49,434 bases of DNA from NCBI GenBank assembly GCA_016342355.1, contig JAEINP010000038.1, positions 1-49,434 of the forward strand, read 5' to 3'. A model generated the notes under the pieces. The model searched no databases. It worked only from the letters and a program-made list of their open reading frames with translations, and was not told the DNA's origin. Numbering within the stretch: the stretch's first letter is position 1; each line of letters begins with the position of its first letter. This DNA is from Desulfatibacillum sp. Lineage in GTDB: Bacteria; Desulfobacterota; Desulfobacteria; Desulfobacterales; Desulfatibacillaceae. Below are positions 1-49,434 of this stretch, piece after piece. A program made the position numbers and the translations under genes.

Positions 1-45
1 CTGACACGGTAGAAGTCGTTGGTTCAAATCCAATCGTGCCTACCA
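1..45 (+). tRNA. tRNA-Val (GAC), 3' part only
   Basis: The window opens inside a tRNA. Bases 1-7 read as an anticodon loop with anticodon GAC (C-T-GAC-A-C), followed by the 3' side of the anticodon stem, a short variable loop, a T arm whose 5-bp stem encloses TTCAAAT, the 3' acceptor strand CGTGCCT, the discriminator A and an encoded CCA at 43-45. The D arm and 5' acceptor strand lie outside the window, so the Val assignment rests on the anticodon loop alone. Confidence 0.85.
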
Positions 46-54
46 AAAATTACA

Positions 55-89
55 AGGGCTTAACTCATCAAGGGTTAGGCCCTTTTTTT
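55..89 (+). terminator. Rho-independent terminator after the tRNA
   Basis: AGGGCTTAACT at 55-65 pairs with GGTTAGGCCCT at 73-83, forming an 11-bp stem with a few G-U pairs, and a run of seven T follows. It lies ten bases after the tRNA CCA end and should end the tRNA transcript. Confidence 0.85.
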
Positions 90-160
90 GTCCATTTGTT
101 TTGTTGCAAAGAGGGTATGCGTAGCTGGAGAGTCCTTTCATGAACTCATGGAGCGGGGCA

Positions 161-961
161 TTACACGGTTGAAGCCACCCGGACCAGCACATACATGTCG
201 CCCTGGCCGTAGGCGGAAACCCGGCCCTTGCCCTTGAGACGCAGGCGCGTGTTGTCCCTGACTCCGGCGGGAATATATACTTTAAGGATTTCCCGGGGAT
301 TGGTATGATGGAGGGACAATTCCACTTGCTTGCCTTCCATGGCTTCTTGCCGACTGACCGAGAGGTTGTAAGTCACGTCGTTGGATTCCAGCATATTTTT
401 CTGGCTGGATTGGATGGCCTTTTTCAGGAGATATTTTCCGGCTTTTTGGCCAATTCGGGACAAAAGACCGGGTTTGGCCTTAGTGGCTACCCGTGCGGCG
501 GTTCCCGCTCCCTGCATGGTTGTGCCAAAAAGTTCCTTCCAGGCGCCTGCCATAGCGCCGAAAAAAATGGCTCCGCCTACGAGAAGGGGGCCGCTACGGA
601 AAAAAACCTGCTGGAAGAACTGGGGGTCGGTACGCAGGCCCGCGTTTTCAAATTCACGGAAAAGGTCCCGAAAAATCTGGCTGGCCTGGGGATTGTTGAA
701 CATATCCCGGAAGATTTCTTCCTGGGAATAGGAAAAGCCCTGCCCTCCGCCTCCAAAGGTTTGGGCCCGGTCGTATTGGGTCCGTTTGCCCTCGTCCATT
801 AAAACAGCATAAGCCTCTGAAATCTTTTTGAATTTATCTTCAGCCAAGGGATCATCGGGGTTGCGGTCCGGGTGGCATTCAAAAGCCAGCTTTCTATATG
901 CTGATTTGATTTCCTTTTCCGTGGCATCCTTTTTAATGCCCAGGATTTCATAATAAGTCAT
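161..961 (-). CDS. J-domain protein with a hydrophobic segment and a DnaJ C-terminal domain
   Basis: A 266-residue DnaJ-like co-chaperone. Residues 1-65 form a J domain with the HPD motif at 30-32, which in this family stimulates the ATPase of a DnaK-type Hsp70. The four CxxCxGxG zinc motifs of true DnaJ are absent, and the middle is Phe-rich. A hydrophobic, Gly/Ala-rich stretch at about 124-140 could associate with or cross the membrane. Residues 192-264 match the last part of the DnaJ substrate-binding fold ([16 protein letters not shown]). It stands alone and is divergent from the nuclease gene. The canonical dnaJ of this window is at 28191-29291, so this is an accessory J protein. The fold is clear; client and location are unknown. 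Confidence 0.85.
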
Positions 962-1155
962 GGGGTGGCGTGCTCCGATTTCGAGTCTGTTTTTGGCCTT
1001 TGGCTGCCCATTATTTAGCGGAAGGGCGTTAAAGTGTCAAAGCCATAATACACCGCCTCGGGCTGCTTGTTATATTGGGATTGCAAAAGACGGGGTTACA
1101 CGGTATGGTTTTGACGGTTAATTCGATACTTTCAGCTAAGGAAAGGCGGGAAAAA

Positions 1156-2772
1156 ATGGTAAGAGTGACATGCCTGGGTGCAGCAGGAGGCGTTACCGGT
1201 TCCAATCATCTGATCGAAACTTCGGACGGCAGAAAGATATTAGTGGATTGCGGCCTGTTCCAGGGCGGAAAGCAAATGGAAGCCCGGAACTGGGATAGCT
1301 GGGGTTTTGACCCGTCTCAGATAGACTTGGTCATCGCCACCCATGCTCATATTGACCATATAGGCCGGATTCCCAAGCTGGTCCGGGACGGATACAACGG
1401 GAAAATTATCACCTCTCCCCCGTCCATAGATCTGGCTGAGATACTTCTTTTAGACTCGGCCCATATCCAGGAAATGAACGCCGAATGGCAGACGCGCAAG
1501 AACAAGCGCAGAGGCAGCAAGGATATACTCCCCCTTTACACCACGGCGGACGCGGAAAGAAGCCTTTCCCATTTTCAGGCCCTCCCGAGGGACGAAATGA
1601 TGGAACTGGACATGGGCGTAAAAATCCGTTTGCGCAACGCCGGTCATATTTTGGGCTCTGCAATTGTAGAGATGTGGATCAAGGATGGCGACGAAGAGAT
1701 GAAAATCGTCTTTTCCGGGGACATCGGCCAAGCCTCCCAGCTTATCATCAAAGATCCCTATGAGGTTTATGCCGCGGATTTCCTTTTTGTGGAGTCCACT
1801 TACGGGAACCGTTTGCACAAAACCCGGGAGCAAAGCCGCGACGAGCTTTTGGAAGCCATCAAGTACAGCACCGCCGCCGGGGAAAAAGTAATCATACCGG
1901 CCTTTGCCGTGGAACGCACCCAGGAGATTCTATACATATTGGGGGAATTCCAGAGAGCCGGACTGCTTCCCGACATCCCGATTTACCTGGACAGTCCCCT
2001 GGCCATCAAGGCCACGGAGATTTTTCGTAAGTACAAGCAACACTATGACAAGGAAGCCCTTGCCATTGTGGAAAAGGGCTTTGATCCCCTGGACCTGCCC
2101 AACCTCAAATTCACGCCCAACACGGCGGACTCCATTGCAATCAACGAAAAGCCCGGACCAGCCATTGTCATGGCGGGTAACGGCATGTGCACCGCAGGCC
2201 GTATCAAGCATCATCTCAAACATAATTTGTGGAGGCCGGGCGCCAGTTTGGTGATCGTGGGCTTCCAGGCGCAGGGAACTACGGGCCGCAGGATTGTGGA
2301 AGGCGCCCAGGAAGTCAAGATTTTTCAGGAAACCGTGGCTGTTAAGGCCAAGGTTTTCACGATTGGCGGATTTTCAGCCCATGCGGATCAAAACGACCTC
2401 TTGAAATGGGTGAGCCACTTTGCCGAATCCAAGCCCAAGGTTTTTCCCATACACGGGGAGCCCGAGGCCTGCCAGGTCCTGGCGCAAAAAATTCGGGAGC
2501 AATTTGGCATGGAGACTCATGTGCCCAGATGGCGGGAATCCATGCTTCTGACCCCCAAGACTGTGGATTATGAGATCCCGGCTGTGGAAGAGGCGACAGA
2601 GCCTGATCATTTCTCGGAAATGAACAACGTCGTTGTGGGCCTGGAGAAAAGCATCAAGGATCTGCGCAGAACATTAAAAGACAGGATGGCGAAAGAAAAA
2701 GACGGAGACCACGACCTGGAGCGCCTCCAGTTCCTTCAAGAGGAATTGCAAAGCATTTTAAAAAACGCATGA
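1156..2772 (+). CDS. MBL-fold beta-CASP RNA-processing metallo-hydrolase
   Basis: A 538-residue protein of the beta-CASP branch of metallo-beta-lactamases, which act on RNA as endo- or exonucleases (CPSF73/Ysh1-like). The zinc motif is THAHIDHIGR near residue 60. Further metal ligands lie in AGHILGSA and FSGDIG. A beta-CASP insert follows, and the C-terminal RNA-specificity motifs are GGFSAHADQ and PIHGEPEA. The start at 1156 was chosen because MVRVTCLGAAGG is the normal N terminus of the fold and a purine-rich AAAGGCGGG lies just upstream; an earlier in-frame ATG at 1075 would add 27 unrelated residues. The last 60 residues form a charged helical tail. The mla-type operon starts 13 bases after its stop, so the two may be co-transcribed. 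Confidence 0.88.
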   Translation: MVRVTCLGAAGGVTGSNHLIETSDGRKILVDCGLFQGGKQMEARNWDSWGFDPSQIDLVIATHAHIDHIGRIPKLVRDGYNGKIITSPPSIDLAEILLLDSAHIQEMNAEWQTRKNKRRGSKDILPLYTTADAERSLSHFQALPRDEMMELDMGVKIRLRNAGHILGSAIVEMWIKDGDEEMKIVFSGDIGQASQLIIKDPYEVYAADFLFVESTYGNRLHKTREQSRDELLEAIKYSTAAGEKVIIPAFAVERTQEILYILGEFQRAGLLPDIPIYLDSPLAIKATEIFRKYKQHYDKEALAIVEKGFDPLDLPNLKFTPNTADSIAINEKPGPAIVMAGNGMCTAGRIKHHLKHNLWRPGASLVIVGFQAQGTTGRRIVEGAQEVKIFQETVAVKAKVFTIGGFSAHADQNDLLKWVSHFAESKPKVFPIHGEPEACQVLAQKIREQFGMETHVPRWRESMLLTPKTVDYEIPAVEEATEPDHFSEMNNVVVGLEKSIKDLRRTLKDRMAKEKDGDHDLERLQFLQEELQSILKNA

Positions 2773-2785
2773 TGGCCATTCAAGG

Positions 2786-3919
2786 ATGAATAACCAGGCA
2801 GCCACGTTCAGGATTGAAAACAACGGCGATGCAGGCATGTGTATGCTACTGCAAGGGCCTTTGGACCAGAGCGCCTATTTTTCCCTTGCTGGATCTGCGA
2901 GGGAGGCTGTGCGGAAAAATTGTTCCGGCAACTTGGTGATTGACCTGGGTGAGGTCTCCCGGGTGGACGATTTCGGAGCTCTGCTCCTTGCGGATATTTA
3001 TAAGGCGGCCAGTTCGGTCAAATGCCCTTGCACCATGGAGGCGGCCCAGGCCAATGTGCGAGAGGTGCTTGACCTTCTCCATTTTCGGGATTTGGTCAGT
3101 GCTCCAGCCTTGGAGTCTCGGAAACCGGAAAATCCCCTCACGGCTCTGGGCGGCGCCCTTATAAGCAAGATCTATGGAGCCAGAGAGCTCATAGATTTTA
3201 CCGGAGATGTTTTTCTGTGCGTGGCTATTGTCCTCCGCCATCCCTCTACCATGCGGTGGGATGACACCCTGCTATCCATGAGGCGGGTGGGGGTGGACGC
3301 CGTGCCCATAGTGGGGCTCATCAATTTTTTGTTGGGCTTTATCATGGCCTTCATGACCTCGGTGCAGCTTAAACAGTTCGGAGCCAATATCTTTGTGGCC
3401 CCCCTGGTCGCCATTGCCATGGTACGGGAACTTGGCCCCATTATGACAGCCATTGTGGTGACAGGCCGTTCCGGCTCCGCCTTTGCCTCGGAAATCGGTA
3501 CAATGAAAATTTCCGAGGAAGTGGACGCATTATCCACCATGGGGTTTAATCCCGTGGTTTTTTTGGTGATGCCCAAGATGCTCGCCGCCATGGTTGTGAT
3601 GCCTATCCTCACGGTTTTTGCCTGCCTGTTCGGCATATTGGGGGGGCTTGTGGTGGGGGTGGCATTTCTGGATTTGACCCTGGCCAACTATCTGAGCGAG
3701 ACCATCAACAGCCTGAGCATGTATGCGGTAAGATGGTGTTTTTTCAAGGCTGTGGTGTTTGCGTTTTTAATCACCTGGGTGGGATGCCTGAGGGGCTTCC
3801 AGGTGCGGGGAGGATCGGCTGCTGTGGGCCAGGCCACCACCTCAGCGGTGGTGTCCGGGATTTTTCTCATCGTCCTGTGGGACTGTATTTTTGCCTTTAT
3901 CCAGTTGTACTGGAGTTGA
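2786..3919 (+). CDS. STAS-MlaE family ABC transporter permease
   Basis: A 377-residue permease of the MlaE/TTG2B family, the inner-membrane part of an MCE-type lipid transporter. Residues 1-110 are a STAS domain (VIDLGEVSRVDDFGALLL) of the kind supplied by the separate protein MlaB in E. coli. Residues 130-377 carry the MlaE domain with several membrane segments, including the conserved VRELGPIMTAIVVTGRSGSAFASEIGTM region, broken here into VRELGPI and GRSGSAFASEIG. The gene for the ATPase starts three bases after its stop, and the MlaD and lipoprotein genes follow, which fixes the system. The fused STAS-permease form is known in other Gram-negative bacteria. Confidence 0.92.
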   Translation: MNNQAATFRIENNGDAGMCMLLQGPLDQSAYFSLAGSAREAVRKNCSGNLVIDLGEVSRVDDFGALLLADIYKAASSVKCPCTMEAAQANVREVLDLLHFRDLVSAPALESRKPENPLTALGGALISKIYGARELIDFTGDVFLCVAIVLRHPSTMRWDDTLLSMRRVGVDAVPIVGLINFLLGFIMAFMTSVQLKQFGANIFVAPLVAIAMVRELGPIMTAIVVTGRSGSAFASEIGTMKISEEVDALSTMGFNPVVFLVMPKMLAAMVVMPILTVFACLFGILGGLVVGVAFLDLTLANYLSETINSLSMYAVRWCFFKAVVFAFLITWVGCLRGFQVRGGSAAVGQATTSAVVSGIFLIVLWDCIFAFIQLYWS

Positions 3920-3922
3920 TCC

Positions 3923-4687
3923 ATGGACCTGGAACCCATCATAAGCGTCAGGAACCTGACAGCCGGTTACGGGGAAACCCGCATCCTGGAAGATGTTTCC
4001 TTTGATGTGACTCCAGGCGAGATATTGATGATCGTGGGCGGAAGCGGTTGCGGCAAAAGCACTCTGCTCAAACACATGATCGGGCAATTGGCGCCTGTCA
4101 GTGGAGAGATTATGGTGGACGGCTGCAATCTCATAAGCAGCACCACCGCCGAATATCAGGCCCTGCTAAAACGCATAGGGGTTTTGTACCAGGGCAGCGC
4201 CCTGTTAAGCTCCCTCACCGTGGGGCAGAACGTGGCCCTGCCCATGCTGGAACATACGGATCTGCCCAAGGATGCCGTGGAAAGCCTGGTCCGGATCAAA
4301 CTTTCCATGGTCTACCTGGCTGGCACGGAAAACCTCCTGCCTTCCGAACTGTCTGGCGGTATGCGAAAAAGGGCCGGTCTGGCCAGGGCCATGGCCCTCA
4401 ACCCAAGAATTTTGTTTTTTGACGAGCCCTCGGCGGGCCTGGACCCCATAACGTCTTCGGAGCTGGACAGGCTGATATTGAGGCTTAATAAGATATTCGG
4501 CACCACCATGGTGGTGGTGACTCATGAGTTGCGCAGCATATTCGCAGTCGCCCAAAGGGTCATTATGCTGGATAAGAAAACCCGGGGAATTGTTGCCCAG
4601 GGTCATCCGTTGGACCTTAAAAACCAAAGCCCCCATCCCCAGGTGAGGGATTTTTTCAATCCGCCGGGACAGGATAACTGCGACTAA
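3923..4687 (+). CDS. MlaF-type ABC transporter ATP-binding protein
   Basis: A 254-residue ABC ATPase that powers the MlaE-like permease encoded just upstream. The Walker A motif is GGSGCGKST (about residues 37-45), the Q-loop lies in VLYQGSALL, the signature is LSGGMRKRAGLARA, the Walker B motif is ILFFDEPSAGLDP and the switch His lies in VVVTHEL. The GMRKR form of the signature is typical of the MlaF group rather than of general importers. The gene follows its permease by three bases, so translation is probably coupled. Confidence 0.93.
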   Translation: MDLEPIISVRNLTAGYGETRILEDVSFDVTPGEILMIVGGSGCGKSTLLKHMIGQLAPVSGEIMVDGCNLISSTTAEYQALLKRIGVLYQGSALLSSLTVGQNVALPMLEHTDLPKDAVESLVRIKLSMVYLAGTENLLPSELSGGMRKRAGLARAMALNPRILFFDEPSAGLDPITSSELDRLILRLNKIFGTTMVVVTHELRSIFAVAQRVIMLDKKTRGIVAQGHPLDLKNQSPHPQVRDFFNPPGQDNCD

Positions 4688-4728
4688 TAATCCCGACCCG
4701 GCAAAATAGGGTATGGAGATAACCAAGC

Positions 4729-5736
4729 ATGGCTTCCGCGCAAACCAAGTTCATGGTCGGGCTTTTTCTCATAGTGGGCACTGCGTTGACCGTAGTGGTG
4801 GTCATATGGGTGGGCATGTCCGGGTATTTGGAAGAAGGCAAGAATTTTGTCATGTATTTTGACGAATCGGTCCAGGGATTGGACCAGGATTCCACCGTTA
4901 AATACCGGGGAGTGCCCATTGGCTCGGTACAGTCCATTGGGGTGGCCGAGGACGGAAAGCTGGTGGAGGTGGTGGTGAAAATCCGGAAGGGGGAAATCCC
5001 TTCCGAACCCGTATCCGCCCAGCTAAAATCCGTGGGGATAACCGGCATTATGTTTATCGAGCTGGACCTTTCTGCAGATAAGCCCGCAGACATGCCCCCG
5101 CTCAGTTTTGAGCCTCCTTTTCCCCTCATTCCCACACGTCTATCCGGGTTCAACCAGATTTTCCGCAGTGTGGAAACCATGCTCCACCGTTTTAAGGAAA
5201 TGGACGTGGAAGGGGTTATCTCCCGGCTTCAAAGGGATTTGGACTCCCTGGACAAGGTGATCAATAATACGAATACTGCGGCGATTTCCGAATCCATTGT
5301 GGTATCCCTGGACAGGTTAAACGCAATTCTGGACCCGGACCGCTGGGACCGGATTCTTGCCTCTGTCCAAAGCGTGGGGCCGGAAGTGGAACACACCGTG
5401 GCGGACGCCCGAAAAATGTTCAACCGGGCTGAAACAGCCCTGGAAAAACTGGATGGCCTGTTGGGCCAGAACCAGGATAACCTGACCCTTGCCATGGAAG
5501 CCCTGAAGGAAACCATGGAAGCGGCTTCCGTTATGGTCAAGGAAGGGGGAAATCTGGTAGCGGGAACAGACGACAAGGTCGCTCATTTGCAACAGCATCT
5601 GCTTGTCTCAGTCCAGAATATGGAAAAGGCCACGGAGAACCTGAATCGACTGTTGGAAAGCCTGGCCCAGGACCCGGCCCAGATTCTTTTGGGACAGCCC
5701 CCTTCCCCCAGAAACCTGCAAGGGGGGCGGGAATAG
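4729..5736 (+). CDS. MlaD/MCE-domain periplasmic lipid-transport protein
   Basis: A 335-residue protein anchored by one N-terminal membrane helix (about residues 8-30, FMVGLFLIVGTALTVVVVIW). An MCE domain follows (about 38-115), with the usual VQGLDQDSTVKYRGVPIG segment. MCE domains form hexameric rings that pass lipids between the membranes. Residues 140-320 are a long, mostly helical region with heptad-like spacing, longer than in E. coli MlaD and closer to the extended MCE proteins that bridge the periplasm. It follows the ATPase gene by 41 bases. The RBS is GGAG at about 4713. The substrate cannot be read from the sequence. Confidence 0.92.
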   Translation: MASAQTKFMVGLFLIVGTALTVVVVIWVGMSGYLEEGKNFVMYFDESVQGLDQDSTVKYRGVPIGSVQSIGVAEDGKLVEVVVKIRKGEIPSEPVSAQLKSVGITGIMFIELDLSADKPADMPPLSFEPPFPLIPTRLSGFNQIFRSVETMLHRFKEMDVEGVISRLQRDLDSLDKVINNTNTAAISESIVVSLDRLNAILDPDRWDRILASVQSVGPEVEHTVADARKMFNRAETALEKLDGLLGQNQDNLTLAMEALKETMEAASVMVKEGGNLVAGTDDKVAHLQQHLLVSVQNMEKATENLNRLLESLAQDPAQILLGQPPSPRNLQGGRE

Positions 5737-5775
5737 AAAGGTGAAAAACTGCAACCACCAACAAGGAGAATTCTT

Positions 5776-6411
5776 GTGAGGCCTGGAAAATACTCGCCAT
5801 TGCTTTGTTTGGCCATGGTGTGCCTGTTGGCGGCCTGCGGGATTTCACGCACCGCCAGTACGCCCATCAATTATTACACCCTGGAATATGAAACTCCCAG
5901 GCTGGAGAAAAAAACCGTCCTGCCCTATGTGGTTCTGTTCAAACGGTTTTCCGTTGCGCCGGATTACAACATGCTGCCCATAGTCTACCGGAACAAAGCC
6001 TTTGTGAGAAACACCTACTCCTATCACAAATGGCGGTCCAACCCTGGCGACATGGCGACCTATTTTCTGGCAAGGGACTTCAAGGCACAGGGGTTGTTCG
6101 GGGCTGTCCTGTCCTACGATTCCAATCTCAGGATGACCCATAGCCTGGAAGGGGTGGTGGAGGAGTTTTACGAAAAGGATTCGGATGAGGCTTGGGAGGC
6201 GGTCTTTGTGCTGGGAATCACCCTGATCAAGGAGCAGGAACCCGACATTACCCGGCAGGTCCTTTTTCAAAAACAATATCGCCTTGCCCAAAAGGCGGAT
6301 GAAAAAAGTCCGGAATCCATCGCCAAGGCCATGAGCCAGGCCATGAGTCAGGCGTCCCTTTTGGTGATGGAAGACGTGTACGCGGCCCTTGCTGCTGCGA
6401 ACAACCGGTAA
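5776..6411 (+). CDS. PqiC-like ABC-transporter auxiliary lipoprotein
   Basis: A 211-residue outer-membrane lipoprotein of the ABC-type transport auxiliary family (PqiC/YmbA-like). It begins with GTG, preceded by AAGGAG at about 5762. A short signal sequence ends in the lipobox LLAAC, so Cys21 should be lipidated. The mature part opens with NYYTLEYETP, the start usual for this family, and contains a conserved core on generating free-acting transport partners at the outer membrane. Its place as the fourth gene after permease, ATPase and MCE protein supports a role as the outer-membrane end of this lipid transporter. No MlaA or MlaC homologue is present in the window. Confidence 0.85.
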   Translation: MRPGKYSPLLCLAMVCLLAACGISRTASTPINYYTLEYETPRLEKKTVLPYVVLFKRFSVAPDYNMLPIVYRNKAFVRNTYSYHKWRSNPGDMATYFLARDFKAQGLFGAVLSYDSNLRMTHSLEGVVEEFYEKDSDEAWEAVFVLGITLIKEQEPDITRQVLFQKQYRLAQKADEKSPESIAKAMSQAMSQASLLVMEDVYAALAAANNR

Positions 6412-6424
6412 GAGTGGTGAATTG

Positions 6425-6928
6425 ATGGAAGACATTCAACGCATACCCCTGCCCAACCTGAAGGGATATAATTGCTTTGCCTGCGGCTCGGCCAATCCCA
6501 TTGGCCTGCACATGCATTTTTTTCTGGAAGGGGAAAAAGTGGTCTCGGACTTGGTTTTGGATAAAAATCTGGCTGGCTGGGAAAATCTGGTCCATGGAGG
6601 CATCATCTCCACGCTCATGGACGAGATTGTGGGCTGGACGGTCATCACCCTGAAACGCAGGTTTTTTGTAACCCGCAGCCTGAATATCCGCTACCTGCGC
6701 CCTATCCCCGTAGGCTCCAAGGTGCGGGTCCAGGGAAAATTCCGCTCCGAGTCCGACAACGGCCGGGCCGTGGTGGACGCCCTGCTATTGGGACCGGACG
6801 GGCGGAAATCCGCCACGGGAAAAGCGGAAGTGGCTTTTCTTTCCGAAAAACGCATCAAAGAGATTCCCGAAAATCATCGTACAGACATGATTTGGCTGTT
6901 TGAACAGCTGGAGGCTGTATTCAAATAA
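6425..6928 (+). CDS. PaaI-family hot-dog thioesterase
   Basis: A 167-residue hot-dog-fold protein of the PaaI/YbgC-like thioesterase group, which hydrolyses acyl-CoA thioesters. Visible family marks are NCFACGSANPIGLHM near the N terminus and HGGIISTLMDEIVGW, in which the HGG turn and the Asp/Glu of the central helix sit at the active site. The ATG at 6425 is preferred because the longer form from 6389 would overlap the lipoprotein gene and add 12 residues without homology. It follows that gene by 13 bases and is the last gene of the operon. The MFS gene meets it tail to tail after six bases. The acyl substrate is unknown. Confidence 0.85.
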   Translation: MEDIQRIPLPNLKGYNCFACGSANPIGLHMHFFLEGEKVVSDLVLDKNLAGWENLVHGGIISTLMDEIVGWTVITLKRRFFVTRSLNIRYLRPIPVGSKVRVQGKFRSESDNGRAVVDALLLGPDGRKSATGKAEVAFLSEKRIKEIPENHRTDMIWLFEQLEAVFK

Positions 6929-6934
6929 AACGGG

Positions 6935-8206
6935 TTATGTGCCGGGCGGTTTGCTTCCCCGCAGGAGCAGGTTGCCTGCCAGGGCCGCAAGCCCCATAAT
7001 CCCAAAGGTGATCCCCCAGGACCAGGCTGTCAGGCCTCCGCCGGAAAGATCCAGCGCCACTCCAGCAACCACCGTACCCACAGAGGCCGCCGCAAATCCT
7101 CCCAGAGACTGGAGAGCCATTGCCGAGCCACGTCGTTCCGGCTTGGCGGCATTGATCACCCCGGAATGGATGGCGGCGGAATCCCCCTGGAAAAACACCG
7201 TATAAAATATGCACAGGCCCGCCACTGCAAGATAGGGTAAATGAGCGGCGAAACCCATACTGAGTGCGGTCAGGCACGAAATTGCCATAATTCCCCGCAC
7301 TGCCCGCCTGCGGCCAAAACGGACGGCCAACTCACCCCCCAGGATGCTGGCAATCGTGCCAAATATTCCAGCCACAGCCATGACTGTGGTGGGGGCCGGA
7401 TGATTTTTCGCAACTTCATGCAGCCCCAAAGAAAAGGCCAGAAAGGCCACCATCCAGGAACGAGCTGCGAACATTTCCCACATATGGCACATATAGGCCA
7501 GGATGTAGGATCGGGTTTGGGCATCCCTCCACGCAGGCCTGAAATCCAGGATTTCTTTCAAGGATGCCTTGGCCTGATCCTTATCCACCGGCCTGGGCGT
7601 CAGCATGAAGAAGAAAAGCACCAAGGCAACCAGAGAACCTACCGCGGCCCCTCCAAAGGCGATACGCCAGCCAAACCCCTCAAATATCAAGCCTGTGACA
7701 TAAAAAGAAAGGCTCAACCCCAGGCCGAAACTGGCTGTGTAAAAAGACACTGCCCGCGGGTGGAAAGAGGAAGGCAAGCGATCAATGAGTGCTTTTAAGC
7801 CGGGAATAAAGGTGCCTGCCAGCCCCAGGCCCGCAAAAGCCCGGAACAGGAGGGCCAGCCAGAATCCGTTTACCGCCATGGCGAATCCCAGGTTGGCCAA
7901 AAAGCCTATCAGGCAGCATGCCATGCAGATTTTTCGGGCGTCCATGCGATCGGTAAGGCTGGTGAGGAAGAGCACCGCCAGGGTGTAACCCACAAAATAA
8001 ATGCCGTTGATCCAGCCTGCCTGGCTGTTGGACAGACTCCATAACTCCCGGAAATGGGGAAGCAGGGCGGGAAAGGCGAAAACGCCCAGCATTCCGCACA
8101 CCTGGGCCGCGCACATGGCGAAGATCAACGGCGCTCCGCTATAAGACTGGTTTTTTATTGAGGCGGATTGCCCATTGAATTTCGTGTGGGTATTGTCTGC
8201 TTCCAA
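6935..8206 (-). CDS. MFS transporter
   Basis: A 423-residue major facilitator superfamily protein with about twelve hydrophobic segments. Between the second and third segments lies LTDRMDARKICMACCLIGF, close to the MFS loop motif G-x-x-x-D-R-x-G-R-R, and a related RFGRRRAVRG follows in the second half, as expected for the duplicated fold. The Arg/Lys-rich loop between helices 6 and 7 marks the join of the halves. It is a single-gene unit, convergent with the thioesterase gene and followed by none on its strand. The substrate cannot be predicted; the protein resembles anion or drug permeases of the CynX/NimT kind only in a general way. Confidence 0.85.
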   Translation of the reverse strand: MEADNTHTKFNGQSASIKNQSYSGAPLIFAMCAAQVCGMLGVFAFPALLPHFRELWSLSNSQAGWINGIYFVGYTLAVLFLTSLTDRMDARKICMACCLIGFLANLGFAMAVNGFWLALLFRAFAGLGLAGTFIPGLKALIDRLPSSFHPRAVSFYTASFGLGLSLSFYVTGLIFEGFGWRIAFGGAAVGSLVALVLFFFMLTPRPVDKDQAKASLKEILDFRPAWRDAQTRSYILAYMCHMWEMFAARSWMVAFLAFSLGLHEVAKNHPAPTTVMAVAGIFGTIASILGGELAVRFGRRRAVRGIMAISCLTALSMGFAAHLPYLAVAGLCIFYTVFFQGDSAAIHSGVINAAKPERRGSAMALQSLGGFAAASVGTVVAGVALDLSGGGLTAWSWGITFGIMGLAALAGNLLLRGSKPPGT

Positions 8207-8277
8207 TAAATGTCCCTTTCCTGTCTGGCGTGTTTCAAACCAATTCTACCACATCAGGAAAGTCTCTGAAATAAAGA

Positions 8278-8305
8278 GTGGCCGGAAAACAATCTTTCCG
8301 GCCAC
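8278..8305 (-). terminator. Terminator of the tetR-icmF unit
   Basis: GTGGCCGGAAA at 8278-8288 and TTTCCGGCCAC at 8295-8305 form a perfect 11-bp stem with a six-base loop, 23 bases past the icmF stop. On the minus strand the stem is followed by CTCTTTATTT, a broken T tract. Confidence 0.75.
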
Positions 8306-8327
8306 CAATGAGGAAGCAACTTTGATT

Positions 8328-11300
8328 TTACATATTCCTGCGGTATTTTCCGCCCACGTCAAACAAGGCCTGGGAAATCTGCCCCAGGCTGCAATGGCGG
8401 ACGGTTTCCATCATTTGCGCGAAAATATTTCCTCCGCCCAGGGAGATCTCCTGGAGTTTTTTAAGAGCGGCGGCGCATTCCTTTTCATGTTCCTTGTGGA
8501 ATTCCGCCAACCGATTAAGCTGGGATTCCTTTTCATCTTCCGTGGAGCGGGCCAATTCCAGTTCCTGGAATTGTCCGTCCTTACCGGCATTGGGATCAAT
8601 GAACATATTCACGCCCACCAGGGGCAGGCCCCCGGAGTGCTTGAGGGTTTCGTAATAGACTGACTCGTCCTGGATCTTGCTTCTTTGGTAGCCCATTTCC
8701 ATGGCGCCCAGCACTCCGCCTCGGCGGGTGATGCGGTCGAATTCCGCCAGCACGGCTTCCTCCACCAAATCGGTCAGTTCCTCCACGATAAAGCTGCCCT
8801 GATTGACATTTTCGTTCTTGGCGAGGCCCCACTCCCTGTTGATAATCAACTGGATGGCCAAAGCACGGCGCACCGATTCCTCGGTGGGAGTGGTGATGGC
8901 CTCGTCATAAGCATTGGTGTGGAGGCTGTTGCAATTGTCGTAGACCGCGCACAGGGCCTGGAGAGTCGTGCGGATATCGTTGAACTGGATATCCTGGCTG
9001 TGCAAAGACCGGCCCGATGTCTGGATGTGGTACTTGAGCATCTGGGAGCGCTTGGAGGCGCCGTATTTCTCCCGCATGGCGACAGCCCAAATCCTGCGGG
9101 CCACCCGGCCGATAACCGTGTACTCCGGCTCCATGCCGTTGGAAAAGAAAAAGGAGAAATTGGGCGCAAAGTCGTCTATGTCCATGCCCCGGGAAAGGTA
9201 ATACTCCACATAGGTGAAGCCGTTGGCCAGGGTCAGGGCCAGTTGGGTGAGGGGGTTGGCCCCCGCCTCGGCGATGTGGTACCCTGAAATGGATACGGAA
9301 TAAAAATTGCGCACATTGTTATCAATAAAATACTGCTGGATGTCGCCCATGATCTTGAGGGCGAATTCCGTGGAAAAAATGCAGGTGTTCTGGCCCTGAT
9401 CCTCCTTGAGGATGTCAGCCTGGACCGTGCCGCGCACCGTGGACAAGGCTGTCGCCCGGATTTTTTCATATTCCTCCCGGGTGGGCTTGCGCACGTTTTC
9501 AGCCTCGAACTTATCCACCTGCTGGTCGATGGCCGTGTTCAAAAACATGGCCAGCATGATGGGCGCCGGGCCGTTGACGGTCATGGATACGGAAGTGTTG
9601 GGCGCGCAGAGGTCAAATCCCCCGTATAGAACCTTGACGTCCTCAATGGTGCATACGCTTACGCCCGAGTTGCCTATCTTGCCGTAAATGTCGGGCCTGC
9701 GGTCCGGGTCCTTGCCGTATAGGGTGACCGAGTCAAAAGCCGTGGAAAGACGTTTGGCCGGATAGCTTCCTGACAACAGGCGGAACCGTTTATTCGTGCG
9801 GAAAGGATCGCCTTCGCCCGCAAACATGCGGGTGGGGTCTTCGTCCGCCCGTTTGAAGGGGAAAACCCCGGCGGTAAAAGGAAAGAATCCCGCCAGATTC
9901 TCCCGCCTGAGCCACCGGTAAGTCTCCCCGGGGTCTTCGTACTTGGGCAGGGCCACCTTGGGGATCATGCTCCGGCACAGGGATTCGGTTTTTAAAGGCA
10001 CCCTGTATTCCTTGTTGCGCACTTCGTAGGTGTATTCATCCCCGGAGTATTTTTTCTTTGTTCCAGGCCACGAGGTGATGAGCTTTTGGGTTTCCTCATC
10101 CAGGGCGGCAAAGGCTTGCTTGGCTTCTTCCGCCAGTTTGGCCGAAACCTTTTCATCTTTGGTTTTCATGAATTCCGCAGCCTTTTCAAGCTGCCACGCT
10201 TCCCGCAACGCTCTTGCCTGGATTTCCGTGTGGGCGTGATAATCCCGGATGGCGTCGGAAATTTCGGTAAGATACCGGTCCCTGTCCGGGGGGATGATGA
10301 TCGTCTTGGACGTGGACACATGGCCTTTTGGCCTGGGCAGGGAGGATTTCAGATTCAGCCCGGTTTTTTCGTTGATGACATCCAGCAGAGCCAGGTACAT
10401 GGCGGTTACGCCGTCGTCATTGAACTTGGAGGCCGAAGTTCCGAAAACAGGCATTTCCTCGGCAGGCACATCCCAGGCCTCGCGGTTTCTCTGGACTTGC
10501 TTGCTGACCAGCTTGACCGCGTCCTCGCCGCCGCGTTTTTCGTACTTGTTCACCACCACCAGATCGGCAAAATCCAGCATGTCGATTTTTTCCAACTGGG
10601 AGGCGGCGCCGAACTCGCCGGTCATGGCGAAGACGGAGACATCCACCAGATCCACAATGGCGGTGTCGCCCTGGCCGATACCGGCGGTTTCGGAAATCAC
10701 CAGATCATAGCCTATGCCCTTGAGAAAGCGGATGATGTCGTCCACGGCGGCGGAAAGCTCGGTGTGGGACTCCCGGGTGGCCAGGGAACGCATGTACACG
10801 CGGGGGCTGTCAATGGCGTTCATGCGGATGCGGTCTCCCAACAGAGCGCCGCCGGTTTTCCTGCGGGAGGGGTCCGTACTGACCACGGCGATGTTCAGGT
10901 CTTTGAAATCCCGCAAAAGCCTGAGGATGAGTTCGTCCGTGAGGGAGGATTTCCCGGCCCCGCCTGTCCCGGTAAGACCGATGGCGACCGCCTTGGTATC
11001 TTTTTTAACCACGCTCCACAAAGGTTTGAGTTCTTTTTCGTCCCATTTTTTCTTTTGCTCCACCATGGAGATGCAACGGGCCACCAGGGGTTTGTTCTGG
11101 GGCGAAACCGCCTTGAAATCCAACTTGGGGTCCTTGATGGTGGGGAAATCCAGGGATTCCACCATGTGGTTGATCATGCCCTGGAGGCCCATTTTGGTTC
11201 CGTCCTCCGGGGAATAAATCTTGGCGATTCCGTAGGCCTCCAGTTCTTTTATTTCCTCGGGCACAATAACCCCGCCCCCACCCCCAAACACCTTGATGCC

Positions 11301-11579
11301 CGGCGCGTTCCGCTCCTTGAGAAGATCCACAAGGTACTTGAAAAACTCCATGTGGCCGCCCTGGTAACTGGAAATGGCGATGCCTTGGGCGTCCTCCTCG
11401 ATGGCGGCGTTCACGATCTGCTCCACCGACCGGTCGTGGCCCAGGTGAATGACCTCCACGCCCGTTGCCTGAAGCATGCGCCGGATAAGGTTGATGGACG
11501 CGTCATGCCCGTCAAAAAGGGACGTTGCCGTGACCACACGTATAGGTTGGGTGGGCTGGTAGACTTTATCTTGCTTCAT
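8328..11579 (-). CDS. icmF: Fused isobutyryl-CoA mutase type B12 enzyme with built-in G-protein chaperone
   Basis: A 1083-residue IcmF-type mutase that interconverts isobutyryl-CoA and n-butyryl-CoA, or similar branched and straight acyl-CoAs, with adenosylcobalamin. Residues 10-145 are the cobalamin-binding domain; His25 in FDGHDAS is the expected lower cobalt ligand. Residues 195-420 are the MeaB/ArgK-like GTPase with Walker [11 protein letters not shown] (204 onward) and base-specifying NKYE near 344. A linker leads to the TIM-barrel mutase domain (about 540-1083). Phe573 in GVFPF and Gln730 in GQNT match the Phe/Gln pair of isobutyryl-CoA mutases where methylmalonyl-CoA mutases have Tyr/Arg. 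Its start overlaps the tetR stop by 14 bases, so the two are coupled and co-regulated. Confidence 0.93.
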
Positions 11580-12243
11580 GTTTGTCTCCTTGTGCGCGGC
11601 CTCCGTTGGTCGCGCAGCTATCCAGGATAAAAGCTGTCTGTTGTTCTATGTATTCCTCAATGGTGTAGTGCCGGGACAGGTACCATCCCCGGTACGCCCA
11701 CATATGGCCCCACACCGTTATGTTATGCGCCATGACGTCCAGCCTTGCCTCATCCATGGAAGGCAGAATGCCCTCGCCCACAAGTTGCCTCAGGGCTATG
11801 ACAAACAGGCTGGTTATGCGTACTTCGTTTTCAAGGACCTTTTTCCGCCAATGCTTGGGCAGTGATTTGGCTTCCTGGTATATCAGCAAAATGTGGCGGT
11901 CAAGCCTATTGCATACCAGAAAATATTCCCGGATCATGGCAGGCAGAACCTCCTTGGAGCCCGAAGCCCGATCCAGGGCCAGGGTGACCCCCTGCTCCAT
12001 GTCGGCGTGAATGGCGTCGCACACCAGAAAAAGAATGTCCTCCTTGGATTTCACATACTCATACAACGACCCAATGGAAAAGCCAACAGCCCGGGCTATT
12101 TCCCGGGTGGTGGTTTTGTGGAAGCCCTTTTCCATGAACAAAGTCACGGCGGCGTCCACAATCTGGCGTCGTCGTTTGGCCACCAGATCCTGATCCTTGA
12201 CCTGGGTGGGTATGAGGGAGTTATTGTTGGTTTTATCCAGCAT
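11566..12243 (-). CDS. TetR/AcrR family regulator of the icmF unit
   Basis: A 225-residue TetR-type repressor. The N-terminal DNA-binding domain (about residues 24-75) has the typical [18 protein letters not shown] and [15 protein letters not shown] helices. The C-terminal all-helical part, where the ligand binds, includes a segment like those of acyl-CoA-responsive FadR/PsrA relatives. The gene overlaps icmF by 14 bases and is first in its transcript. A palindrome in its own promoter (12285-12304) is the likely operator, so it probably represses itself and icmF until an acyl-CoA is present. That ligand is inferred from context. Confidence 0.88.
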
Positions 12244-12255
12244 CTTTTCCTTGGT

Positions 12256-12306
12256 TGACCAGTCAGTATTCTCACTTCTTCATAGACTGAACGAGCGCTC
12301 AGTCAA
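12256..12306 (-). promoter_or_regulatory. Promoter and TetR-type operator for tetR-icmF
   Basis: On the minus strand a -35-like TTGACT (12301-12306) and a -10-like TATGAA (12279-12284) are separated by 16 bases. The imperfect palindrome GACTGA-N8-TCAGTC (12285-12304) fills the spacer. A second TGAC-CA-GTCA repeat lies at 12256-12265, between promoter and start codon. Both look like half-sites of the same TetR protein. A bound repressor would cover the promoter. Spacing and symmetry are seen directly; binding is inferred. Confidence 0.6.
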
Positions 12307-12593
12307 ACAAACTTTCAATACCAAGCCGGGGGCGTCTATGTCAAGGGATTTTAATGGAGTAAAGACCGCTACCCAATTCAGGCAGGACTATCATGCAACG
12401 GGCCGCATGATTTCTATCAGGCGGGTCCACGGCATTACTGGCGCATAAACATCCCTCGCCAATGGGGAAGGGAATTGACCGATTGCCGCGTTGCGGCTGA
12501 TTTATTGAGTTTCGCGGGGCTCAACCAGAACATGCATATTCGGGCTGGTCTTTTGTGGAAGTGGGATCAACGTCGGGTTAAAGCAGAATTAAA
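12307..12593. other. Intergenic stretch between tetR promoter and moaA end
   Basis: Apart from the operator region just before it, this stretch holds no convincing gene, repeat or strong terminator. A small hairpin GCCGC-GTT-GCGGC near 12484 is followed by a weak T-rich run. Short open frames here lack ribosome binding sites and homology. Confidence 0.5.
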
Positions 12594-13607
12594 TCATCCC
12601 CCAATGGTGGACATACCCCGGTCGCAGCCGGGTCTTTCGGCGCCGCCCGAGTCCAGGCCTTTGGGCTTTTGAGAGATGGCCCGGGTAAAAAGGGCGTCCA
12701 GGTCGGCGGGCGCAGCTCCGTTTCTTAAAACCGTGCGTACGTCGATTTCCTTGTCTGAAAAAAGGCAGGGGCGCATTTTGCCGTCTGCGGTGAGGCGCAG
12801 CCTGTTGCAGGTGCTGCAAAAATGTCCGCTGATGGCGTTGATAAAGCCGATTTCCCCCTTGGCGTTGGGGAGGGTGAATCGCCTTGCCGGGCCGTCCAGG
12901 GGACCGTGGCCTTCCACGGAGCTTAGGCGACCCAGGTCCTTTTCTATCAGGTTGCGGATTTCCTGTGAGGATATGGACTTTTCTTTGGCCCAGTGCATGT
13001 TTTTGCCTATGGGCATGTATTCGATAAAGCGGATGGTCACGGGTTTTTGAAGGGTCAGTCGGGCAAAGTCCACGAATTCCGCATCGTTGACGCCTGCCAC
13101 GGCGACCACGTTGATCTTCACCGGGTTCAGGCCCGCGCCCAGGGCCGCTTCGATACCGTTTATGACTTCCCGGCAATGGTCCCTGCCTGTTATTTTGGCG
13201 AAGACTTCGGGCCTCATGCTGTCCAGGCTCACGTTGACCCGGTGCAGCCCGGCGTTTTTCAGGTCTTGCGCCATGTGGGCCAGGCGGACTCCGTTGGTGG
13301 TCATGGCAAGGTCTTCAATGCCCGGCATGGAGGCGATGCAGGAAATCAGGTCCGTGATTCCCCTGCGGACCAAGGGCTCCCCGCCTGTGATGCGTACCTT
13401 TTTGATGCCGTGGCGCACCCCGGCCTTCACAACAGCGACGATTTCTTCGTAGGAAAGAATAGCATTATGCCCGAGAAGGGAAAGCCCCTCCTCGGGCACA
13501 CAATAAAAGCAACGCAGATTGCAGCGGTCGGTAACCGAAACCCTTAGATAGCTGATGCTTCGGGAAAATCGGTCCGTATTATCTAGTGTGTCAGTGTTAT
13601 CGTTCGT
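12594..13607 (-). CDS. moaA: GTP 3',8-cyclase MoaA, with a non-canonical (probably ACG) start
   Basis: A radical-SAM enzyme for the first step of molybdenum cofactor synthesis, GTP to 3',8-cH2GTP. The family N terminus is intact: SISYLRVSVTDRC precedes the cluster motif C-N-L-R-C-F-Y-C (codons at 13500-13523). The second cluster motif FCSTCNRLRL...RPC and the terminal Gly-Gly are also present. The frame has no ATG, GTG or TTG before the cluster; the only such codon is GTG at 13497-13499, which would cut off the cluster. The frame runs back to the UAG of aspS at 13629-13631. An ACG at 13605-13607, eight bases after a strong purine tract, is the best start and gives 337 residues, normal for MoaA. 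The gene lies in hisS-aspS-moaA. Confidence 0.8.
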   Translation of the reverse strand, partial: TNDNTDTLDNTDRFSRSISYLRVSVTDRCNLRCFYCVPEEGLSLLGHNAILSYEEIVAVVKAGVRHGIKKVRITGGEPLVRRGITDLISCIASMPGIEDLAMTTNGVRLAHMAQDLKNAGLHRVNVSLDSMRPEVFAKITGRDHCREVINGIEAALGAGLNPVKINVVAVAGVNDAEFVDFARLTLQKPVTIRFIEYMPIGKNMHWAKEKSISSQEIRNLIEKDLGRLSSVEGHGPLDGPARRFTLPNAKGEIGFINAISGHFCSTCNRLRLTADGKMRPCLFSDKEIDVRTVLRNGAAPADLDALFTRAISQKPKGLDSGGAERPGCDRGMSTIGG

Positions 13608-13615
13608 TGGGTTAA

Positions 13616-13626
13616 CCTCACCCCTT
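13616..13626 (-). promoter_or_regulatory. Ribosome binding site deciding the moaA start
   Basis: On the minus strand AAGGGGTGAGG lies directly after the aspS stop and eight bases before the ACG at 13605-13607. It is the only strong Shine-Dalgarno-like sequence between aspS and the MoaA cluster motif, and it is the main reason for choosing ACG. Confidence 0.55.
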
Positions 13627-13628
13627 GC

Positions 13629-15422
13629 CTATTTGGCGGGGTCTTTTTTAATCCTGAGCGCCAGTTCCGCCAATTGCTCGAAAGACACTTCCGACGGGGC
13701 GTCCGTAAGCAGGCACGAGGCTTTTTGGGTTTTGGGAAATGGGATGATGTCCCGGATGGAATGCTCGCCGCTCAACAGCATGATCAGGCGATCAAATCCA
13801 AAGGCCAGGCCTCCATGGGGAGGCGCGCCGAATCCCAGGGCTTTAAGCAGGAACCCGAATTTTTCTTCGGCCTCTTCCTGGCCCAGGCCCAGCATGCCGA
13901 ACACTTTTTCCTGCATTTCGGTCTGATGAATACGGATACTGCCTCCGCCCAGTTCCGTCCCGTTCAGCACCATGTCATATGCCCGGGACCGCACAGCCAG
14001 GGGATTGGTTTCCAATAATTCCAAGTCCTCTTCCATGGGCGCGGTAAATGGATGGTGCAGGGCCACGTAGCGTTTGTCCGCATCGTCGTATTCCACCAGG
14101 GGGAACTCGGTCACCCACACAAACCGGAATGTATTGTCGTCAATGAGCCCTAATTGTTTGGCGACCTGGTTTCTTAAATGTCCCAGAGCGTCGTTGGTCA
14201 CCTTGGTGCTGTCCGCCACAAAAAAGATAAGGTCGCCGGGCGCCATGTCCAGGGCTTTGGCCAGAGCGTCTTTTTCGTCGTCGGTAAAGAATTTTGCGAT
14301 GGGAGACTGCCAGGAGGCGTCCTCTTTCACCTTGATCCAGGCAAGGCCCTTGGCGCCGTACACGCCAACGAATTCGGTCAGGTCGTCTATGACCTTGCGG
14401 GAAAAATGACTGCATCCCTTGGCGTTGAGGGCCTTGACCATGCCGCCTTTTTTCACCACCGAGGCGAACACCTTAAAGTCCGACCCTTCCACAATGGAGG
14501 AAACCTCGTGCAACTCCAGGTCAAAGCGCAGGTCGGGCTTGTCCAGGCCGTAGCGGTCCATGGCCTCCTGGTAGGTCAGGCGGTCAAAGGGCGTTTGGAC
14601 TTCCTTGCCCATGACGTCCTTGAAAACCCGGGCGATCATCTGCTCGGCCACGGCCATGACGTCCTCTTCTCCCACAAAGGACATTTCAAGGTCGATTTGG
14701 GTGAATTCGGGTTGGCGGTCCGCCCGGAGGTCTTCATCCCGGAAGCACCGGACAATCTGGTAATAGCGGTCATACCCGGCCACCATGAGTAGCTGCTTGA
14801 AAAGCTGGGGGCTTTGGGGCAGAGCATAAAATGTGCCCGGATTGACGCGGCTGGGCACCAGGTAGTCACGAGCGCCTTCGGGTGTGCTTTTGGTCAGGAC
14901 CGGCGTTTCAATATCCAGGAAATCGTTTTCGTTCAGGAACTGGCGCACGCAAGCCCCCACCTGATGCCGGAGAATGATATTTTTAGCGATTTTGGGACGG
15001 CGAAGATCCAGGTAACGGTATTCCAGGCGCAGGTTTTCCGAGACTTCCACGTTGTCTTCCATCATAAAAGGCGGGGTCTTGGACTTGTTCAGGATTTTCA
15101 GGCCGGAAACCATGACCTCGATTTCGCCCGTATCCATTTTGGGATTGACCATGCCGTCCGGGCGTTCCAGGACCTCGCCTTCCACGGCGATGACCCATTC
15201 GCTCCGGATGGAGTCCGCCAGTTGATGGACATCGGCGTTGTTTTCGGGATTGAAAACCACCTGGGTGATTCCAAAGCGGTCCCGCAAGTCGATAAAAATG
15301 ACCCCACCATGGTCGCGCCACCTTTGGGCCCATCCCATGAGCACCACTTTTTTGCCAATATCCGCCTTTCTCAGGATCCCACAGTTGTGGGTTCGCCTCA
15401 TGTCTCCCAGTAAATCAGCCAT
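13629..15422 (-). CDS. aspS: Aspartyl-tRNA synthetase
   Basis: A 597-residue bacterial-type class II synthetase that charges tRNA-Asp, or tRNA-Asp and tRNA-Asn if non-discriminating. The order is an N-terminal OB fold that binds the anticodon (residues 1-110, [19 protein letters not shown]), class II motif 2 (about 220, [20 protein letters not shown]), a bacterial GAD insertion (about 290-420), and motif 3 ([13 protein letters not shown] near 545). The length is usual for bacterial AspRS. The gene follows hisS by about 97 bases. It ends in UAG, and the open frame continues in phase into moaA. Confidence 0.97.
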
Positions 15423-15519
15423 TGTATGCTTTCCTCATAAACTATTGAATGAACAGGTTTGTATGTCGCCTACTTAACCGCCGGGCTGGCCCGGCTCACT
15501 AATCAGGGTGTCCCGGAGG

Positions 15520-16779
15520 CTATCCCTGGTTTATCAGGGCGATGACCTGATCCACCAGGCCATCCAGGGCAACCTCCACCTGCTCTTTGGTATCCATATT
15601 CCGCAAAACAGCTTTGTTGTTTTGCAGTTCGGTTTCTCCCAATATCAAAACATGGCCGACCCTAAAGCGGTTGGCCTGTTTCATCTGGCTTTTCAGGCTT
15701 TTGCCTTCGTAATCCATTTCAGCCCGCAGACCTTTTGCGTTGAACGCGCACAGCCAGTCAAAGGCTATTTTCTGGGCTTCCGCTCCCAAGGCTGCGACAA
15801 ACAGGGGCGGCGGGACCGTGAAGTCCTTTTCCTCCGCGCCAAGCAGGGCCGCCAGCCTGTCAAAGCCTATGGCAAAGCCTATGGCCGGGGTATCCTTGCC
15901 TTCCAGGATTTTCACCAGTCCGTCGTACCGGCCCCCGCCAGCCACGGCGTTTTGGGCGCCCAGGAGTGAGGTCTGGACCTCGAAGGTGGTGCGGGTGTAG
16001 TAATCCAGGCCCCTTACCAGCCGGGGATTGATTTCATAGGGCACGGACAGGTTGTCCAGGCCTTTGATCACAGCCTCAAAATGCTCCCTGCAATCCTGGC
16101 ACAAATGATCCTGGATGGAGGGGGCGCCTTCAACCGCTTCCTTGCAGCCGGGAACCTTGCAGTCAATCACCCTGAGGGGATTGGTTTTGGCCCGGCGCTG
16201 GCAGTCGGAGCACAAACGGTCTGTTTTGTCCGACACAAAGGCGGTGAGGGCGTCCCGAAACTTGGGTCGGCACTCCGGGCAGCCCAGGGAGTTCACGTGG
16301 GTCACCACATCGGGTACGCTCAGGCCGGTAAAAAACAGGTGCAGCATGTACATGATCTGCACGTCCGCCAGGGGGGACGCCACCCCGTACATCTCGGCGT
16401 TGATCTGGTAAAACTGGCGATAGCGGCCTTTCTGGGGCCTTTCATGGCGGAACATGGGGCCGATGGTATAGAATTTCTGCACAGGGTCGGACCCGGCGAA
16501 GCCGTGCTCGATATAGGCGCGGACCACCGAGGCCGTGGCCTCGGGCCTTAGGGTCTGGCCCCGGCCCTTGGAGTCGGGAAAGGAGTACATTTCCTTTTCC
16601 ACAATGTCCGTGTCCGTGCCAATGCCCCGGGAGAAGAGGTCTGTGCTTTCCATTATGGGCAGACGGATTTCCCTGAACCCGAAATTCTCCAAAAGCACGC
16701 GGGCTTTGGCTTCGATATCCTGCCACAACTCAACGTCGCCGGGGAGTATATCCCTGAATCCGCGAATTAATTTGATCAT
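15520..16779 (-). CDS. hisS: Histidyl-tRNA synthetase
   Basis: A 419-residue class II synthetase that charges tRNA-His. The start MIKLIRGFRDILPGD is the usual N terminus and has GGAG seven bases upstream. An upstream ATG at 16842 would add 21 unrelated residues. Motif 2 is in MFRHERPQKGRYRQFYQ, the His-specific motifs are RPEATASVVRA and RGLDYYTRTTFEV, and motif 3 is AIGFAIGFDRL. The C-terminal anticodon-binding domain is complete. The middle of the protein (about residues 180-230) carries four Cys pairs (LGCPECR, RLCSDCQRR, CKVPGC, LCQDCRE), suggesting a bound zinc, as in some bacterial HisRS. Confidence 0.96.
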   Translation of the reverse strand: MIKLIRGFRDILPGDVELWQDIEAKARVLLENFGFREIRLPIMESTDLFSRGIGTDTDIVEKEMYSFPDSKGRGQTLRPEATASVVRAYIEHGFAGSDPVQKFYTIGPMFRHERPQKGRYRQFYQINAEMYGVASPLADVQIMYMLHLFFTGLSVPDVVTHVNSLGCPECRPKFRDALTAFVSDKTDRLCSDCQRRAKTNPLRVIDCKVPGCKEAVEGAPSIQDHLCQDCREHFEAVIKGLDNLSVPYEINPRLVRGLDYYTRTTFEVQTSLLGAQNAVAGGGRYDGLVKILEGKDTPAIGFAIGFDRLAALLGAEEKDFTVPPPLFVAALGAEAQKIAFDWLCAFNAKGLRAEMDYEGKSLKSQMKQANRFRVGHVLILGETELQNNKAVLRNMDTKEQVEVALDGLVDQVIALINQG

Positions 16780-16960
16780 TATTTGCTCCGGTATAACAAT
16801 TCCCGGGCATAACCCGGTAAACCACCATAATTGACAAAACATTGGAATTAAATCAAGGGAATAATTGACAAGGGGATGGATTGGAAGGGCCCGGCCCGTT
16901 TTTTAATGTGCTAAGGCCGGATTATTCCTGAATAATAATAAAGCGCAATTGCCCGGCCTG

Positions 16961-17428
16961 TCAGTCCAGTTGGATGAAGCTGGAGTCCACGGGGCCGTCC
17001 AGGAGTTGGATGGAGCTTATGTGGACCCGGAAGAATTCCGTGTCCTCCTGTTCCAGAAGTTCTTTCAGGCGGGGATGGGTAACCAGGAAAGACCTTTTCA
17101 GTTCCAAAAGATCCCTGGGATCCTGGGGCTCGCACACCCCACTAACGGTAAGGGCCTGGATGTGCTCCCGCTCGCTTTGGGCGGCGCTGGTGCGGGTATC
17201 GACCATCAGGCACACGTTGGGGTTGGCTTTCATATTCCGGTATTTGGCGGATTTTTTTCCGGTGACCATCACCAAAGCCCGGCCCTGGCGGTCGAACATG
17301 TAGGCCATGAGGGAGCAATGGGGTTTTCCTTCGTACTCCGTGGCCAGGACGCACATGTTTTCCCGGGCCAGGATGTCAAACATTTTTTCCAGCATATCAA
17401 ATCTCTCAATTTTAGGGGGAGAGGCCAT
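16961..17428 (-). CDS. Pyridoxamine 5'-phosphate oxidase-like FMN-binding protein
   Basis: A 155-residue split-barrel flavoprotein of the PPOx-like family, which bind FMN or related flavins and in some members F420 or haem. The typical core is VLATEYEGKPHCSLMAYMF, then ALVMVTGKKSAKYRNMKANPNVCLM, where the Lys/Arg and Asn-Pro contact the cofactor. Its ATG lies one base after the TAA of the upstream gene, so the pair is probably translationally coupled. An actual vitamin B6 role is unlikely because the family has many other activities; the substrate is unknown. Confidence 0.8.
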   Translation of the reverse strand: MASPPKIERFDMLEKMFDILARENMCVLATEYEGKPHCSLMAYMFDRQGRALVMVTGKKSAKYRNMKANPNVCLMVDTRTSAAQSEREHIQALTVSGVCEPQDPRDLLELKRSFLVTHPRLKELLEQEDTEFFRVHISSIQLLDGPVDSSFIQLD

Positions 17429-17429
17429 T

Positions 17430-17843
17430 TTATGGTTTGGTTTCGCCTACCCGGCCCTTGAGTTCTTTTTCCAGGGCCGCAAAAAGGTCCTTTTTGCGTT
17501 GTTTTTCGTCCTTGGCCTTTACCGTGATGTTAGCCATGCGTTCTGCCTGTTGTTTGGCGAATTTTTCCACCTCGGCTTCCATATTGGGGCCTTGGTTTGC
17601 CCGGGGCAGTTCTTCCATGGGCAAAGGGTTCTTAATATACATCCTTTCCACATCCCCGGCCAGGACAGCTTTTAATACTTCCATTTCTTTGAGTTTGTTA
17701 CAGATGCTTTGGGATTCCTCTATGGAATAGCCCGTGACTTCACTTATTTGGGAGACAGTGGGGGGGACGCCGAACTTGTGGTCTGCTATCCGGGCGGCGG
17801 CGACCACCAGATGCGCTTTATAATAAGGAGAATTGTGATCCAT
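17430..17843 (-). CDS. Small winged-helix-like protein of unknown function
   Basis: A 137-residue protein without a recognised name. The start at 17843 follows AAGGGA by nine bases; an earlier ATG at 17933 would add 30 residues. Residues 20-65 (GVPPTVSQISEVTGYSIEESQSICNKLKEM) look like a winged helix-turn-helix. The last 60 residues are charged and helical (EVEKFAKQQAERMANITVKAKDEKQRKKDLF) and may form a coiled coil. It is coupled to the FMN-binding gene after it and divergent from eno. A regulator of that small unit is one reading, but no operator repeat was seen. Confidence 0.6.
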   Translation of the reverse strand: MDHNSPYYKAHLVVAAARIADHKFGVPPTVSQISEVTGYSIEESQSICNKLKEMEVLKAVLAGDVERMYIKNPLPMEELPRANQGPNMEAEVEKFAKQQAERMANITVKAKDEKQRKKDLFAALEKELKGRVGETKP

Positions 17844-17873
17844 ATTTTTTTCCCTTTCGCGGTCAGGCGATTC

Positions 17874-17903
17874 TTGACATTCTATCCATTGATTAGGTAG
17901 CAT
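17874..17903 (+). promoter_or_regulatory. Possible sigma-70 promoter for eno
   Basis: A perfect -35 TTGACA (17874-17879) and a four-of-six -10 TAGCAT (17898-17903) are separated by 18 bases, about 100 bases before the eno start. It lies in the divergent gap between eno and the helix-turn-helix-like gene. Confidence 0.35.
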
Positions 17904-17955
17904 CCAATCAAAATTCTTGTCAATAATGTCCATGGCGCCGCCATGGATGTTTTAA

Positions 17956-19293
<1,338 letters not shown>

Positions 19294-19305
19294 CCATAGC
19301 ACCAA

Positions 19306-19337
19306 AAGGGGGAAGCCTGACGGGCTCCCCCTTGTTT
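19306..19337 (+). terminator. Terminator after eno
   Basis: AAGGGGGAAGCC (19306-19317) pairs with GGCTCCCCCTT (19323-19333), leaving one bulged A and a short loop, and GTTT follows. It lies between eno and the next gene on the same strand. Confidence 0.7.
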
Positions 19338-19372
19338 ATGGAACGGGCGACGCCCGTTTCCCCGAGGATTTC

Positions 19373-20311
19373 ATGAAGACTTTTTCCCGATGCATGTTGA
19401 TTTGCGCCCTGGCATGTTTTGCCATGACCGCCCTTTCCGCCCAGGCCTATGTGCTGCCCGCGGAGCAGGTTCTGGAATTTATGGACAAAGCCCTGGGGCC
19501 AGCCAAGGGGCTTACCGTAACCGAGCAAGTCACCATGTATCCATCCCGGGTCATGGGAAAGCCCGGGGATGCCGAAAGTCCGGAGTCGGGACCTGTTCAG
19601 GAAAACCAGGAACAGGAAATTACTCCAGCGCCAGTGGTGTTGGAAGGAACCATATCCTACAAATTCCCGGAGAGTTTTCGGGAGGAGATTCGCAACACCG
19701 AGGGCGCCAGCATTGTGGTCATATCCCCCGCCGGGGTCGCCAAAGTGGCGGATAGTTATCTCATAGCGGAATCTGAGGACCAGTTCGATTTATTCAAGGA
19801 ACCTTTGCTATATAGAAACCCCCAGTTGCTCATGGCCCGCTTGCGTCTGGCGGGAGTGAGGACGGAAATCTGTTCCCTGGGGTATTGGCAGGGCAAGGTG
19901 GCCTATGTTGTCGGAGCCCAATATCCTGACGAATCAGTCCCCCAACTCTGGATAGAAAAAAACACTTTTTTGCCCATACGATTTATCGTGACCCGCTGGG
20001 TCCCCGGGCGATCCCGGGACAGCCTGGAAGTCCGTTACGAGGACTGGCAGGGTCTTCTGGTCCAGGAAGGAAAAAAAATCCAACACCGCTATCCCGGCCG
20101 CATTGCATTTGTTCAGCAGGGTGAGGTCCTTAGCCAGCGCACCTTGGTCAATTACGCCATGAATCCTGCCTATCCATCAGATACCTTTGATGTGGAGCGC
20201 GTAAAAAAGGCCTATGAATGGGCTCCTTATCTCCGGGAGGAAACTCCTCTTTCCAGGGAAATGGAAGGAGTCCAGGACGCCATGGAGGATTTTAGAAAGG
20301 CCACCCAGTAA
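19373..20311 (+). CDS. Exported LolA-fold-like protein, function unknown
   Basis: A 312-residue secreted protein with a clear signal peptide (MKTFSRCMLICALACFAMTA, cleavage near SAQA-YV). The mature part contains a segment resembling outer-membrane lipoprotein-sorting proteins (YKFPESFREEI, LWIEKNTFLPIRFIV, VRYEDWQ), where a half-barrel holds a lipid or a lipoprotein. The start at 19373 removes 50 residues that would run into the eno terminator. A Pro/Glu-rich linker lies at 60-90. It stands between eno and a convergent amidase gene, so context gives no further clue. The LolA-like label is by resemblance only. Confidence 0.65.
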   Translation: MKTFSRCMLICALACFAMTALSAQAYVLPAEQVLEFMDKALGPAKGLTVTEQVTMYPSRVMGKPGDAESPESGPVQENQEQEITPAPVVLEGTISYKFPESFREEIRNTEGASIVVISPAGVAKVADSYLIAESEDQFDLFKEPLLYRNPQLLMARLRLAGVRTEICSLGYWQGKVAYVVGAQYPDESVPQLWIEKNTFLPIRFIVTRWVPGRSRDSLEVRYEDWQGLLVQEGKKIQHRYPGRIAFVQQGEVLSQRTLVNYAMNPAYPSDTFDVERVKKAYEWAPYLREETPLSREMEGVQDAMEDFRKATQ

Positions 20312-20346
20312 CCGCTGGGCCTTAGGGCGTCCCGGCTCCGTTCGTA

Positions 20347-21789
20347 TCAGGCGCTTAATTTCTCCGCTAATTTGGGGACCACCCATCCCCCAAGACTTTT
20401 TTCCAACTCCATAGCCACGGCGATGGTCAGGTGATCGTTTCCCGGCGTCCCCACCACCTGAACCCCCATGGGCAGGCCTTTTTTACTCAAGCCCAAAGGA
20501 ACCTGTGTGGCGGGAAAACCCATGGCATTGATGATCGCCGTGTACACCCAGTTGTCGTAAAGCAAAAGAGGCTCCAAATGCCTGGGAGCAGGCTTGCTGT
20601 ACGAGGGGTAAAGCATGACCCCGTCCGTCCCAATCAGCTCGATCAACTCGTGGCGCAATTCCCGGCCCATCTTTACAAATCGTTCCACTGGCGAGGGGAA
20701 TTTTTCCAACAAGGCTAAGCCCAAAGCGGGCAGGGTATGGTCGGAAGCCCTCAACGCCCATTTGAACAATTCCCAAAAAACAGGAATCCGTACGCCCTGG
20801 CCCAGTTGAACCCCAAACTCCGTTTGCTGATGGTTTTTCAACATGCTCGACCATATGGGCAGGGAGTATTTTAGTTTGTTGACGGTTCGGTGTTTGACTG
20901 ACGTGCAGACCTTTTCCAGGGCGTCAGCCGCCATTTTTTGCGCCACCACCAACTCGTGATTGACCCGGACCGCCCTATTCTCAGGAACGCTAAGAACCTT
21001 GATTTTGGATAAATCCACCTTGCCAGGATCGCCAATTTCCATGGCGGCGCATTCAGGGTCATGGCCGTCCGGGCCAGCCATGATTTTCAGCAGGGGCATC
21101 AGGTCTTCGGCCTTGCGGCACAAGGGGCCGGTGGTGCAATAAAATGCCACGCGGCCTTCAGCCATGGGCATCTGGCCGCTATTGGGAACCAGCCCGCCGG
21201 TGGGTTTATGGCCGAATACGCCATTGAAAAAAGCAGGCATACGTATGGACCCGCCCACGTCCGATCCCAGGCCAAAGGGAGAGGCTCCCGAGGAGACAAT
21301 AGCCCCTTCCCCGCCGGAGCTGCCCCCCACAATGCACCTGAGATCGTAGCAATTGTTGGTGACGCCATACACATTATTGCGGGATTCCATCCACATGCAC
21401 AGTTCCGAAACATTGGTGACGCCGATGGGTATGCACCCGGCGCGGCGCAATCTTCTCACGGCGGTGGCATCCTTTTTGGCTATAAAGCCTTTTCGGGCGA
21501 CCAAGCCGGAGGTTTGGGGCATACCTGCCAGGGAAAAACATTCCTTGATGGAGCAGGGCACTCCATGGAAAGGGGGGCATTTTTCAGGGCCGTTTTCTTT
21601 CAGGAAAGTGTCGGCCCGGTCTGCTTCGTCCAGGGCCTTTTCGTAGCGCTCAGCCACAATGGCGTTGATCCAGGGATTGATTTTTTTGGAGTGCTCAATA
21701 TGAGTTTCCACGGCCTGGCGCGAGGAAATCTTTCCCTCCCGGATCATGGCAGCGATTTGTGTCCCGGATAAAGTCAGGAGTTTGTCCAT
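20347..21789 (-). CDS. Amidase signature enzyme, FAAH-like
   Basis: A 480-residue Ser-Ser-Lys hydrolase of the amidase signature family. Lys82 in CSIKECF, Ser157 in GGSSGGEG and the nucleophile Ser181 in DVGGSIRMP have the same spacing (75 and 24 residues) as the triad of mammalian fatty-acid amide hydrolase, and GGSSGGEGA is close to FAAH rather than to GatA. It is therefore more likely a general or fatty-acid amidase than the GatA subunit of the tRNA amidotransferase. No GatB or GatC gene is nearby. The start follows AGGGGGAA by five bases. It may be coupled to a small ORF upstream. Confidence 0.85.
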   Translation of the reverse strand: MDKLLTLSGTQIAAMIREGKISSRQAVETHIEHSKKINPWINAIVAERYEKALDEADRADTFLKENGPEKCPPFHGVPCSIKECFSLAGMPQTSGLVARKGFIAKKDATAVRRLRRAGCIPIGVTNVSELCMWMESRNNVYGVTNNCYDLRCIVGGSSGGEGAIVSSGASPFGLGSDVGGSIRMPAFFNGVFGHKPTGGLVPNSGQMPMAEGRVAFYCTTGPLCRKAEDLMPLLKIMAGPDGHDPECAAMEIGDPGKVDLSKIKVLSVPENRAVRVNHELVVAQKMAADALEKVCTSVKHRTVNKLKYSLPIWSSMLKNHQQTEFGVQLGQGVRIPVFWELFKWALRASDHTLPALGLALLEKFPSPVERFVKMGRELRHELIELIGTDGVMLYPSYSKPAPRHLEPLLLYDNWVYTAIINAMGFPATQVPLGLSKKGLPMGVQVVGTPGNDHLTIAVAMELEKSLGGWVVPKLAEKLSA

Positions 21790-21989
21790 GTGTTCCCCCT
21801 AATTACGAATATGTGCTGGTTTGTTTGCAGGCGCAACGGATAATAGCAGGATGTCCCTTTGTCCACCCAAAAGGCATCGTTTAGGATAATGATGATGGGC
21901 AATTTTTTCAACAATTTTATGATACAAACCTTTGGAAGGTGCTTGGCGTCGGGCCCTATGTCAAAATTTTGCCGTTTGATATATTCCAT
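21774..21989 (-). CDS. Possible small protein coupled to the amidase gene
   Basis: A 71-residue open frame whose ATG at 21989 is preceded by AAGGAGG ten bases upstream, and whose stop overlaps the amidase start by 16 bases. The middle is hydrophobic (IIKLLKKLPIIIILNDAFW). There is no homology I recognise. The strong ribosome binding site and overlap are the only support; it could be a leader peptide or a chance frame. Confidence 0.3.
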   Translation of the reverse strand: MEYIKRQNFDIGPDAKHLPKVCIIKLLKKLPIIIILNDAFWVDKGTSCYYPLRLQTNQHIFVIRGNTWTNS

Positions 21990-22274
21990 GACGGTCCGCC
22001 CTCCTTGTCCGCCATAATGGTAACATGGCATCCGCGCCCCAACGGGCGCCCAAACAAGCCTTCCATAATCCGCGTTCCAAGTACCCCCCGGTTTTTGAAT
22101 TCAACTTTAAATAATTCCCAAATGATTCTCCGTTTGGCAGGCTCTATGCAAAGTGATTACAGGCGGTCAATAGGAGCAAAAATATCCTTTTGAAGCCGAA
22201 AATGGAAAACTTAAGGAAGACGATGCATTTCGGGTAATTACAAAATATTTATCGGGCATGGAGGAGAAAAGGAC
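21990..22274. other. Intergenic stretch before the metallophosphoesterase gene
   Basis: No convincing gene. A GCGCCC-CAAC-GGGCGC hairpin lies near 22036-22051 without a T tract. Promoters for the divergent amidase and phosphoesterase genes presumably lie here, but no good -35/-10 pair stood out. Confidence 0.4.
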
Positions 22275-24302
22275 ATGTTAATGGCAAGGGGCTATATTCC
22301 AAAAGAGACTACGAACAGACGTCGGGATTATAAACATGTGCTGGTCTGGGCAATCGTGTGTATCCTGCTGGTCACATTAGCGGTGGGATGCGACAACACC
22401 GACGAATACCCTTACGCAGCGGACAAGAAGACGGTTCCCACCACGCTTGACAGGATGTTGTCCTTTCCATTGGTCATGTCTGCTGTAACCACCAATTTGC
22501 TGGCGGTTCCCCCGGACAGCCCTAACGGGTCGCCAGGCCTTGCCGCCACCGAACTTTGCAAGGTGTCGGAATATGACGCCTTGGGCTATGGCGCCTGGAA
22601 ATTTGGCGCGCCCCTTCCCTTAAAGCAGCGGTTGGACATTATGGCTCCGGGCTACAGCAAGCCCTCGCCCACCCATCGCAAAAGGCTGCTGAATTTTTTT
22701 ACCATAAGCGACATCCATATTACGGATGAGGAAGCCCCGAACCAGTTGATCTATCTTCAGCAATTGGATGGTCCTAACTCAGGGAGCAACACTTCCATAT
22801 ACTCACCGGTTATGATGTATACCACCCAGGTTCTGGATGCCGCCATAAGGACGGTGAACGCCCTGAACGAGGAAAAGCAGTTTGATTTCGGAATTTCCCT
22901 GGGAGACACCTGTAACAGCACTTCGTACAAAGAATTAAGATGGTATATGGACGTTCTGGACGGCCTACCCATCACGCCCAGTTCGGGCGCCAATGACGGA
23001 GCCGACGATATAGACTATCAGAAACCTTTCCAGGCCGAAGGGCTTGATCTCTCGATTCCGTGGTACCAAACCATGGGCAACCATGATCATTTTTTTATAG
23101 GTTCGTTCCCTGTGGATGCTGATCCTGCCCTTGGCCTCCGGGATTCTTACGTTGCCGATACGGTATGGAATGTAGCAAATATACTCCAGCCGGACATGCT
23201 GGCATTTCCCGTCCTCTTTGACATGCAAAACCTGCTCAACCTGCCTTCTTACTACATGGGCGTTATTGACGGAACCACACCTTATGGCGATATTATCCAT
23301 GCCGGTGATGTGACGGACCCTGAATTTGCTGGCGGCGCACCCACCGTGGCGGCTGACCCGGATCGCCGTTCCCTCTTAAGGATGGAGTGGATACAGGAGT
23401 TTTTCAACACATCATCCTATCCGGTTGGCCATGGTTTCAATCTGGTTGACCCTGCCCAACCAGCCGACTTTACCTGCTATAGTTTTTTGCCAAAAGCAGA
23501 CATTCCTCTCAAAATTATCGTACTGGATAATACCCAGTCGGAAGATGACGGTTCCAACAACATCCACGGGCATGGCTTTCTGGACGCTAATCGCTGGGCA
23601 TGGCTTCAGGCCGAGCTTGCTGCCGGACAGGCTGCCGATCAACTCATGATAATCGCCTCCCATACCCCCATCGCGGTTGCAGCCATTGGCTCTGAGACAG
23701 AATGGTGGGAGGGTGAGGCCACGACCGCTCCGGAATATCAAAACGCGGTGGCCCTGGAGGAGTTGGTGGATACGCTTCAAGACACTCCCAACCTCCTTAT
23801 GTTGATAGCCGGGCATCGCCATATGAATACGGTCAAGGCCTTTGTCTCGCCCGATCCGGACAAACCTGAAAATGGTTTCTGGCAGGTTGAAACCTCTTCG
23901 CTACGGGATTTTCCCCAACAGTTCCGAACCTTTGAAATATATCTGAACAGCGACTATACCATTTCAATCGTGGCGGTGAACGTTGATCCGGAAGTCGAAG
24001 CAGGCTCGCCTGCCGCCACATCGCGCAAGCATGCGATTGCGACTCAACAAATAATCCAAACCGACTTAACCCTGAATAACGCGAATGTTTTATTGGCCGG
24101 CGGCGTTATTCCTGTTGTGAGCATGGACCCGACCCGGCCCCAAGGCACTCCCACCGACACCCACCCCTTTACCGATCCGTCTATTAGCTTTGTAGATTTG
24201 TCAGACGTGGGCGTGCCATACAACGCATCGTACAATGCGGAATTGTTCAAACAGTTGAGCCCGGAGATGGTAAGTGCCTTACAGGCGCAGTTTCCCCGAT
24301 AG
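22275..24302 (+). CDS. Lipoprotein metallophosphoesterase (TIGR03768-like)
   Basis: A 675-residue calcineurin-like phosphoesterase. The five metal-binding blocks are in order: SDIHITD, SLGDTCN, TMGNHDHFF, SHTPIAV and AGHRHMN. An N-terminal hydrophobic segment ends in LAVGC, so Cys39 is a likely lipidation site after signal cleavage; the N-terminal region before it is rather long, and ATG at 22281 may be the true start. The start at 22275 is preceded by GGAGGAGAAAAGG. The length and layout fit the TIGR03768 (RPA4764) family, whose substrate is unknown. A strong terminator follows about 110 bases after the stop. Confidence 0.85.
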   Translation: MLMARGYIPKETTNRRRDYKHVLVWAIVCILLVTLAVGCDNTDEYPYAADKKTVPTTLDRMLSFPLVMSAVTTNLLAVPPDSPNGSPGLAATELCKVSEYDALGYGAWKFGAPLPLKQRLDIMAPGYSKPSPTHRKRLLNFFTISDIHITDEEAPNQLIYLQQLDGPNSGSNTSIYSPVMMYTTQVLDAAIRTVNALNEEKQFDFGISLGDTCNSTSYKELRWYMDVLDGLPITPSSGANDGADDIDYQKPFQAEGLDLSIPWYQTMGNHDHFFIGSFPVDADPALGLRDSYVADTVWNVANILQPDMLAFPVLFDMQNLLNLPSYYMGVIDGTTPYGDIIHAGDVTDPEFAGGAPTVAADPDRRSLLRMEWIQEFFNTSSYPVGHGFNLVDPAQPADFTCYSFLPKADIPLKIIVLDNTQSEDDGSNNIHGHGFLDANRWAWLQAELAAGQAADQLMIIASHTPIAVAAIGSETEWWEGEATTAPEYQNAVALEELVDTLQDTPNLLMLIAGHRHMNTVKAFVSPDPDKPENGFWQVETSSLRDFPQQFRTFEIYLNSDYTISIVAVNVDPEVEAGSPAATSRKHAIATQQIIQTDLTLNNANVLLAGGVIPVVSMDPTRPQGTPTDTHPFTDPSISFVDLSDVGVPYNASYNAELFKQLSPEMVSALQAQFPR

Positions 24303-24412
24303 GTTCCGGAGCTTGGACGCGGAGCTTAGGTATAAAGCCAGGCAAGCCATGCGCCTATAAAGCATTAGTGAATGCCAGGGGTTTTACAAAGGTCCGGGAA
24401 CAAAAAACAGCA

Positions 24413-24451
24413 ATGGGGCTGGCGGAATAGAATTCCGGCAGCCCCATTTTT
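24413..24451 (+). terminator. Strong terminator after the metallophosphoesterase gene
   Basis: ATGGGGCTG-G-CGGAAT pairs with ATTCCG-G-CAGCCCCAT around a three-base loop, with one G-G mismatch, and TTTTTATT follows. It stands immediately before the signal peptidase remnant. Confidence 0.9.
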
Positions 24452-24459
24452 ATTAATAG

Positions 24460-24787
24460 GAAAGAGTCATTGCTGTTCCAGGAGAGACCGTAGAGATTCA
24501 AAATGGGAAAATCTTAATAAATGGAAATTCGTTGAAGGAAGACTACATGCAGTTCCTGGGCTTAAAATCGAACCAAGGGCCTGGATTCCTAAGGGATTTC
24601 TGCCTCATATAATTCAGCCCGATTCCCTTTTTGTCTTGGGAGACAACCGGGATCGGAGCTCTGACAGCCGTTTTTGGGATTTGTGCATATGGATCATGTG
24701 ATGGGGAAAGCACTTTTTATATATTGGTTCGAAACCGAAAAAACGCTACGAATTCGCAGGACAGGAAAATCCCTTTCACAATATTAG
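24460..24787 (+). pseudogene. lepB: Remnant of signal peptidase I (3' half, frameshifted)
   Basis: Three overlapping frames together read as the second half of a type I signal peptidase. Frame one (24463 on) gives RVIAVPGETVEIQNGKILI and NGNSLKEDY. Frame two gives IPKGF, IQPDSLFVLGDNRD and SSDSRFW, where GDNRD is the family box. Frame three (24677-24787) gives GFVHMDHVMGKALFIYW, then a tail ending at a TAG. The second shift fits loss of one G from the TTTTGGGGATTT expected at 24671-24682. The N-terminal half with the catalytic Ser is missing, and Lys before RVIAVPG is replaced by Glu after a stop codon. The gene is dead unless the shifts are sequencing errors. Confidence 0.85.
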
Positions 24788-24935
24788 AAATGATACCCAA
24801 CACCCGCCGCGCTGCATTTACCTTTGCCTTTCCTCTCGATTTTGTGTATCGCCTTGGGAACAAGGTGCGGAGCCTATTGTAACCGTGATCTGCCCGTTTA
24901 AAAAAAATCCTGCCGCAAACCAAGGAGAACCGATC

Positions 24936-25424
24936 ATGTTGATAGCAGTGATGAGCGACAGCCACGACAATATCTGGCGGATGGAGGAGGCCGTGTCCCG
25001 GGTTCGTAAGGAAGGTGCGGGGATGGTCATTCATTGCGGGGATATGGTGGCGCCATTCATGCTGTTTGAACTGGGAAGGGTAAAGGTGCCGGTGCATGCT
25101 GTTTTTGGCAACAACGACGGGGACCATTTTCTGCTCATGAAGGTGGCTGCGGAAATGGGCAACGTCACCTTTCACGGCCTTTGGGGCAAGGTGGACGCGG
25201 GGGGAGACCCCGTGGCCTTTACCCATTACCGGGAAGTGGCCGACGGCTTGGTGCATCGTCAAGAGTTCAACCTGGTTTGCTATGGCCACACCCACGCGCA
25301 CCATGCCGAAAAAACAGGCAAGACCCTGCTCTTAAATCCTGGCGAGATGATGGGTATGCAGGGCAAGTCCGGTTTTTGTCTGGTAGAGACCAGCACCGGG
25401 GAATTTGAAGAAATTTTGCTATAG
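24936..25424 (+). CDS. YfcE/MJ0936-family metallophosphodiesterase
   Basis: A 162-residue calcineurin-like phosphoesterase of the YfcE/MJ0936 group, small cytoplasmic enzymes active on phosphodiesters in vitro. Metal-binding blocks are SDSHDN, HCGDMV, GNNDGD, and GHTHAHH near the C terminus, followed by LLNPGE as in the family. The ATG at 24936 follows AAGGAG; the upstream ATG at 24885 would add 17 residues rich in Lys and Asn with no match. It is unrelated to the large phosphoesterase upstream, which has a different insertion pattern and a lipobox. Confidence 0.9.
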   Translation: MLIAVMSDSHDNIWRMEEAVSRVRKEGAGMVIHCGDMVAPFMLFELGRVKVPVHAVFGNNDGDHFLLMKVAAEMGNVTFHGLWGKVDAGGDPVAFTHYREVADGLVHRQEFNLVCYGHTHAHHAEKTGKTLLLNPGEMMGMQGKSGFCLVETSTGEFEEILL

Positions 25425-25456
25425 TCCGTCAGTTGATTATCGGCAGTGGCTAAGGA

Positions 25457-27637
25457 TCAGTCGTCCATGTAACTCCTGGCAAGGACTTCCCTGGGCTTGA
25501 CCCCGTCCGAGGGTCCCACCACGCCTTCTTTTTCCATCACTTCAATGATACGGGCCGCCCGGTTGTATCCAATGCGCAAACGGCGCTGGATCATGGAAAT
25601 GGAAGCCTGGCCGGTTTCCGTCACAATGGCTATGGCCTCGTCATACTTCGCGTCGTAATCCTCTTCCGAAGCCCCTGCGCTGCCCGTGGATTCGGGGGCA
25701 TCAGTAACCGAGGTGTCGTATTCCGGTTTCTGCTGGCTCCGCACATGGGCCAGGATACGCTCCAACTCCCCTTCCGACACAAAGGCGCCGTGCATGCGTT
25801 TTATCTTGGCGGCTCCGGGGGGCAGAAACAGCATGTCGCCCATGCCCAAAAGGGTTTCGGCCCCGTTGGAGTCCAGAATTGTCCGCGAGTCCGTTCGGGA
25901 AGACACCTGAAAAGACACCCTCGTGGGAAAGTTGGCTTTGATGGTGCCGGTCAGAACATCCACTGACGGTCTCTGGGTTGCCAGGATCAAGTGGATACCA
26001 GCAGCCCTTGCCATCTGGGCAAGACGCTGGAGAGCTGATTCCACGTCCTTGGAGGCCACCATCATGAGGTCCGCCAGTTCATCGATGACAACCACCACAA
26101 AGGGCATGTACTCCGGGTCTTTCTTCTTTTCCTCGCCCTCCAGCAAAGGGGCCTTGTGGGACAGGATAGCTTTGACCTTTTGGTTATACCCCCCGATATT
26201 CCTGGCCCCCACCTCAGCCATAGCCTTATACCGGCGCTCCATTTCATTCACGGCCCAGTACAGGGCGTTGGTGGCTTTTTTAACATCTGTGACCACGGGG
26301 GTGATAAGATGGGGAATGCCGTCAAACATGGATAGTTCAATGCGCTTGGGATCGATCATGACCAGTTTGACCTCATCGGGCGAGGCCTTGTACAGGAGGC
26401 TGGCGATCATGGCGTTCAAGGCCACGCTTTTACCCGAACCGGTAGCGCCGGCAATAAGCAAATGGGGCATTTTCGCCAAATCCGCCACGCAGGGGTTGCC
26501 TTCAATGTCTTTCCCCAGGCACAATGTAAGCCTTGACTTGGATTTTTCAAACTCCCTGGAACAGGCGATTTCCTTAAAATACACATACTCCCTTTCCAGG
26601 TTAGGAATTTCAATACCCACAGCCGCCTTGCCGGGAATGGGCGCCACAATGCGTACGCTCATGGCGCGGAGGGCCAGGGCCAGGTCGTCGGAAAGGTTGG
26701 CGATGCGATTGATCTTCACACCCGGTCCGGGTTCGTACTCAAAGGTGGTAATGACAGGCCCCGGGCAAACCTCGCTCACCCTGCCCTGGACGCCGAAATC
26801 CTCCAGCTTTTTTTCCAAAAGGCGGGATTGCATTTCCAGGTTTTTCGCATCCGCGCCTTTGGGTCTGGGTGGAGGATCGTCCAAAAAATCCATGGCTGGC
26901 AGGGCATAACTTCCCGGAACCATAAAGTTGAATACCTGCTGGGTGGCCTGCCCGGATGCACCAGATAGGAGCTTTTGCTGCTCCGCAGCCTTTTTAATGG
27001 CCGGAGGTTTTTGAGGTTTTGTTTTTATCTTTTTAGGACGATTGGGTTTATGTCGGACAATGGTCTGCCTCCTGGCACGGGCTGCCGCCAAGCGCGTTTT
27101 TAGCCAGTCCACAATCCGGGAAATTGAACCAACCAGAATTTTAAGTACTTTAGTGACCGATATACCGGTGGCGAAAATCAGGGAGATAATCCATATGGTA
27201 ACAAGCACCATACCTGAGCCGCTTGTTCCAAGTGCTTTGGCCAGGGCGTCTTCGGCAAGCCCGCCTAAAATACCCCCTGCCTGAAGATTATTCCCAGTCC
27301 ATTGATCCAGGCCAGCCAGGGCCTGAAGCCCCCCGGTGGAAATAATCAAGCATAACGCGCCCGCCGTGGCCGGAAACCAATGAGGAAGAACTTGCTTTTT
27401 CAATAATTTAATGGAGATTTGAAAAAGGAGGATGGGTATCCAGACAGAGCCTAACCCAAAAAGCCCGATGAGTATGCCCGCAAAGTGAGCCCCCGTAGGG
27501 CCGAAAATATTACCGATAGCCCCATCGCCGCCCGTATTTAAGAATAAGGCCGGATCCTCGGGGTTGTAGGTCACCAGGGTGCCCAAGGTAAAGAAAATGA
27601 AGAATAAAAAGAGTATCCCGGATACTTCCCTGCGCAT
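25457..27637 (-). CDS. ftsK: DNA translocase FtsK
   Basis: A 726-residue FtsK/SpoIIIE protein that pumps the terminus DNA during cell division and activates XerCD at dif. About four membrane segments lie in residues 1-165. A short, basic, Pro-rich linker (about 165-240) follows, much shorter than in E. coli. The motor domain has Walker A AGATGSGKSVALN and Walker B in FVVVVIDELADLMM. The DNA-sensing gamma domain at the C terminus (about 660-715) ends RIIEVMEKEGVVGPSDG. The start at 27637 has GAGG four bases upstream. That site is the end of an inverted repeat. Confidence 0.96.
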   Translation of the reverse strand: MRREVSGILFLFFIFFTLGTLVTYNPEDPALFLNTGGDGAIGNIFGPTGAHFAGILIGLFGLGSVWIPILLFQISIKLLKKQVLPHWFPATAGALCLIISTGGLQALAGLDQWTGNNLQAGGILGGLAEDALAKALGTSGSGMVLVTIWIISLIFATGISVTKVLKILVGSISRIVDWLKTRLAAARARRQTIVRHKPNRPKKIKTKPQKPPAIKKAAEQQKLLSGASGQATQQVFNFMVPGSYALPAMDFLDDPPPRPKGADAKNLEMQSRLLEKKLEDFGVQGRVSEVCPGPVITTFEYEPGPGVKINRIANLSDDLALALRAMSVRIVAPIPGKAAVGIEIPNLEREYVYFKEIACSREFEKSKSRLTLCLGKDIEGNPCVADLAKMPHLLIAGATGSGKSVALNAMIASLLYKASPDEVKLVMIDPKRIELSMFDGIPHLITPVVTDVKKATNALYWAVNEMERRYKAMAEVGARNIGGYNQKVKAILSHKAPLLEGEEKKKDPEYMPFVVVVIDELADLMMVASKDVESALQRLAQMARAAGIHLILATQRPSVDVLTGTIKANFPTRVSFQVSSRTDSRTILDSNGAETLLGMGDMLFLPPGAAKIKRMHGAFVSEGELERILAHVRSQQKPEYDTSVTDAPESTGSAGASEEDYDAKYDEAIAIVTETGQASISMIQRRLRIGYNRAARIIEVMEKEGVVGPSDGVKPREVLARSYMDD

Positions 27638-27644
27638 TACACCT

Positions 27645-27746
27645 CGTGATCATCTGTCCGATATTAAGGTATCCGATTGCGCCCCCCAACAGGGTGGCGC
27701 TGGGGTGGCCCCCTGCCATGCCTTTGAATCGGACAGTATCATCACG
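27645..27746 (-). repeat. Long inverted repeat in the ftsK leader
   Basis: CGTGATCATCTGTCCGAT (27645-27662) and ATCGGACAGTATCATCACG (27728-27746) are inverted copies with one unpaired base and one mismatch, enclosing 65 bases. On the minus strand the 3' arm ends directly at GAGG, the ftsK ribosome binding site. The stem may regulate ftsK translation or be the remnant of a small element. Confidence 0.6.
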
Positions 27747-27786
27747 CAACGAGCAAAATCAAGTGTAAATATCCGTTTTTGAAAGG

Positions 27787-28158
27787 CTATTGAGCAATAT
27801 ACGTGGCGCTGGAGTTATCTGATTCCCAGGCTGTCACGGAGTATAGCCGTGTTTTTTCCGAATTAACAGCCTTGGACATTTTATCTGCGATGATCCGGGC
27901 AATGTTTTCCGAGGAAGGAGGACAATTAGAAAACATTTCCAATTCATTAAGGAACTTATGATCCAATTCCTCCATAATTTCCCGCAGATTTTTTTTGATA
28001 ATCCCAAAATCCATGAGCACACCGCCGTCATCCAGGGTATCCCCCTTGATGCATACCTCCACCTTCCAGTTGTGACCATGGAGGTTTTCACATTTATGAC
28101 CCACCAGGGTTAGCCTGTGGGCGGCTGCAAAATCTGTCTTTACTTTTAATTCATACAT
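27787..28158 (-). CDS. queD: 6-carboxytetrahydropterin synthase
   Basis: A 123-residue T-fold enzyme that makes 6-carboxy-5,6,7,8-tetrahydropterin from dihydroneopterin triphosphate in the queuosine/preQ0 pathway. Zinc ligands are His of FAAAHRL and of LHGHNW, and the catalytic Cys is in HKCENLHGHN. The C-terminal half has the conserved ENIARIIADKM and TAWESDNSSATY. It is short but complete. Its minus-strand neighbours are ftsK and dnaJ; no other queuosine gene is present. A PTPS-III or folate role is less likely because the QueD Cys-x3-His-x-His motif is standard. Confidence 0.92.
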   Translation of the reverse strand: MYELKVKTDFAAAHRLTLVGHKCENLHGHNWKVEVCIKGDTLDDGGVLMDFGIIKKNLREIMEELDHKFLNELEMFSNCPPSSENIARIIADKMSKAVNSEKTRLYSVTAWESDNSSATYIAQ

Positions 28159-28190
28159 GGATCGAGTCCGTTCTTCCTGTTTTAATATGG

Positions 28191-29291
28191 TTAGGCTTTG
28201 CCGCCCAACACCCTTTTTAGCTTGTTGGTGAGCTTTTTTTCTTCCTGGTGGGCGAATTCCTCAAGGAGGGCCTCTTGTTTTTTGCTGAGGTTGGTGGGGG
28301 TCTTTACCATGATTTGAATAATCTGATCCCCCCGGCCGTTACCTCGCAATGAAGGAATACCGGCTCTGTTCAGGGTCACGATGTCCCCGGGTTGAGTGCC
28401 CTTTTTGATTTTTAAATCCGCTTCCCCTTCCAGGGTTTTCACTTTGATGTCCGCCCCAAGGGCGGCCTGAACAAAAGAAATTGGTATCTGGCAGACCACA
28501 TCGTTTCCCTGGCGCTGGAAAAACTCATGGGCCTCCACAAAGAGAAACACATACAGATCCCCCGGAGGCCCACCCTGGGGGCCTGCCTCGCCTTCGCCTG
28601 AAAGCCGAAGCCGTGAGCCGTTATCCACTCCCGCAGGAATGCGCACGGTCACCTTTTTCCGTTCCTGAACAATTCCCTGACCATGACAATTATGGCAGGG
28701 GTGCTCTATGGTGCGCCCCTGGCCCCGGCAGTGAGGGCAGGTGGTCCGCACCGTAAAAAACCCTTGCCTTGCGGTTGCCTGGCCGCTGCCCTGACAGTGG
28801 GCGCAAACTGCTGGGCCGGTGCCTTCTTCGCAACCGGAGCCCTTGCACTCCCGGCAGGTTTCGGGTTTTTGAATATCAATTTCTTTTTCAGCCCCAAAGG
28901 CGGCCTCCATGAAACTGAGCCTCATGTCGTACCGGAGGTCCGCTCCCCGCACCACACGGTTTCGTCCCCGCCGTCCGCCGCCAAAACCGAAGAATTCCTC
29001 AAAAATATCTCCGAAGCTGGAAAAAATGTCGTCAAAGCCGCTAAAACCGCTAAAACCTTGCCCTGAAAGCCCCTCATGACCATATTGATCATAAATACCG
29101 CGCTTTTTGGGGTCCGTCAGGACCTCGTAGGCTTCCGCGGCTTCCTTGAACATCTCCTCCGACTCCTTGTCGCCAGGATTGCGGTCAGGATGATATTGCA
29201 AGGCCAATTTTCGGTAAGCGGTCTTTAGTTGTGCGGAAGATGCGTCGCGCTCAACCCCCAATATTTCGTAATAACAGCGTTTTTCGTTCAT
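28191..29291 (-). CDS. dnaJ: Chaperone protein DnaJ
   Basis: A 366-residue type A DnaJ, the co-chaperone of DnaK. The J domain has HPD near residue 34. The Gly/Phe region ([14 protein letters not shown]) follows. Four zinc motifs are present in order: [24 protein letters not shown] and CHNCHGQG. The C-terminal domain carries [20 protein letters not shown]. No dnaK or grpE gene lies beside it, so it is a solitary dnaJ. A CIRCE-type inverted repeat was searched for by eye upstream and not found. Confidence 0.96.
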
Positions 29292-29573
29292 GTCTGACTT
29301 GTTGTCTGGTACCTAAATGGATTATTGGAATAACAGAGGCTACATTCACTAAACCTGTCTGGTAGCACCTAAAAACTTAACACATTAACGCCGGATGTCA
29401 ACGCTTGACAATGTTCCCTTTTTCTCCTGCTGATTTGGCCTGCCCTTCCGTCTTGTAAATAGGGGCAAAAAGTCCACCGGGTGAAAAATTTAAAAAAAAC
29501 GTGTCACACTCATCCTGTTTTTTGCATCTATCCATTATAAACGGCCGGAATGCAAGGGCAAGGAGACTCAGCA

Positions 29574-30425
29574 ATGAACGAAAAACTCGAAAAGCTGGTC
29601 CGGGAAGCAAAACAGGGAGACCGGAACGCCCTGGAAAACCTGGTGCAGGCGATCCAGCACCGTATATACGGACTGGCGCTAAAAATGCTGTATCATCCCC
29701 AGGATGCCGAAGACGCCACCCAAGAGATCCTGATCCGCATCATAACCCACTTGGGAAGTTTTGGACACAGAAGCGCCTTTGACACCTGGGCTCTCAAGGT
29801 GGCTTCCAATCATTTACTGGGGGTTCGCAGAAAAAAGGCGGCCTTGTGGTACACCTTTGAAAAATGCCAAGCCATGATCGAACCGGACATTCCCGACACT
29901 CCGGCCCTGGATTACAATGCTGCGGATCAGGAACTCATCGTCCGGGAAATGCGCCTGAGTTGCATGCAAGGCCTGCTGCAATGCCTGGATTGGGAGCATC
30001 GCATTGTTTACATCCTGGGGGAAACCATGGATTTCCCGGGGCCGGAAGGCGGCGCCATCCTGGGCATTCGGGCGGCCACTTTCCGAAAACGGCTTTCCCG
30101 GGCCAGGGAAAAAATCCGGGCATTCATTAGCGCCAATTGCGATCTCTACGAACAAGGCAACCCCTGCAATTGTCTGCAACAAGGGGCAATCGCCTTGCGC
30201 AAAGGAGTCATGGACCTGGACAACCTGCCCTTTGCACGACATCCCGCCCAGAAATCCCCAGGGCCGGATATAGAGCATAGCCTGAAGGCCCTTGATCGTT
30301 TATCCCGGGAGACAGCCATCATGCGCTCCCATCCCGACTACGAAGCTCCCCAGGCCTTTATACAGGCTATCCGGCGCATGTTGGATTCCGGGGAATTCCA
30401 GGAACTGAGAAACAATATTCAATAG
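29574..30425 (+). CDS. ECF-like sigma-70 family RNA polymerase sigma factor with a Cys-containing tail
   Basis: A 283-residue sigma factor. Region 2 is at about residues 25-90 (DAEDATQEILIRI, the core-binding helix, then SAFDTWALKVASNHLL). Region 4 (about 130-185) contains GIRAATFRKRLSRAREKIR, the helix that reads the -35 element. Beyond region 4 is an extension of about 100 residues with Cys189, Cys198 and Cys200 (NPCNC), which may bind a metal. The ATG at 29574 follows AAGGAG. No anti-sigma gene is next to it; instead a Cys-rich DUF3795 gene follows by 11 bases. A regulon cannot be predicted. Confidence 0.85.
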   Translation: MNEKLEKLVREAKQGDRNALENLVQAIQHRIYGLALKMLYHPQDAEDATQEILIRIITHLGSFGHRSAFDTWALKVASNHLLGVRRKKAALWYTFEKCQAMIEPDIPDTPALDYNAADQELIVREMRLSCMQGLLQCLDWEHRIVYILGETMDFPGPEGGAILGIRAATFRKRLSRAREKIRAFISANCDLYEQGNPCNCLQQGAIALRKGVMDLDNLPFARHPAQKSPGPDIEHSLKALDRLSRETAIMRSHPDYEAPQAFIQAIRRMLDSGEFQELRNNIQ

Positions 30426-30436
30426 GAGAAACAACC

Positions 30437-30787
30437 ATGGAAGAAATGGTCGCTTATTGCGGATTAGTGTGCACCCAATGCCCTGCTTTCATCGCCACCC
30501 AGAAGGACGACGATTCATTGAGGGAAAAAACCGCCGCCTTTTACGCAAAGGAGTACGGGTTCACGTTAAAACCCGAGGAAATTAATTGTGACGGATGCCT
30601 GCCCCGGGAAGGACGCAAAATTGGGTATTGCGCCACCTGCGATATTCGGGCGTGCGGCCGGGAGAAAGAGTTGGAAAACTGCGCCCACTGCCAGGATCTT
30701 CCCTGCTCCAAACTGGACGCTTTTCACAATTTTTCAACATTCGCCAAGGACAGTTTTGAAAAGATCAGGCAAAGCCTTAAACAATGA
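30437..30787 (+). CDS. DUF3795 Cys-rich protein
   Basis: A 116-residue protein with ten or more Cys residues in pairs and near-pairs: YCGLVCTQCPAF, CDGCLP, YCATCDIRACG, CAHCQDLPCSKL. This is the DUF3795 pattern; metal or iron-sulfur binding is expected but not proven. It starts 11 bases after the sigma-factor stop and is surely co-transcribed with it. A redox- or metal-sensing partner of the sigma factor is an inference. Confidence 0.8.
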   Translation: MEEMVAYCGLVCTQCPAFIATQKDDDSLREKTAAFYAKEYGFTLKPEEINCDGCLPREGRKIGYCATCDIRACGREKELENCAHCQDLPCSKLDAFHNFSTFAKDSFEKIRQSLKQ

Positions 30788-30832
30788 AAATAAAACGCCC
30801 GCCCAGGCCAGAGCATTCCGGCCGGGCGGGCG
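30785..30832 (-). terminator. Terminator of the FecR-domain gene
   Basis: CGCCCGCCC-A-GGCC (30796-30809) pairs with GGCC-GGGCGGGCG (30820-30832), with one bulge. On the minus strand TTTTATTTTC follows, so it ends the FecR-domain gene. It may also stop readthrough from the DUF3795 gene. Confidence 0.8.
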
Positions 30833-30849
30833 AAACACATCAACGGCCC

Positions 30850-31920
30850 TTATTCGCAGGGGTTCCTGTTTGCAAAGGCCCCGGGCTTGGGCATGCCGAG
30901 ATCTTCCATCTGTGCGGAGCTTGCCGGCCTGTCCCCGGAACTTTCGATGGCGCCAATGTCTCCTGCATCCACACCAGCAATGGCACGCTGCCCCTCTCTG
31001 ACATCCAGTTCTTCCTGGTTTAATTTAGCCCAATCATCCTCTGAAGCCCCGGCTTCCAGGGCGGATGCTTCCGCCTCGATCATGGCTTTCAAGCGCGTCT
31101 TCGCTTGGCGCAAATTTTCCCGGGCATCTGCCAGAATCTGCTTGTCAGGCGTCCACAATTCCAAAAAAGCAGCGCAATAACGGGTTTCCTCAGCGGCGGC
31201 CTTATTAGCCCGAATCCAGGCCAGTTTGCGTGTCTGCTCCGCCGCATCTTCTTCCAGGGTGGCGTCATTGGCTCTTTGGGCAACCAGTGCAGCTATATTT
31301 GCGACCAGGGCTCCTTTTATAAACTCGCTGTTCGTTGCCTCCCTGGGTGGCACATTGTCCGCAACCCCGGCCTTCCATGGCCCAATGGTAAAACTCCGGT
31401 CCCCCTCGTCGAAGGAAAGGAAGGCCTCCCCTTTCTGGTTCACGGAAACCAGGGCGGCAATCCGCGTGGTTCCGGAGTCTTCCCGCAAACCGGACACCAT
31501 GGGCGGCGTGGCGATTTCCGAACGCATTAGCCGGTAATCCGTTTCGATCCACATCTTGCCCATGTATAGGGTAAAACGGCGGCGGGTAAGGTCCGATTGA
31601 ATTATGGGCAACCCTCTTCGGGTCCATTGCTTTAATTCAAGAGCGGAATAGCGGCAAAGCATTAACCGGGAGCCGTCCTTGAATGCCACTTCCACGGTTC
31701 CATCGGTGGTCACAATTTTGTCCCCGGAAAAAACGGGAAGACCGGCAACCATTTCCCCGCCCCAGATTCCCTGGCTTCTTAACAACACCTCGCCGGAAAA
31801 TTCAGTCACTGTGCCTATAGGGCCATCCTCCGCCAGACACATGCCGGAAAGGAGCAGGAAAACAATAAGAACCGTTACTATGGGAAGTTTTTTACCGCGA
31901 ATGATGCAACACTTGCTCAT
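30850..31920 (-). CDS. FecR-domain exported protein
   Basis: A 356-residue protein with an N-terminal signal sequence or anchor (about residues 12-30, LPIVTVLIVFLLLSGMCLA). A FecR domain (about 35-130) with FSGDKIVTTDGTVEVAFKDGSRLML follows; in this family it is a periplasmic beta-sandwich. The second half is helical and rich in Ala, Arg and Glu. Unlike classical FecR it has no cytoplasmic anti-sigma N terminus and no adjacent TonB receptor. It is convergent with the sigma-DUF3795 unit, so it is not an obvious anti-sigma partner of that factor. Confidence 0.75.
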   Translation of the reverse strand: MSKCCIIRGKKLPIVTVLIVFLLLSGMCLAEDGPIGTVTEFSGEVLLRSQGIWGGEMVAGLPVFSGDKIVTTDGTVEVAFKDGSRLMLCRYSALELKQWTRRGLPIIQSDLTRRRFTLYMGKMWIETDYRLMRSEIATPPMVSGLREDSGTTRIAALVSVNQKGEAFLSFDEGDRSFTIGPWKAGVADNVPPREATNSEFIKGALVANIAALVAQRANDATLEEDAAEQTRKLAWIRANKAAAEETRYCAAFLELWTPDKQILADARENLRQAKTRLKAMIEAEASALEAGASEDDWAKLNQEELDVREGQRAIAGVDAGDIGAIESSGDRPASSAQMEDLGMPKPGAFANRNPCE

Positions 31921-32037
31921 CTTATGACCTCTTTGTGATTTCGGGGATTGGCTTGAATACCATAAGAGACTGGTAATTATGCTAAATACTATTGATACAA
32001 ACGTGGGTCAAGCCCTTTTTCCCTTGCAAGGAGGTAT

Positions 32038-32066
32038 TTGACAATCCCCAAAAATTCTGGTAAAAA
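32038..32066 (+). promoter_or_regulatory. Probable promoter for the kinase-response regulator unit
   Basis: TTGACA (32038-32043) and TAAAAA (32061-32066) are separated by 17 bases, which matches the sigma-70 consensus in the -35 exactly and in four of six -10 bases. The kinase ATG lies about 138 bases downstream. Confidence 0.5.
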
Positions 32067-32203
32067 TTTTCTAAAGTTCCACGCATGGTCAGTTTTTCCT
32101 TTTCAAGGTGGCATTTCCGACCCCTTGCATGTCCAGGCATACGCTTTGCAGGCAGGAAAAACAGGTATTGTACAGGGATCTTAGCCAGACTCGCCGGGGG
32201 GGC

Positions 32204-33451
32204 ATGAGCGGCAAAAAATCAGATAACACAGATTTATCTTGTGTCAGTGCCAAGTCAAATCCCGAACCCTTGGTGATAGACCCGGCCAGGGTGGAGGAGC
32301 TTGCCACACGGCTTGCGGAGTCTGAAAAAAAACTCCTGCGGGAAAGCATGCTCCTTCAGGCCACCCGGGAGGCCTGGGAAATGAGCGAGGCTCATTACCA
32401 GGGTCTCATGGAGAGTATGGAGGACATTGTCTTTTCCGCGGATTCCACGGGCCGGATTGTCCATATCAATCCGGCTGTGGAAACAATCTTGGGGTATCTG
32501 CCGAAACAAATCATAGGGGACTACCTGTTTGATTATGTGGCACCGGCTGACAAGGACAAGGCAATCAATCAGTTCGCCAAGGTATTTGTGCAATCTCCCC
32601 AAAGAGGCGAATACCGGGCCATGGGAGAATCCGGCGCTGCACTATGGTTTCGAGTCACGGCCTTTCCGTTACGCACCGTAACAGGAATAGGAGGCGTGCG
32701 GTGCGTGGCCTCAGAAATAAGCACGGAAAAGATGTTGCAGGAGGAGTTGCATTGGTCGCAACAGCAAGCCATAACCGGGCAAATGGCCGTCTTGTTGGCC
32801 CGGGAAATATGCGATTCCTGGCAGAAAACCCAAGCCATGCTGGATTCCTTCAATAACATGGCACAAGAGAATCCTGAAATGGCGCCATTTTTTACCCGGT
32901 TATCGGATAGTTTTGCCAGCTTTCCCGAAGCGTTGCGCACATTGGCCAGTTTGGATCCCGGCCTGGACGAAAGAGTCAGGGCGGTCAACCTGAACCAAAG
33001 CATCTTAAAAGTTTTCCGTCTGCTCAGGCAAAGATTTGAACGATATGGAGTCCGGACCACTCTCAGCCTTTCCACCAGGGTGCCTTTTACCATGGCTTGG
33101 CCCAAACGCATGGAGCACGCCTTTTTTGTTTTATTACACCACGCAAGCAGAGCTATACAGGAGAAAAGCCTCCGGTCCGGGCATCCCGGAGAAATCAATG
33201 TGACATCCCGGAGAAAAAAAGATAGAATTATTATTGAATTCTCAGACAATGGCCCGGGGCTATCCCGGGAAGATTGCCAGCGTATCTTTGATTTCAACTA
33301 TTGCCTTGGAAGTTCGACCGCCGGGGGAGTGGGGCTCCATATGTCCCGGTCGATCATTGAGGACCACGGAGGCTCCATTCGGGCCAATGCATCGCCCGAA
33401 GGGGGCGCGCTCTTCACCATAGATCTGCCAGTGCGCCATCCCGGGGCTTGA
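32204..33451 (+). CDS. PAS-domain histidine-kinase-like protein, degenerate
   Basis: A 415-residue protein. A PAS domain lies at about residues 63-178 (QGLMESMEDIVFSADSTG), a dimerisation region at about 180-240, and a HATPase domain at about 290-412 with G1 SDNGPGL and G2 GVGLHMSRSIIEDHGG. The H-box that normally reads LAHEI reads LAREI, so the phospho-acceptor His is Arg200 (codon 32801-32803). The N-box Asn is replaced by His312-His313 (33137-33142). No membrane helix is seen. The start at 32204 is favoured over 32108 because GGGGGG precedes it. The response regulator gene follows after 29 bases. It may act without kinase activity, or be regulatory. Confidence 0.85.
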   Translation: MSGKKSDNTDLSCVSAKSNPEPLVIDPARVEELATRLAESEKKLLRESMLLQATREAWEMSEAHYQGLMESMEDIVFSADSTGRIVHINPAVETILGYLPKQIIGDYLFDYVAPADKDKAINQFAKVFVQSPQRGEYRAMGESGAALWFRVTAFPLRTVTGIGGVRCVASEISTEKMLQEELHWSQQQAITGQMAVLLAREICDSWQKTQAMLDSFNNMAQENPEMAPFFTRLSDSFASFPEALRTLASLDPGLDERVRAVNLNQSILKVFRLLRQRFERYGVRTTLSLSTRVPFTMAWPKRMEHAFFVLLHHASRAIQEKSLRSGHPGEINVTSRRKKDRIIIEFSDNGPGLSREDCQRIFDFNYCLGSSTAGGVGLHMSRSIIEDHGGSIRANASPEGGALFTIDLPVRHPGA

Positions 33452-33480
33452 ACCATCTGCATCAGATAGCAGGACAGACC

Positions 33481-34041
33481 ATGCCCGACCATTCGATTTT
33501 ATTTGTGGATGATGACTATTACTCCAGGGAGGCCACGGCCAGGGATCTGAAATCCAGGGGGTACCAGGTCACGACAGCACCTGACGGGGAAACCGCCTTG
33601 GAATTATTGGCGAAAAACTCCTTTAACCTTGTTATCACCGACCTGGTGATGGACCAGGTGGACGGAATCGAGGTGCTAAAAACCGCCAAAAACATGCATC
33701 CCGACATCATGGTCATTATTCTGACGGGGTACGGAGACATGTCTTCCGCCATTGAAGCGCTCAGGCTTTCGGCCGACGACTACCTACTCAAGCCCTGCGA
33801 TCCGGAAGAAACCCATTTCAGGGTCATAAAATGTTTGAAAAAGCAGGAGTTCAAAAAAAGAATCCAGGCTTATGAAGAAATCCTGCCAATCTGTTGCGTG
33901 TGCAAAAAAATCCGGGACGACGAAGGCAAGGAACCCGGCACCGGACAATGGATGGACCTGGAGGATTACCTGGAGCAACGCGGCAAGTTCGACGTTAACA
34001 CAACCCTTTGCCCCGCCTGCGGATACGGGGAAACCGGATAA
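33481..34041 (+). CDS. Response regulator with a C-terminal zinc-ribbon-like domain
   Basis: A 186-residue protein. The receiver domain (1-120) is complete: acidic pocket Asp10-Asp12, phospho-acceptor Asp54 in VITDLVMDQ, Thr82 in ILTGYG and Lys104 in LLKPCD. The rest (about 130-186) has ICCVCKKI and CPACG spaced by some 50 residues, the pattern found after PAS or receiver domains in many Desulfobacterota and probably binding zinc. There is no DNA-binding or enzyme output domain. The ATG at 33481 follows AGGAC; TTG at 33448 would overlap the kinase stop. Confidence 0.88.
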   Translation: MPDHSILFVDDDYYSREATARDLKSRGYQVTTAPDGETALELLAKNSFNLVITDLVMDQVDGIEVLKTAKNMHPDIMVIILTGYGDMSSAIEALRLSADDYLLKPCDPEETHFRVIKCLKKQEFKKRIQAYEEILPICCVCKKIRDDEGKEPGTGQWMDLEDYLEQRGKFDVNTTLCPACGYGETG

Positions 34042-34132
34042 ATCGTTTATCCTTCCCCGGGCCTTGGAACACCAATCTGCAGCATAGCGCGGGCTCTTTC
34101 AAAATTTACCCACCATTACAAGGAGAATTCCT

Positions 34133-35185
34133 ATGAGAACGCCCTTGATCGTTCTGCTGTTTCTTGCGGTTGTCCTGTCCTTTGCAGCCCCCCCATCCAT
34201 GGCTGAAACCCAATATGGCGAGTGGGAATTGGTCATGGATAAAAATGGCATCAAAGCCTATTCCCGAAAGGTGGAGGGATCAGGAATCTTTGAATTCCGG
34301 GCAGTTGCCGTGGTGGACGCCCCCATAGAGGTCGTGGGAGAAACCCTGCGGGATGTTCCAGCATGCGCCGAGTGGCTGCCCTACTGCAACGAATCCCGTC
34401 TGCTGGAAATGAAGGACCGCAACCACTTTTCCACTTACGTTTCCTTAGACCTGCCCTGGCCCCTCAAGGACCGGGATCTGACATTGGGAACAGAGACTGA
34501 ATACGACCTGGTCCATGGCCGGGCAGTCACTGACCTGTACAATACGGATATTGCTTCCTGCCCCATTACAGATTCACATATCCGCATGCCCTGCCTGAAA
34601 GGCCAGTATGTTTTTGAGTTCATCACCAGAGAAAGAACCGGCATCATCCAAACTTACAGGGCGGATCTGGCTGGCAAGGTGCCGGACTGGATGGCCAATA
34701 TCGCCACAAAGTATAATATGTACGATACATTCATGAACCTAAAAGAAATGTTCAAAAAGGAAAAGTATATTGAACTGGCAAAAAAATCGCCTGATTTGGA
34801 AATATGCCTGGATATTCTTGCCAACAAAAACCGGGTCAAGGAAATCCTGGTGGCAAGACTGAAAGAATTCATCAATGATGAAGGCTTTATTGCAATGATC
34901 CTTGCGGACCGGGACATCGACCGGATACTACTATCCGACAACGGAAAAACCAGCGAAACCATTCTCTACGGTTGGGGATCGGACGAAAGCAAGAAATCGG
35001 CCATTAAAGGCATATTGCGAGCCTATCTTTCGGCACGGGGTCAGGACGAAAAAACCATCAAAACCGTCCTCAAGGACGAAACCCTGGTGGAAACCATCCT
35101 GTACGGTCCCAAGCCCTCCTGCCCTTCGTCCGGCCGGATTCTCGAAACCTACCTCAAAGAGGCCAGTGTCATGGCCAGCAAGTGA
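34133..35185 (+). CDS. Exported START-domain protein with a helical C-terminal extension
   Basis: A 350-residue protein with a cleavable signal peptide (cleavage near SMAE). Residues about 25-210 form a START-like lipid-binding fold (GEWELVMDKNGIKAYSRKVEGS, then LPWPLKDRDL and the trailing C-terminal helix). Residues 215-350 are an extra helical region of no family I know, in which ETILYG occurs twice (positions near 278 and 322) before GWG and GPK. The start has AAGGAG seven bases upstream. Ninety bases separate it from the response regulator, so co-transcription is possible. Lipid or sterol-like ligand binding is inferred from the fold. Confidence 0.75.
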   Translation: MRTPLIVLLFLAVVLSFAAPPSMAETQYGEWELVMDKNGIKAYSRKVEGSGIFEFRAVAVVDAPIEVVGETLRDVPACAEWLPYCNESRLLEMKDRNHFSTYVSLDLPWPLKDRDLTLGTETEYDLVHGRAVTDLYNTDIASCPITDSHIRMPCLKGQYVFEFITRERTGIIQTYRADLAGKVPDWMANIATKYNMYDTFMNLKEMFKKEKYIELAKKSPDLEICLDILANKNRVKEILVARLKEFINDEGFIAMILADRDIDRILLSDNGKTSETILYGWGSDESKKSAIKGILRAYLSARGQDEKTIKTVLKDETLVETILYGPKPSCPSSGRILETYLKEASVMASK

Positions 35186-35337
35186 CTTCGCCGTGTATGG
35201 ACCGGTTTTATAGGCGGAAAAACAATTGTATATCGTCACCGACTTTCCCGGACACCGATTTGCAGAAAAAATATGTATCTAAAGGATTAAATCAATGGCT
35301 GGTAAAAACAGGCAGCGCCGCCTTCGGGGGTGGAAGG

Positions 35338-35372
35338 GGGGCTGCCTGAGGGGTAGGCAGCCCCGGCTTTTG
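35338..35372 (+). terminator. Terminator downstream of the START-domain gene
   Basis: GGGGCTGCC (35338-35346) pairs with GGCAGCCCC (35356-35364), followed by GGCTTTTGG, a short T tract. It lies about 150 bases after the stop. Confidence 0.65.
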
Positions 35373-35641
35373 GGGAGTGTGGAGTGGTTCGAGGTGAAAG
35401 GCATCAACACATGATGGTCGAATTCTGTGGAATGGATTCCCGGGCCGGAGTGGCCAGGGCTAATCTGCGGCATCCATCACCGATTTCACGCTCTAAAACC
35501 AAGGTCGTCCCTGACATTTTTGCGGTTACACAGTTTTTTTGGAAAAAGTTTTTCCATGGGCGCTTGCAACCAACGAATTATCTGTGTATTAGAGAAATCG
35601 CTGTGCCATGAGGCGCCATATTTCAAATCGGGGAAGGGACG
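35373..35641. other. Intergenic stretch before the pRiA4b-like gene
   Basis: No gene, repeat or clear promoter. A TTTTTTTGGAAAAAGTTTTTCC stretch near 35535 contains the small inverted repeat GGAAAAA-GTTTTTCC. Short open frames lack ribosome binding sites. Confidence 0.4.
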
Positions 35642-36211
35642 ATGGCTCAACGAAAGAAAATCCTGCCAATAAAACAGGTTTACCAAGTCAAGATCACACT
35701 GAAGACTATCCGCCCCCCCATATGGAGACGGATATTGGTCACCAGCGATACAACTTTATCGCAATTCCACACGATCATTCAGCACGCCATGGGGTGGCAA
35801 AACGGCCGTGAACATTTATTTGAAATAGAAAAAATGCAATTTGGCCAAAATGACCCCTATGACCCCACATCACCCAAGGACGAAACCAAGGTCCGCCTTT
35901 CCAAAATAGTCACCAAGGAAAGTACGAAATTCAAGTACATATACGACTATGATGATTACTGGGAGCATGAAATCCTGGTGGAAAGAATTCTGCCTTTGGA
36001 GCAGGGGGAAACCTATCCCCAGTGCATCAAGGGAAAGCGGGCTTGTCCGCCGGAGGAAGTGGGGGGGCCTCCCGGGTATCTGGACCTTATGGAGGCTCTG
36101 GAAAGCCCGGAAGACACGGAAAATGGTGAGATCCTGGATTTTGTGGAAGATGATTGGGACCCGGAGTACTTTGACGTGTCTGAAGCCAATGAGTTGCTGA
36201 CAGCCGTTTAA
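35642..36211 (+). CDS. Plasmid pRiA4b ORF-3 family protein
   Basis: A 189-residue protein of the pRiA4b ORF-3-like family, found widely as a solitary or transposon-associated gene. The core motifs are YQVKITLKTIRPPIWRRI near residue 13, TLSQFHTIIQHAMGW, and the acidic FKYIYDYDDYWEHEI followed by YPQCIKGKRACPPEEVGG. The function is not known. The sequence is complete and normal for the family, with no flanking transposase to suggest mobility. Confidence 0.85.
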   Translation: MAQRKKILPIKQVYQVKITLKTIRPPIWRRILVTSDTTLSQFHTIIQHAMGWQNGREHLFEIEKMQFGQNDPYDPTSPKDETKVRLSKIVTKESTKFKYIYDYDDYWEHEILVERILPLEQGETYPQCIKGKRACPPEEVGGPPGYLDLMEALESPEDTENGEILDFVEDDWDPEYFDVSEANELLTAV

Positions 36212-36276
36212 GTTTCAGTCCTGAATCCCCTTGTGAATCCTGGACCTTTTAGCCATAGCGCAATAGGGGAGATACC

Positions 36277-36957
36277 ATGATTGAACCCAAGGATCGGATC
36301 ATATTCGCCCTGGACGTGCCCACTTTGGAGCGCGCCAGCCACTATGCAAATCTGCTTGCCCTCCATGTGGGCATGTTCAAGGTGGGCCTGGAGCTTTTCG
36401 CCGCAGAGGGACCCCTTGTGGTGCGTGAGGTTTTGGGGGCTGGCAATAAAATTTTTCTGGACCTCAAACTGCACGATATTCCCAAAACCGTGGAGCGGGC
36501 CATGGCTGTCCTGGCCGGGCTGGGCGTAAGCCTTGCTACCGTCCATACTTCCGGCGGGCCTGAAATGCTCAGGGCCGCCGTGGAAGGCGCCCGGGGCAAG
36601 GTGGGTGTTTTGGGAGTGACGGTGCTCACCAGTGAAGGCGGAAACCCTCAAACCATTTCAGACAGGGTTTTGCAGCGGGCCATGGCCGCCAAGGAAGCCG
36701 GATGCGCCGGGGTTGTTTGCTCGGGCATGGAAGCCGGAGTTGTGCGAAAGGCCGTGGGCAAGGACTTTTTTATCGTCACTCCCGGAATCCGACTGGCGGA
36801 CGACAATTCCAAGGATGACCAGAAGCGGGTGGTCACTCCCGGCAGGGCCATTGCCGGAGGCGCCAGCCATATTGTGGTTGGCAGACCCATCCGGGACGCC
36901 TCGGACCCTGTGCAGGCCGCCCTTGCCATTGCCCGGGATATTGAGAAATCAGCCTAA
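36277..36957 (+). CDS. pyrF: Orotidine 5'-phosphate decarboxylase
   Basis: A 226-residue TIM-barrel enzyme for the last step of UMP synthesis. The catalytic site FLDLKLHDIPKT contains the Asp-x-Lys-x-x-Asp motif, and the phosphate-binding end GASHIVVGRPI is present. TPGIRLADDNSKDDQKRVVTP precedes it, as in the bacterial short form. The ATG at 36277 is preceded by AGGGGAG at about 36266. Other pyrimidine genes are not nearby. Confidence 0.96.
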   Translation: MIEPKDRIIFALDVPTLERASHYANLLALHVGMFKVGLELFAAEGPLVVREVLGAGNKIFLDLKLHDIPKTVERAMAVLAGLGVSLATVHTSGGPEMLRAAVEGARGKVGVLGVTVLTSEGGNPQTISDRVLQRAMAAKEAGCAGVVCSGMEAGVVRKAVGKDFFIVTPGIRLADDNSKDDQKRVVTPGRAIAGGASHIVVGRPIRDASDPVQAALAIARDIEKSA

Positions 36958-37018
36958 ACGACGTTGAATGTCAGTCTCGGGGCAAACCTGCATTAAAACG
37001 AAAGATCAAAAAAAATAA

Positions 37019-37059
37019 AATGGGGAAAACGTCCTTGATTATAGGATGGTTTCCCCATT
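37019..37059. terminator. Bidirectional terminator between pyrF and lysC
   Basis: AATGGGGAAAAC (37019-37030) pairs with GTTTCCCCATT (37049-37059), with one extra A in the left arm. On the minus strand TTTTATTTTTTTT follows, a strong end for the phoH-lysC operon. On the plus strand GTTGTTT follows, a weaker stop for pyrF. Confidence 0.8.
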
Positions 37060-37089
37060 GTTGTTTCACCATCATGGCAAAGAGTTCGC

Positions 37090-38307
37090 TTATTCCGCAT
37101 CCAGTCCAAAGGCTGTATGAAGCACCTTGCAGGCCAGCTCCGCGTACTTTTCCTCCACCACGCAGGAAATACGGATTTCAGAGGTGGAAATCATCATGAT
37201 ATTGATGTTTTCGGCAGCCAGGGTGGTGAACATTTTGGCGGCCACGCCGTGGTGGCTTTTCATGCCCACTCCCGTCACAGACACTTTGGCGATGTTGTCA
37301 TCTCCCGCCACGGATTCCGCGCCTATTTCACGGGCGGCTTTTTCCACAATAACAAGGGCTTCCTTGTAATCGGTCTTGGGAACCGTGAAGGTGATGTCCG
37401 TCATGTTGCTGGCCCGGGTGTTCTGGATGATCATATCCACGGAAATGCCAGCGTCTGCCACGGAGGAAAACACTTTGGCGGCGACGCCGGGTTCGTCCGG
37501 AACTTTGCTCACGGTGATCCTGGCATCGGATTTTACAAAGGTGACGCCCGCCACCAGCATACGTTCCATATCCCTGTCTTCACTGACTATCATGGTCCCT
37601 TCCTCCTCATTGAATGACGAACGTACATGCACCGGGACATTGTGCTTGGCGGCAAACTCCACGGAGCGAATCTGGAGCACCTTGGCGCCCAGACTGGACA
37701 TTTCCAGCATGACATCATGGGTCACGCATTTGAGTTTGCGGGCCTTGGAAACCACCCGGGGGTCGGCTGTGTACACACCGTCCACGTCCGTATAAATCTC
37801 ACAGGAATCCGCATTGAGAGCGGCGGCCACGGCCACGGCGGATGTGTCGGAACCGCCCCGGCCCAGAGTTGTGATATTGCCGTTTGAATCCACTCCCTGA
37901 AAACCGGCAACCACCACGATGGAACCCGCTTTTAGCTCCTCGGCGATGGGGTCGGCCTGGACATCCATAATTCGGGCGCTTTGGGAGGCGTCATTGGTGA
38001 GTATCCGCACCTGATGGCCCAGGAAAGATCTGGCCTTATAACCCATCTGTTCCAGGGCGATGGCAAGGAGCGCCACGGTGGTTTGCTCCCCGGTGGCCAG
38101 CAGTACGTCCATTTCCCGTTTGTTGGGCCGGTCCGTGAGCACCTCCGCCATTTGTATAAGGTGATCCGTCACACCGCTCATGGCCGACAAAACCACCACC
38201 ACCTGGTTGCCGGCATCAAAGGTTTTGGCCACGCGTTTGGCCACCTCCTTGATGCGCACCAAGTCTCCCACTGAAGTCCCGCCGTATTTTTGTACTATTA
38301 AACCCAT
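37090..38307 (-). CDS. lysC: Aspartate kinase
   Basis: A 405-residue enzyme that phosphorylates Asp at the head of the Lys, Met, Thr and diaminopimelate pathways. The N-terminal KYGGTSVGD, the conserved ATGEQTTVALLA and LGRGGSDTSAVAVAAAL are intact, and two ACT domains (about 265-405) should give feedback control by end products. It is the last gene of the minus-strand operon; the TsaE gene ends 19 bases upstream. The length and layout are those of the monofunctional bacterial LysC. Confidence 0.96.
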   Translation of the reverse strand: MGLIVQKYGGTSVGDLVRIKEVAKRVAKTFDAGNQVVVVLSAMSGVTDHLIQMAEVLTDRPNKREMDVLLATGEQTTVALLAIALEQMGYKARSFLGHQVRILTNDASQSARIMDVQADPIAEELKAGSIVVVAGFQGVDSNGNITTLGRGGSDTSAVAVAAALNADSCEIYTDVDGVYTADPRVVSKARKLKCVTHDVMLEMSSLGAKVLQIRSVEFAAKHNVPVHVRSSFNEEEGTMIVSEDRDMERMLVAGVTFVKSDARITVSKVPDEPGVAAKVFSSVADAGISVDMIIQNTRASNMTDITFTVPKTDYKEALVIVEKAAREIGAESVAGDDNIAKVSVTGVGMKSHHGVAAKMFTTLAAENINIMMISTSEIRISCVVEEKYAELACKVLHTAFGLDAE

Positions 38308-38326
38308 GCTGTACCTCGCATTAAAG

Positions 38327-38806
38327 TCAAATTGAAAATTGGAAGCCCTTTAACAGATTAACCATTTGTTGTCCAGTAGGATGGATGAAGATTCTTCTCC
38401 GAGTCTCTCCCAAGGGGGTGATATGGATAAACAGGTCCGGTTTAAGATCTTCGAAATCAGAACGATCCGCCCATTCCACAATCACCACGGATTCTGAATC
38501 CGCCAGTTCAAAGAGGCCGATATCCTCCAGGTCCACATCGCCGGAAAGCCGGTACAGGTCTGCATGCTGAAGCAGCAGCCTGGCCGGATACTCGTTCACC
38601 AGAGTGTAGGAAGGGCTTGTTACTGGCACATCATCAGGCACCCCCAATCCCCTTGCAAGGCCTTGGACAAAGCAGGTTTTCCCGGCCCCTAGGTCTCCCA
38701 CCAGGGCGATTACGCAGCCCTTCTCAAAAGCCAGACCCAGTTGAAGCCCTAGTTCCCGGGTTTGAGAGGCTGAAGCTGTTTCAAAGGTCCGGGAATACTC
38801 AGGCAT
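38327..38806 (-). CDS. tsaE: tRNA threonylcarbamoyladenosine biosynthesis ATPase TsaE
   Basis: A 159-residue P-loop protein that with TsaB and TsaD makes t6A37 in tRNAs that read ANN codons. Walker A is GDLGAGKTCFVQGL near residue 38, and SPSYTLVNEY, LQHADLYRL and VIVEWADR follow as in the family. Its start overlaps the nnr gene stop by eight bases, so translation is coupled. Other t6A genes are elsewhere. Confidence 0.95.
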   Translation of the reverse strand: MPEYSRTFETASASQTRELGLQLGLAFEKGCVIALVGDLGAGKTCFVQGLARGLGVPDDVPVTSPSYTLVNEYPARLLLQHADLYRLSGDVDLEDIGLFELADSESVVIVEWADRSDFEDLKPDLFIHITPLGETRRRIFIHPTGQQMVNLLKGFQFSI

Positions 38807-40355
38807 TTTTCCAAACTCCGTCCAAAGCCCTGGGGACGGAGTTCATGACATCCGTGGCAAGATAACCAACAGGGGCTACGTTTTTAGCCAGCAGATCCGC
38901 TGCCGCACCATGGACATACACACCCAACCGGGCGGACCGTTCAGGGCCCAGGCCTTGGGACAGAAAGCCGCCAATCAAGCCGGTGAGCACGTCTCCCATG
39001 CCGCCTGAGGCCATGCCGGGGTTGCCGGTGGGATTGATGCACACCATGCCGTCCGGGTGGGCCACGATGGTCCTGGCGCCCTTGAGCACCAAATGAACCT
39101 TGAACTCCATGGCGAATTTGCGCGCCCAGCCCATGCGGTCCTGCTGGATTTCCCCGGTACTGGTTTTAGCCAGCCGGGCCATTTCGCCGGGATGAGGGGT
39201 CAGGACTATGGGAGATCGGGCCTTTTTGAGAATGTTCGGGTCTTCGGCAATGAGGTTCAGGGCGTCCGCGTCCGCTATTAAGGGCACAGGACAGCCCAGG
39301 ATAAGGGCTTCCACCACTTTCCCGGTTTCGTCGTGGGTTCCGAGCCCCGGACCGATCGCCAGAGCGGTCTTTCCTGCCAGCAATTTGTAAATGGCGTCCA
39401 AGGCGTTTTCAGCCACGCTTCCATCCTGGGTTTCCGCAAGTGGTGCGGTCATGGCCTCGATCACCTGCCCCTCGAATATGGGGCACAGGGTCTTTGGCCC
39501 GGCAAGGGTTACCAAGCCCGTGCCAGCGCGCATGGCGCTCATGGCAGCCATGGCCGCCGCCCCGGTTTTACCGGGAGAGCCTGCCACCACCAGTAGGTGG
39601 CCTAAATCGCCTTTATGGATGTGATCGGGCCGAATAAGGGCTGGCCCCAACAACCGGGGAGAAACCAGCCTGTGTTTGGCGCCTACGTTTTTGGCGACTG
39701 ATTTTGGAATGCCAATATCCACCACATGGAGTTCGCCGGTAAGCCCGGCTCCGGGCATGACCGCCTGTCCCACCTTGGCGAATCCAAAGGCGGCTGTGGC
39801 GTCTGCTTTAATGCACATGCCGCATTGGCCGGTGTCAGCGAACAGGCCTGAGGCGATGTCCACGGCGAAAACAAAACCCGTGGTGTAATTGATGTATTGG
39901 ATGACGTCCCCGTATAGGCCTGTCACCGGGGAGGATAGGCCGGTTCCCAGGATGGCGTCCACCCACACGTCATAAATCTGCATGGAGGTGCGTTTTTCCA
40001 AAAAGGTGTCCAAGTCCGCGATTTCAACCAGGGGCAGGCCCATTTTCCGGATCAGATCCAGGTTGGCCTTGGCGTCCCCTTGCAATTCCCTGGCCTGGGC
40101 CAGCAGGAAAACCACCACATGGACACCCCGATCCGCCAGGCAGCGGGCAATGACGAAACCATCGCCCCCGTTGTTTCCCTTGCCGCAGACGACAGCCACT
40201 CTTTTTTTTCTGATATCCTGAACATGGGAACACAGAATGTCCGTGGCGCCCCGGCCTGCGTTTTCCATCAGAACACGCCCGGGAATGCCGAATTCCTCAA
40301 TGGTGCGGCGATCCATTTCCCGCATCTCTTCTGCAGTTACCAGGTACACTATCAC
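38799..40355 (-). CDS. nnr: Bifunctional NAD(P)H-hydrate epimerase / ADP-dependent dehydratase
   Basis: A 518-residue repair enzyme for hydrated nicotinamide cofactors. The N-terminal epimerase domain (about 1-215) carries MENAGRGATDIL and GKGNNGGDGFVIARCL. The C-terminal ribokinase-like dehydratase (about 225-515) carries VAGSPGKTGAAAM and the ADP site NPTGNPGMASGGMGDVLTG. The two domains are separate genes (nnrE, nnrD) in some bacteria but fused here as in E. coli. It lies 24 bases after pdxJ and overlaps tsaE. Confidence 0.95.
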   Translation of the reverse strand: MIVYLVTAEEMREMDRRTIEEFGIPGRVLMENAGRGATDILCSHVQDIRKKRVAVVCGKGNNGGDGFVIARCLADRGVHVVVFLLAQARELQGDAKANLDLIRKMGLPLVEIADLDTFLEKRTSMQIYDVWVDAILGTGLSSPVTGLYGDVIQYINYTTGFVFAVDIASGLFADTGQCGMCIKADATAAFGFAKVGQAVMPGAGLTGELHVVDIGIPKSVAKNVGAKHRLVSPRLLGPALIRPDHIHKGDLGHLLVVAGSPGKTGAAAMAAMSAMRAGTGLVTLAGPKTLCPIFEGQVIEAMTAPLAETQDGSVAENALDAIYKLLAGKTALAIGPGLGTHDETGKVVEALILGCPVPLIADADALNLIAEDPNILKKARSPIVLTPHPGEMARLAKTSTGEIQQDRMGWARKFAMEFKVHLVLKGARTIVAHPDGMVCINPTGNPGMASGGMGDVLTGLIGGFLSQGLGPERSARLGVYVHGAAADLLAKNVAPVGYLATDVMNSVPRALDGVWKNA

Positions 40356-40379
40356 GCCTCCGGTGCATTGCTGAAAGAA

Positions 40380-41087
40380 TTAAACCTGCCTTGCCAGGGC
40401 CAGCATTTCCTTGACTGCGGCGTCCAGGCCGATAAACACAGCCCGGCTGATAATGGAATGGCCAATGGAGAATTCCTGAATTTCCTTCACCCCTACGAAA
40501 TCCTTGATGGAACGGATGTCAATCCCGTGTCCTGCATGGACCTCCAGGCCCACTTTTCTGGCCAATCGGGCCGCTTCCTGGATGGCAGCCATGGCACGGG
40601 GAGTGCGCTTTTCGCAAAAATCTCCCGTATGGAGCTCCACCACGTTCGCCCCCACTTTGTGGGCGGCTTTTATCTGATCCACAGAGGGGTCTACAAAAAG
40701 ACTGACCTTCATTCCTCCGCCCTGGAGGGTTTTTATGGCCTCGGCAACCATGTCTTTATGCATCACCACATCAAGGCCGCCCTCGGTGGTGATTTCTTCC
40801 CGCTTTTCAGGCACCAGGGTCACTTGGTCCGGCTTGACCTCCAGAGCGATGCCGATCATCCCGGGTGTGGCTGCCATTTCAAGGATCAATTTACTTTGGA
40901 CAATTTGGCGGATTACCCGAACATCCCGATCCTGGATGTGGCGTCTGTCTTCCCTCAAATGAACCACCACTCCGTCGGCTCCGGCAAGTTCCACCAATAC
41001 AGCTGCCGCAACCGGGTCCGGATAGTTGACACCCCTGGCCTGCCTTAAAGTTGCAACATGGTCCACATTCACTGCCAAACCCGCCAT
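40380..41087 (-). CDS. pdxJ: Pyridoxine 5'-phosphate synthase
   Basis: A 235-residue TIM-barrel enzyme that joins deoxyxylulose 5-phosphate and 3-amino-2-oxopropyl phosphate in the DXP-dependent B6 pathway. The N terminus NVDHVATLRQARG, then VHLREDRRHIQDRD, the catalytic KPDQVTLVPEKREE and HAGHGID are complete. In many proteobacteria acpS follows pdxJ; here the nnr gene follows directly after 24 bases and no acpS is in the window. Confidence 0.96.
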   Translation of the reverse strand: MAGLAVNVDHVATLRQARGVNYPDPVAAAVLVELAGADGVVVHLREDRRHIQDRDVRVIRQIVQSKLILEMAATPGMIGIALEVKPDQVTLVPEKREEITTEGGLDVVMHKDMVAEAIKTLQGGGMKVSLFVDPSVDQIKAAHKVGANVVELHTGDFCEKRTPRAMAAIQEAARLARKVGLEVHAGHGIDIRSIKDFVGVKEIQEFSIGHSIISRAVFIGLDAAVKEMLALARQV

Positions 41088-41100
41088 TTTATATCCCTTT

Positions 41101-41535
41101 CTATATATCTTTCAACTTTTCGAATAGTTCCGATTCCCTGACCTGCATGAGTTGGGCTTCCTCCGGCTCTCCATGGTCATGACCCAGAAGGTGAAGAATT
41201 CCATGGATCAGTAACTCAAGCAGCCGGGTATCCAGGTCTGTGCCCCCATCCTCGGCTTCCCGGGCTGCGACGCCCGTGCACAGCACCACGTCCCCAAGGA
41301 TTTCCGGGTTGATTTCGTTAAAAGGCCCTTCGGTCATGGGAAAGGCCAACACATTGGTGGGGCCTTTTTTGCCCACATATTCCTCATGGAGTTCCGCCAT
41401 GCGAACATCATCCACAATTAGGATGGAAAGTTCGGAATCAGGACAGCCCAAGACGTTTAAGGCTTCCTGAGCTGCTGTTTCCATCCTTGGCAGGTTTATC
41501 TCCGTTTTTTGTTGATTGTCCGTTAGAACCGGCAT
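41101..41535 (-). CDS. ybeY: Endoribonuclease YbeY
   Basis: A 144-residue zinc endoribonuclease for 16S rRNA 3' maturation and ribosome quality control. The catalytic motif is LLIHGILHLLGHDH, in which three His bind zinc. The start at 41535 is chosen because PVLTDNQQ resembles the usual N terminus, and AAGGAGAAGG lies upstream. This start lies 98 bases inside the end of pgpH in another frame. A later ATG at 41484 would remove the usual first strand. It is followed by pdxJ. Confidence 0.93.
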   Translation of the reverse strand: MPVLTDNQQKTEINLPRMETAAQEALNVLGCPDSELSILIVDDVRMAELHEEYVGKKGPTNVLAFPMTEGPFNEINPEILGDVVLCTGVAAREAEDGGTDLDTRLLELLIHGILHLLGHDHGEPEEAQLMQVRESELFEKLKDI

Positions 41536-43885
41536 TGGCCTTTTTTCCTTCTCCTTTGGGTGTCGCCTCAATATATTCTATGCGATGGTGGTAGATTCCG
41601 GCAAGGATCTGGTTAAAGCTCTTGGCTATCTGGTGCAGGTCCTTGAGAGTCAGTTCGCATTCGTCCAACTGGCCATCTGAAAAAACGTTGTTGACCAGCC
41701 TTTGCACCAATCCCTGTATCCTGGCAGGGGTGGGGTTTTCCAATGTCCGGGAGGCTGCCTCCACAATATCCGCCAGCATGACCAGCCCTGCTTCTTTGGT
41801 CTGGGGCTTGGGGCCGGGGTAACGGAAATCCGCTTCGCTGACGTTCTCTTCGCCCCTGAGTTGCTTGGCTTTTTCGAAAAAATAGCTGATACGGCTCGTT
41901 CCGTGATGCTGTTGGATGGTGTCGGCTATGGCCTTGCCCAGCTTGTATCGGTTGGCCATTTCCACCCCGTCCCGCACATGGGCGATCAGGATAAGGCTGG
42001 ACATGGAGGGCGCCAGCTTGTCATGCCGGTTTTTCCCGCCCATTTGGTTTTCTATAAAATACAAGGGTTTATTTATCTTGCCGATGTCGTGGTAATACCC
42101 GCATACCCGAGCCAGCAGAGGGTTGGCCCCTATGGTTGTGGCTGCGGCCTCCACCAGACTGCCCACAATCACACTGTGATGGTAAGTTCCCGGGGCCTCC
42201 AGCATGAGCCTGCGTAAAACGGGCTTGTCCAGGTTCGCCAGTTCCAGGAGCTTGATGTCCGTGGCGAAACCAAAAGATACTTCCACAAGAGGAACAATCC
42301 CGGCGGTCAGCACCCCGGCGCCCATTCCACCCACAAAGGCCATCACCATGTCTTTAAACAAAGGATTGACTGTCGGCGCTCCTGTATACAGATACAAAGC
42401 AGCCACCAAACCGACATTCAGCAATCCCACCTTGGCCCCGGCCTTAATGAACACGTTACGTTCGCGGCACTCCTTGATCCAGTAGGCCCCCATGGTCGAA
42501 TTGAGGAAAAAAAACGTCCAGGTCTGGAAAGGATTTTCAAATAGCGCGGAGGCAAAAAAACCCATGGCAATGGCAAAGGGAAGAGCCACCTCCAGCCCTA
42601 AAAAGAGGCACAAAATCATGGAGCCGGCTGCCAAAGGCGCCGCGAAAATCGCCGGGGAAGTAAAAGGGGTAGCCGCCGCCTCATGAGGAAAGACCATGGA
42701 AATAGTCAGGAAAAGGCGGGCCACCACGAAAAAGCTCAGGAGAACAAGACACACGAACAAGAACTCCCGGCCCTTTTGTTCCTGGGCGCGGCTGGTTGGC
42801 CTAAGGTACACCAAATGAAAGGCAATGAGAAAAAACAACACGATAAAGCCCATGCCAATGCTTCGGATGACCGTGCGTTTGCGGCCTTCGTCATCCTGGA
42901 GGGCGTTTAGCTTAAGCACATGCTCCGCCGTTACCCTTTCCCCTTCTCTCAGAAGCATTTCCCCGGCCTTAATCTTGTAATGGACCATGGTTATCATGTC
43001 CCGGGCGTTTTGCTTTCTGTTCAGGGTCTCCTGCATGTTCAGGGAGATATTGGGCCGGATGAGCTTTTGGGATAGGTCCACAATAATGGCGATGGCTGTG
43101 TGGTTGAGATCCTTCAGAATGGGATCGCCCACCACCCGCACCATGGTACGCGCCTGGGCATAGCTATAAAAACGCTTTAGGCTTTGGACATATTCTTCGG
43201 ATTGGGATTGGAGGCCCCGAAGCATGATTCCCCGGTTGGCTTCCTCAAGGAGGATTTCCTTGTTGGCCACCACGCCATTGCTAATGATTTGACGGGTGAT
43301 TTGTATTATGTAGTTTTCAACTTCCTGGGGAAAAGACTCCTTGCCCAGGAATTTATAGTCTTCGTCCGAAATTTCCGCTCCCAGAGTCTTTTCAAACTGG
43401 GCTTTGTTTTCCCTCAGAAGATCCGTAAGGGGGCGGATGGCGGGCGGAGCGTTCAAAGGCGCGGATGGGGCAGCCTGCTCCCCCCCTGCTGCCTCCCCTG
43501 TCTGATTGATGACCCGTGCCGCCTCTTCCAGGGCCTTGGCATGGTCGGATATGATTTTCCGGGACATATCAAAGGCGTCATGTATCCGCTGGATGGTGGC
43601 GCTGATCATGGCTTCATCCCGGTCATAGACCGTCAAAACAGCTTCCACCGCCCTCCGTTGATTCTCTTCCGTAGCCTCGGTGTTTTCGATATACAGATCC
43701 CGAGGCGCCTTAATGTTCTTTGCCGCAATATCCCCCACGTTATAGGTGCGGGAGGTGACCACCAAGCTAGGGTAAATCAGCAGTGTCACCAGGACAGCCA
43801 CCGTGCAAAGCACCCAAAAGACCAGGGAGTTGCTATACGACGAAAACTTGCCCAGGATGCGTTCTTTTAGACTATGGAAAAACAT
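41438..43885 (-). CDS. 7TM-HD-domain phosphodiesterase (PgpH-like)
   Basis: An 815-residue membrane protein of the 7TMR-HD family, whose studied members hydrolyse cyclic-di-AMP. After a first membrane helix (about 22-42) a periplasmic 7TMR-HDED domain (about 50-330) follows, then about seven membrane segments (about 345-530) and a cytosolic HD domain with HHSVIVG and YYHDIGKINKP near residues 560-600. The last 60 residues are a low-complexity Lys/Gly/Ser tail that overlaps ybeY by 98 bases in another frame. No c-di-AMP cyclase is in the window, so the nucleotide is uncertain. It sits between phoH and ybeY, as in many bacteria. Confidence 0.92.
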   Translation of the reverse strand: MFFHSLKERILGKFSSYSNSLVFWVLCTVAVLVTLLIYPSLVVTSRTYNVGDIAAKNIKAPRDLYIENTEATEENQRRAVEAVLTVYDRDEAMISATIQRIHDAFDMSRKIISDHAKALEEAARVINQTGEAAGGEQAAPSAPLNAPPAIRPLTDLLRENKAQFEKTLGAEISDEDYKFLGKESFPQEVENYIIQITRQIISNGVVANKEILLEEANRGIMLRGLQSQSEEYVQSLKRFYSYAQARTMVRVVGDPILKDLNHTAIAIIVDLSQKLIRPNISLNMQETLNRKQNARDMITMVHYKIKAGEMLLREGERVTAEHVLKLNALQDDEGRKRTVIRSIGMGFIVLFFLIAFHLVYLRPTSRAQEQKGREFLFVCLVLLSFFVVARLFLTISMVFPHEAAATPFTSPAIFAAPLAAGSMILCLFLGLEVALPFAIAMGFFASALFENPFQTWTFFFLNSTMGAYWIKECRERNVFIKAGAKVGLLNVGLVAALYLYTGAPTVNPLFKDMVMAFVGGMGAGVLTAGIVPLVEVSFGFATDIKLLELANLDKPVLRRLMLEAPGTYHHSVIVGSLVEAAATTIGANPLLARVCGYYHDIGKINKPLYFIENQMGGKNRHDKLAPSMSSLILIAHVRDGVEMANRYKLGKAIADTIQQHHGTSRISYFFEKAKQLRGEENVSEADFRYPGPKPQTKEAGLVMLADIVEAASRTLENPTPARIQGLVQRLVNNVFSDGQLDECELTLKDLHQIAKSFNQILAGIYHHRIEYIEATPKGEGKKANAGSNGQSTKNGDKPAKDGNSSSGSLKRLGLS

Positions 43886-43942
43886 GACCTCCTCAACAAA
43901 ACACCGGCTCCATCGGACTTAAGAAGCAGGCTTTTTTTTCTG

Positions 43943-44950
43943 TTAACGGCTCGCCATTTTTTCTGCGGCCTTTTTGGCATCGTGCTTTTCATACGCCTGG
44001 ATGATGTCGCAAACCAAGCGGTGACGAACCACATCCCTTTTTCCGAAATACATAAATTCAATTCCGGGAATGTCTTGAAGCAATTCTTTGACTTCCACCA
44101 GTCCCGAGCCCTTGGTGTTGGGCAGATCGATCTGGGTAATGTCTCCGGTGATTACCGCCTTGGAATGGAATCCAATACGGGTAAGAAACATTTTCATTTG
44201 TTCCGAGGTGGTGTTCTGGGCTTCGTCCAGGACCACAAAGGAATCATTCAAGGTGCGTCCCCGCATGAAAGCAAGGGGCGCCACCTCTATGATCCCTTTT
44301 TCCATCCACGCCCCGGCTTTTTCAAAGGGTATCATGTCGTGAAGGGCATCGTATAAAGGCCGCAGGTAGGGATTCACCTTCTGGGCAAGGTCTCCGGGCA
44401 GGAAGCCCAGGGCTTCCCCGGCCTCCACTGCAGGACGGGTAAGGACAATCCGGTTCACCTGCCCCTTGGAAAGGGCCGAAACAGCCATGGCCATGGCCAG
44501 GTAGGTCTTTCCCGTGCCAGCAGGGCCAACTCCGAACACAATGTCGGAACGCCTGATGGCTTCAATATATTCCTTTTGAGCCCTGCTTTTAGGGGTGATG
44601 GATCGCTTTTTGGACGTAATAAAAATTGTGTCCAGAAAAATGTCCTTGAGCTTTTGGCGGTGGTCGGCCGACAGAATCCTCACGGCATTATCCACGTCGG
44701 TATCATAGATGGGGTAGCCCTTCCTGATAAGGCCATACAGCTGGTTCAGGATATTCTCCGCCAACTCCACGGTAATGGGGTCCCCCTGGAGAGTAAGCTG
44801 GTTGCCCCTGGCATTGATGCTGATATCAAGAGCCTGGCCAATGCGGATGATGTGGCTGTTGTGCTGACCGAAAAGCTGCCTGGCACTATCGTTCTCGTCA
44901 AATTCCAGGGTGCTTTCCTGCCAGTTTTCCTCTGTTTCTTGTGGTCCCAT
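43943..44950 (-). CDS. PhoH-like ATPase
   Basis: A 335-residue protein of the PhoH/YbeZ family, RNA-associated ATPases that work with YbeY. A short N-terminal domain (about 25-115) precedes the P-loop domain: Walker A GVGPAGTGKTYLAMAMA near residue 138 and Walker B SFVVLDEAQNTT. It begins the minus-strand operon phoH-pgpH-ybeY-pdxJ-nnr-tsaE-lysC. The N-terminal KH-like part (ARGNQLTLQGDPITVELAENIL) is as in YbeZ. Confidence 0.94.
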   Translation of the reverse strand: MGPQETEENWQESTLEFDENDSARQLFGQHNSHIIRIGQALDISINARGNQLTLQGDPITVELAENILNQLYGLIRKGYPIYDTDVDNAVRILSADHRQKLKDIFLDTIFITSKKRSITPKSRAQKEYIEAIRRSDIVFGVGPAGTGKTYLAMAMAVSALSKGQVNRIVLTRPAVEAGEALGFLPGDLAQKVNPYLRPLYDALHDMIPFEKAGAWMEKGIIEVAPLAFMRGRTLNDSFVVLDEAQNTTSEQMKMFLTRIGFHSKAVITGDITQIDLPNTKGSGLVEVKELLQDIPGIEFMYFGKRDVVRHRLVCDIIQAYEKHDAKKAAEKMASR

Positions 44951-45151
44951 ATTAATCGGCTTCCGTTTACTCCTTGCAAGTTATTGGGGCGTCGGGATTC
45001 ATTATGCTTGATTTTGAGCCAATCCCAAGCCGCCAACGCCCTATTTTTGGAGTCAGACCTGCTATCATATCACCCCATAAAAGGGAATGCAAATTTCTCT
45101 TTATTTCAGGGAAATAATGGAAATTAATCGCTACGCTATATGGGCAGGCAA

Positions 45152-45862
45152 TCAGGGCCGGGTGAAGTAGTAGACACAACTTTTGCCGATAAAGGGATTC
45201 AGAAGCCTGTCCAGGGTGCGCGTGAGCCAGGGTTTCTTCATAATATCCCAAACCAGGAAACGATGATACAATATCACCAGCCTGGACTTCTCGTTGTCCA
45301 GGCCAACTGTGCATTTTAGCCACCAATAGGGGGCGTGGAGAGAATGGGCGAAATGGCTTGCGCGGCACCGCATGCCGGTTTGTTCGATGAGTTTTAACAA
45401 TGATTTCCTGGTGTAAATTCTAATGTGCCCGCCTTCGGTATGGTAGTATTGCTCCGAAAGGGTCCAACAAATGACTTCGGGCAGATACCGGGGCACACTC
45501 ACCGCCAGAACCCCGTTGGGCTTTAAAACCCGCACCAGTTCCGCGGCGGCCTTTTTGTTGTTGGGAATGTGCTCCAGCACCTCAGAACAGATAACGGCGT
45601 CAAAAAAACCGTCAGAAAAAGGCAGGCGCGTGCAGTCCCCGGAAAAAACCTGCCAAGCGCCGCCGCCGCCCATGTCGGCGTCTTCCATGGCGCAGAGCAT
45701 GCTACGGGTCTGGGCCACGTCCCTATGGTTCAAATCCAGGCCAACGGCAACAATGCCGGGCTGGGAATAGGCTTCGCAGGTATGGCGGCCCTCTCCGCAG
45801 CCCACATCCAGGACCTTGCTTCCCGGTTGGAGCTTGAGGCGTTTGAAATCAACGGTAAGCAC
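45152..45862 (-). CDS. Class I SAM-dependent methyltransferase
   Basis: A 236-residue methyltransferase of the Methyltransf_11/UbiE-like type. SAM motifs are VLDVGCGEGRHT near residue 18, an acidic residue after GLDLNHRD, and ICSEVLEHIPN, with VRVLKPNGVLAVSVPR after it. The C terminus is not like UbiE. It overlaps the glycosyltransferase gene upstream by 14 bases, so a target in the same polysaccharide or glycolipid is likely. The substrate is unknown. Confidence 0.85.
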   Translation of the reverse strand: MLTVDFKRLKLQPGSKVLDVGCGEGRHTCEAYSQPGIVAVGLDLNHRDVAQTRSMLCAMEDADMGGGGAWQVFSGDCTRLPFSDGFFDAVICSEVLEHIPNNKKAAAELVRVLKPNGVLAVSVPRYLPEVICWTLSEQYYHTEGGHIRIYTRKSLLKLIEQTGMRCRASHFAHSLHAPYWWLKCTVGLDNEKSRLVILYHRFLVWDIMKKPWLTRTLDRLLNPFIGKSCVYYFTRP

Positions 45863-47126
45863 GGATGGCCTCCCGATATACCTCAGCCGTCTGTTCCGCG
45901 GCGTTTTTCCATGTGAAGAGCCTGTGCACCCTCTCGTATCCGGCCTTGCCCAGGGCTTGGGCCTTTTCCGGATTGTCCAGCAGGTCTATGATAGCATGTT
46001 CCAAGGCTTGGGGATCGGCCGGTGGCACTAAAACCCCCGCATCACCCACCACTTCGGGTAATGCTCCGCCTGTGGTGCTGATAACAGGCAGGCCGCAGGC
46101 CATGGCTTCCCCGGCGGGCAGACCAAAACCTTCGTAAACCGAAGGCACCACTGCGATGGAGGCCCGGGAGAACTCGCGCACAAAGGCATCGTCGTCCAAA
46201 CGACCGGTAAAGGTCACAATATCCCTAATGCCCAATTCTCGCACCAGTTTTGTTATGCCGCCATTCTTTTTGGGAGTGCCGATCACAGTAAGTTGCACAT
46301 CCCGCTTTTTACGCACTTCATGAACCGCTTTTAGCAAATGGTACAACCCCTTAAGGGGGGTGTCTGCGCTGTTGGTAACCAACAGGCGGTTTTTTTCGCG
46401 TTCTACGCCGTGCATGGGGCGGAAATGGGTGGTGTCGATTCCGTTGGGAACCACCTTGATCCGTTTGGGCCGGACTGGAAACTCCTGGGCAATATCCTTT
46501 TTGCTGGCTTCCGAAACTGTCACCACCCGAGTCATGTGACGCGAAACCCGCTTTTGCATGTCGATAAAAGAATACCAACGGCGGATTTTGAGTTTTTTAA
46601 AAGGCGAACGCACCGACTGCACAGCCACATCCCTGTCCACGGTGATGGGATGATGGATGGTTGCCACGGCAGGCAGGAACCTTGTGGCCCCCCATATTCC
46701 GTAAGCCAGGCACTGATTGTCGTGTATGATGTCGTAATTTTGATGAAATTTGGACAAAAACAAATAGGCCCGGAGCCCAAACGTAAAAGGCTCAGGATAC
46801 CCCATGGTGGTCACACCCATCCATTCAATAAAATTGATGGGATCGGCCAACTCGAACGGGCCAGGCATTCTGAAAGGATTTTCAGCATTGTAAAGGTCCA
46901 GGTTCTGGAGCTTGTGCAATCCCACCCCTTCCACCAGTTCAGGGTAGGGAGGCCCGGACACCACATCCACATGGTGCCCGATTTCCTGCAATGCAGCGGA
47001 TAAATATTTGACATATACCCCTTGTCCGCCACAGTGAGGATTGCTCCGGTAGCTAAGCAGGCAGACCCGTAAGGGGCGGTCTCCGTTTATCGCTTGTAAT
47101 TCGCTGTCAGTATGTTTCTTGATCAT
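45849..47126 (-). CDS. Glycosyltransferase family 4
   Basis: A 425-residue retaining GT-B glycosyltransferase. The N-terminal donor-independent half begins RVCLLSYRSNPHCGGQGVYVKYLS, and the C-terminal half holds KVVPNGIDTTHF, then the nucleotide-sugar site EGFGLPAGEAMACGLPVI and ending in SDP-like GVLVPPADP. The gene starts at 47126 and overlaps the methyltransferase by 14 bases. The two form a short glycan-synthesis unit. The sugar and acceptor cannot be read. Confidence 0.88.
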   Translation of the reverse strand: MIKKHTDSELQAINGDRPLRVCLLSYRSNPHCGGQGVYVKYLSAALQEIGHHVDVVSGPPYPELVEGVGLHKLQNLDLYNAENPFRMPGPFELADPINFIEWMGVTTMGYPEPFTFGLRAYLFLSKFHQNYDIIHDNQCLAYGIWGATRFLPAVATIHHPITVDRDVAVQSVRSPFKKLKIRRWYSFIDMQKRVSRHMTRVVTVSEASKKDIAQEFPVRPKRIKVVPNGIDTTHFRPMHGVEREKNRLLVTNSADTPLKGLYHLLKAVHEVRKKRDVQLTVIGTPKKNGGITKLVRELGIRDIVTFTGRLDDDAFVREFSRASIAVVPSVYEGFGLPAGEAMACGLPVISTTGGALPEVVGDAGVLVPPADPQALEHAIIDLLDNPEKAQALGKAGYERVHRLFTWKNAAEQTAEVYREAIRAYR

Positions 47127-47475
47127 TTCATTTAGGCTCTAAAATAGTAATACGATCGGACAATTGTGGAGAAACCGGCTAACATTTGCCCTGGACAAAA
47201 GCAACGATTTTTTGGCGGGCGGGCAATTTTCATGCCGGGCATCCTAAAAAGTGAGATTAATTAAACCCTTAAAATAATTACTAACCTATGTAAAGTGCAG
47301 GGAAAATCCGTCCAACGATTGATGGAAAAAACTCTTGCAAAGTTATAGTATTTATGTAAACACACATTTGCTTAATAGTCTAGGGTTATCAAGCAGGACT
47401 CTCGGTTTTTACCGATTGAGTGAAAGTTTGATATTTCATGTTTTCAGTAAGTTATCCCATAAGGAGAATCAAGGC
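47127..47475. other. Divergent intergenic region before the acyl-CoA dehydrogenase
   Basis: An AT-rich stretch holding promoters for both directions. A weak plus-strand pair TTGATG (47319-47324) and TATAGT (47344-47349), 19 bases apart, is the best candidate for the dehydrogenase. An open frame from 47335 in phase with the dehydrogenase adds 47 residues of non-homologous sequence and is not taken as the start. Confidence 0.4.
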
Positions 47476-49281
47476 ATGGCACAGGTATTATCTGACAGAA
47501 GGGATGTGCAGTTCATACTCAATGAGCAACTTCAAATCGGAGATCTTTGTAAGAGCGAACGTTACGGCGATCTGAACACCAAAACATTCGACTTATTTAT
47601 GAACGAGGCAAGGGCTTTGGCCATCAAGGAATTGCTTCCCACTCGGGAGGAATCCGATAAGGTCGGTGCAACATGGGAAGACGGCAAAGTAACCGTCCCC
47701 CCGTCCTTTCACAGGGTATACAAGCTCTTCCGTGAAGGGGAATGGCTCACCATTGCCGACGATATCGAAGTGGGCGGCCAGGGAATGCCCTACGTGCTTT
47801 CCGCTGCATCCCTGGAACTTTTCGCCGCAGCAAACATGGCGTTTTCCATCTATACCATGCTGGGCCATGGCGCCGGAAAACTCATCGAGGTTTACGGAAC
47901 CGAGCTGCAGAAAAAAATGTTCCTGGGAAAAGTATACACCGGCGAATGGGGAGGCACCATGTGTCTGACCGAACCCGAAGCCGGTTCCGACGTGGGCGCT
48001 TTGACCACCTCGGCCGTAAGGAACGATGACGGCACCTACAGCCTTACCGGAAACAAAATTTTCATCAGCGCCGCCGATCACGATATGGTGGATAACGTGG
48101 TCCATCCCGTGCTTGCACGCATCGAAGGCGATCCCGCAGGGACTGGTGGCATCTCCATCTTCCTGGTTCCCAAATACTGGGTGAACGAAGATGGCTCCAT
48201 GGGCGACTACAACAACGTCTACGTGGATCGTATCGAAGAGAAAATGGGCATCCATGCCAGCGCAACCTGCTCCGTGCAGTTTGGCGCCAAAGGCGTATGC
48301 CGCGGCCTGCTCCTGGGTGAAGAACGCAAGGGCATGCGCATCATGTTCCACATGATGAACGAAGAACGCCTGAACGTGGGCGTCCAGGGCCTGGGCAGCG
48401 CCAGCGCCGCTTTTCTCCTGGCCCTGAATTACGCCAGGGAACGCGTCCAGGGCAAAGAAATTCTGAAATCCCGCGACCCCGAAGCCAAGGGCGCCACCAT
48501 AGTCAACCATCCTGATGTGCGCCGGATGCTCATCCAGATGAAGGCCTACGTGGAAGGCTTGAGAAGCCTCAATTACTACACCGGCGTATGCATGGACAAG
48601 GCCAGGATTTCCGACTCTGACGAAGACAAGGCCCTGTATCAGAGTTTTGTGGACCTTCTCACACCCATCTGCAAGGGCTACACCACCGAAAAATCCGTCC
48701 TGGTATGTAACGACGCCATCCAGATATACGGCGGATACGGTTACACCAAGGAATACCCGGTGGAACAACTGGCCCGCGACACCAAAATTCTTACCATTTA
48801 CGAAGGAACCACGGGCATCCAGGCTGCCGACCTCCTGGGCCGTAAACTTGGCATGCAAAAAGGCCAGGTTTTCATGAAGTTCCTGGAGCAGATCAACGCC
48901 ACCATCGCCCAGGCCAAGGAAATCGAAGCCACCAAGGCCATGGCCGAAAACCTGGAAAAAACCGTCACAAAGTTCTCCCAAACAGCACTGTCCGTTGGCA
49001 AGGCCGCCGGTTCCGACAAGGTACTGGCCGCTTTTGCTCACGCCACGCCTTTTATGGATGTCATGGGCGACGTCGCCCTTGGGTGGATGCATCTTTGGAG
49101 GGCGGTGGTTGCCGCGCCCAAGCTGGAAAAGGGCAAGGATACCGCTTTCTACAAAGGCGTTCAGGAAACCGCCCGTTACTTCATCAATGTCATGCTTCCC
49201 ATGACCCTTGGCAAGATGGATTCCATCCTGGCTCTGGACGATGCAGCCGTTGCCATTGAAGATGCTTCCTTTGGCGGATAA
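47476..49281 (+). CDS. Acyl-CoA dehydrogenase, long (about 600-residue) class
   Basis: A 601-residue flavin acyl-CoA dehydrogenase. The ATG at 47476 follows AAGGAG by nine bases. The FAD-binding middle domain has GGTMCLTEPEAGSDVG, the C-terminal domain has QIYGGYGYTKEYPVEQLARD, and Glu443 in TIYEGTTGIQA is the likely catalytic base. A C-terminal extension (about 470-601) is typical of the class that includes the DmdC and phenylsuccinyl- or 3-methylmercaptopropionyl-type enzymes. Chain length and exact substrate cannot be fixed. It fits beta-oxidation of long or unusual acyl-CoAs; an ETF partner is not in the window. Confidence 0.92.
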   Translation: MAQVLSDRRDVQFILNEQLQIGDLCKSERYGDLNTKTFDLFMNEARALAIKELLPTREESDKVGATWEDGKVTVPPSFHRVYKLFREGEWLTIADDIEVGGQGMPYVLSAASLELFAAANMAFSIYTMLGHGAGKLIEVYGTELQKKMFLGKVYTGEWGGTMCLTEPEAGSDVGALTTSAVRNDDGTYSLTGNKIFISAADHDMVDNVVHPVLARIEGDPAGTGGISIFLVPKYWVNEDGSMGDYNNVYVDRIEEKMGIHASATCSVQFGAKGVCRGLLLGEERKGMRIMFHMMNEERLNVGVQGLGSASAAFLLALNYARERVQGKEILKSRDPEAKGATIVNHPDVRRMLIQMKAYVEGLRSLNYYTGVCMDKARISDSDEDKALYQSFVDLLTPICKGYTTEKSVLVCNDAIQIYGGYGYTKEYPVEQLARDTKILTIYEGTTGIQAADLLGRKLGMQKGQVFMKFLEQINATIAQAKEIEATKAMAENLEKTVTKFSQTALSVGKAAGSDKVLAAFAHATPFMDVMGDVALGWMHLWRAVVAAPKLEKGKDTAFYKGVQETARYFINVMLPMTLGKMDSILALDDAAVAIEDASFGG

Positions 49282-49304
49282 TTGATAATTTTAGTCAGGT
49301 AACG

Positions 49305-49334
49305 CCGGGCCATACTGTTTTTTAGGTGGCCCGG
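49305..49334. repeat. Short inverted repeat after the acyl-CoA dehydrogenase
   Basis: CCGGGCCA (49305-49312) and TGGCCCGG (49327-49334) are perfect inverted copies with a 14-base loop containing TTTTTT. No T tract follows. It may reduce readthrough or protect the mRNA between the two genes. Confidence 0.5.
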
Positions 49335-49358
49335 TAACCATTTGATTGGAGATAACCA

Positions 49359-49434
49359 ATGGAAACAACACAAGAAATTGCCGCCAGCATACCGGTGGAT
49401 ACCCTTGCGGAAGCTGCCCATGATCTGGTCATCA
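49359..49434 (+). CDS. Start of a gene cut by the window end
   Basis: An ATG at 49359 with TGGAGAT 7-10 bases upstream opens a frame reading METTQEIAASIPVDT and continuing to the window end, with no stop. It is 77 bases after the acyl-CoA dehydrogenase stop, on the same strand. Twenty-five residues are too few to name it. Confidence 0.6.
   Translation, partial: METTQEIAASIPVDTLAEAAHDLVI

Follow-up and report, generated by a model that had tools for sequence, protein, structure and literature searches.

A putative PAS-sensor pseudokinase encoded upstream of an intact four-cysteine response regulator in Desulfatibacillum

The window (the whole 49,434-nucleotide stretch of Desulfatibacillum sp. 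DNA that was analysed) encodes a PAS-containing histidine kinase homologue, a response regulator and a START-domain protein on the forward strand. Paired identities in the list below are those between the window's genome and the sister species, first for the kinase homologue and then for an intact paralogue; "intact members" are kinases of the same family that serve as the reference set.

32204..33451, + strand: putative PAS-DHp-HATPase_c sensor pseudokinase; open reading frame of 415 amino acids from ATG, start codon uncertain
32390..32728, + strand: PAS domain, residues about 63-175 (Pfam PAS-type matches, residues 63 to 174)
32729..32989, + strand: DHp (dimerisation/phospho-acceptor) region, residues about 176-262, relaxed (identity 41/87 versus 77/87)
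32801..32803, + strand: Arg200 at the phospho-acceptor His site; Arg in the sister species, His in 29/29 intact members
33128..33130, + strand: Val309 at the first N-box Asn site; Val in the sister species, Asn in 29/29 intact members
33137..33142, + strand: His312-His313 in the N-box, with His313 (33140-33142) in the Mg-binding Asn column; same in the sister species, Asn in 29/29 intact members
33206..33289, + strand: G1 segment, residues 335-362, Asp348-x-Gly350-x-Gly352 kept, nearly frozen (identity 26/28 versus 17/28)
33290..33337, + strand: F-box, ATP lid and G2 (residues 363-378), eroded, with loss of Pro, Phe, Lys-Lys and Gly373 (identity 8/16 versus 16/16)
33481..34041, + strand: response regulator with intact receiver and C-terminal four-Cys tail (Pfam Response_reg 7.2e-27)
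33892..34020, + strand: CxxC...CxxC tail (Cys138, Cys141, Cys177, Cys180), putative zinc ribbon; four Cys in 35/35 regulators
34133..35185, + strand: START-domain protein downstream of the regulator (Pfam START 1.6e-10); same order in the sister species

The reading frame of the kinase homologue has an in-frame alternative start, GTG at 32108. Its Pfam matches are HATPase_c (2.1e-15) and PAS (4.6e-12), and HisKA does not figure in the match list, which extends to E 1. An AlphaFold2 model built without an alignment had a mean pLDDT of 42. Upstream of the kinase, on the opposite strand, lies a FecR-like protein (30850-31920; Pfam match below the cut-off), which occupies the same place in the sister species and is 65.5% identical there. 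Within about 1.5 kb of six START homologues in other genomes neither a kinase nor a regulator was seen, and the downstream neighbour thus gives no hint of a wider operon function.

The sequence-only reading described a histidine kinase with Arg for the phospho-acceptor His in the H-box and His-His for the N-box Asn, and proposed that it is a pseudokinase. Alignment bears this out: Arg200 falls in the H-box column, and the gap-free N-box alignment pairs the first Asn with Val309 and the Mg-binding one with His313; the sister species has the same Arg and His at these places. H-box Glu201 is retained. The same reading had called both the G1 and G2 regions well kept, which holds for G1, whose DxGxG residues (Asp348, Gly350 and Gly352) are present in the pseudokinases of both species, and only in part for G2, where Gly373 has become Ala in both species, Gly375 is kept in the window and is Glu in the sister, and Gly377 is kept in both. 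The ATP-lid Lys pair, replaced by Gly369 and Ser370 in the window, is gone in both species. Set against the residues of an active HisKA-type kinase, the phospho-acceptor His, the N-box Asn pair and the ATP lid with G2 are lacking, and the G1 box is present. The further suggestion of another His donor finds no support within the DHp: the window protein has a single His there, His183, where the sister species has Val, and the one His in the sister's DHp aligns with window residue 212, a Met.

The sister species was the only other genome of the genus compared, giving a genus sample of two. Both species have the gene order FecR-like (other strand), kinase, regulator and START, and the sister pseudokinase, 59-60% identical to the window kinase, carries the same Arg, Val and His. 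Of six neighbouring genes compared across the two species, the kinase shows the lowest identity (59.2%), against 65.5-88% for the others (regulator 72.0%, START 76.0%, FecR-like 65.5%, ECF 69.8% and DnaJ 88.3%). Because the sister species shares both the gene order and the three replaced residues, a sequencing error is most unlikely, and the window gene would encode a pseudokinase that has been kept. Whether orthologues conserve the Arg had been raised at the outset; the only orthologue available keeps Arg and the N-box His, not His and Asn.

A census of HATPase_c proteins in the window's own genome examined 108 of 117 rows, the other nine being the weak end of the list, and one of the 108 is GyrB, leaving 107. 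Asn stands in the Mg-binding column in 105 of these, the exceptions being the window kinase (His) and C39:24451-24819 (Arg), and only the window kinase (Arg) and C12:13650-14003 (Glu) have another residue for the phospho-acceptor His. H-boxes were found by pattern in 101 of the 108 rows, and the remaining seven were judged by eye: His in three, a broken frame (C98:2079-2447), Arg in the window kinase, Glu in the C12 protein, and GyrB. Two of the 101 pattern matches lay outside the H-box, and direct reading found His in both. Since the census finds few other exceptions, degenerate kinases are rare in this genome, and not unique to the window. In the C12 protein a receiver precedes a degenerate kinase core (GEEIRTPL) in which N-box, G1 and G2 residues are lost too. 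The C39 protein keeps its H-box His (AHDFGRYL) and has a degenerate ATPase-like (CA) domain, with Ile and Arg in the N-box and two G2 residues changed.

Relatives of the window kinase were sought in 389 genomes of the order, with the best candidates per genome scored. Matches at E <=1e-33 occur in 18 of the 389, both genus members counted; seven other genomes of the family gave no kinase match at 1e-30, and no relatives were found in a scan of viral contigs. A scan of genome contigs returned two distant matches, which were left out of the comparisons. By both search and tree, the closest homologues are intact PAS-histidine kinases of the same order with the H-box AHEINSPLQ. The intact set (n=29) combines the nearest matches found with the kinases beside regulators, a non-random sample, after removal of ten rows, namely the pseudokinase pair, two duplicates and six other-type kinases; it includes one paralogue from each genus genome (G000:C51 and G001:C35). 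In the alignment, all 29 keep the phospho-acceptor His, the two N-box Asn and the first Lys of the lid. As these more distant members keep His and Asn, their loss appears genus-specific as far as sampled, that is, in two genomes.

The tree was built from 35 of 39 rows (two duplicates and two other-type kinases from G149 were dropped), with four kinases of another type as outside rows. The two pseudokinases form one clade (100/100) inside a 31-row family of AHEINSPLQ PAS kinases (99/96), at a position within the family that the tree does not settle, and both rows were flagged for unusual letter make-up. Their stem measures 2.67 changes per column and their tips 0.26 and 0.43; for the intact paralogue pair the stem is 0.83 and the tips are 0.21 and 0.26. 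On this tree, the long stem with short tips is suggestive of a burst of change followed by constraint.

The constraint itself was assessed by comparing the window and sister pseudokinases with the intact paralogues that these two genomes carry. Identity in the DHp is 41/87 for the pseudokinases and 77/87 for the paralogues (Fisher p 5e-9), whereas the two pairs are alike in the CA (93/127 versus 89/129; p 0.49) and in the PAS domain (61/113 versus 67/115; p 0.59). Within the CA, the ATP lid has diverged (8/16 versus 16/16; p 0.0024), the N-box stands at 11/18 versus 16/18, and the G1 segment, delimited post hoc, is the more conserved in the pseudokinases (26/28 versus 17/28; p 0.0095). The contrast between DHp and CA has a permutation p of 5e-5, and among 214 circular shifts only the observed register reaches it. 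Among the 62 near-invariant positions from DHp to CA (those kept in at least 90% of the 29 intact members), both pseudokinases retain 25, both have lost 30, and seven are missing from one of them; 19 of the 30 jointly lost have changed to the same residue in both. The pseudokinase pair has a dN of 0.33 and a dS of 1.87, a ratio of 0.17 in which dS is saturated.

A DNA-level cause of the G1 conservation, namely the antisense open reading frame at 32569-33297, was ruled out. Synonymous codons are alike at 16/30 sites in G1, 24/45 in residues 263-334 and 21/59 in the PAS domain, and the long antisense frame is a different frame in the sister species. Since the synonymous codons of G1 are no more alike than those of residues 263-334, its conservation lies at the protein level. 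Constraint is, by these comparisons, shifted from the DHp to the CA, which is unusual. The conservation is that of one pair, because only two pseudokinase sequences were found, and on that species pair the protein is a pseudo-histidine kinase in the usual sense: a homologue that lacks the phospho-acceptor His and is kept by selection.

The neighbouring receiver had been described as intact, and D10, D11, D54, T82 and K104 are indeed all present in the window regulator. D11, D54, T82 and K104 do not vary across 35 aligned regulators (31 loci outside the genus and two pairs inside it); at position 10 one sequence, that of the sister species, has Glu. Regulator matches at E <=1e-50 occur in 42 of the 389 genomes, the genus counted. 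No Pfam family matches the CxxC...CxxC tail, which looks like an uncharacterised zinc-ribbon output module with presumptive metal binding. Both genus genomes contain a second four-Cys regulator (G000:C84:16107-16646 and G001:C47:16550-17089), for which the nearest kinase match is more than 4 kb off on the other strand and no family kinase lies directly beside it.

The genes beside the regulator were counted for those matches that have a locus, 31 outside the genus. An intact family kinase adjoins the regulator in seven of them: upstream on the same strand in five (G134, G100, G115, G149 and G052, with gaps of about 40 nt, or about 235 in G149), and on the opposite strand just downstream in two (G199 and G090). 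The other 24 loci, some cut by contig ends, show no family kinase within about 1.5 kb of the regulator. Given the kinases beside regulators outside the genus, the window pseudokinase occupies the place of an intact kinase elsewhere, and the existence of such intact pairs indicates that the kinase most likely became a pseudokinase in place. The genus regulators are altered at alpha-1 (P13Y and L16R; the other 31 have Pro in 27 and Leu in 28), which can be read as lost or re-tuned DHp docking.

The ancestral state would thus have been an intact AHEINSPLQ PAS-histidine kinase encoded just upstream of the four-Cys regulator. In the genus, the kinase at that place would have lost its His, both N-box Asn and the ATP lid, with the gene being kept. 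The PAS domain would sense, and the signal would be passed by protein contact, with no autophosphorylation. This contact is placed mainly in the constrained ATPase-like domain because the CA is what selection holds, and the adjacent regulator would be the first-choice target. The G1 Asp is kept and the Mg-binding Asn and lid are gone, so that binding of adenine nucleotide by the domain without hydrolysis is possible. The phosphate of the regulator would come from another donor; the intact family paralogue, present in both genomes, is a possible one. Sequestering of the regulator, or a scaffold role, is plausible. We judge the chances of this sensor pseudokinase, with contact mainly through the ATPase-like domain and a regulator phosphorylated by another donor, to be about even.

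A bolder and tentative reading takes the ATPase-like domain as the output module, on the grounds that the DHp has been released and that conservation of the G1 face exceeds that in an active kinase. The protein would read its PAS signal and an adenine nucleotide (e.g., ADP) and clamp the four-Cys regulator, as a NifL-like stoichiometric switch that would have arisen within one genus from an ordinary kinase-regulator pair. Several points weigh against contact centred on the CA. The whole CA of the pseudokinase is no more conserved than that of the paralogue (p 0.49). The ATPase domain of DivL is reported to be unnecessary for its function (PMC9491836), and RocA without its CA is reported to complement when overexpressed (PMC7028121). 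The dispensability of the CA in these two proteins lowers our confidence both in the output-module reading and in the explanation preferred above.

The window protein might instead modulate an intact histidine kinase, such as the paralogue G000:C51, by binding to it, possibly as a DHp heterodimer. Both genomes have an intact paralogue from the same family, and there are two precedents: RocA is reported to interact with CovS and to depend on its activity (PMC7028121, which does not use the term heterodimer), and the ChrS pseudokinase to act through HrrS (PMC9491836). However, the DHp is precisely the relaxed part of the protein, which would be odd for a partner in a conserved helix bundle, and we consider modulation of a kinase unlikely. 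Classical docking is more doubtful still: the protein would bind the (phosphorylated) regulator through its DHp surface and protect or read it, as DivL does with DivK~P, whose life it is reported to prolong without kinase or phosphatase activity (PMC4211667). The intact receiver encoded next door suits such docking, but the relaxed DHp does not, nor does the changed alpha-1 of the regulator, though the joint change could be a re-tuning.

Decay of a gene without function would agree with the long stem branch (2.67), the loss of catalytic motifs and the lowest conservation among the six neighbouring genes; it is made very improbable by a frame that is open in both species, a dN/dS of about 0.17 (dS saturated), a CA as conserved as in the intact paralogue, short tip branches and preserved synteny. 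An unusual active kinase with another residue or metal arrangement, to which the retained G1 Asp and Gly residues and Glu201 might point, is the least credible of all, as the two species share no DHp His and have both lost the N-box Asn pair, the lid Lys pair and one G2 Gly.

Bacterial pseudo-histidine kinases are already known, and that of the window is apparently genus-specific. To our knowledge, few pseudo-histidine kinases have been worked out. In a search of the literature on them, with subscription journals mostly outside its reach, the family of the window protein was not found among the matches listed. The value of the locus lies in its control set, which comprises intact members that adjoin the same regulator, the undamaged paralogue of both genomes and an orthologue with the same losses. 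This set shows what goes once catalysis is lost, with the DHp helices released and the ATPase-like face kept, and from this pattern the contact sites of a pseudokinase can be predicted and put to the test.

By analogy, NifL, DivL and RocA would be the closest to the window protein in action. NifA, the target of NifL, is an activator of the sigma-54 type. NifL of Azotobacter and other diazotrophs has a PAS sensor and a kinase-like C-terminal part and shares an operon with its target, much as the window protein is encoded beside its likely one, and it controls NifA by direct contact, not phosphorylation (PMC8063818). It differs in that NifA is a transcriptional activator (PMC8063818), not a receiver protein, and in having a second PAS domain. 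Membership of the nifL family was rejected for the window protein, whose TIGR02938 match of 51.8 bits is far under the cut-off of 242.45 bits.

DivL of Caulobacter is described as a pseudo-histidine kinase with Tyr550 at the phospho-acceptor site, PAS sensors and a phosphorylatable regulator as partner (PMC4211667), and one of the PDB chains matched by the window CA part is DivL 4q20 (E 1.6e-6). The residue is Tyr in DivL and Arg in the window protein, and DHp docking provides the binding surface of DivL, whereas the window DHp is relaxed; lineage and regulator type differ as well. RocA of group A Streptococcus and the ChrS pseudokinase of Corynebacterium are reported as kinase-dead homologues that act through an active kinase (PMC7028121, PMC9491836). 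RocA differs from the window protein in its membrane spans and in keeping a His (H246), and the ChrS variant arose by frameshift in a laboratory-evolved strain; ChrS/HrrS heterodimers were seen for the native kinases, not for truncated ChrS (PMC9491836). The partner kinase is known for RocA and ChrS and is only a guess for the window protein. Finally, the intact AHEINSPLQ kinases of the order keep the catalytic motifs that the two genus members do not, and in five loci one of them takes the corresponding position upstream of a regulator of this family.
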